From contig JAJECO010000048.1 of NCBI GenBank assembly GCA_022822005.1, positions 1 through 64,000 of the forward strand: 64,000 bases of DNA, written 5' to 3'. This stretch comes from Candidatus Poribacteria bacterium. Lineage in GTDB: Bacteria > Poribacteria > WGA-4E > PCPOR2b. The position numbers and the translations under genes are program-made. The notes below the pieces were generated by a model. That model had not been told where the DNA came from. It saw nothing but the letters and a program-made list of their open reading frames with translations, and did no database searches. Positions 1 through 64,000 of the stretch are shown here, one piece after another; positions within the stretch are counted from its first letter, which is position 1, and each line of letters starts with the position of its first letter.

Positions 1-1
1 C

Positions 2-454
2 GTCCTTAAACGGGGTGCCAAACTACATTGGGTCAATGCGGATCCCAACGCGAAGGCAAAAGAGATGAATCACCGATTCTTCGCCCATTGGATTCGTTGG
101 TCCCCAAATGGGAAACGGACAATTGTCCGCGGGGCGATAGAGGAAAGGGGAAGGCAGGGATTATTTCTCGGTGATGCATTAGCCCGAAATCTAGTTCGCC
201 TTAATGATGAGGCGAGTCCGGGCTGGGGACAATGGTTACCGGACAATAAGCATATTGTCGGTCCGGGGGGCGTAGACGGCCGTTCCGATGTCCTCGTAAT
301 GAATGTCGACACCGAAGAAGTTCAGCGTTTAACCGACGATGGTCGGAGCAGGTTTGTCTTTTGGCACGACTCCCCGCTTGCGGTGGAAACTGCGGGGAAG
401 CTATCGACGTCTTGGGGGGCAATCAAAAAGCAAGTTATAGACATCAATAGGTAA
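2..454 (+). CDS. C-terminal part of a TolB/PD40-type beta-propeller protein
   Basis: The frame is open from the window edge and has no start codon before residue 22, so the gene begins upstream and about 150 residues are visible. Blade-like repeats of the PD40/WD40-like kind can be read (WSPNGKRT near residue 35, WLPDNKHIVG near residue 79), each followed by a strand and a turn. PD40 repeats form beta-propellers, as in TolB, usually in secreted or periplasmic proteins. The protein ends with GKLSTSWGAIKK and seven more residues, the same tail found on the four LamG proteins at 46.5-50.3 kb. Its partner or substrate cannot be told from this fragment. Confidence 0.7.
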   Translation, partial: VLKRGAKLHWVNADPNAKAKEMNHRFFAHWIRWSPNGKRTIVRGAIEERGRQGLFLGDALARNLVRLNDEASPGWGQWLPDNKHIVGPGGVDGRSDVLVMNVDTEEVQRLTDDGRSRFVFWHDSPLAVETAGKLSTSWGAIKKQVIDINR

Positions 455-500
455 GAGAAAGGGCGTATATCTGAAATAGGCGATTGTGTATTCAGCGAGA

Positions 501-1394
501 CTATGATGACTTTCTTTCCGGCACATCTACTCCCGATCTCTGCATGAAATCTCGCATGATTTCCAACTGATCCTCCTGCCCACGTCCTTGATCGCAGAAT
601 CGCCGAAAAATATCTTCGACCAGCGGACCGAGTTCTATCGGAATATCAAGTTCCCTGCCAAGTTCGACCGCCAAGTGCACGTCTTTAACAGCCAGATCCG
701 CAGCAGAATTTACATCCTCACCAGCCAAGAGTAGATCGATTGTTCGGCGCAGGTACATGCTATCACCTGTGCTGGTTTTAATCACATCGAGCAGTGCTTG
801 TGGATGGATGCCCGCTTTGGCACCCATCGCCATCCCTTCACAGACGCCAGCGAAATTGATGAACATGATGAAGTTGTTTACCAACTTGGTCACATGCCCA
901 CTGCCTATCGGTCCCATGTAAGCGATATGATCGCCGATGCTCTGAAACAGCGGTTGAAACCGTTCAAAGTGCCCCTGTTCACCGCCCACAAATATAGTGA
1001 GCGTCCCGTCCCTCGCACCAAATACACCACCGCTAATCGGCGCGTCGAGGACATGGAATCCTCTTGACGCACCAATCTCGGCGATCTTCTGCAGAGTTGT
1101 GGGGGAATTGGTGCTCAGATCGATGTAAGCGCAACCACTGTTCAACCCCGCGAAAATGCCGTTTTCGCCTAAAACAACAGCTTCGACCTCTTGGGGACCC
1201 GGCAGGGATGTAAGCACCACGTCCGATTGGGCCGCTACGTTCTTCGGACTTGTCCCCCAGTTTGCGCCGGCAGCTTCAAGAGACTGCCCCATTTCGCGAC
1301 GAAGGTCGTAGACCGTTAGGTTGTATTGGGCTTTGAGGATATTTGTTGCCATCGGATTACCCATATTACCCAGACCGATGAAACCAACGTTCAT
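501..1394 (-). CDS. 3-hydroxyisobutyrate dehydrogenase family oxidoreductase (beta-hydroxyacid dehydrogenase)
   Basis: A 297-residue protein of normal length for the NAD(P)-dependent beta-hydroxyacid dehydrogenases (3-hydroxyisobutyrate dehydrogenase, tartronate semialdehyde reductase GarR). The N-terminus carries the Rossmann motif GLGNMGNPMA, followed by DLRR at the end of the second strand. The substrate motif DAPISGGVFGA lies near residue 117, and KLVNNFI near residue 170 supplies the expected catalytic lysine and asparagine. The family reversibly oxidises small 3-hydroxyacids to semialdehydes in the cytoplasm. AGGATT precedes the ATG. Exact substrate is not determinable; nearby genes (cupin, PfkB) suggest sugar-acid metabolism. 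Confidence 0.85.
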   Translation of the reverse strand: MNVGFIGLGNMGNPMATNILKAQYNLTVYDLRREMGQSLEAAGANWGTSPKNVAAQSDVVLTSLPGPQEVEAVVLGENGIFAGLNSGCAYIDLSTNSPTTLQKIAEIGASRGFHVLDAPISGGVFGARDGTLTIFVGGEQGHFERFQPLFQSIGDHIAYMGPIGSGHVTKLVNNFIMFINFAGVCEGMAMGAKAGIHPQALLDVIKTSTGDSMYLRRTIDLLLAGEDVNSAADLAVKDVHLAVELGRELDIPIELGPLVEDIFRRFCDQGRGQEDQLEIMRDFMQRSGVDVPERKSS

Positions 1395-1507
1395 GTCAAT
1401 CCTTCCGAGGTGTTTAGCTCACTGGTGTTTAGTTCACTAGTTCATTGGTTCATTGAATATGCACAAGGGTTACGGCATACGGAGTATGCCTACTACCAAC
1501 AGCTTAT

Positions 1508-1687
1508 GTTAATGGTAACGCAAGTTGCTAGTTGTGGAAAATGTCATAAAACGGGAGAGTGGGGACAGAATAGAACCCATTACCGCTCGCAGTGGATTGA
1601 CAAATCCACTGCACACGTGCAAGGATGGCTTGGATATGTCTATCCAAGCCGAGCGGGTTTGACAACTAGCAACTTGGGTTAATGGTA
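1508..1687. mobile_element. MITE-like element with 15-bp inverted repeats and flanking direct repeats
   Basis: CAAGTTGCTAGTTGT at 1521-1535 is the exact reverse complement of 1662-1676. Outside these arms the ten bases GTTAATGGTA occur in the same orientation at 1508-1517 and 1678-1687, which looks like a target-site duplication of 8 to 10 bp. Inside are two perfect hairpins: 1590-1611 (9-bp stem, 4-base loop) and 1627-1650 (10-bp stem, 4-base loop). No convincing gene lies in the roughly 160-bp interior. This is the layout of a non-autonomous miniature inverted-repeat element. No second copy was seen in the window, so mobility is inferred from structure only. Confidence 0.6.
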
Positions 1688-1688
1688 T

Positions 1689-2075
1689 CTAACGTGATTC
1701 GTCCTGTGTGGGGAACTCAGCGGGCATGGTGATTTCAATGACCTCAAAGTCATCGGAATACTCCAATACCTCATGCTTGATTCCGGGCGGCTGATACCAA
1801 GCGTCGCCAGCCTCAACGCGGACCTCGCCGATGTCTTCAAAGTCAAGTCGTGCCCAACCCTTGAGCAGGTAATTCATCTGGAAGTCGAGGGCGTGCGAGT
1901 GGTAGCCCATAGGTCCGTCACAAGATTGATTGGCACGGATGACGTGTGCCAATACCTTGCCGTCAGTGGCGGTATTGATCCCCAGATCTCGGTAGAGGAA
2001 GTAGGGACGTAAACCTTCTGCCCAATTAGCATCCTTTATGTGCGAAGCAAACGCTCCGGTCGTTTTTTCACTCAT
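1689..2075 (-). CDS. Small cupin-domain protein
   Basis: A single cupin barrel of about 128 residues. The start is placed at MSEKTTG because AAGGAG lies eight bases upstream; a longer frame to 2144 has no such site. The first cupin motif is visible as GYHSHALDFQMNYLLKG (HxH and a later acidic/Gln position), and the second as PPGIKHEVLEYS with a metal-binding histidine. Cupins of this size are often sugar-related isomerases, dioxygenases or ligand-binding proteins; the reaction cannot be assigned. It is transcribed towards the dehydrogenase at 501-1394, with the MITE-like element in between. Confidence 0.7.
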   Translation of the reverse strand: MSEKTTGAFASHIKDANWAEGLRPYFLYRDLGINTATDGKVLAHVIRANQSCDGPMGYHSHALDFQMNYLLKGWARLDFEDIGEVRVEAGDAWYQPPGIKHEVLEYSDDFEVIEITMPAEFPTQDESR

Positions 2076-2217
2076 GTTGTCGCTCCTTTTCGCGTTAGAT
2101 GGTAATACCAAATATTCCTCATCATCAATGGTGCTAGGCTGCAACTGTTGATAACGTGAAACGTGAAAACAGTTCTAATGGCGGTTCTATGAGAGTGTAT
2201 TTCTCCAAATGAACGGG

Positions 2218-3186
2218 TTAAGCATTGAGAAACGTCTCAATTTCCGATGCTGTTGGCAAGGCGGGAATGACACCGATTTTCTGTGTTGTCAATGCCCCCG
2301 CTGCGTTGGCATACCTCATCATCTCTCGGAGTTGATTATCATCAAGTTCAGGCAGCTCCCCCACGCCTCCAGTGGAATTCATTATTTGGGTCAACATCGC
2401 TGCGACGAATCCGTCCCCCGCACCGAGCGGATCTATGACTTCAACCTTGAATCCGTCCACATACCCCTGATGAGAGCCGTTATTGTAATAACAACCGTGC
2501 TCGCCGAGCGTCACGATGACCAGATCCACGCCAGCCTCCAAGATACGCTCACTTCCCTCCTCCAGTTCAGGGGTATCTGTGATAAACTCCCACTCCTCGT
2601 CTGCGGCTTTGACGACATTCGCATACGGCATGACCTCCCAGATCCAGCGTTTGGCATCCTCGGGTGCATCCCACATCATCAGGCGCAGGTTTGGGTCGTA
2701 GGATATGAACGCACCGGCATCCTTCGCATACTGAATCGCCCTCACAGTCGCATCGCGGACAGGTTGGTGACTTAGACTGCACGAACCGTAGTGAAACACG
2801 TCCGCAGATTGGACGTACGCTGCATCAATTTCATCGGGCGTGAGGAGCATATCCGCCCCCGGATTGCGGTAAAAAAGGATATCCTTCGCACCGTCCGATC
2901 GGGTAGCTACAAACGCTAACGTTGTCCGGCGCCCCGCCTCCGAAATGAGATTGGTGGTATCAACACGACACTGTTCAAGCGTTTCTCTTAAGAAATCACC
3001 AAATGGTTCAGCGCCGATTTTGCCGATAAATCCTGAATCAACACCCAGTCTCGCCAAGCCAACAGCGACGTTCGCCGTCGCACCGCCCGCGGCTTTGGCA
3101 AATTCCGGAGCTCCCGCAAGCGTGACATCAAATGTTGTGGAAACAAAATCGATGAGTAGTTCACCAATGCAAAGCGTCTTGGGCAT
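2218..3186 (-). CDS. PfkB-family carbohydrate kinase (fructokinase-like)
   Basis: A 322-residue ribokinase/fructokinase-family protein. It opens with LCIGELLIDFV, the usual start of bacterial fructokinases, followed by the glycine-rich AAGGATANVAVGLARLG near residue 31. The C-terminal PfkB signature DPLGAGDGFVAAML near residue 252 contains the catalytic aspartate and the anion-hole glycines. These kinases phosphorylate a sugar hydroxyl with ATP in the cytoplasm. AAGGGGA precedes the ATG. Fructokinase is the closest guess by overall pattern; other ketose or nucleoside substrates are possible. Confidence 0.85.
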   Translation of the reverse strand: MPKTLCIGELLIDFVSTTFDVTLAGAPEFAKAAGGATANVAVGLARLGVDSGFIGKIGAEPFGDFLRETLEQCRVDTTNLISEAGRRTTLAFVATRSDGAKDILFYRNPGADMLLTPDEIDAAYVQSADVFHYGSCSLSHQPVRDATVRAIQYAKDAGAFISYDPNLRLMMWDAPEDAKRWIWEVMPYANVVKAADEEWEFITDTPELEEGSERILEAGVDLVIVTLGEHGCYYNNGSHQGYVDGFKVEVIDPLGAGDGFVAAMLTQIMNSTGGVGELPELDDNQLREMMRYANAAGALTTQKIGVIPALPTASEIETFLNA

Positions 3187-3247
3187 CTCATTCCCCTTTT
3201 CCAGAGCCTATTCCAATCTTAAGTACAAAGTAGGAATAACGCTTACG

Positions 3248-3811
3248 TTACTTTTCCTTGCCTTGATCAGTTGGTATAAAAGGCGACGTTCGCCGATTGG
3301 AAGACAGGTGGGGTTTAGAGAATTGATTGATTGGAACGATCTCAAATTCTACGAGTAAGGCTTGTTTCTCACTTGGTGTCTGAGCGAGGGTCAGTGCATC
3401 GTTGGCTGGAAGAGGGAGCCGTGGTTGATACAATGTGAGACTCACAACTGAAGCAATCAATGCCAATGAAGCTACAACAGCATAGGGACGCATCCGCGTC
3501 CGAAAACTGTAACGCAGCCATGCAAACGATGATTCCAATCGACGTAAGATACGACGAATAGCAGAGATCTGTTCTCTTTCGATTACGGTGATTGCTGCAG
3601 CACGCCGCATCAGGTCCGGCAGAAAATTGTCAGAGGTTTTCACCGAATCAAGCTGATGAAGGATCTTGTCTGTTTGCCGGATACGCATCGCTTCGTACGC
3701 ACAACTTGAACACCGCTTGAGGTGCCACTGAATCAGCCGAATTGTCCACAAGGGCATCTCACGATCTACATAAGCGGATAACTGTGGATGCACATTTTCA
3801 CACTTTAGCAT
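3248..3811 (-). CDS. Zinc-finger anti-sigma factor (membrane-anchored)
   Basis: A 187-residue protein directly behind the ECF sigma gene, its start overlapping the sigma stop by 14 bases; GGAGAGA just upstream of the ATG at 3811 favours this start. The N-terminus has the ZAS zinc-finger pattern, His near residue 6 and HLKRCSSC near residue 32, as in RsrA/ChrR-type anti-sigma factors. One transmembrane helix (AVVASLALIASVVSL) follows near residue 110, then a short tail on the far side of the membrane. The expected role is to bind the co-transcribed sigma factor at the membrane and release it on a signal. The signal is not identifiable. Confidence 0.85.
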   Translation of the reverse strand: MLKCENVHPQLSAYVDREMPLWTIRLIQWHLKRCSSCAYEAMRIRQTDKILHQLDSVKTSDNFLPDLMRRAAAITVIEREQISAIRRILRRLESSFAWLRYSFRTRMRPYAVVASLALIASVVSLTLYQPRLPLPANDALTLAQTPSEKQALLVEFEIVPINQFSKPHLSSNRRTSPFIPTDQGKEK

Positions 3812-4397
3812 GGGAACTCTCTCCAATTCCAACCTCTATCAGGAGTGTTTTCATATTCTGCCGGGCGCGGTGGATAAGTGATTTCACAGCACTAACAGAA
3901 CACTCAAGAACTTCCGCGATTTCATCATATCTCAGATTCTGATAGCTCACCAACAACAATGCCAACCGTTGGTTTTCGGGTAATCGGTCAATTGTTTGTT
4001 GAATAATGATTTGCCGTTCTTTTTTTTCGTAAACTTCATCGGGAAGCTGGCTGACATCCTGCATTAGCTCCAAATAGCTGGCATCTTCATTTTCTGGTAT
4101 AAGATCGTCGAGATACGCGGTATTTCGCCGTTTCCGATCTCGAATTTCGTTACGGCACAGGTTCGTTGCGATAAGATACAGCCAATTTTTGAACCGGCAC
4201 TTCGGCTCATAACGGGCAGCACTTCTGAAAACACGCAGAAATGTCTCCTGCGCCAGATCTTCAGCACGGTGATAGTCGCTTATAGATCGATAGATGAAAT
4301 TCGTGATGAGGTCCTTATAACGCATCACAAGCAGCTCGAAAGCACTCATGTCACCGTTTCGACACTTCATCATCAATTCTTCATCGGAGGTACGCAA
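3798..4397 (-). CDS. ECF RNA polymerase sigma factor (RpoE/SigW type)
   Basis: A 199-residue sigma factor with only regions 2 and 4. Region 2 is visible at residues 10-90 (YRSISDYHRAEDLAQETFLRVF spans 2.1-2.2, followed by the 2.4-type CRFKNWLYLIATNLCRNE). Region 4 is a helix-turn-helix near residues 140-185 (LPENQRLALLL, then YDEIAEVLECSVSAVKSLIHRAR). Translation appears to begin at TTG, since AAGGGGG lies nine bases upstream and no ATG is better placed. It is cotranscribed with its anti-sigma factor. A standard TTGATG-17-TATAAT promoter lies 45 bases upstream, so basal expression probably uses the housekeeping sigma factor. Confidence 0.92.
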   Translation of the reverse strand: MRTSDEELMMKCRNGDMSAFELLVMRYKDLITNFIYRSISDYHRAEDLAQETFLRVFRSAARYEPKCRFKNWLYLIATNLCRNEIRDRKRRNTAYLDDLIPENEDASYLELMQDVSQLPDEVYEKKERQIIIQQTIDRLPENQRLALLLVSYQNLRYDEIAEVLECSVSAVKSLIHRARQNMKTLLIEVGIGESSHAKV

Positions 4398-4448
4398 AAC
4401 GCATTCCCCCTTTTCTCAGGAGTAGTGATCTTGAAACGCCTGTGCAAG

Positions 4449-4477
4449 ATTATAACACCAGAGCTGCGACACATCAA
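4449..4477 (-). promoter_or_regulatory. Sigma70-type promoter of the ECF sigma/anti-sigma operon
   Basis: On the minus strand, TTGATG (4477-4472) and TATAAT (4454-4449) are separated by 17 bases, giving a transcript start about 45 bases before the sigma gene. A weaker sigma-E-like pair (GAAACTT, 16 bases, GTTTAT) lies further upstream on the same strand and could allow autoregulation. Confidence 0.6.
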
Positions 4478-4529
4478 CAATTATTATAAACACCGTTGTC
4501 CCGTTAGAAGTTTCGCTCAGCAATTTTTG

Positions 4530-4578
4530 TTGACCGACAGCAGATAAATTGGTAAGATAGCTGTGTATTTATCTTACC
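4530..4578 (+). promoter_or_regulatory. Promoter with overlapping operator-like palindrome, M81 operon
   Basis: TTGACC (4530-4535) and TAAGAT (4553-4558) are spaced 17 bases apart and point towards the M81 peptidase gene. The -10 box lies inside one arm of a perfect 9-bp inverted repeat, GGTAAGATA (4551-4559) and TATCTTACC (4570-4578). No T-run follows, so it is not a terminator. A repressor bound to this palindrome would block the promoter; this is an inference from position. Confidence 0.5.
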
Positions 4579-4644
4579 ATAAGATATAGCGTGTCCTATG
4601 CCACGCCCGAATCATAAAATATGAGCGTTGAAGGAGAGGCACTC

Positions 4645-6120
4645 ATGAGAGTTGTTACCGGCGGAATCAGCCACGAGACCAGCACCTTTACTACAGTGAA
4701 AACGGATTGGCAGAGTTACAAGGAACGCTTCTACTTGCGCGGCGAAGAGGTTATAAATACATTTCGCGGCACGAATACCCCAATAGGCGGATTTATTGGT
4801 GGAGCGGACGCCCACGGCTTTGAACTAATTCCGACTGTAGTTGCCGAAGCACATCCCAGTGGTCCAACGCCTCGAAACATCTTTGATGCCATTCTGGACG
4901 AGATATTAAATGGAATCGCAGAAGCCGGTTCGATAGATGGAGTGCTACTTGGGTTGCACGGTTCGATGGTAGTGGGAAACCTTGAGGGACCGGACGGTAT
5001 TGACGACCCTGAAGGGCATATTTTGGCAGCGATTCGTGAGGCAGTTGGCCCAGAAATTCCTATCCTTGCACAATTAGATATTCATTCCAACGTTTCTCCG
5101 CAAATGGTTGATGCTGCAGATGTGCTAATTGGGAGGGAAACCTATCCGGAAATCGATATGGCGGAGCGTAGCCGGGAATGTGCCGATGTGCTGATGTCCA
5201 TCGTAAATGATGGCAGGCGTCCGACGATGGCTTTGCATCAAATACCGATGATCTGGGGAATACACCAAGTTACCGCCCATCTACCGATGCGGAAGGCAAT
5301 TGATGAACTACATCGTATTGAAGCCCAGCCCGATGTCATTTGTGGTTCGATTGCAACCTGCTACTACTTAGCAGATGTACCAAACATGGGCGCATCAGTT
5401 TACATTGTGACAGATAACGATCAAGCGTTGGCTCAAACCTACGCCGACCAGTTGGGGGAATGGATCTTTGAGCGGCGCGAGGAGTGGCACGGGCCTGCAC
5501 CCACAACCCGTGATGCGTTAGAAATCGCTGAAAAAGAAGGAAACTTCCCGGTGATTTTTGCAGATCGGAACGACAACACCGGCGGCGGATCTCCCGGCGA
5601 TAGCACCGGCATGTTGCGGTGCTTCATAGAAGCGGAACTTCAAGATGCCTGCCTACTTTACATCGTTGATCCGGAGGCAATTGCAGCGTGCCATCGCGCT
5701 GGCGTCGGAGCGACGCTGACTTTAGATGTCGGTGCTAAATCAACCCCCGCGCAGGGCCAACCTGTGCGTATGACGGCGGGAGTGATTGCGCTGTCGGATG
5801 GTGATTTCCGTTACGACGGACCGATGCTTGCCGGTTTAAGCAGCACCATGGGTCCATCTGCGCATATCAAGCAGGAGGGTATTCACGTCTTGTTAGTCAC
5901 GCAGCGAGAGCAACCGTTTGACACCGCCTTTTCTCGAACGCTTGGCTTAGAACCGCGCCAGATGCGCTATATCGGTGTCAAATCTTCCGCCCACTTTCGC
6001 GCAGGATTTGAATCGTGGGCGGGAGCGATCCATGTCATATCTGAACCAAGCGTACACACACTGAGCGATCTGACCTTCAAACGACTTGGGCGCAAATTAT
6101 ATCCCTTTGATGATATCTAA
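4645..6120 (+). CDS. M81-family metallopeptidase (MlrC/microcystinase C-like)
   Basis: A 491-residue protein of the usual M81 length. The start is set at MRVVTGGISHETSTF because AGGAGA lies just upstream; an ATG 24 bases earlier has no site. GISHETSTF matches the MlrC N-terminal metal region, LDIHSNVSPQMVDAAD followed by RETYPEIDM near residue 165 carries the expected Asp/His zinc ligands, and ADRNDNTGGGSPGDST near residue 305 is the family's most conserved loop. MlrC of sphingomonads cleaves the linear breakdown products of microcystin, releasing the beta-amino acid Adda. Most M81 proteins have unknown substrates. It heads a six-gene co-directional catabolic run. Confidence 0.85.
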   Translation: MRVVTGGISHETSTFTTVKTDWQSYKERFYLRGEEVINTFRGTNTPIGGFIGGADAHGFELIPTVVAEAHPSGPTPRNIFDAILDEILNGIAEAGSIDGVLLGLHGSMVVGNLEGPDGIDDPEGHILAAIREAVGPEIPILAQLDIHSNVSPQMVDAADVLIGRETYPEIDMAERSRECADVLMSIVNDGRRPTMALHQIPMIWGIHQVTAHLPMRKAIDELHRIEAQPDVICGSIATCYYLADVPNMGASVYIVTDNDQALAQTYADQLGEWIFERREEWHGPAPTTRDALEIAEKEGNFPVIFADRNDNTGGGSPGDSTGMLRCFIEAELQDACLLYIVDPEAIAACHRAGVGATLTLDVGAKSTPAQGQPVRMTAGVIALSDGDFRYDGPMLAGLSSTMGPSAHIKQEGIHVLLVTQREQPFDTAFSRTLGLEPRQMRYIGVKSSAHFRAGFESWAGAIHVISEPSVHTLSDLTFKRLGRKLYPFDDI

Positions 6121-6143
6121 CCTCCGACTCTTAAGGAGAACCT

Positions 6144-7154
6144 ATGAAAATTCCAATTCTATACGGTCCGCGAGATCTTCGTATGGAGGAACACCCCCTT
6201 GACACAGACAACCTGAAGCCAAAGGATATTTGGATCGAGACTGAGATCTCTGCCCTGAAAATCGGAACAGATCGCGGCAACTACGAAGGCGCCGAACAGG
6301 TTCCGGGCGCCCCCGGCTACCCCCGATGGGTCGGGGACAGCAACTTGGGGATCGTTCGCGGTATAGGAAGTGAAGTCACCCGCGTACAGGTTGGTAACCG
6401 AGTTGTGACCCGTCAGCCTCATCAATCCGAATACATCACTGATGAATCAGCGAGTATCGTCAAAGTTCCCGATGGTGTTCACCCGGAGGATGCCGTCTAC
6501 ACCCATCTGTACGCGCTCAGTGGCCACTGCTACCGTAAGGGCAATTTCCAGCCGGGCGAAACCGTTGCAGTTGTTGGGTTAGGGGTGCTCGGACTCGGCG
6601 CGGTTGGATTGGGGCAGCCCTTCGGGGCAAGGATCGTTGGAATCGGCAACAGTCCCATCCGTTTGGAGATGGCAGAGCGAATGGGCGCTCATGCCGCATT
6701 CCTGTATAACGACCCTGATCTCGATGCGAAGTTAGATGAATTTACCAACGGCATCGGTATTGATTTGGTTATCCTCACGGCGAATCCTTGGCCCGCCTTC
6801 CGCACCTCTCTACAGATTGTTCGCGATAATGGTCGCGTATCTGTGGTTAGCCTGCTTGGCCGCGGCGAACCGCCTCTCGATTTCAATCCGTTGCCGATGG
6901 AATTTTTCTATAACAAAGGCATTTCAATCATTGCGGTGTCCGGAGCTCCGGGCTATCTGTATCCCACGCCCGAAACCCGATTCAACAATGACCGACAAGG
7001 AGATTATATAGTTTCCTTGATGGCGGATGGGCTCGTTGAACCGAAACGTTTAATCACCCATCGCTACCACTACACAGAGATAGTCAAGGCTTATGAGATG
7101 GCGTACCACCGGGAAAAGTCAATGTTGGGCGTCACTTTTGATTGGAAGGATTAG
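6144..7154 (+). CDS. Medium-chain dehydrogenase/reductase (MDR), zinc-ligand-poor
   Basis: A 336-residue MDR-superfamily oxidoreductase. The cofactor-binding region VVGLGVLGLGAVGLGQPFG near residue 140 is a clear Rossmann motif. The catalytic-zinc pattern of classical alcohol dehydrogenases (Cys in strand 1 and a GHE box) is not present: the equivalent region reads SALKIGTDRGNYEG, then PRWVGDSNLG. It therefore belongs with the BchC-like or quinone-oxidoreductase-like MDRs that handle a substrate without classical zinc chemistry. AAGGAGA precedes the ATG, 23 bases after the M81 stop. The substrate is probably an intermediate of the surrounding catabolic operon. Confidence 0.8.
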   Translation: MKIPILYGPRDLRMEEHPLDTDNLKPKDIWIETEISALKIGTDRGNYEGAEQVPGAPGYPRWVGDSNLGIVRGIGSEVTRVQVGNRVVTRQPHQSEYITDESASIVKVPDGVHPEDAVYTHLYALSGHCYRKGNFQPGETVAVVGLGVLGLGAVGLGQPFGARIVGIGNSPIRLEMAERMGAHAAFLYNDPDLDAKLDEFTNGIGIDLVILTANPWPAFRTSLQIVRDNGRVSVVSLLGRGEPPLDFNPLPMEFFYNKGISIIAVSGAPGYLYPTPETRFNNDRQGDYIVSLMADGLVEPKRLITHRYHYTEIVKAYEMAYHREKSMLGVTFDWKD

Positions 7155-7162
7155 GAAACCTT

Positions 7163-8584
7163 ATGTCCAACAGAGAGATATGCTTCCTAACCGCTACCGA
7201 GTTAGTACACCGCATCCGTGCGAAAGAACTCTCCGTCCGGGAGGTAATGGAAGCACATTTGACACAGATCGAGCGTGTGAATCCAAAGGTGAACGCCATT
7301 GTTACACACACAGATCTTGCAGAAGTAATGGACCAAGCAGATGCCGCCGATGCAGCTTTGGCACGCGGGGAGGATGTGGGCCCATTGCACGGACTGCCGA
7401 TAGCACATAAAGACCTAGTCGAAACCAAGGGCATGAGAACTACTTACGGCTCGCCGATTTTCAAGGATTTTGTACCTGAGCAGGACGCCTTGATCGTGGA
7501 ACGCCTGAAGCAAGCCGGGGCTATCACTATTGGCAAAACTAACACACCGGAGTTTGGTGCAGGATCGCAAACTTACAACGAGGTGTTCGGAGAGACGCTC
7601 AATCCGTATGATACAACGAAGACCTGCGGTGGAAGCAGTGGCGGTGCCGCTGTCGCGTTGGCGTGCGGCATGATCCCAATCGCAGACGGGAGTGATATGG
7701 GTGGTTCACTAAGGAACCCAGCCAACTTCTGCAACGTTGTGGGCTTCCGCACTTCACCCGGCAGGGTTCCTGTGTGGCCCGCTGTGCTGGGTTGGTTTCC
7801 GATATCGGTGGAGGGTCCGATGGCGCGGACGGTACAGGATGCAGCGCTGATGCTGAGTGCAATTTCCGGTCCTGATCGCCGTGCCCCCATTTCTATCAGT
7901 GAACCGGGGAAGATTTTCTCTCAACCCCTTGATCGCGATTTCAGAGGTGTGCACATCGCTTGGGATCGGGATTTGGGCGGGTTACCAGTGGATTCGCAGG
8001 TGACCGCCACGATTGACGCACAACGTGGCGTCTTTGAATCGTTGGGCTGTGTAGTTGCGGACAAGACACCGGATTTCACGGACGCGGATGAGGTCTTTAA
8101 GGTGTGGCGTGCATGGCGGTTTGAGCTCGCATATTCTAAGCTGTTAGAAACTCACCCGGATCAGATAAAAGATACGGTCGTCTGGAACATCAAAGCGGGT
8201 ATGGAGTTAAGTGGACCACAGATTGGGCAAGCAGAAATTAAGCGGACAACACTTTATCAACGTGTGCGGGAATTTATGGAGACTTACGAGTTCTTGATCC
8301 TTCCCGTGAATCAAGCACTTCCCTTCGATGTGAGACAACGCTATATTACCGAGATTAACGGCGTCAAAATGGAAACCTATATCGATTGGATGCGGTCATG
8401 CTATTACATCAGCGTTCTCGGTCTGCCCGCGATTTCGGTGCCCTGCGGCTTCACCTCGGACGGTTTGCCGGTGGGCGTCCAAATTGTCGGACGACATCAA
8501 GACGACTTGGGGGTGCTTCAACTAGCTCATGCGTTTGAACAGGCCACAGGTTTTTGGAAACAGAAACCGGCTGTGGCTGAATAG
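7163..8584 (+). CDS. Amidase signature family hydrolase
   Basis: A 474-residue amidase-signature enzyme. The Ser-cisSer-Lys triad is visible: Lys in HKDLVETKGMRTTYGSP near residue 86, the serines in CGGSSGGAAVALACG and DGSDMGGSLRNPA near residues 155-185. The C-terminal VPCGFTSDGLPVGVQIVG is also typical. The family cleaves carbon-nitrogen bonds of amides (acetamidase, glutamyl-tRNA amidotransferase subunit A, amino-acid amidases); without GatB or GatC neighbours a catabolic amidase is likely. The start is placed at MSNREICF, nine bases from the MDR stop codon, behind TTAGGAAA. Substrate unknown. Confidence 0.88.
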   Translation: MSNREICFLTATELVHRIRAKELSVREVMEAHLTQIERVNPKVNAIVTHTDLAEVMDQADAADAALARGEDVGPLHGLPIAHKDLVETKGMRTTYGSPIFKDFVPEQDALIVERLKQAGAITIGKTNTPEFGAGSQTYNEVFGETLNPYDTTKTCGGSSGGAAVALACGMIPIADGSDMGGSLRNPANFCNVVGFRTSPGRVPVWPAVLGWFPISVEGPMARTVQDAALMLSAISGPDRRAPISISEPGKIFSQPLDRDFRGVHIAWDRDLGGLPVDSQVTATIDAQRGVFESLGCVVADKTPDFTDADEVFKVWRAWRFELAYSKLLETHPDQIKDTVVWNIKAGMELSGPQIGQAEIKRTTLYQRVREFMETYEFLILPVNQALPFDVRQRYITEINGVKMETYIDWMRSCYYISVLGLPAISVPCGFTSDGLPVGVQIVGRHQDDLGVLQLAHAFEQATGFWKQKPAVAE

Positions 8585-8800
8585 TATAGCGTAAGCTGCC
8601 ACCTATCACGCCGCTAGAACAAATCATGAAAGGGAGCAAAAACAAAATTTTGCTGCATACATCGCACCCGTCTAAATCGAAACAGAGTACTTCAGTTTTC
8701 ACGGAAAACTGGTAAAATTTTAATACCTACCAATTTGGGTTAGAATAACTTTTGAAGAAGGAAGTTTCCCTTACGCTCGTTACACAGAAAGGAGTTACAA

Positions 8801-10141
8801 ATGTCTCAACGTACCCATGATGTTACGCGTTCTAATGAACTCTACAAGCGGGCTGGCGAAATTATTCCCGGCTGGACTCAACTGATCAGTCGACGTGCCA
8901 GCCAGTTTGCCAACGGTGTAAGTCCCACTTACGCCCAACGCGCCAAAGGCTCTCGTTTTATTGATGTGGATGGAAACGAATACATCGATTGGGTCAATGC
9001 GGTCGGTGCAATTATCCTTGGCCATGCGGATCCTGTCGTAGATACAGCGGTTAAAGAGCAGATTGATCGCGGTAGCCTTTACACGCTGAATGGTCCCCTC
9101 GAAATCGAATTAGCAGAAGAACTTATAGACACCATTCCGAGTGCTGAGATGGTGCGGTATACCAAAGGTGGCGGCGAGGCTTGTGCTGTCGCAGCGCGCA
9201 TTGCGCGCGGTACAACCGGCAAAGACAAAATTCTGTTCTGCGGCTACCACGGTTGGCACGACTGGTATCAAGCCGCGAATTACGGTGTAGATCCGGAAAG
9301 CGGCGAATACCCATTTGCAGGGATTGAACCGATTGGTGTGCCTCAAGCACTCGCGGGCACCGCAATCCCCTTTGTTTACGGCGATCTCAACATGTTAGAG
9401 GGATTGTTAGAGGAAAATCACGGTGAGGTCGCGGCGATTATGATGGAGCCCGCTCGTTCTGAGTTCCCTGAACCGGGATACTTAGAAGGCGTCAAAGCCC
9501 TTGCCCACAAGCACGGTGCCATTTTTATCTTTGACGAGGTATCTTGCGGTTGGCGATATTCAGTTGGTGGTATGCAGAAACCTCTCGGGGTTATCCCAGA
9601 CATCACTGTCGTTGCAAAGGCAATGTCAAACGGCTATCCGATGGGTGCGGTGGTGGGTTCACGAGAGGTCATGGAGCCCGCTGGTCGCATGTTCATCTCC
9701 AGTTCCTATTGGAGTGATAACATTGGGACCATTGCCGCTCTGACAACAATTCGGGAACTGAAAAATCGGAACTCCGAGGTTCAGTTCAAGGAACTTGGCG
9801 AGAATTTGCGCTCTACTCTCAACGAAGTAATCGCCGCTAGTGGACTGTCAGGTGCCTGCACAGGGCTCCATACAGCTCTTGGCGTTTCCCTTGATTTACC
9901 GGATGAGACGGTCGCTCCGCAAGTGAAGACGCTATTCATCCAAGAGATGGCGCAGCGTGGCATCCACTGCTATATGGGATTCAAAGGAACCCTTGCTCAC
10001 ACTGAAGAAGATATCCGTTTGACCGCCGATGCGGTAGCGGGTGCATTGGGTGTGATTAAATCCGGTGTAGACGCGGGCGATGTGGACAGCTTGTTGGAAT
10101 CTGATCTAAAGAAGGATCCGTTCCGACGCTTAGTCCGGTAA
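8801..10141 (+). CDS. Class III aminotransferase, glutamate-1-semialdehyde aminomutase-like
   Basis: A 446-residue PLP enzyme of the glutamate-1-semialdehyde 2,1-aminomutase subgroup. Visible are GSRFIDVDGNEYIDW near the N-terminus, the PLP-binding aspartate in IFIFDEVSCGWR near residue 240, and the Schiff-base lysine in DITVVAKAMSNGYPMGAVVG near residue 270. A canonical HemL would sit with tetrapyrrole genes; here the neighbours are an amidase and a dipeptidase, so a catabolic aminotransferase is more likely. Beta-phenylalanine aminotransferases fall in the same subgroup, which makes a beta-amino-acid substrate possible. AAAGGAG precedes the ATG. The 216 bases upstream hold no gene. Confidence 0.85.
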   Translation: MSQRTHDVTRSNELYKRAGEIIPGWTQLISRRASQFANGVSPTYAQRAKGSRFIDVDGNEYIDWVNAVGAIILGHADPVVDTAVKEQIDRGSLYTLNGPLEIELAEELIDTIPSAEMVRYTKGGGEACAVAARIARGTTGKDKILFCGYHGWHDWYQAANYGVDPESGEYPFAGIEPIGVPQALAGTAIPFVYGDLNMLEGLLEENHGEVAAIMMEPARSEFPEPGYLEGVKALAHKHGAIFIFDEVSCGWRYSVGGMQKPLGVIPDITVVAKAMSNGYPMGAVVGSREVMEPAGRMFISSSYWSDNIGTIAALTTIRELKNRNSEVQFKELGENLRSTLNEVIAASGLSGACTGLHTALGVSLDLPDETVAPQVKTLFIQEMAQRGIHCYMGFKGTLAHTEEDIRLTADAVAGALGVIKSGVDAGDVDSLLESDLKKDPFRRLVR

Positions 10142-10190
10142 TTATTCTTATGCTCGCTACTGATGAACCACTATCGGGAGATTCTTGCTT

Positions 10191-11264
10191 ATGCTAATCA
10201 TTGATGCCCACCTTGATCTTTCTTGGAACGCCCTTCAAGGGAATCGGGATCTGTTGCGTTCCGCCTATACCATCCGCACCCAAGAAGCCGGTACGCCGGG
10301 AAAGGGACGTGCGCAAGGCACTGTTGCATTTCCAGATATGCGTGAGGGCCGACTCGCGGTATCCGTTGTCACCTTGTTTGCCCGTTCCACTGGGCACCCT
10401 TCTCCTCATTCGGATTATGCCTCACCAGTTCAGTCCTACGGCATCGCCCAAGGGCAGTTGGCTTACTATCGTGCCTTGGAATACGAAGGTCACATTCGCC
10501 TTATTACCGATCGCGCGACTTTGGATAGTCATATTGCGGACTGGGAGGCTTGGGAAAAGACAGAATCCGATGATACGCCACCCCTTGGATTTGTAGTCAG
10601 TATGGAAGGGGCGGATCCGATTCTAAAGCCGGATCAGCTGGAAGAATGGGTCGGAGGTGGATTGCGCCTGCTTGGGCTTACGCATTACGGACCGGGACGC
10701 TACGCTGGCGGGACTGGCACCGAATTGGGTTTAACAGAACTCGGACCGCCGTTGCTCGCTGAGATGCAGCGGTTAGGGGTTACGCTCGATCTCACCCACT
10801 GCTCGGATCAAGCGTTCTGGGAGGCGTTGGATCACTACGAGGGATTGGTATTGGCAAGCCATAACAACTGCCGGGCACTGGTCCCTCATCAACGTCAGTT
10901 CAGCGATGAACAGTTGCGAGCGATTTTTGAACGAGACGGTGTGATTGGTGCAGCTTTTGATGCGTGGATGTTGCAACCGGGTTGGGTTTCCGGACAAAGC
11001 ACGAACGAAGCGGTCACGTTGAGCACAGTCGTTGACCACATGGACCACGTATGCCAGTTGGCAGGTAATAGCCGTCACGCTGGCATCGGCACAGACCTTG
11101 ATGGCGGTTATGGACGGGAACAGTCCCCCTGTGATTTAGATACCATCACCGATCTCCAAAAAATTGCAGGTTTGCTGACAGACCGGGGTTATAACGACGA
11201 TGATATCCGCGCCATGATGCACGGAAATTGGCTGCGTCTATTACGGCAAGCGTGGAGTAATTGA
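10191..11264 (+). CDS. Membrane dipeptidase / peptidase family M19
   Basis: A 357-residue renal-dipeptidase-type TIM-barrel metalloenzyme. The two-zinc site residues are recognisable in order: HxD in IDAHLDLSWN at the N-terminus, the bridging Glu in VSMEGADP near residue 140, His in DLTHCS and ASHNNCR near residues 204 and 225, and Asp in IGTDLDGG near residue 306. M19 enzymes hydrolyse dipeptides, including D-amino-acid or dehydro-containing ones. The ATG at 10191 is chosen over an in-frame TTG six bases earlier because GGGAG is then ten bases away. It follows the aminotransferase by 49 bases. Confidence 0.85.
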   Translation: MLIIDAHLDLSWNALQGNRDLLRSAYTIRTQEAGTPGKGRAQGTVAFPDMREGRLAVSVVTLFARSTGHPSPHSDYASPVQSYGIAQGQLAYYRALEYEGHIRLITDRATLDSHIADWEAWEKTESDDTPPLGFVVSMEGADPILKPDQLEEWVGGGLRLLGLTHYGPGRYAGGTGTELGLTELGPPLLAEMQRLGVTLDLTHCSDQAFWEALDHYEGLVLASHNNCRALVPHQRQFSDEQLRAIFERDGVIGAAFDAWMLQPGWVSGQSTNEAVTLSTVVDHMDHVCQLAGNSRHAGIGTDLDGGYGREQSPCDLDTITDLQKIAGLLTDRGYNDDDIRAMMHGNWLRLLRQAWSN

Positions 11265-11292
11265 CATAGATTGCACCTAACGGAGGGTGATT

Positions 11293-12096
11293 ATGAGTGC
11301 CGATGAACGCAGTGTTATAGACCTATTCAGCTTAGAGAATAAAGTTGCCGTTGTAACTGGGGCGTGTGGCTGGTTGGGATCAGCGATGAGCCGAGCCCTT
11401 GCCGAGGCGGGGGCGCAGGTTGTAGTTACCAGTCGCGATGGGGGACAGGCTGCTGAATTCGCTTCCACATTGTCAGGTGACGGACATTTGGGATTGGGGT
11501 TCAGTCAGGGTGATACTGACACGATTCCCGGCTTCGTCGCGGAAGTGGTGGAACGAATGGGCAAAATTGACGTGTTGGTCAATAACGCTTACGGGGCTAC
11601 GGCACCGGACATCGACAATGCTACAGCAGAAGACTTTAATCAGGCGTATCATGTCGGCGTAACGTCATATTTCTTGTTGGCACGAGATGTGATGCTTCAC
11701 CTCCGCGAACAGCAGCGTCCGGGATCTATCATCAATATCGCCAGTATGTACGGCGTTGTGGCGAGCTATCCGAGCGCGTACGAAGAACTGCCGGTCAACA
11801 GTCCTCCTAACTACCACGCTCTCAAGGGCGGTGTGGTTCATTTAACCCGTCATCTCGCGGCGTATTGGGCAGAATACAACATTAGGGTCAACGCGATCGC
11901 CCCCGGACCATTTCCTAAGCCGGAGGTACGCGATAACGTTGAAGGCTTCATCCCTCGCTTGGAGGAGAAGGTGCCGTTAGGACGTATGGGGAAGCCCGAA
12001 GAGTTGAAAGGCGCTGTTGTGCTGTTAGCCAGTGATGCTGGTAGTTATATCACCGGACAGAATCTGTTAGTTGATGGTGGGTGGACCGCTTGGTAA
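11293..12096 (+). CDS. Short-chain dehydrogenase/reductase
   Basis: A 267-residue classical SDR. Motifs are VTGACGWLGSAM (cofactor loop, a variant of TGxxxGxG), LVNNAYG, IINIASMYG with the catalytic serine, and NYHALKGG, which is the YxxxK active site. PGPFPKPE and the C-terminal ITGQNLLVDGGW are also typical. The family oxidises or reduces hydroxyl and carbonyl groups with NAD(P). GGAGG lies six bases before the ATG at 11293; an in-frame GTG at 11287 overlaps that site and is less likely. It is the last gene of the co-directional catabolic run. Confidence 0.88.
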   Translation: MSADERSVIDLFSLENKVAVVTGACGWLGSAMSRALAEAGAQVVVTSRDGGQAAEFASTLSGDGHLGLGFSQGDTDTIPGFVAEVVERMGKIDVLVNNAYGATAPDIDNATAEDFNQAYHVGVTSYFLLARDVMLHLREQQRPGSIINIASMYGVVASYPSAYEELPVNSPPNYHALKGGVVHLTRHLAAYWAEYNIRVNAIAPGPFPKPEVRDNVEGFIPRLEEKVPLGRMGKPEELKGAVVLLASDAGSYITGQNLLVDGGWTAW

Positions 12097-12137
12097 GAGC
12101 CCGACATTGATAGGGAACAAGAAAAACAGATATGCCA

Positions 12138-14321
12138 TCATATAGATCCTACGTTGCTTGATCCCTTTTGCAATACCCCTACCTTCTCCTTCAAGGGTCG
12201 ATAGACATACGCATTCATCACCGCAATCGCTCCGCGATCAGACTGATCACGAGCAACATCCGCATACGCTTCTAACGCTTGACGGGCGGCTGCTAATGCA
12301 GTCTCTGAATGCTGCAACGCTTCAGCAGCCTTCCCGTCCGCTTCCGCAATTGCAGCGCGACGGACCGTGCCGATCATATCCAGATAACGGATACCGAACT
12401 GCAAACGCCCTATCCAATAATCAACATAATTTTGCCCAGACGACTGTGTTTTTTCGCGCGCGCGGTGTGCAGCGTCCAGCGCCCGTTGATACCCCTGCCG
12501 ATCCTCAATTAATTCATCAGATATCGGCTGTGGCGTCCAGTGCTTAATCAGCATACCGGGCACAGGAAAGGTCAACCCCAACCCATGGGCTTCTAACGCA
12601 ACCGTCGTTCTCTCTACTTCACGAAACATCGTCAACATCTCCTCAATACACGCTTCTCCACACACAGCGCGGATCTGATCTCTGTAGATGTCTTCATGGT
12701 TTACATTTCGGTACCAAGCTGCCCTCGCCAGATAGGCAACACATGGGTCGTGATCGGCAATGAGCCAGTAGCGTGTGGAAAACCCTGCCCAGCCGTGCCG
12801 ACACAAGTCCTGTGTCAATTCATATAGGGAGCCGGTCGCCAATTGCGGTAACAGTCCCACGTTGTCGTCGTGCAGCGTATAAATAAGACTGCAAACGTGC
12901 TCATTGCTGGGAATATTTTTGAGGACTTCCCGTCGTTTGACAATGCGGGATGCGGTGTAATCCACAAAATTCAGCGTTTCCCAGCCGTGAGGTACAAGTC
13001 TCCCAAGTACCGGAAAGAGTTCCTCCGCCACGTTGTTATAAATAAATTTCATGTCCGGACGACTGGACTTCTTGAGCGCTTCTATCTCATTGAGGAGTCG
13101 GTCGTAGAAATACAGAGCGACAATATCGCCTTTGACCTCTTGCAAGGCACGTTCTGCTCCTCCGGGATATGCGGAGCGTTGTACCGCAGCAGTAAGTACA
13201 TCATCGATAGATCGCAGCGATGAGATATTATACTTTGCATCGAGCGCCTCCCATGCCCGTTCGTACAATCCCGACCACTGCCGAAATTCTGGCATCCCCA
13301 ACGCCACATAATCTACTTCAGGATAAGTATCCACAGTCGCTCGTAGCACAGTCGTTGCAAGCTCGGTAAGTGCGGGATCATCGATATCGGTTTCTGCGGT
13401 TGGCACAACGGTCAACTCCGCTAACTGATGCACTTCTTGGGAGTCTGTAAGTAACGGTGCAAACTCAGGTGGAAATTCAGTCAGCGTAGCGACGATAACA
13501 CACTCTATTCCGCGCTGATGTGCGCAGCTTATCAGGTCACGCACCAACTGCTGACCTGCCGCCATGAATTCTTCATAATCTGCCCCGCGTGGCAGGTCGG
13601 GGTTCCAGAACTCATCCTCGTCGCCAAACAGATCACGACCCACCATATCGTCGGTGATGGGATAGTGGAAATCAAACCAGAGCGTCGCTGAGTTTCGCTT
13701 GACTCCTTTGATCTCGTAGTGAAGAAACGGTTGCCAGGGCCAAATGGAGAGTAGAATACGGTTAAATTTAAGTTTCGCCAGCTGGTCAAGTACGGGGCGA
13801 TAATCCCCCATGCCCCACGATTCGGGACCGCACGCAAAATCGTTGATGACGCGCCACTGACGAACCGATAACGTTGGCTCCATCACGAGATCCAGATCGG
13901 GGAGGTGGAAGGTGGATGGTGCCGGCAAGACATCACCGTGCAACAGATAACGCACGCCCCAACGTTCTACCAATTCATACACCGCCCATAACGTCGCACG
14001 CGGACAGCCGCCCCTTACCATCACCGATGGTCGTCCTCGAAATTGGACACGGCGCAGGATGAACCCCTGTTCGTTGAGCGATGGAAAAGGGCTTCTTTCC
14101 TTCGTCTCCTGACCAGTCACATCAATGTTCAAGTTACCGACGAGGAACAGCACTTCCGCTTCTGTAGACACATCCGATACTGGACGAGTCTCCACACCAA
14201 AAAGTATCTCAAGGTAGTCACAGAGTTGTTCTGCAGCGAAGTGTTCCAACTCAGGAGCATTTCCGCTGACGATCACAGCAACTTGCGGGTTATCGCCTGT
14301 GTGCGTATGATGCGTCTGCAT
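12138..14321 (-). CDS. Large glycosidase-like protein with GH20b/GH67 N-terminal-type domain
   Basis: A 727-residue protein. The first 130 residues (AVIVSGNAPELEHFAAEQLCDYL, then strand-helix pattern and GVRYLLHGDVLP) resemble the alpha/beta domain that precedes the TIM barrel in alpha-glucuronidases (GH67) and beta-hexosaminidases (GH20). The middle, residues 150-560, has barrel-like features (LAKLKFNRILLSIWPWQPFL, AHQRGIECVIVATLTEFPPEFAPLL, YPEVDYVALGMPEFRQW), with acidic residues in plausible positions. The C-terminus is helical (AADGKAAEALQHSETALAAARQALEAY). No signal peptide is visible. A carbohydrate-active role is inferred from the fold pattern and no glycoside hydrolase family can be assigned. 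Confidence 0.55.
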   Translation of the reverse strand: MQTHHTHTGDNPQVAVIVSGNAPELEHFAAEQLCDYLEILFGVETRPVSDVSTEAEVLFLVGNLNIDVTGQETKERSPFPSLNEQGFILRRVQFRGRPSVMVRGGCPRATLWAVYELVERWGVRYLLHGDVLPAPSTFHLPDLDLVMEPTLSVRQWRVINDFACGPESWGMGDYRPVLDQLAKLKFNRILLSIWPWQPFLHYEIKGVKRNSATLWFDFHYPITDDMVGRDLFGDEDEFWNPDLPRGADYEEFMAAGQQLVRDLISCAHQRGIECVIVATLTEFPPEFAPLLTDSQEVHQLAELTVVPTAETDIDDPALTELATTVLRATVDTYPEVDYVALGMPEFRQWSGLYERAWEALDAKYNISSLRSIDDVLTAAVQRSAYPGGAERALQEVKGDIVALYFYDRLLNEIEALKKSSRPDMKFIYNNVAEELFPVLGRLVPHGWETLNFVDYTASRIVKRREVLKNIPSNEHVCSLIYTLHDDNVGLLPQLATGSLYELTQDLCRHGWAGFSTRYWLIADHDPCVAYLARAAWYRNVNHEDIYRDQIRAVCGEACIEEMLTMFREVERTTVALEAHGLGLTFPVPGMLIKHWTPQPISDELIEDRQGYQRALDAAHRAREKTQSSGQNYVDYWIGRLQFGIRYLDMIGTVRRAAIAEADGKAAEALQHSETALAAARQALEAYADVARDQSDRGAIAVMNAYVYRPLKEKVGVLQKGSSNVGSI

Positions 14322-14340
14322 CTGATTTTTCCTTTCCGTT

Positions 14341-14382
14341 CTGTTCTGAAGAAACAGGCGCGATTAGAAATCGCTCCTACAG
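14341..14382. repeat. Short palindromes followed by CTCCTACAG (REP-like)
   Basis: Between the glycosidase-like gene and the lipoprotein gene are two small hairpins, 14341-14357 (CTGTT/AACAG) and 14360-14374 (GCGATT, loop AGA, AATCGC), the latter followed by CTCCTACAG. The same stem-loop plus CTCCTACAG arrangement recurs at 52916-52940, and a looser form at 57342, so this may be a dispersed intergenic palindrome family. Confidence 0.4.
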
Positions 14383-14430
14383 GCGTCTGCGTTTGCACAG
14401 ACTTTTGGCTGAATTATGAATTTTCTTCAA

Positions 14431-15555
14431 TTATTCAGCGGATGTTTTTTTGACTTTACCATCTTTAGAAAATTCGAGAACTGTTCCCGTTTTGATTAGC
14501 TCACCTTTAGGAGATTCCCAATCTTTTGCTAAAGTTACGTACTTGAGATGACCATCTTTAAAGTATTCCACCCAAGTACCTGCTTGTAACCAAAAACCAG
14601 CCGGTGCCTGCCAATCTCGATTGAGCATAAGACCGATAACTTGGCCATTTTCAGCGTAGTAAATCGGCGTATTCGCTCTCGCTTGGGGCCTATCAGCAAA
14701 TTCTCGGTCTTCAGGAAACACCGCCAGCTGCGGATTGCCGTTTTCATAAGATCGCAGGACGTAAGCTTTTCCATACTTCTTTAACAAGACCTTAAACATC
14801 TGGTCAGAGGGGAAAGCCTTTTCCTCGTCCCGATATTTTTTCAAGAGGGACACCCATATTTCTGAAGTCGCATTTGCTAATGATGAATCAGTAAAAGGTG
14901 AATCGGTATTGGATTGTTCAATTAAAGGAATTAAATCAGGATTTTCTTCCAAAACCTTTTCCAACCAATCGAAACTTAATGGAGTTAAAACCAACGAGGT
15001 ATTGTCCTTATCAATTTGGACTTTATACACAACGTGGACCGGTCTCCAATGAAACATTGACCAGAAGGTGAACGCAGTATTTGTGAGAAGATTCATATCG
15101 CTAGATATCATATCATCGTTGGAATCATCGAAAAGATCCAAATTAAAATTTGCTATAACGATGTCAGTGAAGTATGAATCTTCTATCTGAAAAAACTTGA
15201 TCCGAGCAACGGAGACTTTCCTATTTTTATCGAAGATTTTTACCGTGTTATCCTTAAAAACCCACGGCTTTATATTCATTGGTAAAACATCCCCATCAAG
15301 AACTATAAAAGAGAGCCATTCTCCTTCGAATTGGGGAAATTCAACAACGACTTCGTCTGTGTAGAAAGGGTTTAATGACTGCACAGTATTATCAGTATCA
15401 ATGCAGCCTGCAAATATGCTGGATAACAAAATGAGTAGACAAAGATATAGCTTCGCAGTAGCGGTTGCCCAATTAATCGTAAAAACGAGGCGACTCGTCC
15501 ATGCCGCCGACGTGACTCGAAATATTCGCCAACTTATACGGTTTCCCCTGCTCAT
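14431..15555 (-). CDS. Putative lipoprotein with C-terminal MORN-like repeats
   Basis: A 374-residue protein of unknown function. GAGGAGG nine bases before the ATG at 15555 fixes the start. A hydrophobic stretch (LYLCLLILLSSIFAGC) ends in a lipobox-like IFAGC near residue 50, preceded by an unusually long basic leader, so export as a lipoprotein is likely. The C-terminal 75 residues contain two related units, GQVIGLMLNRDWQAPAGFW and HLKYVTLAKDWESPKGELI, each followed by a GTxxEYF/EFS and KDG segment, resembling MORN or YwqK-type repeats. No enzymatic motif was found. An A+T-richer sequence than the flanking genes can be noticed. Confidence 0.6.
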   Translation of the reverse strand: MSRGNRISWRIFRVTSAAWTSRLVFTINWATATAKLYLCLLILLSSIFAGCIDTDNTVQSLNPFYTDEVVVEFPQFEGEWLSFIVLDGDVLPMNIKPWVFKDNTVKIFDKNRKVSVARIKFFQIEDSYFTDIVIANFNLDLFDDSNDDMISSDMNLLTNTAFTFWSMFHWRPVHVVYKVQIDKDNTSLVLTPLSFDWLEKVLEENPDLIPLIEQSNTDSPFTDSSLANATSEIWVSLLKKYRDEEKAFPSDQMFKVLLKKYGKAYVLRSYENGNPQLAVFPEDREFADRPQARANTPIYYAENGQVIGLMLNRDWQAPAGFWLQAGTWVEYFKDGHLKYVTLAKDWESPKGELIKTGTVLEFSKDGKVKKTSAE

Positions 15556-15592
15556 AAGCGTATTCCTCCTCATCGGCTCAAGGTTCGTATCT

Positions 15593-15633
15593 TTGATGCC
15601 ACCGATTCAAACGGTTGGAATCGGTGGCATCAA
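15593..15633. other. Strong hairpin overlapping the stop codon of the PhyH-type gene
   Basis: TTGATGCCACCGATT (15593-15607) and its exact complement (15619-15633) form a 15-bp perfect stem with an 11-base loop. The last three bases of the gene at 15630 lie inside the stem. No T-run follows on either strand, so it is not a typical intrinsic terminator; it could protect the 3' end of the transcript or be part of an old palindromic element. Confidence 0.5.
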
Positions 15634-16457
15634 GAGCATGTTAGAGTGACTGTTTCCTGCTTGACGATCTCTTTGACGTGCTTGTAGGGGGCGACCTCGA
15701 TTAATTCCAGTGTCTCCGGCGACAATTTTGCCTGAATCTCGTCTGGAAATGAGGCAAAAGTCCCGTAGGTGGTGTACTGCGGCATGTATCGCATTATGAG
15801 GAAGCGGCGATCTCGATCTTTCGGTTTCCAGACGAGTACACCATGGGTGAGCAGTTCGGAGATAATTACGACATCACCAGCGCGCGGTGTGATATTGGCT
15901 ACGGCTGGATGTGGTTCTGGGTCTATGATATCGGTGTCTGGAACAAACAGATCTGGAGGGCGTAGAAATTCGCTTTTGTGAGACCCCGGAATCACAACGA
16001 GGCCTCCATCACCAGGCATCACATCAGTTAGGTAAAAGAAGACAACAAAAAAATCGCAGTAAATCTGTCCATCTTGGCAGAAATAACGGGGCATTTCCGG
16101 ACCGCCACCGCCTTCTCTCGCGCAGTGTAGTGGGTGAAATCGTTGTCCATGGGTATTTCGCCCCAACGTACCACCGGTAAACCGGGGTTTGGCGCCGGTC
16201 AACTCCTTGATGATGGGCCAAGTCACCGGATGGAAACAGAGAGCCTCAAGCGCCTTATCAAACGCGAAACCGTGGGAATAGGGGGTAAAGTCCGGACGCC
16301 CTAGATCTGCACCAAATCCAGGCTCCCATTTTTCCGGTGGGGTGCGGATGTAGCGGTCAGCTGCCTCCTGAGCTCCTTTTAGTTCGTGCGCATTGAGTAC
16401 GTTCTTTAAGTGAAGATAGCCAGTCACATCAAGCAAATAGCGTTGTTTGGGAGTCAT
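15630..16457 (-). CDS. Phytanoyl-CoA dioxygenase-like protein with HxA in place of HxD
   Basis: A 275-residue PhyH-superfamily protein. GGAG eight bases before the ATG at 16457 supports this start over an in-frame TTG. The cupin-like core reads FFYLTDVMPGDGGLVVIPGSHKSEF near residues 140-165, and the distal metal His (LLTHGV, H205) and 2-oxoglutarate-binding Arg (near 217) are present. At the first metal motif, where HxD is expected, the sequence is PLHCAREGGGG, so H111 is followed by A113. Loss of this Asp is the hallmark of iron/2-oxoglutarate halogenases such as SyrB2, but also occurs in uncharacterised PhyH branches. The substrate is unknown. Confidence 0.75.
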   Translation of the reverse strand: MTPKQRYLLDVTGYLHLKNVLNAHELKGAQEAADRYIRTPPEKWEPGFGADLGRPDFTPYSHGFAFDKALEALCFHPVTWPIIKELTGAKPRFTGGTLGRNTHGQRFHPLHCAREGGGGPEMPRYFCQDGQIYCDFFVVFFYLTDVMPGDGGLVVIPGSHKSEFLRPPDLFVPDTDIIDPEPHPAVANITPRAGDVVIISELLTHGVLVWKPKDRDRRFLIMRYMPQYTTYGTFASFPDEIQAKLSPETLELIEVAPYKHVKEIVKQETVTLTCS

Positions 16458-16517
16458 TGAGGTCTCCAAATAGTAGTATAGTATATCGCTTTACAATGCA
16501 GGATTCAGCAGATCTTA

Positions 16518-17426
16518 TCAGCTGTTCTTTGCGATCCCTGTCATCACTTCCTCCTGATCTGTCGGGGAATAAAAATAAGATCCGGGCTGCCACTCCCCAA
16601 CATCTCCGAGTAACCTTCGCTGTCGAGGTGTACACCGTTCCAGAACCTCCGGCGAGGGCTGTCTGTAATCGTAAGGCCGGAAACAGTGATGGTTATAGCA
16701 ATAAATGAGTGTTTTGCGTGGATAATTCGATCTGTTACTCGCTGCGCCGTGCCATAACGCGTGTGGAAAAACCGCTGCATCTCCGGCTTCCACACAGAGT
16801 TGTAGTGCTTCTGCGTTATGCGGACTTTCTGCATTTCCAAGCTGAGCTGTTGGGAAGGGACGATGATGGCTGCCGGGAACAATGGTAAAGTTCCCATGGT
16901 CGGGAGCAGTAAGTGGTGTAAGAAAATATTGGATTTTAATCTGTAGCGGGAGGCTACTTTTCTCAACTCGTACGCGCTGCATCGCTTGGCCTCCATCCGG
17001 GTGTAGTGCATGCGAAAGCCCTTTAACTTCCGGATTTGGCAACCGAACCATAGCTTGAGACATACTCAATTGAATGAAGGGACCGAGCAGTTCAAGCACA
17101 GCCGGGAATGTTCCAGGATGATCCATCAGTCCGACGAAAAGATCATTCTCCTCAATGATGTTTAGTCTATTGAGTCCGGTATATGACTCCGCGCCAACCC
17201 CGCTTCGTGCGCCTTCGGACGACAACTGCCTTCGATGTTCTTCATCGATCTGATCTACCACGGTTGTCAGCTGCTTAATATCTTCTGCAGAAAGCACACC
17301 CCTTAGGACCAGATAGCCATCTTTATTCCATTGATATTTTTGTTCTTCGGTTAGAACCCTTACAGCCAAAACGGTCTCCCAAGGTATTTCGAGTCTCCTG
17401 CGTTGCTGCAGGTCAATTTCAGCCAT
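16518..17426 (-). CDS. Phytanoyl-CoA dioxygenase family Fe(II)/2-oxoglutarate oxygenase
   Basis: A 302-residue PhyH-type oxygenase with a complete facial triad: H142-P-D144 in ALHPDGG, the distal H226 in ALWHGAASN, and R237 for 2-oxoglutarate in YPRKTLIY. NFTIVPGSHHRPF near residue 179 is the typical strand and loop before the variable region. The family hydroxylates small molecules or lipids with Fe(II), oxygen and 2-oxoglutarate. It lies 60 bases upstream of a second PhyH-type gene in the same direction, so the two may act in one pathway. No ribosome binding site stands out at the ATG. Substrate is not predictable. Confidence 0.85.
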   Translation of the reverse strand: MAEIDLQQRRRLEIPWETVLAVRVLTEEQKYQWNKDGYLVLRGVLSAEDIKQLTTVVDQIDEEHRRQLSSEGARSGVGAESYTGLNRLNIIEENDLFVGLMDHPGTFPAVLELLGPFIQLSMSQAMVRLPNPEVKGLSHALHPDGGQAMQRVRVEKSSLPLQIKIQYFLTPLTAPDHGNFTIVPGSHHRPFPTAQLGNAESPHNAEALQLCVEAGDAAVFPHALWHGAASNRSNYPRKTLIYCYNHHCFRPYDYRQPSPEVLERCTPRQRRLLGDVGEWQPGSYFYSPTDQEEVMTGIAKNS

Positions 17427-17790
17427 TTACTCAGTTAAGCAAGTTGTTGCGTAGCCAGCGGTTGCGGATCCGTATTTCAACGCAGGGCTGTTGATTTTGG
17501 ATTATCGAGATACTACAGATATTGATTCGATCTGTCCAGTACCAACAGATCAAATCAACTTAGGTTAAGTTAACCAAAACGCTCTACATCCTCTCACAAT
17601 AATTGCTCTAATTCTTCTTGTGTTTTATCTACGTTTCCGATATAATAGAAGAATGAAACCTTGGTATACTACTCTATCATTACCATGGATTCCAGATGAA
17701 ACTCAGGTTTCGCGACTTGGAAACGCAATAAGTAAAAATCTGAGTTAAAGTCAATACCATATTCTAACGACCATTGGGAGCACAATTTCT
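17427..17790 (+). promoter_or_regulatory. Intergenic region with strong promoter (TTGTGT-17-TATAAT) for the STAS gene
   Basis: This 364-base gap holds no gene. TTGTGT (17618-17623) and a perfect TATAAT (17641-17646) are spaced 17 bases apart, predicting a transcript start near 17653 and a leader of about 138 bases before the STAS gene at 17791. A 7-bp stem hairpin (GATCTGT/ACAGATC, 17529-17551) lies upstream of the promoter and has no T-run. Confidence 0.6.
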
Positions 17791-18132
17791 ATGGCAAACG
17801 GATCAATGACTACCCGCGAAAGCGCGGATGCAAAAATAATTGACGTTAATGAAGATCTCGGAAGCTATGCAGCCGCTGATTTGCGCAAGACAATTGATAC
17901 ACTTATCGACGGCGCATCGCAGAAAATCATCGTGAATTTAAGTGAGGTTCAACATATCAATAGCACAGCTATCGGCGCGATGGTTGGCTCTGCAAAGCGA
18001 CTGCGCACGAACGGCGGAGACCTCAAGGTTTACGGTCTAGCAGCGAATCTTAAACGAACATTTGATTTGGTGGGAGCCTCTAGCGTTCTCGAAATCTATG
18101 ATTCAGAGAGCAGCGCCCTCGCTGCGTTTTAG
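17791..18132 (+). CDS. STAS-domain anti-anti-sigma factor (RsbV/SpoIIAA-like), NST type
   Basis: A 113-residue single STAS domain. In partner switching, such proteins bind an RsbW-type kinase when unphosphorylated and free its target. The phosphorylation site reads HIN-S58-TAIGAM, so the Asp usually found before the serine is Asn. The protein is about 60% identical by eye to the product at 19709, with shared LGSYAAADLR and RRTFDL-type segments, indicating a recent duplication. It opens the partner-switching cluster, followed 106 bases later by an RsbW-like kinase. Confidence 0.88.
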   Translation: MANGSMTTRESADAKIIDVNEDLGSYAAADLRKTIDTLIDGASQKIIVNLSEVQHINSTAIGAMVGSAKRLRTNGGDLKVYGLAANLKRTFDLVGASSVLEIYDSESSALAAF

Positions 18133-18238
18133 GTTACCATTTAGGTGTTAGTAAAAAGAAAAGACGTCGAACACAAGGGCTTGGTGGGGTGTATGATTTT
18201 CGCGCCAAGCCCCTGACTTATCGACCTGGTGTTCTGGC

Positions 18239-18700
18239 ATGACTCAAACAAAAAAAACAAAACAGGAGATTCTCAAACTGTCAGTACCTAGCTGCCTGAA
18301 ATATATCCGTCCAATCCAGATGTTTATCGGACAGTTGGCGCAACAGCTTGGGTTTTGCCGGACCCGCATCTACGATATTGAACTCATTATTGATGAGGTT
18401 TGTAGCAACGCCATCGAACATGGCTCAGAGACCCCTGATTCAGGCATTGATCTGACCCTCACTTTCGATTCAAGCAGGTTAGAAATTCATGTTCGAGATA
18501 AAGGTAAATCTGTACGGAAGAATTGGCTAGCAACAGGAAGGCTTGACGAAGTATCTCAAAAGATGACTCCTGACAGTGAACGTGGGCACGGTATTTTCCT
18601 CGCGGAAAAACTATCAGATTCCCTCGAAATACTGACCAATCCCCTTGGCGGAACTGATGTTCAAGTTATTTTCTACTTTTCCACAAGCAGCGGTTCTTAA
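18239..18700 (+). CDS. RsbW/SpoIIAB-type serine kinase, GHKL fold (anti-sigma factor family)
   Basis: A 153-residue HATPase_c protein. The N box is IIDEVCSNAIEHGS near residue 57, the G1 box VRDKGKSVRKN near residue 84, and the G2 box ERGHGIFLAEKLSD near residue 119. In this family the protein phosphorylates a STAS antagonist on Ser and, when free, sequesters a sigma factor or another target. It sits between two STAS genes, with the next start 20 bases after its stop, so the STAS products at 17791 or 18720 are the likely partners. No ribosome binding site is obvious at the ATG. Confidence 0.88.
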   Translation: MTQTKKTKQEILKLSVPSCLKYIRPIQMFIGQLAQQLGFCRTRIYDIELIIDEVCSNAIEHGSETPDSGIDLTLTFDSSRLEIHVRDKGKSVRKNWLATGRLDEVSQKMTPDSERGHGIFLAEKLSDSLEILTNPLGGTDVQVIFYFSTSSGS

Positions 18701-18719
18701 CACGTGAAGGAATAGACCA

Positions 18720-19067
18720 ATGGAATTTAACATTCGTCACAGGGCTGGAGTTACCATTTTCAGTCCAAGCGGTGAAATCATTGGAGATGCAAGCCGTGAG
18801 TTTCGGGAAGCAGTTGCCGACCAACTTGCTTCAACTTCTGATGCACCCAAATTTCTGTTTGACTTCACCACTGTTTCAATGATGGATAGCACTGGGCTGG
18901 GAGTGTTAGTGGGAACACGTTTAACCGTTATGCCTAAAGGTGGACAGGTTGCCCTCATCAATCCTAGCTCGAAGATTAAAACGCTTATCACTGCATCGAA
19001 ATTAACTACGGTGTTTGAGCAATACTCAAACGAAGATGAAGCGATAGTGGCACTGACAACTGGTTGA
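18720..19067 (+). CDS. STAS-domain anti-anti-sigma factor, DSTGLG type
   Basis: A 115-residue STAS protein with the classical phosphorylation site MMD-S57-TGLGVLVG. It is closest in this window to the STAS protein at 27510, sharing DAPKFLFDF/GAPKFLFDF and the C-terminal EDEAI segment. It is preceded by the RsbW-like kinase gene with a 20-base gap and GAAGGAAT just upstream of its ATG, so co-translation with the kinase is likely. Confidence 0.88.
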   Translation: MEFNIRHRAGVTIFSPSGEIIGDASREFREAVADQLASTSDAPKFLFDFTTVSMMDSTGLGVLVGTRLTVMPKGGQVALINPSSKIKTLITASKLTTVFEQYSNEDEAIVALTTG

Positions 19068-19118
19068 GACGGCATAGAGCGGTTGGATAGAAGTGTCGTA
19101 TGTGTTTATCTGATGCTC

Positions 19119-19535
19119 CTATGCAAGCCTTTTAACCATCTTGATGAGTGTACCAGATTTTTCGTAAGTGACATCATCCATACATGATTCAATCAGGAAA
19201 ATCCCTCTACCACTGCTCTTAAAGAGGTTTTCGGGCTGCATTGGATCTGGGACTTCTTCGCGGTTGAAGCCTTGTCCCTCATCTTGGATCACAACTGTGA
19301 ACTGATCCGGCTGAATAATGAATTCAAAATATGCACGTTTCTCCGGATCTTCCTGATTACCATGTTTTATCGCATTGGTGCCTGCTTCAACCACTGCTAG
19401 ATTGATTAGGTCGCTTGACTCTTCATCCAGCGACATCTGGCTAAGAATTTCCGTGATAACAGCATGCAAGGTATGGACCCATCGTAGTGAACTTGGGACA
19501 TTTAGGCGAATCACCTGTGCAATTTCTTGTTCCAC
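19119..19535 (-). CDS. RsbW-type anti-sigma serine kinase (second copy)
   Basis: A 138-residue HATPase_c protein running opposite to its neighbours. N box NLAVVEAGTNAIKHGN near residue 46, G1 box QDEGQGFNREEV near residue 88 and G2 box SSGRGIFLIESCMD near residue 110 are all intact. Translation seems to start at GTG, since GGGGGAAG lies about eight bases upstream and no ATG precedes the conserved part. It is divergent from the STAS gene at 19709 across a 173-base gap, where both promoters should lie. It resembles RsbW more closely than the copy at 18239. Confidence 0.87.
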   Translation of the reverse strand: MEQEIAQVIRLNVPSSLRWVHTLHAVITEILSQMSLDEESSDLINLAVVEAGTNAIKHGNQEDPEKRAYFEFIIQPDQFTVVIQDEGQGFNREEVPDPMQPENLFKSSGRGIFLIESCMDDVTYEKSGTLIKMVKRLA

Positions 19536-19708
19536 TTAGTCTCTTCCCCCATATCATTTGGTTAGCCATTACCGGTTCACAAAGTGGAAAGGTACGACAC
19601 CAAAGGCAAATATAGATAGACACACCCATCGTTACTGTTATTTGACTGACCGATGCTGAAACGTTTCCGCATGATCACGGAAGATCATCCTGAAGAGGAA
19701 ACAATCTT

Positions 19709-20050
19709 ATGTCAGAAGAATCATCGCGCATCCGCCAGAACGCAGATGTCAAAATTATCGATGTCAACAACTATTTGGGAAGCTACGCAGCTGCTGACTT
19801 ACGCGAAACGCTTGCAGACCTTGTTAACCAAAATGTCCAGAAGGTCATTGTGAATTTGAGTCAGGTCGAGCACATCAACAGCGCGGCTATTGGAGCCCTT
19901 GTTGGTACCGCGAAGCAGCTTCGCCTTAAAGATGGGGATCTCAAGCTTTACGGCTTGACAGACAATATTAGGCGGACCTTTGACTTAATCGGTGCGTCTG
20001 ATATTGTCGAGATCCATGAATCAGAAGATAGCGCACTTTCCACTTTCTAG
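19709..20050 (+). CDS. STAS-domain anti-anti-sigma factor, NSA type
   Basis: A 113-residue STAS domain, the paralogue of the protein at 17791. The phosphorylation site reads HIN-S58-AAIGAL, again with Asn instead of Asp. AGAGGAAACAATCTT precedes the ATG. It ends only 14 bases before the converging SpoIIE phosphatase gene. The paired copies suggest two parallel switches with the same architecture, perhaps specific for the two RsbW-like kinases. Confidence 0.87.
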   Translation: MSEESSRIRQNADVKIIDVNNYLGSYAAADLRETLADLVNQNVQKVIVNLSQVEHINSAAIGALVGTAKQLRLKDGDLKLYGLTDNIRRTFDLIGASDIVEIHESEDSALSTF

Positions 20051-20064
20051 GCTACGTTGACGAA

Positions 20065-21303
20065 CTATTGATCAATTGATTGAGAATCGAATATCCTAGA
20101 TCCGCTCTCAGCGTTCAACCACGCCAGTTCACACCCATCAATAGCAACAATAGTGATATCATCATCTTTTGGTCGACCGTCACTAAATTGATCCGTTTTG
20201 TTAAGAACCGTTTCAACAAGAACAGATGCTGGATGAGCTATTTGTTGGGTGATGACCTCTTGAATCCCTTGAGGGGTAAATTCCTCTCCACGTGAATTTT
20301 GGAGTTCATAAGCGCCGTCAGTATAAAGAAACAGTCCATCCGCAGGGGTGAAAGGGTAATGGTATGTTTGATATGTTGAGTCTGGAAGTAATCCCAACCC
20401 TTTTCCCGTTGTCTGATCTCCGATCGGTTTACAGACATTGCGTTGGCGCTGGACTAGGAATGGAAAGGGGTGTCCTGCATTGGCGTAGTGTAGTATCTCT
20501 TTGTCAAGGTCTATAACGGCACAGAACGCGGTTGCGAACATATACTGTTGCGAACTAATCATCTTATTGAAACGGGCGTTTAATTCTTTGAGCAAGTATC
20601 CGGGGTCGTCTGTCTGGACGCTCATCTCCTCGACAATCGTCTTAATGAACACAGTGATAAAGGCTGCTGACACGCCATGCCCCATTACATCGGATATAAA
20701 AACCCCTAATCGCCCCTGTTCAACCTCCCACAAATCAAAAAAGTCTCCGCCCACAACAACCGCAGGCGTATAGTGTGAAACAATTCGGAATCCCAGGAAA
20801 TCGGTGACTCCTTGAGGCATCAAACTATCCTGAATCTCGCTTGCCATCTGCAATTCTTTATCCAAACGTTCATTATGCAGCTTGAGTTCACGATTCGCTT
20901 GTTCAAGTGCATCATGGTATTGTTTTATGCGCACCAGAGAACGTACACGAGCCAGGACCTCATGGCTATCAAATGGTTTAGATATAAAATCGTCGGCGCC
21001 TACCTCGATTGCTTCGATCCGGTCTTCCTGCTCGGCAAGAGCCGTTACCATCACCACCGGAATAAACTGCGTGGTCTCCTCGGCTCGAATCCGTTGACAC
21101 ACCTCGAATCCATTCATCCCCGGCATCATAATATCGAGCAGAATCAGATCGGGGGCATTCTTTTGGATTAGCTCTAAGGCTTCCTGACCGCTGTTTGCTG
21201 CGAGAACTGTGTATCCCTCCGCTTGGAGCCGAATTTGAAGCAATCGGATGTTTTGCGGTTCGTCATCAACAACAAGGATTCTAGCGTTAGGTGGTTTATT
21301 CAT
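20065..21303 (-). CDS. Response regulator with SpoIIE/RsbU-type PP2C phosphatase output
   Basis: A 412-residue protein. Residues 10-125 are a receiver domain (ILVVDDE, LILLDIMMPGMNG with the phospho-acceptor Asp, and the KPF lysine). A coiled-coil linker (EQANRELKLHNERLDKEL) leads to the SpoIIE domain, with metal-binding aspartates in VVGGDFFDLW and ISDVMGHGVSAAF, and a C-terminal FLYTDGAYE and DDDITIVAI. Such proteins dephosphorylate STAS antagonists when the receiver is phosphorylated, linking a histidine kinase to partner switching. The ATG at 21303 was chosen; a TTG 18 bases earlier is possible. The hybrid kinase at 22408 is the natural input. Confidence 0.9.
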   Translation of the reverse strand: MNKPPNARILVVDDEPQNIRLLQIRLQAEGYTVLAANSGQEALELIQKNAPDLILLDIMMPGMNGFEVCQRIRAEETTQFIPVVMVTALAEQEDRIEAIEVGADDFISKPFDSHEVLARVRSLVRIKQYHDALEQANRELKLHNERLDKELQMASEIQDSLMPQGVTDFLGFRIVSHYTPAVVVGGDFFDLWEVEQGRLGVFISDVMGHGVSAAFITVFIKTIVEEMSVQTDDPGYLLKELNARFNKMISSQQYMFATAFCAVIDLDKEILHYANAGHPFPFLVQRQRNVCKPIGDQTTGKGLGLLPDSTYQTYHYPFTPADGLFLYTDGAYELQNSRGEEFTPQGIQEVITQQIAHPASVLVETVLNKTDQFSDGRPKDDDITIVAIDGCELAWLNAESGSRIFDSQSIDQ

Positions 21304-21372
21304 TATTCTCACGTCCTTCAAGAGGAGACATGGATCAACTACAACTTACAGATCCGGAGGATATTTAGCAGA

Positions 21373-21735
21373 TTATACCATAAACCTATCCTTATCCTCA
21401 TCCTCCAGATCCGCTAGTGCCTCATCTTCAGTATCGTACAGATCAAAGACATTCGTGAGTTTAGTGATAGCCAGCAGCGATTTGACAGATCTGTCAACAT
21501 TTGAAAGCAGCAGCCTCACCTCGCTTCGCATCAATGAACCACGCAGGGCAACCAACATGCCCAATCCAACACTGTCCATTAAGTCAACATTCTTGAGATT
21601 CAGGATGACATTTTTTCCACCGCTATCAACCAATTCCTGAATTTTGTCACTCAATTGGATCCGATCTTCGCCAAGGATACTGCCCGAAATCTGGACTACA
21701 ACATTCTCATTTTGGTGTTTGACTGAAATATCCAT
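21373..21735 (-). CDS. STAS-domain anti-anti-sigma factor, DSVGLG type
   Basis: A 120-residue STAS protein with phosphorylation site LMD-S55-VGLGMLVALRG and a longer acidic tail (DTEDEALADLEDEDKDRF). AGGAGC precedes the ATG. It lies 69 bases upstream of the RsbU-like phosphatase, which probably dephosphorylates it, and has its own candidate promoter at 21917-21946. Confidence 0.88.
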   Translation of the reverse strand: MDISVKHQNENVVVQISGSILGEDRIQLSDKIQELVDSGGKNVILNLKNVDLMDSVGLGMLVALRGSLMRSEVRLLLSNVDRSVKSLLAITKLTNVFDLYDTEDEALADLEDEDKDRFMV

Positions 21736-21916
21736 GATGTAATTTGCTCCTATTAGAAATACGCAGCCGAGCGGTGCGGATAAAGTTTATCGAGAGATGT
21801 GCATTACTGGAGAGAAGGCGACGCGTGGTACCGATGTCCCACTCGGTGAAGATTAGAGTTCCAAGCCAGAAACCCTCCGCCACAATTCCTTTATTCCCTA
21901 ATTAAGCACGCATTTC

Positions 21917-21946
21917 AGTTTATCATAATCCTATGCGGGGCGTCAA
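21917..21946 (-). promoter_or_regulatory. Candidate promoter for the STAS/phosphatase pair
   Basis: On the minus strand TTGACG (21946-21941) and TAAACT (21922-21917) are 18 bases apart, in the 283-base gap between the response regulator and the STAS gene. The leader would be about 180 bases. The -10 box matches the consensus at four of six positions only. Confidence 0.4.
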
Positions 21947-22018
21947 TCGTTTTTTCTACAGCACGTCTTGCTACCTGCTCCGCTTAAGCCATCGCAAAAG
22001 TACAACCTACTTGCATTC

Positions 22019-22390
22019 TCATTCACTTAAATGACGCTCTATTAAATCAACCAGCGCGTGCGTGTCAACCGGCTTGCTGATATAGTCGTCACAACCTGCA
22101 TCGCGAAACTGTTCTCGCTCCCCTTTCATCGCTGCTGCAGTAAAGGCAATAATTGGCACATGACACCATTCGGAATTGGCTTTAATCTGCCGAGTCAAAT
22201 CTTCTCCACTGATACCGGGAAGTGCGATGTCCATCAGAATCAGATCTGGGAGCCCGGCTTGCAATAGTGCAAGTGCCTCCTCCGCATCAACAGCCTCAAG
22301 CACTTCATAGCCTTTCGCTTTTAACACAATTCGCACAACCTTCCGGTTCAGTTCCAAGTCTTCAACCACTAAAATCCGTCTGGTGCCCAT
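22019..22390 (-). CDS. Single-domain response regulator (CheY-like)
   Basis: A 123-residue receiver domain with no output domain. The acidic pocket is ILVVEDLELNRK, the phospho-acceptor lies in LILMDIALPGISGED, and the Thr and Lys switch residues in IIAFTAAAMKGE and YISKPVD. It starts 17 bases after the stop of the hybrid histidine kinase, so the two are cotranscribed and it is the likely phosphate acceptor, possibly relaying to the receiver of the phosphatase at 20065. Confidence 0.9.
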   Translation of the reverse strand: MGTRRILVVEDLELNRKVVRIVLKAKGYEVLEAVDAEEALALLQAGLPDLILMDIALPGISGEDLTRQIKANSEWCHVPIIAFTAAAMKGEREQFRDAGCDDYISKPVDTHALVDLIERHLSE

Positions 22391-22407
22391 GAGCGTGTCC
22401 CCACTGT

Positions 22408-25053
22408 CTAAGTTGGCATTCGTAAGCGTTCGATTCTCTTGATAGCCGCTAATAATTCTTCTTTGACGTTGCCTGTTTTCCGGATAATCGATTGAATCTG
22501 ACCGTTGAGTCGATCCCTATCTTCATCAGTAAGATCCAATGCCGTGCAAATAACAATTGGAATATCGCAGGTTCGCGGATCGCCGGTCAAACGCTGAATG
22601 ACCTGAAACCCATCTACTTGAGGCATCATCATATCAAGAATAATCAAGTCGGGCGACTGAGAGATCGCTGTTTCGATTGCCTCACTTCCCCCATATACCT
22701 TCAGGACTTCATATCCGTCGCTAGTCAATACCGTGGATAGTAGGCGCACCGTCTGTGGATCATCATCAACAACAAGGATGCGAGGTGAGCCATCCCGGCT
22801 AGGAAGTTTTAGAGATTGGAGCGAAGCCAGAAGTATTTCTTTATCAATCGGCTTGACCAGATGGTCTACCGCCCCCAAACCGAATGCCAGTTGACGCTCT
22901 TCCGTTACCGAAACGATGATAACCGGAATTGACTGAAGGTTCGGTTTCGTCTTCATTTCTCTTAGTACTTGCCAACCATCCTTTTTCGGCAAAAGAATGT
23001 CAAGCGTGATTGCGAATGGGCGTATGTCAGAAGCTTTTTCAATAGCTTCTTCCCCATCTGTGGCATACTCTACTTGGTATCCGGCTTCTGTTAGATAAAT
23101 CCCCAAAAGCTGAGCTGCTTGTTCGTTGTCTTCAGCAACTAAAATAGTTCGGTTGTCAGCGAGAGAAGCGGCAGTTTCAGACGTTGAGGTACTTGGTGCA
23201 GTGACGTCAATCTGTTCTTTCTGTTGGTGTAGGGGGAATGTGAAGGAGAACGTACTCCCTTTGTTTATCTCACTGTCAACCCAGATCTTTCCTCCATGTA
23301 ATTGAATCAACCGATTGGTCAATGCTAGCCCCAATCCCGTTCCACCATGGGCGCGTGTACTTGAAGCATCCAGCTGCGTGAAGGGTTGAAACAACTTTTC
23401 CCGGTCCTGTGGCAAGATACCCACACCAGTATCAGTCACACTCCCCAGCAACGCAAAACTTGAAACTTCAAGTTTCGTAGTAACTATCCCACCTTCATCG
23501 GTAAATTTGATGGCATTGGAAAGCAGATTGTAGAGGATTTGCTTGAATTTGAGTTTGTCTGCTTCTATCGTGACATCCTGACTCAATTCGAGGACGAGTT
23601 GAATCCGTTTCTTATTCGCAAGGGCCGTAATTATGGTATTGACCTCTGTCACTGCTTCCTGAACGGAGAAATACTCCAGCTGCAGATCCATTCTGCCAGC
23701 CTCGATTTTCGACAGGTCAAGAATATCGTTAATCATGGCAAGCAGGTGATTTCCGCTGGTACGGATATCGAGAGCTAATTCTTTCTGCTCGTCGTTAAGG
23801 GTTCCCAGAATTTCATCTCGTAAGATTTCGGAAAATCCGATAATCGCGTTCAACGGTGTGCGAAGTTCGTGACTCATGGTGGCAAGAAATTCACTTTTGG
23901 CACGGTTTGCATACTCGGCGGCATCCTTAGCTTCCTGCAATGCGATTTCGGCTTGTACCCGATCCGCAATGTTAGTATTAATACCGACCCAATTGATGAT
24001 TTTTCCCGCATCGTTTCGAACAGGGGTACCAATAAAAATAAACGTTTGATAGGAACCATCTTTGGCTTGGAATCGACATTCACCACTGTAGGTCTCGCCG
24101 TGGTTATACGCACGCTCCCATTTTGCGAGCACGTCCGGAAGATCTTCCGGATGCAACGCCTCTGCCCATCGAGTGCCCAGTGATTCCTCCTCCGTGCGCC
24201 CGGAAAATTCATGCCAAGCTTTGTTCAGAAGAGCGACCTGACCATCAGCGTCCGCAACCCAAATTACCTGTGGTGCCGCTTCAATGAGGGTCCGATAGAG
24301 TGCTTCTTGGGCAGCCAGTGCTCGTTCCGCTTCCTTCTGTTTGGTCACATCCCGCCATGTCGACCGACTTGCGACAATCTTGCCGGTTTCGTCACGCATC
24401 GGTGTCGCTTGCAAAAGGACGTCAATGGTGCTACCGTCTGCCCGGTGGAGGGTCCGTTCTTGTCTAATGATTTCGCCCGTTTCGACGAACGCTGAGGAGG
24501 TTTGTTGTGCAGCCTCTATAGATTCGGGAGCATATAGCTCCAAGAAGGAATTGCCGGTAATCTCCTCTTTGCTACGCCCGATAACATCCGCAAGGGTTTG
24601 GTTACATTCTAAGATGTTTCCACTAACTAAATCAACGACAGCCATCATATCCGGCGCGTTTTCGTATAAGTCACGATAGTGGACTTCGGCTTGTTTACGT
24701 TCAGTGATGTCTCGAGCAACGGCATAATACAGTTGCTCTTCAAAGGATACTGTTGAGCTCCATAAGAGCCACTTATACGATCCATCTTTGCACAGGTAAC
24801 GATTTTCAAAGGAAACAACATCTTCGCCGGTTGTTATGATCTTCTGGGCTTCAGCAATTGTTGCTTCTTGGTCTTCAGGGTGAACAAACTCGATGAAGGG
24901 TTTTGTTTTGAGCTCCTCAACTGTAAAGCCGAGCGTTTTTTCCCACATCGGGTTCAGTTCTTTGAAGTAACCATCGAAACCGGCGATACACAGCATATCC
25001 AGTGATAGCGTAAAAAAACGGTCGCGCTCTGTGGTATCGGCAGGAATAGTCAT
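22408..25053 (-). CDS. Hybrid sensor histidine kinase with three PAS domains and two receivers
   Basis: An 881-residue soluble sensor kinase. Three PAS/PAC units occupy about residues 8-120, 125-245 and 250-372, each ending in a PAC-type strand (WRDVTKQKEAER, VGINTNIADRVQAE). HisKA follows, with the phospho-acceptor His395 in MSHELRTPLNAIIGFSE. HATPase motifs are LLSNAIKFTDEGG, VTDTGVGI and GTGLGLALTNRLI. Two receivers follow (TILVAEDNEQ with LDILLPKKDGW, then RILVVDDDPQ with LDMMMPQVDGF). No transmembrane helix is visible, so it senses a cytoplasmic cue such as redox, light or a ligand. GAAGGAG precedes the ATG. It feeds the partner-switching cluster. Confidence 0.92.
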   Translation of the reverse strand: MTIPADTTERDRFFTLSLDMLCIAGFDGYFKELNPMWEKTLGFTVEELKTKPFIEFVHPEDQEATIAEAQKIITTGEDVVSFENRYLCKDGSYKWLLWSSTVSFEEQLYYAVARDITERKQAEVHYRDLYENAPDMMAVVDLVSGNILECNQTLADVIGRSKEEITGNSFLELYAPESIEAAQQTSSAFVETGEIIRQERTLHRADGSTIDVLLQATPMRDETGKIVASRSTWRDVTKQKEAERALAAQEALYRTLIEAAPQVIWVADADGQVALLNKAWHEFSGRTEEESLGTRWAEALHPEDLPDVLAKWERAYNHGETYSGECRFQAKDGSYQTFIFIGTPVRNDAGKIINWVGINTNIADRVQAEIALQEAKDAAEYANRAKSEFLATMSHELRTPLNAIIGFSEILRDEILGTLNDEQKELALDIRTSGNHLLAMINDILDLSKIEAGRMDLQLEYFSVQEAVTEVNTIITALANKKRIQLVLELSQDVTIEADKLKFKQILYNLLSNAIKFTDEGGIVTTKLEVSSFALLGSVTDTGVGILPQDREKLFQPFTQLDASSTRAHGGTGLGLALTNRLIQLHGGKIWVDSEINKGSTFSFTFPLHQQKEQIDVTAPSTSTSETAASLADNRTILVAEDNEQAAQLLGIYLTEAGYQVEYATDGEEAIEKASDIRPFAITLDILLPKKDGWQVLREMKTKPNLQSIPVIIVSVTEERQLAFGLGAVDHLVKPIDKEILLASLQSLKLPSRDGSPRILVVDDDPQTVRLLSTVLTSDGYEVLKVYGGSEAIETAISQSPDLIILDMMMPQVDGFQVIQRLTGDPRTCDIPIVICTALDLTDEDRDRLNGQIQSIIRKTGNVKEELLAAIKRIERLRMPT

Positions 25054-25359
25054 AGTGGTTTATCTCCTTCATTCTTCGGTCTCGAATTTCGATCATCGGG
25101 GAAGGGATAGCCCGAACTCTTAAAACCTTTTAAAAGAAACTAACGAAGTTCTTCAGAGATTGGTTAGCAAAATTACTCTCTGCGTTCTCTGAGAGGCTCA
25201 CTTTCAATATCACGGATTCCTGATTCTTCTCACTACCAGAAAAAAATAAAAACAGAATTCTGATGCATATAGAATCGTGGATTCACGGTTTTACCAGTTT
25301 GAATCAGGCCAACGAAATCGGAGCCAGTTCTACCGGAATAAGTGGCAACTCAGGTAACC
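25054..25359. other. Intergenic region, no gene seen
   Basis: This gap of about 306 bases separates the hybrid kinase from the GAF-SpoIIE phosphatase, both read on the minus strand. The kinase ribosome binding site GAAGGAG lies at its left edge. No ORF with coding character, clear promoter or terminator hairpin was recognised. Confidence 0.5.
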
Positions 25360-27183
25360 TCATTTTTTTTTCAGCACCATTAAAGTTAAATCATCAAACC
25401 GCTGGGCCTCTCCTTGGAACTCCAACGTTGAGTTATAAATTTCGGCGCAGATTTCGTCAGCATCTGCGTGACGGAGTTGTTTCGCCAGTTCCTCTAACCG
25501 TTCTTCTTCATACATCTCGTCACGGATATTCACCGTTTCGGTGACCCCATCGGTATAGAATAGAACTGTATCTCCGCTGTAAAGTTGAATTGTTTCATCT
25601 TCATATTCTAACATTCGGCAAAGCATATCGTCAGGATACATGCCTATCATCAAGCCACCAGCTTCCAGCCGTTGTATACTGCCGTCCTGCCGGATGACCA
25701 AAGGAGAGTTGTGCCCGGCATTGAGTGAAGTCAGTTTACCTGTCTCTGGATGCAAGCGTGTGTAACAGAGTGTGGCGTATTTGTCGATTGGGCTGCTCTC
25801 ACGGATAAGGGCATTCAGTGCCATTGCCCTCGCTGGCAGATCCGCTTGTCTTGCGACCTCTGAGAGTAAAGCAGCACGAAGCGTTGCCACCAGCAGAGCT
25901 GCCTGCATACCTTTCCCAGCAATATCAGCGATGACCAATCCCCACGATCCATCTGGTTCCTGTATGTAACCGTAGTAATCCCCTCCAACACCATCATGGT
26001 GTGGCAGACTCATCCCAGCAATTTCATAACCCGGAATCTCTGGCGGGGCCTTTGGAAGAAGATTTTCCTGAATTTTTGCTGCTTCCTCCATTTCCGCCTG
26101 CAATCGCCGCTTCTCAATTGCTTCCTGATAAAGCCTTGCGTTCTCGATTGCGACACCAACTTGCGTCGCAAAGGCTTCAAGAAGAATTCCATCTTCATCT
26201 GTGAACTCCAGTGTTATGCCGGCTCGACCCTCTTTACTGAAAACAACAAGTATACCCAGAATTTCATGTCCAAAAACTGGAGATGCTATCAGATTATTTC
26301 CACCAAATAGTGCCGCTATCTCCCGATCGTTATGGATCTGGGTTCTGCCTTCGACTGCTACGTCACGAAGTATAGAAAGCGTGGACTGTATTTCTTGGTC
26401 AATTTCCAACGGAATCGAGAGGTTTTCTGCACTTGGCGACAATTGCAAGTCAAGCGCGAAAGAGTCTCTTATTTCCAGCTGCTGTGTAACCGGATTGATA
26501 AGCATCAGACAACCCGCGTTAGCGTCCAGCAAACTGACAGCATGATTGACGACCTCTTCCTCTAACCGCTCTGTATCTAACAACTTGGCAATTTGGGCAG
26601 TTGTGTCAGAAAGCATGAAGAGGCGGAATTTGGCGGCACGCATATCTTCTTGAGAGCGTGAATGCGCAATTGCGACTGAGATACGGTCAGCAAGGACATT
26701 TAGTAGCTCTCGCGTCCACCGTGAGTCTTCAGAATCATCAGGAAGTTCACCGAGACTGATAACACCTAGGAACTCTTCATGAATTTTTAATGGTGCCCAA
26801 AGAGTTGCGCTTAATACCTGCAGCTGAGGCTGAATCGCATTTAAGAACGATTTTAAGGGGGTAGGCGGTTTGGAAACATCAAGGAGGGAGGATTGCAGCA
26901 TTGCACTGATTTCGTTAGACGTGATTGGAATGACTAACGATTCACCCGCGGACTCGTCTGGAATATTAATTGATGATTCGAGAGTAAGTAGACTCTCTGC
27001 GGGATTGAAGCGTAATATGGCGCCTCGGGTGACCTGCAATGTCTTGAGAACTATTCGCAGATAGGTCTGGCTTGATGCACCAAAGTTGCTCTGCCCAGAA
27101 ACGAGAGCTTTGCCCACCTCCTCAATCTCAGACAAACCCAAAATTAGCCGCTGCATGGTTTGTTCAATTGAAGCAGTCTGCAT
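25360..27183 (-). CDS. GAF-domain SpoIIE-type (RsbU-like) phosphatase
   Basis: A 607-residue protein with two GAF-type sensory modules (about residues 20-175 and 195-355, the second ending AFATQVGVAIENARLYQEA), a short coiled coil (EKRRLQAEMEEAAKIQENLL) and a C-terminal SpoIIE PP2C domain. Metal-binding aspartates are in VGGDYYGY and VIADIAGKGMQAAL, and FYTDGVTE and DDLTLMVL complete the domain. It should dephosphorylate STAS antagonists in response to a small ligand bound by GAF. It follows the STAS gene at 27510 in the same direction and is the second phosphatase of the cluster. No strong ribosome binding site is seen. Confidence 0.9.
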   Translation of the reverse strand: MQTASIEQTMQRLILGLSEIEEVGKALVSGQSNFGASSQTYLRIVLKTLQVTRGAILRFNPAESLLTLESSINIPDESAGESLVIPITSNEISAMLQSSLLDVSKPPTPLKSFLNAIQPQLQVLSATLWAPLKIHEEFLGVISLGELPDDSEDSRWTRELLNVLADRISVAIAHSRSQEDMRAAKFRLFMLSDTTAQIAKLLDTERLEEEVVNHAVSLLDANAGCLMLINPVTQQLEIRDSFALDLQLSPSAENLSIPLEIDQEIQSTLSILRDVAVEGRTQIHNDREIAALFGGNNLIASPVFGHEILGILVVFSKEGRAGITLEFTDEDGILLEAFATQVGVAIENARLYQEAIEKRRLQAEMEEAAKIQENLLPKAPPEIPGYEIAGMSLPHHDGVGGDYYGYIQEPDGSWGLVIADIAGKGMQAALLVATLRAALLSEVARQADLPARAMALNALIRESSPIDKYATLCYTRLHPETGKLTSLNAGHNSPLVIRQDGSIQRLEAGGLMIGMYPDDMLCRMLEYEDETIQLYSGDTVLFYTDGVTETVNIRDEMYEEERLEELAKQLRHADADEICAEIYNSTLEFQGEAQRFDDLTLMVLKKK

Positions 27184-27509
27184 TTAAAGACCTTTGTTTG
27201 ATGTAACTGTTCACCTAGGGGACAGAAGCGGAGTCATTCACACAGGAACAAATCTATTTGTGCCGCAAAGCCACATCAGTCAACGAGATAATGGCTAATG
27301 CTTAGGGGCGAGCTAAGGCCCTAACCGGTCAGCTCGCTTCCGGCTAAAGCCTTGGCAGCTGAGTATCTAACTATTCACACTGATTTGCAATTTTTTTGCG
27401 CTTATTTTGAAATTGGAGCTACAATTCCTCGACGGATCAGGAATATAGGGAAGATCGATATGCGTTGTACCGCACGCCGGCTAACCTACTTCAGCAAGAA
27501 AGGTAATTG
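27184..27509. other. Intergenic region with a 7-bp inverted repeat
   Basis: The 326-base gap between the STAS gene at 27510 and the phosphatase at 25360 contains no convincing gene. GCGAGCT (27308-27314) and AGCTCGC (27331-27337) can pair across a 16-base loop, and GGCTAAAGCC follows closely; no T-run is adjacent. The structure may be a weak processing or termination site between the two genes. Confidence 0.4.
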
Positions 27510-27860
27510 CTATTCGCTGGAAAGTGCCGAAATTGCTTCGTCTTCACTCTCGAAATGTTCAAATGTGGAGATTAATCGGCTTCTGATAATGAGACTCTTA
27601 ACATTTTTTTCGCTGACGTTGATGACAGCAACCCGACCACCCTTCTGAATAATAGATACATGTGCCCCTAATAGGGTCCCGAGTCCAGAACTGTCCATCA
27701 CTGAAACATCAGCAAAGTCAAACAGAAATTTCGGCGCACCGGAAATTTTTGCACTTTCCTCATTAATCGTCTTGCTGAGATCGCGAACAGATCTTCCAAT
27801 AATCTTGCCCTTAGGTTTTAAGATGACTATATCATCTCTTTGACGAACGTCGACAGCCAT
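27510..27860 (-). CDS. STAS-domain anti-anti-sigma factor, DSSGLG type
   Basis: A 116-residue STAS protein with phosphorylation site VMD-S57-SGLGTLLGAH. It resembles the product at 18720 (about half identical by eye). AGGAGGAAAACC stands just before the ATG. It is the outermost gene of the minus-strand part of the cluster and precedes the GAF-SpoIIE phosphatase, which suggests they form a second switch module. Confidence 0.88.
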   Translation of the reverse strand: MAVDVRQRDDIVILKPKGKIIGRSVRDLSKTINEESAKISGAPKFLFDFADVSVMDSSGLGTLLGAHVSIIQKGGRVAVINVSEKNVKSLIIRSRLISTFEHFESEDEAISALSSE

Positions 27861-28331
27861 TGGTTTTCCTCCTATCTCTTAATCTCAATATATACTGCAC
27901 ACCGTTAGAACCTGCGCCTTTCGCTTGCCAGCCTGAGGTTTGAAACCCATTCTTGGACGAAGCGATAAATCTCAGCGTCAGAAATATCTCACGAAACGTA
28001 TCGCGACATGCAACGCGGGGTTTGACGTCCAAACGATACTTGTGCGAGCAATGATAACCACCTGCAAAAGCGCAATCATACCCGACGCCGGGTATGATCT
28101 GTTGCAACGCTAAGTGTTTCCTATTCTAAAGGAGGTAGATTTTTTTGTCAAGCGTTTAATTTTTCATTGTTATAGTGTTGGGATGGTCCTGCTATGTGTT
28201 GAATTCTGATTCTGCGGACCGAAGTGTGAAGAGACGAGTATTGCTTCCGTATACTCTAAATCTTTCGAATTTTGACACAAAAGCCAACCTGTTAGGTCGT
28301 ATGCTTACGACCTCTCCCACAAGTATTCCCC

Positions 28332-28356
28332 TTGACAAGCGATTGCGGGGTATAAT
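28332..28356 (+). promoter_or_regulatory. TTGACA and TATAAT with a 13-base spacer
   Basis: Perfect consensus hexamers TTGACA (28332-28337) and TATAAT (28351-28356) lie upstream of the cyclic-nucleotide-binding gene, but the spacer is only 13 bases instead of 16 to 18. Short spacers are known to need activators that remodel the DNA (MerR family). The site may otherwise be a chance pairing, with TATAAT used alone. Confidence 0.35.
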
Positions 28357-28400
28357 AAAATCTACCGTATAAAGGAATGGTCGGCAGAAGGGGAGACATT

Positions 28401-29078
28401 ATGGCCAAAATGAATCAAACTGATGCGACATGGGACGCAGTCGTTGACAGAAAGAGTAAAGCGAAGGTCGAGCGGAGTACTATCGATGTCCTCAAGGATG
28501 TCCCCATCTTTGAGGAACTGGGTAATCGGGAAATTCAAAACATCGCACGTATTGCTTATCAGCGGTACTATAGTGCTGGGGAAGTCATCATTCATGAAGG
28601 ACAGAATGCAGCAGGCATGTATATTATGGTGGACGGTCAAGCGGAGGTTACCAAAGCCCTGGAGGATGGTACAATTCTCCATTTGACGACCCTAGAAAAT
28701 AGTGGATTATTTGGTGACGTGGGGTTGTTGGATAGTTCTCCACGGACAGCCACGGTTAGAGCAACCCGCGACTCCAGTATCATTGGTTTTTTTCGTCCCG
28801 AACTACTTGAGCTAATGAATTCAGATCCAAGATTGGCGTCCAAAGTAATTTTCAAATTGGGTCAAATCCTCACGGCACGTTTCCGGTTCATACACAATGA
28901 ATTCGAAAAAGCACAGGAAGAAATTGGTCGGTTGAAGGCAGAACTCGCAGCAGCCTCAGCCGTGGACGAAGAGGGGAGAAATATGGTTTCCAACCCCCCA
29001 TCTGTCACTGGATCACCGGCGGAGATTGAAACATCGGATTCCATCAATCCTGATACCTCTGGAGCAGAGGATCGCTAA
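28401..29078 (+). CDS. Cyclic-nucleotide-binding-domain protein
   Basis: A 225-residue protein. The cNMP-binding fold spans about residues 30-150, with FEELGNREIQNIARIA, the beta-roll YSAGEVIIHEGQNAAGMYIMV and the phosphate-binding-cassette-like FGDVGLLDSSPRTATVRA. No helix-turn-helix is seen; a coiled-coil segment (NEFEKAQEEIGRLKAELAAA) and a Ser/Pro-rich acidic tail follow instead. It is therefore an effector domain with an unknown partner rather than a CRP-type regulator. The start behind GGGGAG at 28401 is preferred to an ATG 24 bases upstream. The next gene overlaps it by one base, so they are translationally coupled. Confidence 0.82.
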   Translation: MAKMNQTDATWDAVVDRKSKAKVERSTIDVLKDVPIFEELGNREIQNIARIAYQRYYSAGEVIIHEGQNAAGMYIMVDGQAEVTKALEDGTILHLTTLENSGLFGDVGLLDSSPRTATVRATRDSSIIGFFRPELLELMNSDPRLASKVIFKLGQILTARFRFIHNEFEKAQEEIGRLKAELAAASAVDEEGRNMVSNPPSVTGSPAEIETSDSINPDTSGAEDR

Positions 29079-30697
29079 TGAATGAACCTACCAATCAAAA
29101 CGCGATACCGCATCAACCTACTGAGGAAGTCAATTCGTCTGGAGCAGCTGATTCTATCAGCCAAATCAATGCGGAGAAGGTACGCGCCCAGACGGCTACG
29201 CTCGCAAGAGAAACGGCCCTCCCACTGACACAAAATATTGAGACGATGACGTCGGACATCCGGTTAGTTGTGCGTGAAGCCCGTGAACAGACACGCCAAG
29301 CACGGGTAGCAAACGCCTCCCTGAAGATCATTGCCTTTGGCACAACGTTGCTTTCGCTTGCAATTCTCATTGGCGTTATCTACTTGCTTAAAGATATTCT
29401 TGCACTGGTGGTAGTCTCGTTCCTAATAGCTTATATTATCAGTCCAGTCGTAGAATTAACCGAGCGGAAAGGGGTTAACCGGACACTTGTAGTTATTGTC
29501 ATAACACTCTTGATGCTCAGTGGCTTTGCCTTTCTTTCAACAGTGACCGTTAATAGCATCACGGGACAGATCTGGAAGTTCAGTGAGGTGCAGTTAACGA
29601 TGGAATTGGGGCACAAAGATGCCTTAGACAACGGTGAAATCCCAGAAGCTTTACGACAGAAGTTTCTGGAGGAGGGGGTTACACTTTCTCAGAATACAGT
29701 GATTGCTGTTGAAGAGGCGGGCAACAGCTGGAAACTGACTGACACAGGAAGCCGCCGTGCATATAATATCAGGAAAGAAGAAAACCAGCTCACTATTAAC
29801 AGAACGCTTGTATACCTTGTTGATCTTGAACGTCTTGTCGATACAGCCACAACAGCGCTGAATCTCATTCCCAAGCCCCTCCGCATACCCGTACTCAATT
29901 ATCTTGGGATAACTGAAGGTGTGGAAACTTCAGGGACCGTGGTTGATAGCGATTCTGTTCAAACAATTGACCGCGACCAAGTTAACGCCCTCGTTGGACG
30001 GCTGCAAGACCAAATCTTGGGGTTTGCTATTGGACAATCGCAGTCAATCTTCAATGCAATTGGCACTTCTGCAAAGGGTGCTTTCTCAGTATTTACCACC
30101 GGTATCATTATCCTATTTTTGACCTTTTTTCTTTTGAACAGTGGGCGGCAGATGAAGAAAGCTTTTATTCAGATTGTGCCGAACCGTTTCTTTGAAGTTG
30201 CTTTGGTACTAATTCAGGGGCTTGATCGGCAGTTAGGAGATTATCTTCGCAGCCGTTTGATTCAAACAATTATATTGTCTATAATCGCGGCAATTGGGTA
30301 TTGGATTTTGGGCTTACGGTTTGCAATTATCATCGGAATTATTGCTGGATTGGCGAACCTGATCCCGTATATCGGTCCATTCATTGGGGCGATTCCTGCA
30401 ATCATTGTTGTCTTCCTGGAATCCCGATTCGGGCTTGGTTGGAGTCTGCTGGCTATTATCGCTCTGACACTTGTGATACAAATCATCGACAACGCGATTA
30501 TTACACCCCTGGTAATAGGCAAAAGTGTTGAGTTGGGACCCGTGACAACAATCGTCGTGGTGTTACTTGGCGAACAATTACTCGGCTTAATCGGTTTGTT
30601 AATGGCGGTTCCTATTGCAGCAATGTGTAAGCTAATCATAGAAGAAGTGTGGACGGAGTTTAAGGGCTACTCTCAGTCTATTCTTGTGGGCCACTGA
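29078..30697 (+). CDS. AI-2E family transporter (PerM/TqsA-like membrane protein)
   Basis: A 539-residue integral membrane protein with about eight hydrophobic helices, of which LALIVVSFLIAYIISPVVEL-like segments near residue 110 and the C-terminal GLLMAVPIAAMCKLII are most typical of the AI-2E/PerM family. A polar 70-residue N-terminal region and a large loop near residues 190-300 are longer than in most members. The family exports small molecules or ions; several members move sodium/protons rather than AI-2. The ATG overlaps the preceding stop codon (TAATG), so it is coupled to the cyclic-nucleotide-binding protein, which may gate it. Confidence 0.85.
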   Translation: MNEPTNQNAIPHQPTEEVNSSGAADSISQINAEKVRAQTATLARETALPLTQNIETMTSDIRLVVREAREQTRQARVANASLKIIAFGTTLLSLAILIGVIYLLKDILALVVVSFLIAYIISPVVELTERKGVNRTLVVIVITLLMLSGFAFLSTVTVNSITGQIWKFSEVQLTMELGHKDALDNGEIPEALRQKFLEEGVTLSQNTVIAVEEAGNSWKLTDTGSRRAYNIRKEENQLTINRTLVYLVDLERLVDTATTALNLIPKPLRIPVLNYLGITEGVETSGTVVDSDSVQTIDRDQVNALVGRLQDQILGFAIGQSQSIFNAIGTSAKGAFSVFTTGIIILFLTFFLLNSGRQMKKAFIQIVPNRFFEVALVLIQGLDRQLGDYLRSRLIQTIILSIIAAIGYWILGLRFAIIIGIIAGLANLIPYIGPFIGAIPAIIVVFLESRFGLGWSLLAIIALTLVIQIIDNAIITPLVIGKSVELGPVTTIVVVLLGEQLLGLIGLLMAVPIAAMCKLIIEEVWTEFKGYSQSILVGH

Positions 30698-30797
30698 ATT
30701 CGGCTGACTTGTCCTCCCTAGGAAAACGGTACTGCCGTGTCAATCGTGGTAACTTGAGCACCACCCACCAATTCAGATTTGGCGGACGACTACTCGC

Positions 30798-32513
30798 ATG
30801 ATGAACGAAGAGGTAAAATCCGCACTACATCGCGGAATCGGTTTCTTAACAGAGCAGCAAAGCTCAGAGGGTGGTTTTGAGGGGCAACTCTCCTCGAGTA
30901 CCTTCCCTACTTGCGCCTATGCTTGGGTATCGCTCGCCCAAGATCGCCTGCCCGATGAAGGATTAGTCGATTGGTTAATTGAACACCAGAATCCTGATGG
31001 CACCTGGGGGCTTGATGCAGCCAATCAGCCGAACCGAGAGGCCACGTTATTTGCACAACTCATTTTAGAGCAGGTTTGGCAACGGAAACCTGGCCCACAG
31101 CTTGCTGGAGTGCTCGCACGTATCCCTGGATATCCGTTGAACCTTGCTCTTATTAAACTATCCTACGCAGCCTTTGGCGATTTTGATTGGAACAAACTAA
31201 CATTGCCAAAATATCTGCTTCCTATGGTGGCGTTGATGAAAGGGCTGCTAACGAAGTTTCCCTTCTTGCAATCGTTCCTCAAGCCTCCAACCCACCTCCT
31301 TCCGCCGGTTGATCTATTCAACACCCCAACCTTTGAGAAACTGTTTATCGCAGAGCAGCACACACTTGTACCAGTCTTCATCCTGATTGAACTGAATACC
31401 ACACGACGGCCGGAAATGATCGCTTCATTGGTCAGTTGGTTAATAGAACATAAGCTTTCTGATAACAGCTGGTTTCGCGTGAATTACATCACGGCATTGT
31501 CAGTGCTAGCACTCATCGAATTGCAAAAGCATATAACAAACTCCCAAATCGCAGTGAATCCTGCAATAGAGCGCGCTTATTCAGAGGAGATTCAAACGTT
31601 GATTGAGGGGGGAATCGCATGGCTGCAATCAACACGCAATCCTGACGGTGGTTGTCGGGAAGCACTAAATCTCAATATTTGGGATACTGCATTAAGTGTA
31701 CTCACCCTCACCGATATTGGCAATGGAGACATGAATCACAATATTCAACGCGCTGGTAGATGGTTCATTGACAACCAAAACCCGGATGGCGGTTGGGCGT
31801 TCTCGGCGATGGGAGGAAGCGGTAATCTTCCAAGTGATGCTGATGACACGGCGTTAGCAACACTTGCCCTGCTGCGGTCTAAGGCGACCGATGGTGCTGA
31901 AGCGATTAATCGAGGGCTCGATTGGTTGACAGCACACCAAAGCCCTGACGGGAGTTGTAGTACATATCTTCCGGGTCAAGGCGATGTTGGGTGTGTGAGT
32001 ATTACCACCCATGCAATCGAGGCATGGTGCGAAACGACGGGGATGGAAACAGAAATAGATCGAGCCTGTCAGTGGTTAGAAGATGAGATTTCCAAAGAAG
32101 GATATTGGTCAGATCTCTGGCTCGCCAAGCGAACCTATGGAACAGCCTGTGCTATCATAGGTTTAATCAAAGCAGGAAAAACCACCTCTCCGGCGATTGC
32201 GCGCGGGGTACGTTGGCTGGAGTTGGCACAAAACAGTGATGGCGGTTGGGGTGAGGATATGTTCGGTAAACCGACGGATAGCACAGTTGAGCAGACGGGT
32301 TGGTGTACCTACGCGCTACTGCTCGCCGATCACGGGAGTTCCGCTGCACGAAGGGGATTGGAATTCCTTCTCAACCGCCAACGTCCTGATGGCTCGTGGG
32401 AGGCTAGTTGTGTCGGCATCTATTGGGAGATTATCGGTGGTTATGCGGATCCAATTTACGCTGCGGTTTTTCCGCTGCTTGCGCTGAATCAGCACCTGAA
32501 GAAAGCCAAGTGA
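30798..32513 (+). CDS. Squalene-hopene-cyclase-like terpene cyclase
   Basis: A 571-residue class II terpene cyclase-fold protein. QW-type repeats are abundant (EHQNPDGTWG, DNQNPDGGWAFS, AQNSDGGWGED, NRQRPDGSWE). The proton-donating DxDDT motif is present as PSDADDTALA with D347-A-D-D350. It is about 60 residues shorter than typical squalene-hopene cyclases, mostly at the N-terminus, and no membrane-insertion helix is obvious. Expected reaction is protonation-triggered cyclisation of squalene or another polyprenoid to a hopanoid-type product at the membrane. No squalene synthase is nearby. The glycosyltransferase 71 bases downstream could glycosylate the product. Confidence 0.85.
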   Translation: MMNEEVKSALHRGIGFLTEQQSSEGGFEGQLSSSTFPTCAYAWVSLAQDRLPDEGLVDWLIEHQNPDGTWGLDAANQPNREATLFAQLILEQVWQRKPGPQLAGVLARIPGYPLNLALIKLSYAAFGDFDWNKLTLPKYLLPMVALMKGLLTKFPFLQSFLKPPTHLLPPVDLFNTPTFEKLFIAEQHTLVPVFILIELNTTRRPEMIASLVSWLIEHKLSDNSWFRVNYITALSVLALIELQKHITNSQIAVNPAIERAYSEEIQTLIEGGIAWLQSTRNPDGGCREALNLNIWDTALSVLTLTDIGNGDMNHNIQRAGRWFIDNQNPDGGWAFSAMGGSGNLPSDADDTALATLALLRSKATDGAEAINRGLDWLTAHQSPDGSCSTYLPGQGDVGCVSITTHAIEAWCETTGMETEIDRACQWLEDEISKEGYWSDLWLAKRTYGTACAIIGLIKAGKTTSPAIARGVRWLELAQNSDGGWGEDMFGKPTDSTVEQTGWCTYALLLADHGSSAARRGLEFLLNRQRPDGSWEASCVGIYWEIIGGYADPIYAAVFPLLALNQHLKKAK

Positions 32514-32584
32514 AACACTGCCCAAATGAGCCTGCAAGTCAGATTCCTTAGTCTATCGGGAGTTTTATCCACAGTTTACCTCAG

Positions 32585-33256
32585 ATGATATCTGCCATTA
32601 TTCCGACTCTGAATGAAGCCAAGATTTTGGATCAATCGCTATCTCGGCTCAGCCATCAACTCAAAGAACATGAGCTGATTATCGTTGATGGCGGCAGCAC
32701 CGACGACACCTCATTAATTGCTAAAGAGTATGGACAGGTGGTTTTCTCTGAACGCGGGAGAGCTCGTCAGTCAAATGCGGGTGCGGCGGCGGCGAGGGGC
32801 GACATTCTCCTTTTCCTGCACGCGGATGTGTGGCTTGACTCTGGCGCGATTAAAGCCGTTGAAACCGCAATTGCAGCAGGTTATATCGGCGGAGCGTTCA
32901 AACAGCGAATTGATGGAGATCAGCCCTTATATCGGTTGATAGAGCGCACCGCGAACTTCAGGGCAAAACGGCTGCGGATTTTCTACGGCGACGGTGGGAT
33001 CTTTATTCGCCGTGCCGAGTTTAATCAGATCGGTGGTTTTCCAGAGATTCCGATTATGGAAGAAGTGGGGCTCTCTCGAAAACTGCGTCGGTGTGGCAAG
33101 GTAACACTTGTCGAGCCGGGGATTCACATCTCCGCACGCCGTTGGCAGAAGAACGGTATCCTCCGCACAACCTTAACAAACTGGCTCATCACCCTACTCT
33201 ATCTGCTACGAGTTCCTCCAAATCATCTCGCAAAACTATATCGCCATATTCGGTGA
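32585..33256 (+). CDS. Family 2 glycosyltransferase (TIGR04283-type)
   Basis: A 223-residue GT-A-fold glycosyltransferase. SAIIPTLNEAKILDQSL at the N-terminus and IIVDGGSTDDTSLIA provide the nucleotide-sugar-binding strand, and LFLHADVWL carries the metal-binding DxD-like acidic residue. FYGDGGIFIRRAEFNQIGGFPEIPIMEE is the acceptor-side signature of the small TIGR04283 group, which includes enzymes linked to arsenosugar or lipid-linked products. It follows the terpene cyclase in the same direction and converges on the oxidoreductase at 33308. Acceptor unknown; glycosylation of the cyclase product is a guess from position. Confidence 0.85.
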   Translation: MISAIIPTLNEAKILDQSLSRLSHQLKEHELIIVDGGSTDDTSLIAKEYGQVVFSERGRARQSNAGAAAARGDILLFLHADVWLDSGAIKAVETAIAAGYIGGAFKQRIDGDQPLYRLIERTANFRAKRLRIFYGDGGIFIRRAEFNQIGGFPEIPIMEEVGLSRKLRRCGKVTLVEPGIHISARRWQKNGILRTTLTNWLITLLYLLRVPPNHLAKLYRHIR

Positions 33257-33307
33257 TCCACAGTCTTGCAACTAAACCTGCCAACACCAATCTTGAGGAC
33301 GGTGAAC

Positions 33308-34558
33308 TTACTCCTGAAACCCCTGTTTTGCCCAGACCTCCTTTGCGTATGTGATTGTCGCTTTCGACGGCTCAATATCACCGAGGATACTACTTGGCGG
33401 TTGACCTTCTTTTTTGCGCTTAGGATCTGGAGACCAGTCGTCATTTTCATATTGCTGGCGCGCCGACTCCACCCGAAAATCGGGGACTTCAACGGGGGCA
33501 GAATCGTTGAGAGCAGATCGCCAAGCGAGAATACCAACAATACTCATGTCGATCCCACGATAAACATCCAGATACGGTTGTTCGCCCGTCCGAATGGCGT
33601 CCGCGAAGTGATAGGTAGTAAAGAAATCCCCTCCACCATGCCCTGCGGTTGTCGCTTTGCTATGATGGACGGGAAAATCGGGCTTATAGACGATTTCGGC
33701 TGGTTCTCCTTCATCTTTTTCCCACGGCTCACGCCAAACACGCAGCCGGTGTTTATCCCCATGACGACTGTTTTCCATCAGCCCCTTATTTCCGTGGATA
33801 CGGACGTAATTCCCGTGCCCACGTAGCCCACCATGAAGTGATTTCATTACTGCTCCGTTATCCATTCGACAAATGATGACAGCGCAGGTGTCGCTGCGTT
33901 TCATGTGCATCGTCTGGGTCGGATCATTGAAGTCGTAGGGTACCACAAATCCGTTCACCTTCACGGGATGGGTGTCCGTGATGTACATCACCGGCGCAAT
34001 GGAGTGGGTGCAGTAGTAGGTAGATGGAATCCAATTCCGCCAGTGGTTGGTTCCGCAGCTCCGAGCCAGTTTGACTTCGGCTGGATCCGGATGCACATAC
34101 TCGCCCTCGCCGTACTTGAATTCGCCAATCTGCCCCGCTTTGTACAAGCGATGCATCTCCTGATTATAGACCATATAGGGGTAGTTTTCGGCGAAAAGAT
34201 AGACCTTTCCACTTCTTTCAAACGCACGCGCCAACGCCACCGCTTCCGCCAACGTGTGACAGGCAGCGCACTCACTCATCACATGTTTGTCTGCATCAAA
34301 CGCCTTGATTGCGAAGGGTGCGTGTTCATGAAAATAGTTAGCGAGCACAACCGCATCCATGTCGTGTTCGAGGAATTTGTCGTAGTCAGTATAAGTTGTT
34401 ACATCGAGTTGATCGCCGACATGTCGCAGCTTCTCCTCCCACGTGTCGCAAATGGCTACCAATTCAAGTCCAACTGCTGTTGCAGATCGCATAAAGCTTT
34501 GCCCACGTCCCGCACCGACAACCCCTACGCGGATGCATTCATTCCCAGAAATCTCCAT
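33308..34558 (-). CDS. Gfo/Idh/MocA-family oxidoreductase
   Basis: A 416-residue NAD(P)-dependent oxidoreductase. The Rossmann motif VGVVGAGRGQSFM opens the protein, and the conserved catalytic EKP-type region appears as VMSECAACHTLAEAVAL near residue 95, in which the usual lysine-proline is replaced. C-terminal segments HHSKATTAGHGGGDFFTTYHFADAIRTGEQPYLDVYRGIDM resemble sugar oxidoreductases of this family. It probably oxidises a cyclic polyol or sugar derivative. The start behind GGAGG at 34558 is preferred. It is separated from dnaK by an intrinsic terminator. Confidence 0.8.
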   Translation of the reverse strand: MEISGNECIRVGVVGAGRGQSFMRSATAVGLELVAICDTWEEKLRHVGDQLDVTTYTDYDKFLEHDMDAVVLANYFHEHAPFAIKAFDADKHVMSECAACHTLAEAVALARAFERSGKVYLFAENYPYMVYNQEMHRLYKAGQIGEFKYGEGEYVHPDPAEVKLARSCGTNHWRNWIPSTYYCTHSIAPVMYITDTHPVKVNGFVVPYDFNDPTQTMHMKRSDTCAVIICRMDNGAVMKSLHGGLRGHGNYVRIHGNKGLMENSRHGDKHRLRVWREPWEKDEGEPAEIVYKPDFPVHHSKATTAGHGGGDFFTTYHFADAIRTGEQPYLDVYRGIDMSIVGILAWRSALNDSAPVEVPDFRVESARQQYENDDWSPDPKRKKEGQPPSSILGDIEPSKATITYAKEVWAKQGFQE

Positions 34559-34580
34559 ATCACATACCTCCAATAGAACA

Positions 34581-34618
34581 AAAAAACCTTGCGAAGGCTC
34601 GAAACCTTCGCAAGGTTC
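34581..34618 (-). terminator. Intrinsic terminator after dnaK
   Basis: AACCTTGCGAAGG (34586-34598) and its exact complement (34606-34618) form a 13-bp stem with a 7-base loop. On the minus strand the stem is followed by a run of T (the A-run 34581-34587 on the plus strand). It lies about 100 bases downstream of the dnaK stop codon and before the Gfo/Idh/MocA gene. Confidence 0.9.
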
Positions 34619-34719
34619 GGGTTATCAACTTAACTTGGTTTATTAAGTGCCTGACATTTGTGAGTTGGCAGATCCCTTACAGCAAAAACACGAATATCGA
34701 AGCACTTGAGCCCAACGTT

Positions 34720-36678
34720 CTATTTCCTATCTTCGTTGGCTTTCTTGTCGTCATCAACAACTTCGTAATCAGCATCAATGACCTCACCATCAGGAGATGA
34801 GGACGTGGACTGCGGTTCGTCGGTTGGTGCACTGTGATGCTCTGGACCCGCAGATGGGTCACCACCAGCCTCGGCGGTTTGCTTATAGAGTTCTTCCGAA
34901 GCCTGGTGCCAAACCTGCATCAGACTTTCAGTTTTCGATTTAATGTCTTCAGTATCGTTGTTTTCGAGGGCTTTTTTGAGCTCCTCAACGGCACTCTCAA
35001 CATTACTCTTGATTGCTGCATCAACCTGATCACCAAACTCGTTCAGATTCTTTTCCGTTTCATAGATTAGCGAATCTGCTTGATTATGTACTTCCACCTC
35101 TTCGCGCTTCTGCTGGTCCTCGGCGGCGTGGGTTTCAGCATCCTTGACCATCTGGTCAATTTCGGTCTCAGACAATCCCGACGAAGCGGTGATGGTGATG
35201 TGTTGTTCTTTACCTGTTGCCTGATCTTTTGCAGAAACATTGAGAATACCATTCGCGTCAATATCAAACGCCACCTCAATCTGCGGCATACTGCGCGGTG
35301 CCGGCGGGATGCCATCAAGTTGGAAGCGACCAATCGTTTTGTTGTAGACAGCCTGTTCCCGTTCACCCTGCAACACATTAACATCAACAGTAGTCTGATT
35401 GTCTTGCGATGTTGTAAAAATTTGTGACTTCTTGGCTGGAATCGTTGTATTCCGTTCTATGAGCCGGGTGAATATCCCACCCAACGTTTCGACGCCCAAC
35501 GACAACGGAGTTACATCAAGGAGTAAGATGTCCTTCACGCCTTCGTCGCCAGAGAGGACACCACCTTGAATTGCAGCACCAATCGCAACTACTTCGTCGG
35601 GATTAACCCCCTTATGGGGTTCCCTACCAAACAGTCGCTGTACGGCTTCTTGGACTTTCGGCATCCGTGTTTGTCCGCCGACCAAGATGACCTCTTCAAT
35701 GTCATTCGCAGCCACCCCCGCATCCGCAAGGGCTTTTCGACACGGCTCAAGAGACCGTTCAACGAGATCGTCGGTAATCTGCTCAAGCTTTGCACGGGTC
35801 AGATTGACATTAAGATGTTTTGGTCCGCCTGCATCCGCAGTGATAAAGGGCAAATTAATATCGGTTTGCATAGCAGTCGAGAGTTCGCATTTTGCCTTTT
35901 CCGCGGCCTCTTTCAACCTTTGCAGTGCCATGTTATCCTTGCGTAGATCTATTCCCTGCTCCCGTTGAAATTCCTCAGCAAGCCAATCGATGATCTTCTG
36001 ATCGAAATCGTCACCACCCAAGTGGGTATCACCGTTGGTACTTTTGACTTCAAATACACCGTCCCCGATTTCAAGGATTGAGATGTCAAAAGTACCTCCA
36101 CCCAAGTCATAGACGGCGATATTCTTGTCTTTCTGGTTATCCAGTCCGTAAGCCAATGATGCGGCGGTTGGCTCATTGATGATACGAAGCACTTCCAATC
36201 CCGCGATTCTGCCCGCGTCCTTCGTCGCCTGACGCTGCGAATCGTTAAAATAAGCAGGGACTGTGATGACCGCTTGTGTTACTGATTCACCGAGGTAGGA
36301 TTCTGCAGTCTCTTTCATTTTCTGAAGAATCATCGCGGAAACTTCAGGGGGCGCATGTTCTTTATCCTCAATTTTTATTGACACATCGCCATCTTTATCG
36401 CTCAGCGCTTCGTAGGGCACGCGGTTTATCTCTTCACTCACTTCTCTGTACTTACGTCCCATAAATCGCTTGACGGAGAAAATCGTATTTTTCGGATTGG
36501 TAACAGCTTGCCTTTTGGCAACTTGCCCGACCAACCGCTCTCCCTCTTTGGTAACAGCAACAACAGATGGCGTTGTTCTAGTACCTTCAGCGTTTTCAAG
36601 TACTTTTGGCTCGCCACCATCTAAAACGGCAACGCACGAATTTGTGGTCCCCAAATCAATTCCAATGACTTTACTCAT
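34720..36678 (-). CDS. dnaK: Molecular chaperone DnaK (Hsp70)
   Basis: A 652-residue Hsp70. [19 protein letters not shown] is the ATPase-domain start, [15 protein letters not shown] and [15 protein letters not shown] are the phosphate loops, and [15 protein letters not shown] follows. The peptide-binding domain begins at [14 protein letters not shown], and the C-terminus [13 protein letters not shown] matches bacterial DnaK tails. ATP-driven folding of unfolded proteins in the cytoplasm. The start is placed behind GGAGGG at 36678. No grpE or dnaJ adjoins it, no CIRCE repeat was seen upstream, and a response-regulator gene lies directly upstream in the same direction. Confidence 0.97.
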
Positions 36679-36741
36679 CCTAAATCCCTCCATAAAATTA
36701 ATGACAGTTGTTAATTGATTGCTGATATAAGTATTTGCGTA

Positions 36742-37236
36742 CTACTTGTGTCTGATAATTCGAATCCATCGGAAAATACTTAATCTCTTAATCTGAAGTG
36801 CCTGGGTGTCTCGACCTGTTGACCTCCGCTGCCCACCACCTTGATAACGTGGTCCTGGCTGTTGTTTGAGATCTAACGCGCGGGAAACACAGCCCAGCAG
36901 TTGCGGTAAGTCTATAGGCTTTGATATAAAGGTGTAGGCACCCGCATCAAACACGTCAAATTTGACTCCTTGAGACGTGTTTGCACTCATGATGATACCA
37001 GGCACACCCGGCTGAAATTGTTTAATCTGTTGAAATAATTCTGCACCGGTTGTATCCGGCAGATTAAAATCTAGGAGCGCGAGATCTATCGACGCCTCTC
37101 GAATAATTTCCAAAGCTTCGTATCCAGTCTCTGCGGACACAGCATCATAGCCGGCACGAGTCAAAACCTCGCCCAAGACCTCTAAAGAAGCCATATCATC
37201 ATCGACTAAAAGAATTCTATAGCTGTGCCGGATCAT
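36742..37236 (-). CDS. Response regulator with short basic tail
   Basis: A 164-residue protein. Residues 5-125 form a receiver domain: RILLVDDDMASLEVL, phospho-acceptor in LALLDFNLPDTTGAEL, the Ser/Thr-equivalent in GIIMSANTSQG and the Lys in FISKPIDLPQL. The C-terminal 40 residues are basic and low in order (PRYQGGGQRRSTGRD, then RLSIFRWIRIIRHK) and contain no known DNA-binding domain. GGAGAGGAGCAC precedes the ATG. It may be cotranscribed with dnaK, 63 bases downstream. No kinase is adjacent, although a possible remnant of a sensor gene lies just upstream. Confidence 0.85.
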   Translation of the reverse strand: MIRHSYRILLVDDDMASLEVLGEVLTRAGYDAVSAETGYEALEIIREASIDLALLDFNLPDTTGAELFQQIKQFQPGVPGIIMSANTSQGVKFDVFDAGAYTFISKPIDLPQLLGCVSRALDLKQQPGPRYQGGGQRRSTGRDTQALQIKRLSIFRWIRIIRHK

Positions 37237-37314
37237 CTTTCAGTGCTCCTCTCCTTCCATTTCCAACGATACAAATTACTTTACGGACGAAGTCCGAGTT
37301 CACATCTCAGATTA

Positions 37315-37515
37315 TCAGGCAATATACATGCCAACCCAATGATCCGATCCAAGCGCGGACATAGCAGACAGAAGAGCCCCGAAAATGCCAGATTGGCAAT
37401 ATCGCACTTTAAAGTCCTTGTCAATATGGCGCACACCATTTGCCAAGGTGTACAATATCTCGTCCACTACCTTATATGGATCAAACGCAGAATCAAGTCT
37501 TCTACCAATAGTCAT
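37315..37515 (-). pseudogene. Possible remnant of a PAS-containing sensor gene
   Basis: Within the 444-base gap between polA and the response regulator, a 66-codon frame on the minus strand encodes VDEILYTLANGVRHIDKDF, which closely resembles the start of PAS domains in sensor kinases, but the expected continuation is lost and the frame stops soon after. No ribosome binding site or second domain is visible. The rest of the gap shows no gene. A decayed kinase next to an orphan response regulator would be consistent; chance similarity is not excluded. Confidence 0.3.
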
Positions 37516-37680
37516 TCAACAGACTTACCAACAAAGAAAATTCCATTCAGTTGTTCGGAGTTCAATTAACACCGCTCAAAGGTAATAAACTGTACTGGCA
37601 AGACGAACAACAATCGACCTGAAAATCTCCGTTCTCAGCGACCGGAGAAGCATCTAACCAAGATAGGAACTGAACCGTCG

Positions 37681-40383
37681 TTACTTTGCTTCGAGCCAAT
37701 TCGCCCCTGCATGGATATCAACCTTGATGGGCACATCAATCTGACAGGCATTTTCCATTAGGCGTTTGATTTCTGTTAGTACCTCATTCTGCTCGGATTT
37801 TGGCGCTTCAAAGACCAACTCATCATGGACTTGGAGCAGCAGTTTCGTCCGTTTACCACTTTCCACGAGATAATCATGAATTTCAAGCATAGCGAGTTTG
37901 ATTAGTTCTGCAGCTGTGCCCTGCATCGGTGCATTGATAGCGACACGTTTCCCAAATTCCTGTGTATTACGGTCAGCGGCTCGGATCTCTGGGACATAGC
38001 AACGTCGTCCGAGGAGCGTCGTAACATATTCTTGCTCTTGGGCTTTCACCACGATCTTATCGAAATATGCCCTGACCCCAGCATAGGTCTGGTAGTAATT
38101 GTCGATTAGCTTTTGAGCTTCCTCAAAGCCAATTTGCAGTTCGCTGGAAAGACGGAATGCCCCTACGCCGTAGACAATCCCGTAGTTCATTGTTTTCGCC
38201 TGACGACGCATATCGTCGTTAATCTCAGTCGGTGGCAGCCCAAAGATCAGAGAGGCTGACTGCGCATGGATATCCAGATCCTGTTCGAAGGCTTCACGAA
38301 GGCGATTGTCTCCAGAGAGATGAGCGAGGATACGCAATTCGATCTGTGAGTAATCCGCAACAATCAGTGTATGTTCATCATCGCTGGCAACGAATGCTCG
38401 GCGGATTTCCCGTCCTTCAGCGGTCCGCACGGGAATGTTCTGCAGATTTGGATCACTGCTGCTGAGACGCCCCGTTCGGACACCGGCTTGGTGAAACGAT
38501 GTGTGGATGCGCCCTGTATCTGGGTTAATTAGGCCAACGAGTGCATCGGTGTAGGTAGATTTGAGTTTAGAAAAGGAACGATATTCCAAGATCAACTCTG
38601 GCAATGGGTGGTGTGGAGATAGTCTTTGTAAAACCCGGGTATCGGTTGAGTAACCCGTTTTCGTTCGGCGGGTCAGATTCTTCGGCAGATCGAGTTCTTC
38701 AAATAAAATCCGCCCAAGCTGTTTTGGTGAATTGATATTAAATTCCTGCCCTGCTTCTCCGTAGATTTGATCCATTTTCTGATCGAGACGTTCTTGAAAT
38801 TCCTGGGATAGCTGTTTGAGATAGCTGCCGTCAACTGGAATCCCAGCCAACTCCATATCAGCAAGCACAGGAATCAGTGGAATTTCAATATCCCGGAAAA
38901 TATCGGTTAATCCTTCCGCTGCCAACTCCGATTCAAACTTATTCTTAAGCTGCAACGTGACATCCACATCTTCGCAGGCGTACTCGGTAATCTGCGGGAC
39001 CGGCACAACGTCCATCGTGATCTGTTTCGAGCCTGTGCCGATCAGGTCTTTAATCGGAATCATTTTATGGTTCAGATGGGTGAAAGCGAGGTCATCGAGA
39101 CCGTGGCTGGACGATGCTGGATGCAGGAGTCCAGAAGCGACCATCGTGTCAAATGAGATGCCCTTCAAGTCTACCCCGTGACGCTTGAACACCTTAAGAT
39201 CATACTTAATATTTTGTCCCACTTTTTGATAGGATGCATCTTCAAGAACAGGGCGGAGCATATCTAAGACTTGATCTTGGGGTAACAAAGATGGAGCATC
39301 GAGGAGGGAGTTCAGAGTCGGGATATAATATCCCTGATGTGGATTAGTGGTGATAGCAATCCCAACGATCTGGGCATCAATTGGGTTGGTTGAGGTGGTC
39401 TCCAAATCTACAGAAAGTTCCGCACTCTTCCTGAGCTCCTCAACGAGACGTTCCAAGCCGTTTTCATCCGTGATCGTTTGATAGTCTGTGTCCGGCTTCG
39501 GAAGGTCGCTGTCTATTGTGATTTGATCGAGCAAGCTACGAAACTCAAGTTCGTGGAAAAGTGATAACAATGCTTCGTTGTTTCTATCCCCAACCCTGCA
39601 CCCTTCCAGTGTAATAGGAAGTTCCAGAGCAGTTTCAAGGGTTGCCAACTTTTTGCTCAGAAGCGCGTGGCTCTCCCCTGCCTCCAACTTGGTACGAAAT
39701 CGTTCCGGGACTTCGTCCAGCCGCTCAAGGAGGGTTTCAATTGTTCCAAATTCAGATAGCAATTTGGGACTAGTTTTTTCACCAATACCACTAACGCCGG
39801 GAATTTGATCGACGCTATCGCCCGCAAGAGCAAGGTAATCGGGGATCTGACACGGTTCAATCCCGTAACGCCTTTTGCATGCTGCTGCATCATAGATTTC
39901 ATATCCACCACGCGGATTGACACGATGCACCTTAATCTTTGGGGAGATCAGTTGGAGCATATCTTTATCGTTAGTCATGATCAACACGTCAAACCCTGCT
40001 GCCTCGGCCTGTTTCGCTAATGTTCCGGCGACATCATCCGCTTCGTACTCGGTCATTTCCACGGTTGGAATGCCAAGCGCATCTATGATTTTTCGCACAT
40101 ACGGAAATTGGGACATGAGCGCGTCCGGGGTCGGGGGACGATCTGCCTTATAGGCGGCATAAAGTTCATCTCTTTTGCTTTTTCCACCTCTATCAAAACA
40201 GATGGCAATGTACTGATTATTCTCATCCAGCAGTTTTAGGAGCATTCTTGTGAAGCTAAGTATTGCAGCTGTCGGTTGCCCCTGGGAATTGGTGAGTTGT
40301 TGTTGTGTTCCATAAAACGCGCGATAGACAAAGGCTGTACCGTCAATAATTAGCAGCTGTTTCGTGTCGTTTTGTTCTGCCAT
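37681..40383 (-). CDS. polA: DNA polymerase I
   Basis: A 900-residue PolA with all three domains. The 5' nuclease is residues 1-290 (LLIDGTAFVYRAFYG, YEADDVAGTLA, LAGDSVDQIPGVSGIGEKT). The 3'-5' exonuclease is apparently active: DLETTSTNPID near residue 320 has DxE, and the NIKYDLKVF and YACEDVDVT motifs supply the other acidic ligands. The polymerase palm and fingers include LIVADYSQIELRILAH (motif A), RRQAKTMNYGIVYG (motif B) and LLLQVHDELVFE (motif C). It fills gaps in replication and repair. GGGAG precedes the ATG. Confidence 0.97.
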   Translation of the reverse strand: MAEQNDTKQLLIIDGTAFVYRAFYGTQQQLTNSQGQPTAAILSFTRMLLKLLDENNQYIAICFDRGGKSKRDELYAAYKADRPPTPDALMSQFPYVRKIIDALGIPTVEMTEYEADDVAGTLAKQAEAAGFDVLIMTNDKDMLQLISPKIKVHRVNPRGGYEIYDAAACKRRYGIEPCQIPDYLALAGDSVDQIPGVSGIGEKTSPKLLSEFGTIETLLERLDEVPERFRTKLEAGESHALLSKKLATLETALELPITLEGCRVGDRNNEALLSLFHELEFRSLLDQITIDSDLPKPDTDYQTITDENGLERLVEELRKSAELSVDLETTSTNPIDAQIVGIAITTNPHQGYYIPTLNSLLDAPSLLPQDQVLDMLRPVLEDASYQKVGQNIKYDLKVFKRHGVDLKGISFDTMVASGLLHPASSSHGLDDLAFTHLNHKMIPIKDLIGTGSKQITMDVVPVPQITEYACEDVDVTLQLKNKFESELAAEGLTDIFRDIEIPLIPVLADMELAGIPVDGSYLKQLSQEFQERLDQKMDQIYGEAGQEFNINSPKQLGRILFEELDLPKNLTRRTKTGYSTDTRVLQRLSPHHPLPELILEYRSFSKLKSTYTDALVGLINPDTGRIHTSFHQAGVRTGRLSSSDPNLQNIPVRTAEGREIRRAFVASDDEHTLIVADYSQIELRILAHLSGDNRLREAFEQDLDIHAQSASLIFGLPPTEINDDMRRQAKTMNYGIVYGVGAFRLSSELQIGFEEAQKLIDNYYQTYAGVRAYFDKIVVKAQEQEYVTTLLGRRCYVPEIRAADRNTQEFGKRVAINAPMQGTAAELIKLAMLEIHDYLVESGKRTKLLLQVHDELVFEAPKSEQNEVLTEIKRLMENACQIDVPIKVDIHAGANWLEAK

Positions 40384-40522
40384 CGTATCTCCCTTACACT
40401 TTTTCTATATATTGTCCGAATAGTGTCCGATAAACTATGATCACTTACGGTGAAGCCAAACCGCAAGTGTTCTGCTTTATAGAGCAGCTTTGGATGTTTT
40501 GATCGTTACCAATGCAGAGCAG

Positions 40523-41155
40523 TTATAACGCTAACTGAAGCACCACTACTGTATTCGCAATAGCGATCGGTGGGGCGATGATAGTTTGAAGAAACGTGTG
40601 TCTCTTCCGGTGCACCCTTGCCCATGCAATGAACGGCAATAGGATGAACAGATAGATAAATTGGCTGCTGATTAGCGTCGCAAGCCCTGTCATACACCCC
40701 GCGGCAACTCCACTGTGGAAGCTGATCTTCCAGACCTGTGTGATTAAGGTGAGCACCAGTCCGTTAATGACGCAGGCGATGCAGAGCCAGACGATCTCCT
40801 GGGGCACATTGAGAAGGTGTAAAAGACCGCTGCCAACAAGCGCACTTACAAGCGAAAACATCAGGGGTTTGGCACGTTGTTCCCTGACCGTTAAACGAAC
40901 ATCGCTCAGGCGTCCCAGACGAAAAAGGATAAAAATATAAAGCATGGGCAGCACACCGGCAAACAGTATCACAATCACCATCCACAACAATCCCTGCTGC
41001 ATTGTCGCGACAGAGGCACGAACGATTAGTAGGATTGACGCAATCGGCAATAGGAATGGACTGAAGAGCACGGATATAGTAATCGCAATTCGATTGAGCA
41101 TTTTTATGTTTAGTGGGTAACGTACTACTTTAGAGTCAGAACCGCTATCAGGCAT
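40523..41155 (-). CDS. Multi-pass membrane protein, PAP2-like
   Basis: A 210-residue protein with about six hydrophobic segments (IAITISVLFSPFLLPIASILL, LWMVIVILFAGVLPMLYIF and others). VWKISFHSGVAAGCMTGL near residue 143 resembles the histidine motif of type 2 phosphatidic acid phosphatases, but the KxxxxxxRP and final SRxxxxxH signatures are not clearly present. It starts 12 bases after the stop of the small membrane protein at 41168 and runs towards polA. A phospholipid or undecaprenyl phosphatase-like role is possible but unproven. Confidence 0.5.
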   Translation of the reverse strand: MPDSGSDSKVVRYPLNIKMLNRIAITISVLFSPFLLPIASILLIVRASVATMQQGLLWMVIVILFAGVLPMLYIFILFRLGRLSDVRLTVREQRAKPLMFSLVSALVGSGLLHLLNVPQEIVWLCIACVINGLVLTLITQVWKISFHSGVAAGCMTGLATLISSQFIYLFILLPFIAWARVHRKRHTFLQTIIAPPIAIANTVVVLQLAL

Positions 41156-41167
41156 GATTAACTATTT

Positions 41168-41527
41168 CTATTTATGCTGGAGCCAAGGAATCTTGCCATT
41201 ACTCCAATCTCGATAGAGCAGGAACGCGCCCAAGACCAACAAACCGTCGTGGATTAATCTCATGAGTAACTTATAAAACATCAGGAACCCCTCGATTGTT
41301 ATGGGCAGAGTCAAACAGTTCAGTTCCCCAACAACCCACTGATCTACGTATAGCCTGAGAATATAATTTTGAATCAGACCTAAGGTCGGAGGATAAACAA
41401 GCACCGTAGTGATAATTATCAAACCCTTTGAGCGTGTACGGATACACAGCAATACCAGCAAACCTGCGAATACTAACGTTAGTACCAAAGTAACGCCCAA
41501 AAGCGTGTATTGTACAAAATCATACAT
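41168..41527 (-). CDS. Small membrane protein of unknown function
   Basis: A 119-residue protein with three or four hydrophobic helices (LGVTLVLTLVFAGLLVLLCI, IIITTVLVYPPTLGLIQNYI, LLMRLIHDGLLVLGAFLLY). No family is recognised. GAGGGGAG precedes the ATG. It is followed by the PAP2-like membrane protein with a 12-base gap, so both are probably cotranscribed and may work together in the membrane. Confidence 0.6.
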   Translation of the reverse strand: MYDFVQYTLLGVTLVLTLVFAGLLVLLCIRTRSKGLIIITTVLVYPPTLGLIQNYILRLYVDQWVVGELNCLTLPITIEGFLMFYKLLMRLIHDGLLVLGAFLLYRDWSNGKIPWLQHK

Positions 41528-41624
41528 CGGTAACTCCCCTCGTTCTTCAAGATATTAACGAATGGGTGTTGTTTATTGTATCATACTTCCCCATATCAAC
41601 GCACATCAAATGCACTGTTTTCCC

Positions 41625-41654
41625 TTGACACACCCCCTTAATTTCTGCGACAAT
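41625..41654 (+). promoter_or_regulatory. Promoter of the peptide ABC transporter genes
   Basis: TTGACA (41625-41630) and GACAAT (41649-41654) are separated by 18 bases. The leader to the ATG at 41741 is about 80 bases, and TAGGAG lies close to the start codon. Confidence 0.5.
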
Positions 41655-41740
41655 GTTTTTATGGGAGTTTATATCTTGAAGGTTCACTAAATCGTGAGGA
41701 ACGTTAGATTCCAATAATGTCAATTTAGGAGCAGGCCTAC

Positions 41741-43315
41741 ATGAAACGATCATATCGACACATTTTTGTAATTTTTATGCTTTTAATGTCTTCCGCCCAT
41801 GTAGTAGATGCACAAGTAATTGGTGGCACACTGATCTTTGGACGTGGCGGCGATTCTGTTGGACTCGATCCCGCTCATGAAGAAGATGGTGAATCCTTCA
41901 AGGTGTGCGAGAACATCTATGATAGACTCGTACAATACAAGGACGAGAGCACGGAAATTGAGCCTGCGTTAGCAGAATCGTGGGAGTCATCCGAGGACGG
42001 ATTGACGTGGCGGTTTAATCTTCGCAAAGGGGTTAAGTTCCACGATGGCACTCCTTTCAATGCAGACGCGGTGCTTTTTTCGCTCAACCGACAGCACGAT
42101 CCAAACCACCCCTTTCATAACGTTGGTGGTTCGTATACTTACTGGTCATATACCGGATTAGCCAAAATCGTTGAGAAAATCACGGCACCGGATGCATATA
42201 CAGTTGAAATCACTCTCAAACGCCCCTATGCCCCTTTCATCTACACCATCGCAATGCCACCTTTTTCAATCGTCAGTCCAACCGCCCTCCAGAAATGGAA
42301 GGAGGATTTTACAAATCACCCGGTTGGCACAGGACCGTTCAAATTTGTACGGTGGGACCACGGGGATAAGGTTGCCTTGGAAGTGAACAACGACTATTGG
42401 GAAGGACGCCCGCCGCTTGACCGAATTATCTTCCGATCCATTTCTGATAATTCGGCGCGCCTTATTGAGTTGCAAAATGGAAGTATTCATGCAATGGAAT
42501 TTCCGAATCCGGATGACCTGTCCCAGATCCGGGCAGATGACCAACTCAAGATCATCGAACAACCCGGTATGAACATTGGTTACCTTGCTATGAATTTCGA
42601 CAAAAAGCCTTTTGACAATCTCAATGTTCGGCTCGCCGTTAACCATGCGATTAACAAGCACGAGATTGTCACAGAGCTTTATCAAGGCATGGGCATCCCC
42701 GCCAAAAACCCCATTCCCCCGACGCTGTGGAGCTATGACGGCTCGATTGAAGAATACACCTACGATCCGGCAAAGGCGAAGGTGTTGCTCGCAGAGGCAG
42801 GCTACCCAGACGGTTTCGAGACAACGCTATGGGCATTGCCGGTGCCACGTCCATACATCCCCGACGGAAGCGCGCTTGCGGCCGCCATCCAATCAGATTT
42901 GCGTCATGTTGGAATCAAGGCAAAGATTGTGACCTTCGATTGGGGAACATATTTGGATAAGGTAACAAACGGTGAACACGATACAGCAATGCTCGGTTGG
43001 TCTGCTGATCTCGGCGATCCGGATAACTTCTTCTCTTATCTCTTGAGCAAGGAGGCAGCGAAAAAACCGGCGGGGAACATTGCATTCTACCGCAGCGATG
43101 AAATGCAGGAGGTGCTTACTCAAGCAAAGTCAACCACTAACCAAACCAAGCGGATCGAACTTTATAAAAAAGCCCAAGCAATCTTTCACCGCGATGTCCC
43201 TTGGGTGCCCCTAGCACACGCCAAACAGATTCTAATCATCAACAAGCAAATTAAGAATCTCAAACTTCATCCCACCTCGTGGAAGTATTTTCGGCAGATC
43301 TGGCTTGAAAAGTGA
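41741..43315 (+). CDS. Peptide/nickel-type ABC transporter substrate-binding protein (DppA/OppA family)
   Basis: A 524-residue extracytoplasmic binding protein of family SBP_bac_5. A signal peptide is visible (KRSYRHIFVIFMLLM, cleavage near VVDAQ). Core motifs are SWESSEDGLTWRFNLRKGVKFHDG near residue 75, PVGTGPFKFVRWDHGD and NIGYLAMNFDKKPFDN. It captures peptides or other compounds in the periplasm for the permeases encoded immediately downstream (8-base gap). GGAGCAGGCC precedes the ATG. The SBP_bac_5 family also binds nickel, glutathione and oligosaccharides, so the ligand is uncertain. Confidence 0.93.
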   Translation: MKRSYRHIFVIFMLLMSSAHVVDAQVIGGTLIFGRGGDSVGLDPAHEEDGESFKVCENIYDRLVQYKDESTEIEPALAESWESSEDGLTWRFNLRKGVKFHDGTPFNADAVLFSLNRQHDPNHPFHNVGGSYTYWSYTGLAKIVEKITAPDAYTVEITLKRPYAPFIYTIAMPPFSIVSPTALQKWKEDFTNHPVGTGPFKFVRWDHGDKVALEVNNDYWEGRPPLDRIIFRSISDNSARLIELQNGSIHAMEFPNPDDLSQIRADDQLKIIEQPGMNIGYLAMNFDKKPFDNLNVRLAVNHAINKHEIVTELYQGMGIPAKNPIPPTLWSYDGSIEEYTYDPAKAKVLLAEAGYPDGFETTLWALPVPRPYIPDGSALAAAIQSDLRHVGIKAKIVTFDWGTYLDKVTNGEHDTAMLGWSADLGDPDNFFSYLLSKEAAKKPAGNIAFYRSDEMQEVLTQAKSTTNQTKRIELYKKAQAIFHRDVPWVPLAHAKQILIINKQIKNLKLHPTSWKYFRQIWLEK

Positions 43316-43323
43316 TGTAACGC

Positions 43324-44346
43324 ATGATTGTCTACATTCTGCATCGACTCCTTTCGATCGGACTATCGCTCTTTGGTGTTTCGCTGCTCGTCTTTTTCAT
43401 GGTGCATCTGATCCCCGGTGATGCCGCTCTCGCAATCCTCGGTGAACGCGCCACGGAGGAAGCATTGACGGAACTCCGTCGCCAGATGGGGTTAGATCAA
43501 CCGCTGTATAAGCAGTACGGAGTGTTTCTATGGGATTTAGTGCATTTAGACTTGGGACGCTCGTTTAAGACAAACCAACCGGTTATTGACGAAATCCTCC
43601 GCAAATTTCCTGCGACCGTAGAACTGACACTCGCAGCGATGATTTTCTCAATCTTTTTCGGCATAGCTGCAGGGATTATTGCTGCTGTCAACCGCGGGAA
43701 GTTTTGGGACTACACAACGATGTTCGGATCGCTGGCGGGGATCTCCATGCCGATCTTCTGGCTCGGTTTGATGCTTATTCTACTGTTCGCTTACGCCCTA
43801 CCGATTTTTCCCAGTTCACAGCGACTCGACGCCGTATTAGATCTCGACATTCAGCATCACACCCACTTTTATCTGATTGATACCCTGCTCGCTGGCAATT
43901 TCACTGCGTTTCGAGATGCAATCGCGCACCTTATCCTCCCTGCGATAACACTGGGCACGATACCGTTAGCCATTATCGCTCGCATGACACGGTCCAGCCT
44001 TCTCGAGATCCTCAACCAACAGTACATCGTCACCGCCTACGCAAAGGGGCTACCCAAACGGATCGTAATCCTCAAACATGCCTTAAAAAACAGTATCATT
44101 CCCGTTTTGACGGTAATAGGGCTTGAATTTGGCTATTTGATGGGAGGCGCGATCCTAACAGAACATATCTTCTCTTGGCCCGGGTTGGGATCGTGGTTGC
44201 GCGCTGCTGTTGAAGCCCGTGATATCCGTCCAGTACAGGGTGGTGTTCTCTTTGTTGCCACAGTTTTTATGATGGTGAACCTCATTGTCGATCTGCTCTA
44301 CGCGTATTTCGATCCGCGTATCCGGATCGGAGGAGAGACCACATGA
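43324..44346 (+). CDS. ABC transporter permease (DppB-like)
   Basis: A 340-residue inner-membrane permease with six hydrophobic helices. The N-terminal helix is followed by the Dpp-type PGDAALAILGERA segment, and the conserved cytoplasmic EAA-type loop appears as LEILNQQYIVTAYAKGLPKR near residue 225. It pairs with the DppC-like protein whose start overlaps its stop codon. The loop between helices 3 and 4 is longer than usual (SSQRLDAVLDLDIQ). Confidence 0.92.
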   Translation: MIVYILHRLLSIGLSLFGVSLLVFFMVHLIPGDAALAILGERATEEALTELRRQMGLDQPLYKQYGVFLWDLVHLDLGRSFKTNQPVIDEILRKFPATVELTLAAMIFSIFFGIAAGIIAAVNRGKFWDYTTMFGSLAGISMPIFWLGLMLILLFAYALPIFPSSQRLDAVLDLDIQHHTHFYLIDTLLAGNFTAFRDAIAHLILPAITLGTIPLAIIARMTRSSLLEILNQQYIVTAYAKGLPKRIVILKHALKNSIIPVLTVIGLEFGYLMGGAILTEHIFSWPGLGSWLRAAVEARDIRPVQGGVLFVATVFMMVNLIVDLLYAYFDPRIRIGGETT

Positions 44347-45185
44347 GAGAGCATCGTCGTCAATTTTATCGGGAGTTGCTGCGTCAGAAATCAGCGCTGA
44401 TTGGCGCATCAATCTTAATTTTCTTCATTATCATCGCAATCTTTGCCCCGATAGTTGCAACACATGATCCACGGAACGCGGACGTAACAGCACGTCTCCA
44501 AGGATGGTCTCAGGAGCATTACTTCGGGACCGATAAGGTTGGAAGGGATATTTTCAGCCGCATTGTTTACGGTTCACGAATCTCGATCAAGGTCGGCTTG
44601 GTTGCGATGACATTTTCGATCTCGATTGGCGCACTGTTGGGAGTTCTCGCTGGCTATTACGGGAACTGGATCGACAACACCATTATGCGGATAATGGATA
44701 TGATGCTTGCCATGCCCAGTATCCTGTTAGCAATGGTCATTGTTACGATCTTAGGACAGAGCCTGACAAATGCGATTATTGCTGTTTCGATTGTTTACAT
44801 CCCACAATATGCGAGAATCTTGCGTGCATCGGTACTCACCATCCGTGAGCAGGATTATGTAATCGCTGCCCACGCCATCGGCGTGAGTGACTTTCGCATT
44901 TTGACCCGTGCGATTTTGCCCAACTGTCTTGCGCCCCTGATTGTGCAGGCAACGCTTGGCATGGGCGCAGCTATTTTGGATGCCGCCGGTCTCAGCTTTC
45001 TCGGGCTCGGCGCTGAAATCGGCGAACCAGAGTGGGGCGCGATGCTCAACGAGAATCGAGCACTGATTCGTCGTGCACCGTGGACTGTTATGACGCCGGG
45101 GATTGCAATTTTTCTGATTGTTTTAGGATTCAATCTGTTAGGGGATGCACTTCGGGATGTGTTAGATCCACAAGTGAAGACGTAA
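44343..45185 (+). CDS. ABC transporter permease (DppC-like)
   Basis: A 280-residue permease with an N-terminal OppC-type segment and five to six helices. GTDKVGRDIFSRIVYGSRIS near residue 58 and the EAA-type loop LTIREQDYVIAAHAIGVSDF near residue 163 are diagnostic. Its start codon overlaps the DppB-like stop by four bases (ATGA). No ATP-binding subunit (DppD/DppF) follows; the next gene is an enolase-superfamily enzyme. The transporter must borrow its ATPases from elsewhere in the genome. Confidence 0.92.
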   Translation: MREHRRQFYRELLRQKSALIGASILIFFIIIAIFAPIVATHDPRNADVTARLQGWSQEHYFGTDKVGRDIFSRIVYGSRISIKVGLVAMTFSISIGALLGVLAGYYGNWIDNTIMRIMDMMLAMPSILLAMVIVTILGQSLTNAIIAVSIVYIPQYARILRASVLTIREQDYVIAAHAIGVSDFRILTRAILPNCLAPLIVQATLGMGAAILDAAGLSFLGLGAEIGEPEWGAMLNENRALIRRAPWTVMTPGIAIFLIVLGFNLLGDALRDVLDPQVKT

Positions 45186-45275
45186 TGCAGCGTGAAGCGT
45201 AATTGGTTCACTCGTTGATCGGTTCATTCGTTTATTTCTATATACATTAGACTCGTTATAAAAGGAAGGTCAAAC

Positions 45276-46409
45276 ATGAAAATTACGGACGTAAAACCCC
45301 TGCCGGTATGGGGAGGTGCGAGGAATTTTTTCTTTGTTAAGGTCGAAACCGACGAAGGTATCTACGGAATCGGCGAAGGCGGAATCACTTGGCGAGAACT
45401 CGCAGCCACAGAATGTGTTAACCATCTGAAGTCCGTTTTAATCGGTGAAGATCCACGTCGCATTGAACATCTATGGCAGGTGATGTTCCGTGGCGGTTTT
45501 TTCCCTGCTGGGCGGATTGCTTGTTCTGCAATCAGTGCGATCGACATTGCGCTATGGGATATTCGTGGGAAAGCGTTGGGTGTTCCCGTCTACGATCTGC
45601 TTGGTGGACTTGTCCGTCAGAAGGCTGTTTGCTATCCTCACGCTGGCGGTAATTCCGCCGAACAACTCGCTGAACACGCACGATCACTCGTGGAAGATGG
45701 ATGGAAATTTGTGCGTTGGGGTGTCCCACAACAGGGGGATGTTCTCGATCCATCGTGGGCGGTGCGGGAGACCATCAAGCAGTGCGAAGCAGTTCGAGAC
45801 GCCGTTGGGGAGGAGATTGAACTCCTGATTGATGTTCATACGCGGCTTGATCCGCCCCATGTGATACCGCTCTGTCGCGCTTTGGAGGGTTATCGACCCT
45901 ATTTCATTGAAGATCCGTTGCGGTCTGAAAATATGTCCACGTACCATCAGCTGGCACGCCACGTTGCCGTGCCGTTGGCGGTAGGAGAGCAGTATGCCAC
46001 GAAGTGGGAATTCCGCGAATTGGTTGAACAGGAACTGATGCAGTATGCACGGATAGATCTCTGCATTGTTGGTGGGATTACTGAAGCAAAGAAAATCGCC
46101 GGTTGGTGTGAGGCGCACTACATTGATCTGGCGCCCCACAATCCATTGGGGCCCGTTTCGACCGCGGCGTGTTTGCACCTCGACCTTGCTTCGACGAACT
46201 TCGGCGTACAAGAGCTGCCAAGCAAACCGGGGACAACGCTGCCCGATGTCTTTCCAGTGCAGTTAGAGTGGGAAGATGGCTACCTACTGCCCCCAACAGA
46301 ACCAGGCTTGGGGATTGAGTTTGATGAGGAAGCGGCACTAGCTAATCCGTACCGTGAAGTTGAGGCACCGCAATTACGTAGGCCTGATGGAGCGTTTACG
46401 AATTGGTAG
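45276..46409 (+). CDS. Mandelate racemase/muconate lactonizing enzyme family (dehydratase-like)
   Basis: A 377-residue enolase-superfamily enzyme. Magnesium ligands are Asp in LLIDVHTRLD near residue 190, Glu in FIEDPL near residue 213 and Glu in AVGEQYATKWEF near residue 239; a catalytic His follows in APHNPLGPVSTAA near residue 288. The pattern is closest to acid-sugar dehydratases such as galactonate dehydratase. Expected reaction: proton abstraction next to a carboxylate, then water loss from an aldonic acid. AAAGGAAGG precedes the ATG. It lies 90 bases downstream of the ABC permeases and may use their imported substrate. Confidence 0.88.
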   Translation: MKITDVKPLPVWGGARNFFFVKVETDEGIYGIGEGGITWRELAATECVNHLKSVLIGEDPRRIEHLWQVMFRGGFFPAGRIACSAISAIDIALWDIRGKALGVPVYDLLGGLVRQKAVCYPHAGGNSAEQLAEHARSLVEDGWKFVRWGVPQQGDVLDPSWAVRETIKQCEAVRDAVGEEIELLIDVHTRLDPPHVIPLCRALEGYRPYFIEDPLRSENMSTYHQLARHVAVPLAVGEQYATKWEFRELVEQELMQYARIDLCIVGGITEAKKIAGWCEAHYIDLAPHNPLGPVSTAACLHLDLASTNFGVQELPSKPGTTLPDVFPVQLEWEDGYLLPPTEPGLGIEFDEEAALANPYREVEAPQLRRPDGAFTNW

Positions 46410-46503
46410 GTGTGAAAGCAGGGGTAGGGCAACCGCAAAGGTTGTCCGTACAAAAGTTTGTTTTCTTTGTACGAATGCCTAGCACAAGCGTTGACAACTA
46501 CCT

Positions 46504-47355
46504 TCACTGTGCCTTTACTCGTGCCCAAGTTGTTGTCAGTTTGTCAGTTGGCTCAACAGATAACTTGCCTGTGATGTTTTGGAGAAGCTCGTCTCGGCTT
46601 AACGGTCTGTCGTAAATACGAAGGATAGCGATTGAACCGTTGAAGTTTCGATCTCTATCATGAGAAGTAAATATTGAAAGCCACATAGGCTCTTCGGGAT
46701 CGAAATCTTGATCCATCTCAACCATCCCAACCTTTTCACCATCTTGGTAGGTTTCAACTGATTTTTGATTGGTAAAAACAAACGCAATCCAATGCCACTC
46801 CTTCTTCTTAATGTCAATGCCGAGATCTTCCGGGATTAGCCATTTGCCTTTGTTATTAGCTCTACCCTTAAATCTTGCGATGAGTTCACCGGTATCTGGC
46901 CCGTTGAGAGAAACTTGAAACTGTTGCAATTCTCTGTCACGCGCCCTAAATCCAAGAACTTGGGAGGCAACAACGAGATCGGGCCATTTGGGCCCGTTGC
47001 GTCTGATGAGCACCTCCATCGTCCAATCTTCAAGTTCCATTTTGGGTACTAGATCGGGAGGTCCCCCAAAAGTCTCAGACTTTCGCGTGGCGGTATACCA
47101 TTTTGCGTCCTCATTGATACCGAGTGCGGGTATTCTGATTTTTCCCTCTTCAAATTCAGGCACTTCATCGTTGGCGGGCATTTTTCCGCCAGCTACGCCG
47201 AGATTTCTCCAAACAATCTCCCGCCTATTCTGTTCGCTGGCATCGAGATGGATTATCGCACCGGGGAGAACCTTCTTTTGCGCTGTGGTAGGAAAACAGG
47301 TAAGTCCTAACACGAAAACCACACTGAAAACTGCAATTCTGTTTATATACTTCAT
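46504..47355 (-). CDS. Secreted LamG-domain protein with KLTTTW-type tail
   Basis: A 283-residue protein of the LamG/concanavalin-like jelly-roll fold. AAGGGA nine bases before ATG 47355 fixes the start; a signal peptide (INRIAVFSVVFVLGL, cleavage after TTAQ) follows. WTMEVLIRRNG, HWIAFVFTNQKSVETYQDGEKVG and NGSIAILRIYDRPLS are LamG strands. The tail reads LSVEPTDKLTTTWARVKAQ, the tag shared by its neighbours. LamG domains bind carbohydrates or proteins, usually outside the cell. It is the last of three same-direction LamG genes and the most diverged. Confidence 0.8.
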   Translation of the reverse strand: MKYINRIAVFSVVFVLGLTCFPTTAQKKVLPGAIIHLDASEQNRREIVWRNLGVAGGKMPANDEVPEFEEGKIRIPALGINEDAKWYTATRKSETFGGPPDLVPKMELEDWTMEVLIRRNGPKWPDLVVASQVLGFRARDRELQQFQVSLNGPDTGELIARFKGRANNKGKWLIPEDLGIDIKKKEWHWIAFVFTNQKSVETYQDGEKVGMVEMDQDFDPEEPMWLSIFTSHDRDRNFNGSIAILRIYDRPLSRDELLQNITGKLSVEPTDKLTTTWARVKAQ

Positions 47356-47387
47356 TTGGAAATATCCCTTTGGCTGACGAATGGGGA

Positions 47388-48227
47388 TTAATGGTTCTTT
47401 TTGATCGTAGCCCATGAGGTGGCAAGCTTCCCTGATGGAGAAACTGCAAAGATTGCTATATCAAGTCCTTTTCCAAGCTGCTTTACATCAGCATCACTCA
47501 ATGCAACATTGAAGATCGCAAGTTCGTCGATGAGACTCTTACTGAACGAGTCAAAACGCGCTGGCAATAATGCACCGATGTACATCGGCTGTCCCAGTGG
47601 GGGTGCCAATCCCATCTTCTTCACCCCATCGCCGTGTTCAACAGGCTTCGACTCGCCATCAATATAAAGCGTTGGTGCCCTCTCTCCATCCTTGGCAACA
47701 ACAACATAGTGATGCCACTGATCGTCCTTTATACCGCTGGCACCCTGAAATCCATTTTCATACCAGAAATAAAACATATTATCAAAAACTTTGTGGAGTG
47801 CAATGCCGTATCCCGCGCCGTGCCACTGCCATTCTCCGCCTCTATGTATAATAAAATAAGGTGCAACATCGGTCGCTTGTAGCCGTGGAGGTCGTTTCAC
47901 CCAAACTGAAATAGAGATGACATCCTCAAGGTTTAAGCCCACATCGTCCGGCACTTCCAAGTAGTTTTTTCGGGTGTCACTAAACTCTATTGCCCTACCG
48001 AATTTCCCGTCAACCAGCGCGGGTTTATTTATCAATTTCGCGTTATGACCGTTGCCTGTAATATCTGGGATCCCCTTCATGCCAGCCTCTTCGAAGGTCC
48101 ATATTGCAACAGCTTTCTCCAGAAATTTGCGTCCTGTCAATTGTGCATCACTTACTAGCGTGAACTCCAAATTCAAAATGAGTAAACTCAGAATAATTGA
48201 TATAAATTTTGCTGCAGAGATTCTCAT
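47388..48227 (-). CDS. Secreted LamG-domain protein with KLATSW-type tail
   Basis: A 279-residue protein with a signal peptide (AAKFISIILSLLILNLEF, ending near VSDAQ). The jelly-roll core includes AVAIWTFEEAG, NYLEVPDDVGLNLEDVISISVWVKRP, DDQWHHYVVVAKDGER and ALLPARFDSFSKSLIDELAIFNVALS. The C-terminus is AVSPSGKLATSWATIKKNH. It is a close paralogue of the protein at 48254, sharing whole segments such as SVWVKRPPRLQATD, so the two arose by tandem duplication. It could bind sponge or algal polysaccharide, but that is a guess. Confidence 0.82.
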   Translation of the reverse strand: MRISAAKFISIILSLLILNLEFTLVSDAQLTGRKFLEKAVAIWTFEEAGMKGIPDITGNGHNAKLINKPALVDGKFGRAIEFSDTRKNYLEVPDDVGLNLEDVISISVWVKRPPRLQATDVAPYFIIHRGGEWQWHGAGYGIALHKVFDNMFYFWYENGFQGASGIKDDQWHHYVVVAKDGERAPTLYIDGESKPVEHGDGVKKMGLAPPLGQPMYIGALLPARFDSFSKSLIDELAIFNVALSDADVKQLGKGLDIAIFAVSPSGKLATSWATIKKNH

Positions 48228-48253
48228 GATTCAATAGTTCCTTCTTCGCCAAC

Positions 48254-49108
48254 TCATCGAGTCTGTTTCAGTATTGCCCACGTTGTGGCAAGTTTGCCCG
48301 ATGGAGAAACCGCGAAAATTGAGTTATCAACCCCTTTCCCAAGCCGTTCAACATCAGCTTGACTCAACGCAACGTTGAAGATGGCAAGATCATCTATGGT
48401 GTTATTAGACCACGAATCAAATCGCTCGGGGAATACCGCTCCAATATGTAGTGCACGTCCCGGTGAGGGTTCCAAGGCAATCACTCGCTGACCATCGCGA
48501 TGTTCAACCTCTTTTAATTCCCCATCAATATACATGGACGGATCTCTCTCCCTATCTTTAGCAACTACAACGTAATGATGCCACTGATCATCTTTTATCC
48601 CGTTTACTCCTTGGAATCCACCTTGATACCAGAAATAGAACATGTTGTTAAAAACCTTATGCAGCGCTATTCCAAAAGTGGGGCGCCCGTGCTGCCATTC
48701 TCCACCTTTTTCAAGAATAAAATAGGGAGCGATATCGGTTGCTTGCAAGCGAGGCGGCCTTTTCACCCAGACTGAAATCGAAATGGCTTCATCAAGATCG
48801 AAATCCTCATGGTGTGGCACTTCCAAGTAATTTTTTCTGCCGGAATTAAACTCTACCGCTTTACCGAATTGCCCATCAACCAGTGCAGGCTTATTCACCA
48901 TCACCGCGTCATGACCGTTTCCAGAAACGTCCTCGACAAAAGGATCGTTATCCTTATTTCTTTCCGTCCTATCAAAAGTCCATATTGCAACCGCTGCTTC
49001 TAGAAGCTCAGGCCCTGTCAATCGGGCATGGATCGTACCTGCCAACACCCAGTTCATGATAATTAAACCGAGTACAATCCTGCCCAACCCCGTGATGAAG
49101 GTCTTCAT
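48254..49108 (-). CDS. Secreted LamG-domain protein with KLATTW-type tail
   Basis: A 284-residue paralogue of the protein at 47388, 26 bases apart, in the same direction. Signal peptide ITGLGRIVLGLIIMNWVL ends near TIHA. LamG features are FDRTERN, VEDVSGNGHDAVM, SVWVKRPPRLQATD and NNTIDDLAIFNVALSQADV. The C-terminus is AVSPSGKLATTWAILKQTR. AAGGAGGCG lies just before the ATG. Two such proteins side by side, with a third downstream, indicate repeated gene duplication in this locus. Confidence 0.82.
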   Translation of the reverse strand: MKTFITGLGRIVLGLIIMNWVLAGTIHARLTGPELLEAAVAIWTFDRTERNKDNDPFVEDVSGNGHDAVMVNKPALVDGQFGKAVEFNSGRKNYLEVPHHEDFDLDEAISISVWVKRPPRLQATDIAPYFILEKGGEWQHGRPTFGIALHKVFNNMFYFWYQGGFQGVNGIKDDQWHHYVVVAKDRERDPSMYIDGELKEVEHRDGQRVIALEPSPGRALHIGAVFPERFDSWSNNTIDDLAIFNVALSQADVERLGKGVDNSIFAVSPSGKLATTWAILKQTR

Positions 49109-49241
49109 TTAAATCGCCTCCTTGCCATCATTTTTCTGGTCCCCTGGAAAGTATACAGCCACACATCAATGCGAGTTTGATTGCCTTTACAGTGTATCCA
49201 GAAAAGGATTGGATGTCAACGCAAAAATGAATTCTTTGCGC

Positions 49242-49271
49242 TTGACTTGTTTAGCAGAAAAATGTTAATAT
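49242..49271 (+). promoter_or_regulatory. Promoter of the forward LamG gene
   Basis: TTGACT (49242-49247) and TAATAT (49266-49271) are 18 bases apart in the 373-base gap between the divergent LamG genes. The leader to the ATG at 49482 is about 200 bases; the rest of the gap shows no gene. Confidence 0.5.
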
Positions 49272-49481
49272 GTTTATGTTACCAAAACTGACTTTCCACA
49301 GGCTCTCCGAATCCTACAACGTTACATGAAAATTGGATGCAGTTGTAGATCAGTTTTCTAACTTGACTACAACTTCTGCGCGACTGAAGTAGACTCAGAT
49401 AGGAGCTTGGTCTACCGTCGTGGAATTTCTTGCAACAGCTCATCAGAGTCCAAAACCCATATTATAAGGAAGGATATTACG

Positions 49482-50282
49482 ATGAAAAAAGGGCGATTAA
49501 TCTCCATAGCCTTAGTTCTTGTATTTGCGTTCTCACTAACACAAGTGGTTTTTGCTGCGCCAAAGAACTTCGCACTCAAGTTTGATGCAAAAAAGGATAG
49601 CGGTGAAAAAGGAACACGGGTCATTGTTGACCATAGCGAAGAGCTGAACCTCGCAGAGAAGTTAACGATCGAAGCATGGATTTACGCCACTGCCTTAGAT
49701 TCCGGCGGCGGAAGAATGATGATTACTGGAAAAGCAGATACATGGATGCATGCTCTGCTCAATGATGGGGGTGCTTATCAAGGAGCGGTCAATGCCGCTC
49801 AGTGGAGTTGGCAAGGATCCGGCAAGGTAAGCTTGGAGAGATGGACACATGTTGCGCTGTCCTTCGATGGTCGTGCCTACCTTCTCCACGTTGACGGTAA
49901 GTTGAAAGATGAAATTGAAGATCCAGGGAAGATTAACACATCTTTATCCGATGTTTATATCGGTTGGCTTCCTCAGTGGAATGAAGCGTTTACCGGGCTA
50001 ATCGATGAGGTCCGAATTTCTAACATTCCAAGATACCCCGCGGCCAACTTTCCGAGACCGACGACCGAGTTCGAAGAACGGGATCGCAATACCGTTCTCC
50101 TCATGCACTTTAATGAGGGACAAGGTGGAGAAGCTAAGGATGCCTCCGCTTTTGAGCATCACGGCTTAATTGATACTGCGACATGGGAAGAGGTGGATGA
50201 TGCCCCCTTTAAACCGTTAGCGGTCGAGCCAGGCGTAGGCAAGTTATCAACTACATGGGGCAAACTCAAGCGTAACTATTAA
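49482..50282 (+). CDS. Secreted LamG-domain protein with KLSTTW-type tail
   Basis: A 266-residue protein divergent from the other three LamG genes. AAGGAAGGA eight bases upstream of ATG 49482 fixes the start. Signal peptide LISIALVLVFAFSLTQVVFA is followed by a jelly-roll: FALKFDAKKD, LTIEAWIYATALDSGG, RWTHVALSFDGRAYLLHVDGK and FTGLIDEVRISNIPRYPAANF. The tail is AVEPGVGKLSTTWGKLKRNY. The core belongs to another LamG branch than its neighbours, yet keeps the same tail, which argues that the tail has its own function. Confidence 0.82.
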   Translation: MKKGRLISIALVLVFAFSLTQVVFAAPKNFALKFDAKKDSGEKGTRVIVDHSEELNLAEKLTIEAWIYATALDSGGGRMMITGKADTWMHALLNDGGAYQGAVNAAQWSWQGSGKVSLERWTHVALSFDGRAYLLHVDGKLKDEIEDPGKINTSLSDVYIGWLPQWNEAFTGLIDEVRISNIPRYPAANFPRPTTEFEERDRNTVLLMHFNEGQGGEAKDASAFEHHGLIDTATWEEVDDAPFKPLAVEPGVGKLSTTWGKLKRNY

Positions 50283-50457
50283 ACCCCCTTTGGGTTGAGT
50301 CAACTTTGTCACACAGGATTTCCCGACTATTTGCCTCCTGATTTTCCGATTGAATTAGCATATTTTCTATCGGTGTCAGGGGGCTTTTCTTTTTCGGTTT
50401 AGATCCACCGCCAAAATTACATCTGGATGTGGGTAACCCAAAATTAAGAGGTGTCAT

Positions 50458-51342
50458 ATGATTTTAATGAGTCCGTCCGTGCGATTGGGAAAAACTCCGG
50501 AGGATCGAGCCGCCTTCCTCCAAAAGGTCAAGTTAATGGAAGTGAAAACTGTGACCACGAACACGCCAGCTGATTGGAGTGATGCGGACGTTGAAGAAGC
50601 CAAGCGGTTCCTCGATGACCACGGTATCCGGGTCGGTGAATTTAGCGGGCATCAAGGGGGATTTGGATCGGCGGATCCGGCTGAATACCGAGACGCCATT
50701 GAAGGACATCGGCGCCAATTGCGCCACGCGCACATCATAGGAGCACATTGCATCGCCTGCGCCGTACTCATTGGCAGGATCTGGATTGATGAGATGCCAA
50801 AAACCTTCGCAGAGCGGGGTGGAACCATCCCTGCGATGTGGTCTGAGGAGACTTGGAAACGATGTATTGGTGCGGTCGAGGAACTGATGCCTCATGCAGA
50901 AGAATTTGAAACGGACGTAGCGATACATCCTCATATTATCACGCCGGTCTACTCTGTCGAGCGATACCAGGAACTCTTTGATGCTGTCCCGTCCCCGCAC
51001 CTGAAAGCACTTTTCGATCCTGTGAATATGACAGGACCCCATATGTTTCTCAGAATGACAGACTTTATAAATGAGATTTTCGATGGAATTGGGGATAAAA
51101 TTGTCACGATGCACGCAAAAGATGCTACAATGTGGTCAGCGCAACCGATTAGCATTATTAGCCGTGTGGACGAGGCAGTTCCGGGCACCGGTATGTTAGA
51201 CTATGCAACAATACTTCGACGGTTGGATGCCTTAGATAATGATGTTCCGGTACACGTAGAGCACTTCCCTGAGTTGGAGACAATTGCGGGTCAGCAGTAT
51301 ATCCGTCATGTTGGGCGGGAAATTGATGTAACTATAGGTTAG
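50458..51342 (+). CDS. Sugar phosphate isomerase/epimerase-like TIM-barrel protein
   Basis: A 294-residue AP-endonuclease-2/xylose-isomerase-like barrel. Metal-site residues can be seen in order: His in VAIHPHIITP near residue 145, Asp and Asn in ALFDPVNMTGP near residue 181, His in IVTMHAKDA near residue 215, Glu/His in VPVHVEHFPELET near residue 265. Members isomerise sugars or inositol derivatives. AGAGGTG precedes the ATG. It is followed by the sulfatase-fold gene, both forward. Confidence 0.82.
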   Translation: MILMSPSVRLGKTPEDRAAFLQKVKLMEVKTVTTNTPADWSDADVEEAKRFLDDHGIRVGEFSGHQGGFGSADPAEYRDAIEGHRRQLRHAHIIGAHCIACAVLIGRIWIDEMPKTFAERGGTIPAMWSEETWKRCIGAVEELMPHAEEFETDVAIHPHIITPVYSVERYQELFDAVPSPHLKALFDPVNMTGPHMFLRMTDFINEIFDGIGDKIVTMHAKDATMWSAQPISIISRVDEAVPGTGMLDYATILRRLDALDNDVPVHVEHFPELETIAGQQYIRHVGREIDVTIG

Positions 51343-51448
51343 TAAGCGACTCTCTTCGATTCCTGACGATTTAACCAATCTATTACAGATATCAACCTAT
51401 AAACAACCAGCCCTACACCAGTAGTTGGCAAATGGACAAGGAGAGGTT

Positions 51449-52870
51449 ATGGCTGAAGAAGTGACATCAAGTGCAAGTCAACCGTGGAACGTTGTGGTTG
51501 TAGTATCGGACACGCTTAGGACAGCGTATCTGGGTGCCTATGGAAATAAATGGATTCATACCCCCAATCTCGATCGGTTCGCTCAAGATAGCGTACGATT
51601 TACAAATGCCCACCCGGAATGCCTGCCAACGATTCCAACGCGTCGTACCTTGCATAGTGGCCGCCGAGCGTTTCCGTTTCGGGATTACCATCCTGTGGCT
51701 TGGGATAATGTCTATATCCCGGGCTGGCAGCCACTATCCCCGGACGAAAGCACGATAGCGGAGGCGCTTGTCCGCCAAGGTTATCACACCGGTTTCTTCG
51801 CAGATGTCCCCCATTACTTTGTGCCAGGGATGAACTTTACGCGTGGATTTTTGCAGTGGGAGTTCATCCGTGGTCAGGCGGAAGACCGGTACAATGCTAT
51901 TGCACACGCGGATGAGACGTTGTTATCCCGCTACCGGGGCGGTGCGGATCGGATTCGGGCGCATTTAGTGAACGTGCAACCGGAGCAGCCAGAAGAGACT
52001 TGGCCCGCAGCGCGCACATTCCGGGCTGCGATAAAATTTGTCGAGCAGAATTACAATAACAAGCCATTTTATCTTTATGTCGATAGCTTTACACCGCACG
52101 AGACTTGGGAAGCTCCGATTCACTATTACGACCTTTACGGGAATCGAGAGGACCGTGAACCGATTTATCTCTCTGCACCTTACGGACCAATAGATCGTAA
52201 TCCCGAAGTCGAAGAGCGTTTGCCGAGTATTCGAGCGAATTATGCCGGTCTGGTGACGATGGTGGACACATGGTTTGGAAAGTTGATTAATACCATCGAT
52301 AGGCTGGGATTGAAACAGAACACGCTCGTGATGTTCCTGAGCGATCACGGAACCAACTTCGGTGAAAACCCGGACCGTGTTACAGGAAAACCGGCGGATT
52401 TCATGTATCCAGGCACAATGGATATCCCGATGATGCTACGGCATCCAGACGGGGACCATGCTGGAAGTACACGTGACGAATTTGTTTACAGCTTGGATGT
52501 ACCGGCGACCGTCATTGCCGCCGCTGGGGTTGAACCGATTGGTAGAATAGAAGGGCAGAGCCTGCTCCCATTGGTAGAAGGAAGCAGCGGATTTGAGGCA
52601 CGAGATTATCTGACCTGTCGCTACGGCAACTCTGTGTGGTACAAAGATTCAAAGAATTGGTTCTTCAGCGGTGTTGATGCCCAGAATCCGCGGCTCTTTG
52701 ACTTGGAAGCAGATCCAACGTGTCAGCATGACATAGCGGCAAGTGCGGAAGAGCGGCGCGCGCTGGCGTGGGAACGGATCTTGGCGGATGCGGGTGGTGA
52801 ACTACAGCAGTATGAACGGCAGGAAAAGACCGACGCGCTGGGTAGACCTGAGTTTGCGGAGGGGAGATAG
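51449..52870 (+). CDS. Sulfatase-fold hydrolase with Thr at the nucleophile position
   Basis: A 473-residue member of the sulfatase/alkaline-phosphatase superfamily. AAGGAGAGG directly before ATG 51449 fixes the start. NVVVVVSDTLRTAYLGAYGN is the first metal motif, FLSDHGTNFGE near residue 295 the second, and FTNAHPEC then the nucleophile region follow the standard spacing. Where sulfatases have C/S-x-P-x-R, this sequence has T61-I-P-T-R65, followed by the usual RTLHSGR. Thr cannot become formylglycine, so the enzyme may cleave a phosphate or phosphonate ester instead. A Cys58 three residues earlier does not fit the motif. No signal peptide is visible. Confidence 0.82.
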   Translation: MAEEVTSSASQPWNVVVVVSDTLRTAYLGAYGNKWIHTPNLDRFAQDSVRFTNAHPECLPTIPTRRTLHSGRRAFPFRDYHPVAWDNVYIPGWQPLSPDESTIAEALVRQGYHTGFFADVPHYFVPGMNFTRGFLQWEFIRGQAEDRYNAIAHADETLLSRYRGGADRIRAHLVNVQPEQPEETWPAARTFRAAIKFVEQNYNNKPFYLYVDSFTPHETWEAPIHYYDLYGNREDREPIYLSAPYGPIDRNPEVEERLPSIRANYAGLVTMVDTWFGKLINTIDRLGLKQNTLVMFLSDHGTNFGENPDRVTGKPADFMYPGTMDIPMMLRHPDGDHAGSTRDEFVYSLDVPATVIAAAGVEPIGRIEGQSLLPLVEGSSGFEARDYLTCRYGNSVWYKDSKNWFFSGVDAQNPRLFDLEADPTCQHDIAASAEERRALAWERILADAGGELQQYERQEKTDALGRPEFAEGR

Positions 52871-52909
52871 GTGAGGGCTGCTCATAAATAAGGTAAGATT
52901 CACGTCGCG

Positions 52910-53060
52910 CGAATCGAGGCAAGGATGCCTCTCCTACAGACAATCTCCCGATGTAGGAGGGAAGTCCTATTCCCGATTCGAGACAAGGAAGCCTCTCCCA
53001 CTCTCTTATCAAATGTAAAGCACGAACAGAACCCGAGCTTTTGGCAAAACTCGGGTTCTG
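52910..53060. repeat. Direct repeat of a palindrome, plus an 11-bp hairpin
   Basis: Between the sulfatase-fold and phosphosulfolactate-synthase genes, the 25 bases at 52910-52934 recur at 52975-52999 with four differences. The first copy contains the hairpin GAGGCA-AGGA-TGCCTC followed by CTCCTACA, which can pair with TGTAGGAG at 52952-52959. A separate 11-bp perfect stem (CAGAACCCGAG at 53027-53037 and its complement at 53050-53060) follows; no T-run directly follows it. Confidence 0.5.
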
Positions 53061-53102
53061 TTGCACCCTTTCTTAATATGAGCGAATGGAGATACGAGCG
53101 AG

Positions 53103-53903
53103 ATGAATTCACATTTTTTTGAAGGGATTGATGGAATAGAGCGACAGGGTAAACCGAGGGATTGTGGCCTAACAATGGTTATCGATTGGGGTATTGGGAT
53201 GCATGAACAGGAGGACCTGATCGAGACTGGGGCAGAACACTTCGATTTCGCAAAGATCGCTGTCGGTATCTCCCGCTTGTTGTCAGACGATGTTTTAGCA
53301 GGGAAATTGAAAAGGTATCGTCAACATCAGATTGAGCCATTTGCAGGAGGTATGTTTCTCGAATACGCGGAGGTATCAGGGAAGGCGGATCTCTACTTTC
53401 CTGCGATCGTTGAGGCAGGCTATCGTTGGGTTGAGGTATCGGATAACCTTGGAGCTGTTTCGGTTGAGTGGAAGCGGAAGATGATTCGTCAAGCGGTCGA
53501 TGAACACAGTTTGCAGGTTATGGGCGAAGTCGGTAAGAAGGAGGGGTTGGCGAGCGAGATCCCTTTCCCTGACGATGCACAAGGCTGCCTCGACGCCGGC
53601 GCAGCACTGGTACTCTTAGAAGCCGCTGAGTTGATTAGCGAAGATATTGACACAGCGAAGGCGGTTGAAGAAGTTGTGGAACTCATAGGATTGGAGAAAA
53701 TCATGTTTGAATTACCCGGTCCCTGGATTGCTGGGGTAACTGCACATGGCATCCATCACCTTCGTCGTCAGCTTATAGATCGATATGGTAGAGAAGTGAA
53801 TTTAGGCAACGTCGCGCCAGCCGATCTCGTGTCATTGGAGGCGTATCGCCGAGGGTTAGGGGTCAATGCCGGCGAGGTTAAGCATGATGTCGGAAACGGT
53901 TAG
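53103..53903 (+). CDS. Phosphosulfolactate synthase family protein (ComA-like)
   Basis: A 266-residue TIM-barrel protein of the ComA family, which adds sulfite to phosphoenolpyruvate to make phosphosulfolactate, the first step of methanogen coenzyme M synthesis. Signature segments are KPRDCGLTMVIDWGIGMHEQ, FDFAKIAVGISRLL, PFAGGMFLEYA, YRWVEVSDNLGAVSVEWK, LQVMGEVGKKEG and ALVLLEAAEL. Bacterial homologues make sulfolactate or have unknown roles. No ComB or ComC is seen in the window. GGAG lies eleven bases before the ATG. With the sulfatase-fold gene 233 bases upstream, a role in organosulfur metabolism is possible. Confidence 0.85.
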   Translation: MNSHFFEGIDGIERQGKPRDCGLTMVIDWGIGMHEQEDLIETGAEHFDFAKIAVGISRLLSDDVLAGKLKRYRQHQIEPFAGGMFLEYAEVSGKADLYFPAIVEAGYRWVEVSDNLGAVSVEWKRKMIRQAVDEHSLQVMGEVGKKEGLASEIPFPDDAQGCLDAGAALVLLEAAELISEDIDTAKAVEEVVELIGLEKIMFELPGPWIAGVTAHGIHHLRRQLIDRYGREVNLGNVAPADLVSLEAYRRGLGVNAGEVKHDVGNG

Positions 53904-53954
53904 AGGCACATCAGTTCATTAGTCATTGGTTCGTTATAAGGAGGGACAATCATT

Positions 53955-54800
53955 ATGGTTTACGGAAGTGGTAATTATCAATACGAAGTTGTGGAAGGTT
54001 GGGGGCAGATCCCGCAGTTGGGGCTTGCCTCTGCCGTCGCCTGTGATTCCCAAGATCGGGTATATGTGTTCAATCGGAGTCCTAATCCTGCCATGCTCGT
54101 TTATGAACGAGATGGTCGGTTCATTGGTTCTTGGGGCGAAGATATCTTCAAAGCACCGCACGGCATTTGGATAAGTCCTGACGATGAGATCTACACCACA
54201 GACACCGAAGACCACACCGTCCGGAAGTTTTCGCTTTCTGGAGAACTTTTGCAGACGTGGGGAACTGTGGATGAACCGGGTGCACCGGGGCAGCCATTTA
54301 ATCAGCCAACCCGTGCCGTTTTATCCGACTCTGGCGAGATGTACGTCTCAGATGGATACGGTCAATCACGGGTTCATCGCATGACACGTGAGGGCGAGGT
54401 CATTGTTTCGTGGGGCGCACCGGGCTCAGGACCGAGTGAGTTTAATCTACCGCATGATGTCACGGTAGATAAGAATGATCGCGTCTACATCTTAGATCGA
54501 GGAAATCTACGGTGTCAGATTTTCAATTCAAACGGGGAATACCTAACAGAATGGGGAGACCTCCGTTCTCCCAACGATCTGTTCATCGATTCGGATGATG
54601 TTATCCATATCGCAGAGGGTGGGCAGCGTGTAACCGTTATGACGCTTAACGGTGAGATTATCACCCAGTGGGGCGAGAAAGGCGAGCAACCTGGACAGTT
54701 TAGCAATTCGCCGCACGGTATATGGATCGACTCTCATGGCGATGTCTATATCAGCGAGGTCATCGCGGATAAACGGTTTCAGAAGTTTGCGCGAGTTTAA
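53955..54800 (+). CDS. NHL-repeat beta-propeller protein
   Basis: A 281-residue protein made of about six NHL blades. The repeated pattern is visible as LASAVACDSQDRVYVFNR, FKAPHGIWISPDDEIYTTD, FNQPTRAVLSDSGEMYVSD, FNLPHDVTVDKNDRVYILD and FSNSPHGIWIDSHGDVYISE. No signal peptide is present. NHL propellers bind proteins or small ligands, and some are lactonases or peptidyl-amidating lyases. GGAGGG nine bases before the ATG. The short GTTCATT-type repeats directly upstream also occur before the enolase-superfamily gene at 45276. Confidence 0.8.
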   Translation: MVYGSGNYQYEVVEGWGQIPQLGLASAVACDSQDRVYVFNRSPNPAMLVYERDGRFIGSWGEDIFKAPHGIWISPDDEIYTTDTEDHTVRKFSLSGELLQTWGTVDEPGAPGQPFNQPTRAVLSDSGEMYVSDGYGQSRVHRMTREGEVIVSWGAPGSGPSEFNLPHDVTVDKNDRVYILDRGNLRCQIFNSNGEYLTEWGDLRSPNDLFIDSDDVIHIAEGGQRVTVMTLNGEIITQWGEKGEQPGQFSNSPHGIWIDSHGDVYISEVIADKRFQKFARV

Positions 54801-54822
54801 TTTGGGAAGTCGAAGCGACGCA

Positions 54823-57003
54823 CTATTGCGTCGCTTTGACCTCTCTCCGACGAGCGTGCAGCACAGGTTCAGTATAGCCGTTAGGTACTGTGCCCCCTTT
54901 AAAGACCAGATCTAGTGCCGCCTGAAAGGCGATGCTTTTGTCAAATTCGGGTGCCATGTTTCGATAGTTGGTATCTCCTGCATTCTGTTCATCAACAACC
55001 GCAGCCATCCGTTCAAAGGTTTCTATGATCTGCTCTCTCGTCACAACGCCGTGATGTAACCAGTTGGCAATATGTTGACTCGATATACGCAGCGTCGCTC
55101 GGTCTTCCATCAATCCAACGTTATGGATGTCCGGCACCTTTGAGCAGCCAATCCCCTGGTCAACCCAGCGCACCACATAACCTAAAATTCCTTGAGCATT
55201 ATTATCCAGTTCCTGCTGGATTTCCTCCTCGCTGAATTCCTCATCCGATAACGGTGGCGTTAGGATATCCGACAGACTAGCACGTCCCCTGCTTGCAAGT
55301 TCCGCATGCCTGTTTTTGACGTTGACTTCATGGTAATGTACAGCATGGAGTGTGGCAGCTCTTGGCGAAGGCACCCAAGCGGTCGTCGCACCGGCTTGCG
55401 GATGAGCTACCTTCTGCTCCATCATCGCTGCCATTTCATCCGGCATCGCCCACATCCCCTTACCAATCTGCGCCTTACCGGGAAGTCCGGTCTCAATGCC
55501 TATATCCACATTCCAGTCTTCATAGGCGAGCATCCACGGTTGGCTTTTGATGTCAGGCTTGCGTATCATCGGTCCCGCTTCCATGCTGGTGTGAATCTCA
55601 TCGCCGGTCCGATCTAGAAATCCAGTATTGATAAACACGACCCGTTCCTGCGCTGCGCGGATGGCCTCCTTCAGATTAATGGTGGTTCGACGTTCCTCAT
55701 CCATAATGCCCATCTTCAGCGTATTGCGTTCAAGTCCAAGCGCGCGCTCTACACGTTCAAACAGTTCGACCGTTGCTACAGCCTCTTCGGGACCGTGGAG
55801 TTTGGGTTTGACGATATAGATGCTGCCCGTCCGGCTATTGACGCATTGTCCATTTCTTTTAAGATCGTGTATGGCTGCCAGCGATGTGACCATCGCATCA
55901 AGAAAGCCCTCAGGAATTTCCTGATTATCTGCCGTGGTGACCGCATCGGTATACATGTGAATTCCAACATTCCGGATTAGCAGAAGACTTCTGCCCGGGA
56001 GTGTCAGGGTTGACCCATCTGGCGCCGTAAAGGTCCTATCTGCATTTAGCCGACGGATCATCTGCTGCCCATCCTTTTCAAAGGAAGCTTCCAGCGTCCC
56101 CTGCATAATGCCGTTCCAGTTGCTGTACACTCTCATCTTGTCCTCGGCATCAACCGCCGCTACAGAATCTTCGCAGTCTTGAATTGTGGTGATGGCGGAC
56201 TCAAGGATCACGTCTTTTACGCCCGCAGGATGGGCTTTTCCAACAGGATGCGTACGGTCAATCTGGATTTCAATGTGTAATCCATTGTTTCTGAGCAAAA
56301 CAGTGCACAGTTCACCATCTTTTTCATGAAACCCAACAAATTTATTGGGGTCGGCTAAACCTACTTCGCTGCCATCGTTAAGCCTTATAACCAATTGGTT
56401 AGTTCCATCAACATCTTTGAGTGAGTATTGCGTGACTTCTCGGAAGTTTCCCCGTTCAAGCTCCGCCATCTCATCTAAAAACACCTCCACCTGGGCGATG
56501 ACAGCCGCGCCGCGCATAGGGTTGTAACCTGCATCCTTTTGCTCGCGCCCCTCTTCCGTAATCAGATAGGTGCCGTACAACGCATCATACAAACTTCCCC
56601 AACGGGCATTGGCGGCATTTAAGGCATAGCGGGCATTATCCAAGGGAACCACCAGTTGAGGACCTGAGACTTCCGCGATTTCGGGGTCCACAGCCGTCGT
56701 GGTTGCTTGGAAATCTCCACCTTCAGGGAGGAGGTATCCAATCTCTGCAAGAAAATCTTGATACTCATTTGGCTCAACCGGTTCGTCTTTTGTCGACAAA
56801 TACCATTCGTCGATCCGCTGCTGCAATGCGTCCCGTTTATCCAGAAGCACCCGGTTTTTGGGCGCGAGATCTGCAACAATTTGACCCAAGGATGTCCAAA
56901 AGGCATCCGTATCTACACCTGTGCCGGGGGCGATCTCGTCTTGTACCAGACGATACAATCCTTCGTCAATCTTGAGCTGAGCAATTTCAATTCTATCTGC
57001 CAT
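54823..57003 (-). CDS. glcB: Malate synthase G
   Basis: A 726-residue malate synthase of the G isoform, which condenses glyoxylate and acetyl-CoA to malate. GGAGG lies about eleven bases before ATG 57003, and the in-frame GTG 18 bases earlier overlaps that site. Conserved segments include [43 protein letters not shown] near residue 455, [29 protein letters not shown], and [26 protein letters not shown] near residue 635 with the catalytic aspartate. No isocitrate lyase is present in this window, so glyoxylate may come from glycolate or another source. Confidence 0.95.
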
Positions 57004-57021
57004 TCGTTCATGTGCCTCCAC

Positions 57022-57646
57022 GTTTTAGAACTTTCAAAGAGAGCAATTTTGTAACAGTTCCGTATCTTATTCCCATTTTAACTCGATCTGTCTCAACCTG
57101 TCAAGATACTTGCGCTTGAGTGGGGTGTTTTTGTTATGCATGTGACCAACTCTCGCAGCGCATGGAACCCGATCCGAGTGCCTTAAAACGAGATCAAGGC
57201 ATGTTGATGAACTCAATGGACACATCGTGTAGCACGCCTTTTTCCTTCACTTTTGACAATACAGATGGAGTATGGTATCATACCGTATCCTATACTATGG
57301 TAGATTTTACAATTACTTAGACACTCCCAATGCACAACCAACCCCCTACATCCCGCCCCCGATAAATCGGGATGTACCACTTATCAGGGGGACTTTGGAA
57401 ACCTCGTGAGGGTCGGAGTTATTGGTAAATGTCCACTTATTTCTTTAATTCACCATAATTCCCGATTATACATTACAGACAGCAGAGAAAGCATGGCAGG
57501 AAGCCTGCCCGTAGCGCATCCGCAGATGAAGTGAAGCAAATACAGCAAAAGGGATTCCACTACAAAGCAATCGCTTTAACAATGAGACTTGAATTTAGTG
57601 GCAAAGAAAACAATCGAAAAAACTTGGAGACAGGACGTAGAAACCG
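57022..57646 (+). promoter_or_regulatory. Intergenic region with promoter TTGACA-17-TATCAT and nested palindromes
   Basis: This 625-base gap separates malate synthase and hisG, which are divergent. TTGACA (57253-57258), 17 bases, and TATCAT (57276-57281) with an upstream TG form an extended -10 promoter pointing at hisG, with a leader of about 360 bases. The -10 lies in a near-palindrome, GTATGGTAT-C-ATACCGTAT. Further on, 57342-57391 holds nested pairing arms (CCCCCT/AGGGGG outside, TACATCCCG/CGGGATGTA inside, and an alternative CCCGAT/ATCGGG), and 57495-57509 a small hairpin. No gene was recognised. Confidence 0.5.
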
Positions 57647-58519
57647 ATGAACAAACTGAAATTAGGTATTCCTAAAGGATCCCTACAGGAATTCACCATT
57701 GACCTTTTCAAACAAGCAGGCTACACAATTACAATCAGCGGCAGATCATACTATCCGCACATTGATGACAATGAGATTGAGGTGATGCTGCTGCGCCCAC
57801 AGGAGATGGCACTCTACGTAGAACGCGGTGTTATTGATGTGGGGTTAGCAGGGCGAGATTGGGTACGCGAATGCGAAGCAGATGTATTGGAAGTTGCATC
57901 GCTTATCTATGGCAAGCAGACCACGCAGCCAGCACGATGGGTGCTGGCAGTTGCAGAAGATTCCCCCGTCCAGTCTGTCGCAGATCTTGAAGGCAGAGTT
58001 ATTTTCACCGAATTGGTTGGCGCAACAAAATCATACCTCAAGGATAATGGCGTCAATGCGACTGTCAAATTCTCACACGGTGCAACAGAGGTAAAGATTC
58101 CCCATCTCTGCGACGCGATTGTAGAAATTACAGAAACCGGAAGCACCTTGTACGCCAACCAATTAAGAATTGTTGATGTCGTCATTGAATCGGTAACAAT
58201 GCTAATCGCAAACAAGAAGAGTTGGACAGATGAATGGAAACGGAACAAGGCGGAAAGCTTGTATATACTCCTCTCCGGAGCGTTGGCGGCACAAAACAAA
58301 GTTGGACTCAAGATGAACATTGCTCAAGACAACCTGCAATCCTTGCTCGCGATTTTGCCTGCAATGAGAAATCCAACGATCTCCCAACTTAGCCAAGATG
58401 GCTGGTACGCTGTCGAAACGATTGTCGATGAGCATATTGTCCGAGACTTCATCCCAGAACTCATGAATGTAGGCGCAGAAGGGATTATTGAATACCCCTT
58501 GAGCAAAGTAATTCCGTGA
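57647..58519 (+). CDS. hisG: ATP phosphoribosyltransferase, long form
   Basis: A 290-residue HisG, the first enzyme of histidine synthesis, joining ATP and PRPP. LKLGIPKGSLQEFTIDLFKQAG is the start of the periplasmic-binding-protein-like catalytic domain, DVGLAGRDWV near residue 65 and the PRPP site LCDAIVEITETGSTLYANQLRI near residue 148 are typical. Residues 215-290 form the ACT-like regulatory domain of the long form, so no HisZ partner is needed. Other his genes are not present, so the pathway is split in this genome. Confidence 0.95.
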   Translation: MNKLKLGIPKGSLQEFTIDLFKQAGYTITISGRSYYPHIDDNEIEVMLLRPQEMALYVERGVIDVGLAGRDWVRECEADVLEVASLIYGKQTTQPARWVLAVAEDSPVQSVADLEGRVIFTELVGATKSYLKDNGVNATVKFSHGATEVKIPHLCDAIVEITETGSTLYANQLRIVDVVIESVTMLIANKKSWTDEWKRNKAESLYILLSGALAAQNKVGLKMNIAQDNLQSLLAILPAMRNPTISQLSQDGWYAVETIVDEHIVRDFIPELMNVGAEGIIEYPLSKVIP

Positions 58520-58602
58520 TAAGTTCATCACGCAACACGCGTTAAATCGCCATACTATTTGGACGCGGTTGTTGCTTGTGTATTAAACAGAGGATAAATC
58601 GA

Positions 58603-59673
58603 ATGAAACTTCAAATCAATTTATGCTTTTTTCTTCTTCTAATTTGGACGATTACTGGTCTGGGATGCGGTGAAGATTCAGCCGTGACTTCTGTCGATCC
58701 CGGAGAAGAATCCGAACAAACAGTGGGTGTAGAAGAAGGCGATAGCTCGCAATTGGGAATGGTATCAGGAATTATTACCAACATCAGGACGGGAGAACCG
58801 ATTCCGGGGGTAATAGTCAGTCTGTTGGGTCACTCGGTGGAAACCGATGTAGAGGGCAAATATGTTTTCACGGAAATTCGTTATTCAGATAGCCATAGCC
58901 TGATGGTCATGGGCCTTGATTACCAACCCAAAATGAAGAAATTTAAACTTAGGGCTGAACAGGTACAGTTGAATGTTTCTCTCTCCCCAAAGCTTGGCGC
59001 GGTTTCAGGCACTATTACTGATGGCACAACAGGGAACCCGATCCCCGGTGCCACTATCACTCTATTGGATCAGATGCAAACAACCGAAATAGATGGTAGA
59101 TATAATTTTACGGGGGTACCCTATTCGCAGGCAGTTAGTTTAATGGTTATAGCTGCCGATTATCAGTCCAAAACCGAGAACTTTGAACTTAGGACGGGTC
59201 GCGTTGGATTGAGCATTCAACTCATGCCCGCGACGAATCCCGAGACAGAGATTCCTCAGTTCTTGGAACGCTTTTCCGCACTAATTGAATCATTGGATAT
59301 AGGTAAATTGGAGACAATCCAGGAACTCTTTTCGAAAACCTACGTTGCAGCAGATGATCCTATTACACTCCTTGGTTTAGCCACAGGCGTTATTCCCGCA
59401 ATGTTCGATGACGTTAATCCAACGATCACTAAAGTGTTTGGAAAGTATGACGCCCTCCAATTTCAGTTTAATAAAATTCGGGTGGAGGTGACTAATACAC
59501 GTCAGGCATCTGCGCGACTTACCCTACACATCATGAGCGAGGAGGGGGCAGGCCCCGACAAACCACGAGCCGAAAAAAGAGAAATTATTGTTGATTGCCA
59601 AATAAATTTCCGTAAAGAAGACACGTTGTGGAAAATCGTTTTTTGGCAACTTTTCAACGTAGAATTCCTTTGA
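58603..59673 (+). CDS. Putative lipoprotein with two carboxypeptidase-regulatory-like domains
   Basis: A 356-residue secreted protein. AGAGGA eight bases before ATG 58603 fixes the start. The hydrophobic leader (INLCFFLLLIWTITGLGC) ends in a lipobox-like cysteine. Two CarboxypepD_reg (transthyretin-like) units follow, ITNIRTGEPIPGVIVSLLG and ITDGTTGNPIPGATITLLD, each ending in a hydrophobic MVMGLDYQ/MVIAADYQ segment. The C-terminal 130 residues, from FLERFSALIESLDIGKLE, resemble a SnoaL/NTF2-like domain. No catalytic residues are evident. It may be an outer-surface binding protein. Confidence 0.7.
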   Translation: MKLQINLCFFLLLIWTITGLGCGEDSAVTSVDPGEESEQTVGVEEGDSSQLGMVSGIITNIRTGEPIPGVIVSLLGHSVETDVEGKYVFTEIRYSDSHSLMVMGLDYQPKMKKFKLRAEQVQLNVSLSPKLGAVSGTITDGTTGNPIPGATITLLDQMQTTEIDGRYNFTGVPYSQAVSLMVIAADYQSKTENFELRTGRVGLSIQLMPATNPETEIPQFLERFSALIESLDIGKLETIQELFSKTYVAADDPITLLGLATGVIPAMFDDVNPTITKVFGKYDALQFQFNKIRVEVTNTRQASARLTLHIMSEEGAGPDKPRAEKREIIVDCQINFRKEDTLWKIVFWQLFNVEFL

Positions 59674-59748
59674 TTTGATGGATTGAGCCCTGATATCAGG
59701 TAAGATAATTCCCCACTTGGACAGGAACACAATAGACGACTAACCTAA

Positions 59749-61788
<2,040 letters not shown>

Positions 61789-61908
61789 GAAGAATTTTAA
61801 CTTCCAATCTATCGGCTTCTATGCTATACTCACAATGGTTTCTTAAAGATAGCTTGAACTTTTTTCGAAAAGTAGATTTTACAGAATTGTCTCGTCCATC
61901 ACAAACCT

Positions 61909-61973
61909 ACCAATTCAAATATTTGAGGACGAAAACAAGGGCATGGCTAGACAAAAATTGTATTTGAATTGGT
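61909..61973. repeat. 13-bp perfect inverted repeat with 39-base spacer
   Basis: ACCAATTCAAATA (61909-61921) and TATTTGAATTGGT (61961-61973) are exact complements in the 310-base gap between ligA and the small basic protein gene. The spacer is 39 bases. No flanking target duplication was found. It could be a regulatory stem-loop or the remains of a small element. Confidence 0.5.
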
Positions 61974-62098
61974 CTCGTTCAAGTATCTGTAGAATCTCAA
62001 GAACGGTTGTTCTGAAACAAGCTTGCGAGGTGAGGGATTGGTTCCTGGCATTCTAATTCATCAGCTGTTAACAGAACAATAGAATAGGAGAACAGAAA

Positions 62099-62236
62099 AT
62101 GAGAGGTAATCGAGGAAAAGGCAGCAAGTCACTCGATAGCGCAAATAAAGGTGTTGTCAAAAAGACTGCAACCAAAAAAGGACGTAAAGAGAAAAAGCTC
62201 GCTAAACAGGAAAAACGGGCGAAAAAGACGTATTAA
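62099..62236 (+). CDS. Very small lysine-rich basic protein
   Basis: A 45-residue frame with ATAGGAGAA eight bases before the ATG. The sequence is strongly basic and repetitive (MRGNRGKGSKSLDSA, then KKTATKKGRKEKKLAKQE), with about 16 lysines and no cysteine or aromatic residue except the final tyrosine. Such composition suits nucleic-acid binding, for example a histone-H1-like or ribosome-associated protein, but no family is recognised. It is too short for most gene finders. The gene lies just before the structured-RNA candidate and the helicase. Confidence 0.6.
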   Translation: MRGNRGKGSKSLDSANKGVVKKTATKKGRKEKKLAKQEKRAKKTY

Positions 62237-62244
62237 ACAGATAG

Positions 62245-62370
62245 GGCGATAGCTCACAGACGAACAGACCCGCGCTCAATAGGGGTTCATTAAGACTGCC
62301 TCTGCATTCTGCGCCACGATACGATTGAAACCCGCATCACGGTCTGCTGCTTGTGCTATCGCCTTTTTTT
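62245..62370 (+). ncRNA. Candidate structured RNA or attenuator before the helicase gene
   Basis: GGCGATAGC (62245-62253) pairs exactly with GCTATCGCC (62355-62363), which is followed directly by seven T. Inside, CAGACC (62265-62270) pairs with GGTCTG (62341-62346) and GGGTT (62283-62287) with AACCC (62329-62333). The 126-base segment thus folds as one long, imperfect hairpin with a terminator-like end, 17 bases before the helicase start codon. It could be a small RNA, the terminator of the small basic protein gene, or an attenuator. No sequence match to 6S, SRP or tmRNA consensus was noticed. Confidence 0.4.
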
Positions 62371-62386
62371 AGGGAGTCAGCGCATC

Positions 62387-64000
62387 GTGGAATTTACACG
62401 GAACCAAAAAAAAGCCCATGATCTCAATCGCCACATCAGTGTGACGGCTGGTGCTGGATCAGGGAAAACAGCGGTATTGGCCCACCGCTACCTCAAGATT
62501 CTTCTTGAAACAGATCTGCCTCCCAATCAAGTGGTTGCAATCACGTTCACAAGGAAAGCTGCAGCAGAACTCAAGCAGCGCATTATCCAACAACTTGACG
62601 TAAAACTGGGGGAAGAACCTCGCAGTACACAATTACAGAAAATCAAGACCGGAATGCTCTCCGCACAGATCTCAACCATTCACTCATTTTGCGCGCGAAT
62701 TCTACGGGAGTATCCGGTTGAAGCGGGGGTGGATGCAGGTTTCAGCGAATTACAAGGGATACAACAGCGGTTGGCTCTCCGTAACACACTTGATTCCACG
62801 CTCCGGGAAATTGCTAATCGTCCCGATGAAGATGAGATACGTGAGAAACTGGTAGGCTTGCTGCGCATTTTTGGCAAGAGTCAGCTCGAACAACACTTAC
62901 ATGAGTTGATCAATCAGCGGGATGGGGTGGATCGCCTAACGCGATGCTTATACAGCCGCACAGATTCAGAGGTGTTGGAGTATTGGCGCAAGCATGTACA
63001 ATCGCAATTATCTCGGAGTTTAGAAAATCAGTTCTCTCTCGGAGATTGGTTGCGCTGTTTGGACAACGTCTTAGAAGTTGCTACAGGGAAAAATGCTTCA
63101 ATAGTCCTAGGACTGGTAGGGCTTGTTTTACCACAAATGGCAATAGTAACGGTCATTTCGATTTTCCTCCAACTTGGCCCACAGATCTTCACGGAAGATG
63201 GACAGATCAGCGAGGAGGAGGCTCTTGATTCACATACCGAGACCGACACAACCATGGAGAATGTCGGTTTTCTTATTCGTGCGGCGAACTATTTCCAAAC
63301 CTCTCCATCGGTTACCAATGCTTGGATAGCCTTAGAATTGCTGGGATATCTTGTTCCACAAGTGACAATACTAACCGCTATTCCAACTCTCATCGAACTT
63401 GCTCCACTACTCGTAACGAAAGACGGAAACAACATTAGCAAAAGAGATTTTCTTGGCTCAAGGACCGAGACTGACCCAATCCAGGAAGAGGTTGATTTCC
63501 TTGTCCCCGCAGCGAACTACTTCAAATCCTCCGCATCAATTACCGCTGATGATGAACTCCTCATTCGTGCGACACGCGATTTGTTAGCTGTTTATGACGA
63601 GATTCAACGTGCATACGAACAACATAAAACCCGAATAGGACAACTCGATTTCGATGATCTTCAGATTAAGGTTAGGAATCTACTGCGTCAAGAATCCATC
63701 CATGAACAGCTCGCCCAAAGATATCCTTATATCATGGTTGATGAGTACCAAGATACCGACCAGCTACAATACGAGATCCTCGACCTACTCGCTGTTATCA
63801 ACAAGAATACCCGCGGGGAGAGTCCCTCGGATTCTAAATTGGATAATCTGTTTATCGTTGGCGATCAGAAACAGAGTATCTACGGGTTTCGCGGGGCGGA
63901 TGTGCGCGTATTTAATAAAACACGACAGGATATAACTGACTTACAGGAGGCATTCGGTGAAGATTTTTCTTGGGCGGAGCAGAAACTTGACGCGAGCGAT
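62387..64000 (+). CDS. AddA/UvrD-type DNA helicase, 3'-truncated by the window, with duplicated insert
   Basis: The GTG start at 62387 is behind AGGGAG; the gene runs off the window after 538 codons. Superfamily 1 helicase motifs are seen in order: Walker A TAGAGSGKTAVLAHRYL with K27, motif Ia VVAITFTRKAAAELKQRI, TIHSFCARILREYP, motif II MVDEYQDTDQ near residue 452 and motif III LFIVGDQKQSIYGFRGAD. These fit the AddA/RecB-type recombination helicases. Residues 236-386 are an unusual insert made of two tandem related units of 75 and 76 residues, each starting with a strongly hydrophobic stretch (see findings). An AddB or RecC-type partner was not found in the window. Confidence 0.85.
   Translation, partial: MEFTRNQKKAHDLNRHISVTAGAGSGKTAVLAHRYLKILLETDLPPNQVVAITFTRKAAAELKQRIIQQLDVKLGEEPRSTQLQKIKTGMLSAQISTIHSFCARILREYPVEAGVDAGFSELQGIQQRLALRNTLDSTLREIANRPDEDEIREKLVGLLRIFGKSQLEQHLHELINQRDGVDRLTRCLYSRTDSEVLEYWRKHVQSQLSRSLENQFSLGDWLRCLDNVLEVATGKNASIVLGLVGLVLPQMAIVTVISIFLQLGPQIFTEDGQISEEEALDSHTETDTTMENVGFLIRAANYFQTSPSVTNAWIALELLGYLVPQVTILTAIPTLIELAPLLVTKDGNNISKRDFLGSRTETDPIQEEVDFLVPAANYFKSSASITADDELLIRATRDLLAVYDEIQRAYEQHKTRIGQLDFDDLQIKVRNLLRQESIHEQLAQRYPYIMVDEYQDTDQLQYEILDLLAVINKNTRGESPSDSKLDNLFIVGDQKQSIYGFRGADVRVFNKTRQDITDLQEAFGEDFSWAEQKLDASD

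Follow-up and report, generated by a model that had tools for sequence, protein, structure and literature searches.

A C-terminal tag on exported proteins of Poribacteria, a candidate minimal sorting signal of the type IX kind

Why do four neighbouring LamG proteins of a Poribacterium end with the same short motif? The original prediction, made on the DNA stretch analysed here (the window, 64,000 nucleotides in length), quoted the tails of the genes at 46504, 47388, 48254 and 49482 and proposed a sorting or attachment signal on otherwise unrelated secreted proteins. All four tails are present exactly as quoted. The tag follows the consensus [AP]V[ED][PA]x[GD]KL[ATS]TTW[GA]x[LI]K, succeeded by 1-12 residues, with KLxTTWGxLK as a shorter form, and has a length of approximately 14 residues (range 13-18). 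In the 49482 tail, one additional residue is found between AVEP and GKL. Five proteins of the window carry the tag at their C-terminus:

46504..47355, minus strand: exported LamG (PF13385) protein with C-terminal tag; tail DKLTTTWARVKAQ, tag SVEPTDKLTTTWARVKAQ, tag core at 46513-46545 (minus strand)
47388..48227, minus strand: exported LamG protein with tag; tail GKLATSWATIKKNH, tag AVSPSGKLATSWATIKKNH, tag core at 47400-47432 (minus strand)
48254..49108, minus strand: exported LamG protein with tag; tail GKLATTWAILKQTR, tag AVSPSGKLATTWAILKQTR, tag core at 48266-48298 (minus strand)
49482..50282, plus strand: exported LamG protein with tag; tail GKLSTTWGKLKRNY, tag AVEPGVGKLSTTWGKLKRNY, tag core at 50238-50270 (plus strand)
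2..454, plus strand: 3' part of a PD40/TolB-like propeller protein; tail GKLSTSWGAIKKQVIDINR, tag AVETAGKLSTSWGAIKKQVIDINR, tag core at 395-427 (plus strand)

The longest ORF of gene 46504 extends to 47415, and the start at 47355 (MKYINR) yields a signal peptide. The 5' end of gene 2..454 is cut by the contig end; a full-length paralogue on contig C70 comprises 324 aa and has a signal peptide. The four longer proteins of the window all show a signal-peptide-like segment at the N-terminus and all contain Laminin_G_3 (PF13385; E-values from 1e-10 to 8e-20). Because they share this domain, the four by themselves do not show unrelatedness, and the motif might simply be the strand or helix that closes their LamG fold, kept by common descent. 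LamG also accounts for 132 of 187 tagged proteins, more than any other family. However, genome-wide the tag is found in 24 unrelated body families, i.e., 23 clusters besides LamG, including CBM9, discoidin, PD40, LTD and others, such that the term "otherwise unrelated" is justified for the genome-wide set and not for the four neighbours. In the AlphaFold model of the 48254..49108 protein, a confident jelly roll covers residues 39-257, while the tail (268-284) lies outside it at pLDDT <50; in the models of two unrelated families, the tag is not part of the fold. When an unrelated tagged family is compared with LamG proteins by BLAST, the alignment covers mainly the region of the tag. The tag is thus neither restricted to related LamG proteins nor contained in their fold; the 24 body clusters and the separate tail refute its interpretation as a fold element, for which we see practically no chance.

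The position of the tag is strictly kept, with a distance of 1-12 residues to the stop in 201 out of 201 distinct ORFs. It is preceded by a short Gly-rich linker and ends with basic residues, and no hydrophobic segment was found before or after the motif in the tagged proteins. A signal peptide is predicted for 182 of 187 tagged proteins (173 of 179 under a stricter rule). Classified by rule, 96.6% of the tagged ORFs are predicted to be exported and soluble, versus 36% of their untagged neighbours (Fisher p 4e-52). With about 97% predicted export, the tag is not a mark of cytoplasmic proteins, and the idea of a sorting or attachment signal gains support from the 24 unrelated bodies, the signal peptides (97% versus 36%) and the same tail across the related genomes. 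Lipoproteins were considered and rejected, as a lipobox-like motif occurs in only 4 of 182 proteins. The modelled tail, a low-confidence short helix, also brought to mind the encapsulation peptides of bacterial microcompartments; this was rejected because the tagged proteins bear export signals.

Being short, unfolded in the models and close to the free C-terminus, the tag could also be read within the periplasm, by a chaperone or protease instead of an outer-membrane exporter, and would then serve retention, quality control or turnover. PDZ or Tsp-type proteins of the periplasm likewise bind short peptides located near a free C-terminus. But the distance to the stop varies between 1 and 12 residues, so that recognition does not depend on the free C-terminus. 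Moreover, lectin-like or carbohydrate-binding modules, whose site of action is expected to be extracellular, make up many of the tagged bodies, and the tag is also found on large multi-domain proteins. We regard a periplasmic role as improbable.

The tag is specific to the phylum Poribacteria and present throughout it. A strict DNA pattern detects 3,051 copies in 84 of 85 Poribacteria genomes (median 39 per genome) and none in 302 genomes of other phyla. A chance origin of these matches is excluded, since the reversed pattern yields 0 matches over the 85 genomes, and 0 against 12 strict matches in the 6.0-Mb genome to which the window belongs. Among the matches listed from a collection of 84,980 species, 116 out of 118 are titled Poribacteria. 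One genome, G009, was considered as a tagless natural knock-out and rejected as such: it has a drifted tag (e.g., KLASTW or KLTSTW) within one to two base changes.

Which machinery might recognise the tag? A known transmembrane C-terminal sorting system, either PEP-CTERM/exosortase or LPXTG/sortase, would share with the tag its position, the breadth of bodies and the basic residues at the end. Against this stand the missing hydrophobic segment and the lack of any NCBIfam match to the tag. Furthermore, neither exosortase (PF09721) nor sortase (PF04203) was detected in 14 representative genomes (0/14 each), while the positive controls matched. Both enzymes are therefore refuted as tag readers in these 14 genomes, exosortase also for want of a hydrophobic segment and sortase for want of a transmembrane helix, and such a system as a whole is very improbable.

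The situation is different for type IX secretion (T9SS). A survey from 2014 found Por-type tails in Poribacteria and reported the Por secretion genes missing (PMC3909097); apart from this negative statement, no paper connecting Poribacteria with T9SS or with a tag of this sort was found in the open literature searched. Unlike that report, we observe putative SprA-, PorU- and PorV-like genes, recognised by sequence similarity, in nearly every genome. An SprA-like homologue occurs in 84 of 85 genomes, below the curated cut-off in every genome except G006, whose protein matches SprA 6h3i at 8e-31. The copy in the window's own genome scores 148 bits against a cut-off of 200 (NCBIfam E-value 1.5e-43), and a profile of the SprA-like proteins retrieved no SprA chain from the PDB. 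A C25/PorU-like protein is found in 84 of 85 genomes; the own copy reaches 414.5 bits versus the PorU cut-off of 420 and contains GHG and TTCLNGQFD. The PorV family lies above cut-off in all 85 genomes, with 8-24 copies each. GldM was found in none of 14 genomes, and in none of the control genomes either. Type A tails are present in all 85 genomes (9-59 scored per genome), on proteins other than the tagged ones. Since nearly every genome of the phylum has both the tag and the machinery, their co-occurrence cannot discriminate between explanations. No tag gene adjoined an SprA-like gene in the regions examined, and none of the most frequent gene families neighbouring tag genes, unannotated and inspected by eye, resembled a processing enzyme.

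A further hint comes from a pre-terminal FN3-like module. In 46 of 50 Poribacteria copies it is followed directly by the tag, and in Flammeovirga and Hymenobacter by a type A domain. The tag hence appears to sit exactly where the Bacteroidota homologues have the type A domain.

Implementing these observations, we lean towards the tag as a phylum-specific C-terminal sorting signal that acts as a minimal T9SS-type signal. A predicted N-terminal Sec signal peptide would take the tagged proteins across the inner membrane. In the periplasm, the SprA-like translocon of Poribacteria and a carrier of the PorV family would recognise the unfolded tag of about 14 residues as a minimal signal of the type IX kind. 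They would carry the protein across the outer membrane, and it would be released at the surface. More speculatively, the PorU-like C25 enzyme might instead cut and attach it. For the type IX link itself, comprising PorV/SprA recognition, outer-membrane crossing and surface location, our confidence is just over even. A short signal is plausible for T9SS, since the last 22 residues of HBP35 and domains of 40-51 aa in P. intermedia serve as signals (PMC11969387), but the tag has less than half the length of the shortest known CTDs (40-51 aa).

Alternatively, the tag may direct sorting or anchoring by way of a dedicated receptor or processing enzyme of Poribacteria, e.g., a surface scaffold or an outer-membrane receptor, that is not of type IX. 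Tag, position and export fit this equally well. The tag is unlike the type A domain, which the same genomes already use on many other proteins, and could for this reason belong to a separate machine; it is also confined to one phylum, while T9SS is more widespread. Parsimony argues against a dedicated system, as the phylum possesses a T9SS-like set with its 8-24 PorV-family carriers, and so does the module swap with Bacteroidota; no candidate receptor was found. We consider a dedicated receptor possible but rather unlikely. With evenly balanced confidence, the tag can be described as either the shortest type IX-style signal known, replacing a folded domain of 40-80 aa and read by a dedicated PorV subset, or a C-terminal sorting system that is wholly new, confined to the phylum and devoid of a membrane segment.

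Poribacteria, known mainly from sponges, rank among the most common symbionts of these animals. To our knowledge there is no cultured member, and their route into host tissue is therefore known from genomes only. The simple tag pattern provides a list of the candidate Poribacterial surface or secreted proteome, with dozens of proteins per genome and mostly lectin-like domains. If the type IX link is true, it shows how little such a signal requires; otherwise, a new sorting system awaits discovery.

Among known systems, PEP-CTERM/exosortase, GlyGly-CTERM/rhombosortase and MYXO-CTERM/myxosortase likewise mark dozens of exported, mutually unrelated proteins in each genome with a short C-terminal signature, and the MYXO-CTERM system of Myxococcota is also phylum-wide (PMC11980579). 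These signals consist of a motif, a membrane segment and a basic tail, whereas the tag has no membrane segment, and its logo, judged on the tag alone, shows no Cys, GlyGly or transmembrane helix. The L-x-T-T core resembles L-P-x-T-G of the sortase substrates superficially, again without a membrane anchor. Of the two likenesses initially suggested, PEP-CTERM is hence abandoned for lack of membrane segment and exosortase, and the Por/T9SS tail stays as the nearest in principle. Like the tag, the T9SS type A domain (TIGR04183/PF18962) is a modular C-terminal element that follows a linker, or the FN3-like module, on a wide variety of unrelated proteins that bear Sec signal peptides. Both also tolerate extra C-terminal residues (for T9SS signals, PMC11285876) and have a conserved lysine near the end; in T9SS signals, one near-invariant lysine there contacts PorV (PMC10994853). 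Nearly all Poribacteria genomes encode SprA/Sov-like (below cut-off except in G006), PorV-family and PorU-like proteins. The differences concern the domain itself: 13-18 residues versus 40-80 or more, a low-confidence unfolded tail in AlphaFold in place of a beta-sandwich, no GxY motif, no match to NCBIfam models including TIGR04183 even at E 10, and a conserved Trp in a TTW core confined to one phylum. The short T9SS CTDs of Prevotella intermedia represent reduced C-terminal signals beside long ones in one cell, as does the tag; they comprise 40-51 aa with motifs B, D and E and three beta-strands, and the tag reaches roughly one third of this length (PMC11969387).

The four longer tagged genes of the window (at 46504, 47388, 48254 and 49482) end exactly as quoted when their shared tail, [GD]KL[AST]T[ST]W[AG]x[ILV]K, was first noted. 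The truncated gene 2-454 adds a fifth tagged end, with the terminal residues GKLSTSWGAIKKQVIDINR. All four longer proteins carry Laminin_G_3, so common descent alone could explain their shared tail. A degenerate DNA pattern for [GDE]KL[AST]T[ST]W[AG]x[ILVMF]K was applied to the own genome (G000; 6.0 Mb, 97 contigs), in which the window is C60:1-64000. It gave 12 matches, every one at an ORF end, and the reversed pattern gave none. Ahead of these ends stand LamG bodies, a PD40 propeller, further beta-sandwich-like bodies and some with no family assignment. In the public collection, the closest relatives are titled Candidatus Poribacteria; among the matches listed, a PCPOR2b locus (L106) is 87% identical to the 48254 protein.

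With a nearly identical pattern, 3,051 matches were counted over 85 genomes of the phylum, 84 of which are positive (median 39, maximum 75 per genome); a reversed control pattern gave 0 in every one. The sole genome without a strict match is G009, whose tag has drifted: its KLASTW and KLTSTW copies lie one or two bases from the pattern. On a wider genome set, a slightly looser pattern was found in none of 302 genomes of other phyla and in the same 84 phylum genomes. A scan of 84,980 species returned at least 118 stretches, with 116 of 118 among the matches listed titled Poribacteria, a match list that is no proof of absence elsewhere. One contig titled Pseudomonadota (sponge MAG RHO2_bin_21) encodes two adjoining tagged proteins (L062:912-3140, minus strand) near lon, nifS and a DppA-like gene. 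The bodies of both are similar to that of a tagged protein from Poribacteria (L072), the explanation being either transfer of the genes or chimerism of the contig. Two small contigs of a 1.7-Mb non-Poribacteria MAG (L275 on G154:C12, L276 on G154:C7) carry a protein with the FN3-like module described below and the tag, whose tail is nearly identical to that of its counterpart in the genome G052; they are probably misbinned.

In all 201 distinct tagged ORFs the tag core lies 1-12 residues before the stop, and internal copies were absent. The logo of a relaxed collection (n = 249) reads [LTF]-[AP]-V(94%)-[ED]-[PA]-x-[GD]-K(96%)-L(93%)-[ATS]-T(88%)-T(85%)-W-[GA]-x-[LI]-K, where W and the last K stand at 100% because both served to collect the sequences. 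A Gly-enriched linker precedes it and a short basic/polar tail follows. After removal of signal region and tag, 187 bodies fell into 24 BLAST clusters. LamG accounts for 132 bodies, and some clusters are named by Pfam as CBM9, F5/8 type C, PD40, ankyrin, LTD, DUF4960 or DUF3108-like. When the 24 representatives are aligned, the tag's K, W and K are the invariant columns. In the AlphaFold model of the 48254 protein (45 sequences; pLDDT 82.7, pTM 0.80), residues 39-257 form a confidently predicted domain and residues 268-284 stay below pLDDT 50; the tag of an unrelated family (L110; 277-297) likewise scored below 50. Export was judged by a home-made rule, not SignalP, which asks for an N-terminal signal-like segment and a cleavage-like site with no membrane helix further on. 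It predicts an exported, soluble product for 96.6% of the tagged ORFs (173 of 179) and for 36% of untagged neighbours (183 of 506; p 4e-52). Only 4 of 182 tagged proteins are lipoprotein-like. The variety of bodies, the predicted export and the recurrence of the tail across the related genomes support the original proposal of a sorting signal. We are highly confident that the tag serves exported proteins as a modular C-terminal sorting signal, phylum-specific as far as sampled.

No NCBIfam model matches the tag. Sortase and exosortase were each absent from 14 representative genomes, with control genomes positive. The own genome encodes the following relatives of type IX secretion (T9SS) genes:

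L202:7870-14382 (G000:C44), plus strand: SprA-like gene, 148 bits, E 1.5e-43, four matched stretches, curated cut-off 200
L203:13249-14370 (G000:C44), plus strand: PorV-like gene, PorV family
L204:3038-9376 (G000:C1), minus strand: PorU-like C25 peptidase, 2,112 aa, PorU 414.5 bits against a cut-off of 420

GHG and TTCLNGQFD are retained in the peptidase, whose own C-terminus is a type A tail, the ordinary T9SS sorting domain. Across the phylum, the PorV family (NF033709) occurs in 85 of 85 genomes (8-24 copies each), a ~2,200-aa relative of SprA/Sov in 84, C25 peptidases in 84 and type A tails (TIGR04183) in 85 (9-59 scored per genome). The 200-bit SprA cut-off is passed in G006 only, at about 506 bits, by a protein matching F. 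johnsoniae SprA (6h3i) at 8e-31. This clearly Bacteroidota-like SprA (G006:C30:1-5760, L209) shares only ~22% identity over aligned parts with the phylum's usual SprA-like protein. GldM gave no match in 14 genomes, nor in the control genomes. SprA-, PorU- and PorV-like genes are near-universal over the 85 genomes, in a phylum for which a 2014 single-cell study reported Por-type tails and found no structural Por-system genes (PMC3909097).

Directly upstream of a PorV-family gene, at least six genomes encode a ~990-aa protein ending GVYIYHVEARD...GNKIGRFAIIR (L203:10249-14370; also L176, L178-L181, L207), with no Pfam family and a faint PorZ tail match. G009 combines the most drifted tag with the phylum's weakest best PorV-family match (3.6e-39), a pairing that hints at co-drift but is confounded by overall divergence.

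Ordinary type A tails are in use alongside the tag in these cells, so the main rival view is that a second machine, separate from the T9SS-like one, handles the tag, which we consider possible but rather unlikely. We lean slightly towards a T9SS-like apparatus as the putative reader. A type IX signal need not be long: for HBP35 the final 22 residues are enough, and P. intermedia has signals of 40-51 aa (PMC11969387); such signals tolerate C-terminal extension (PMC11285876) and hold one near-invariant lysine near the end, contacting PorV (PMC10994853). Long Poribacterial proteins share a conserved FN3-like pre-terminal module, with the stop 10-17 residues behind it, and 45 of the 50 copies have the tag in between, with a KLTSTW variant in one more. 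Two such proteins (L252, L260) end instead in VDPFWWRNLN[QP], possibly another C-terminal signal. Exported proteins with a terminal dockerin-like repeat (NNDGTVNILDLVLVAQN; L236:2595-3395 and L240:3194-3997, both plus strand) are a further C-terminal class in Poribacteria. In Flammeovirga and Hymenobacter, a type A domain (PNP...GVYIV...K) comes immediately after the FN3-like module. The tag thus occupies the position of a type IX signal, and this module swap is the best, if circumstantial, evidence joining it to a T9SS-like machine.
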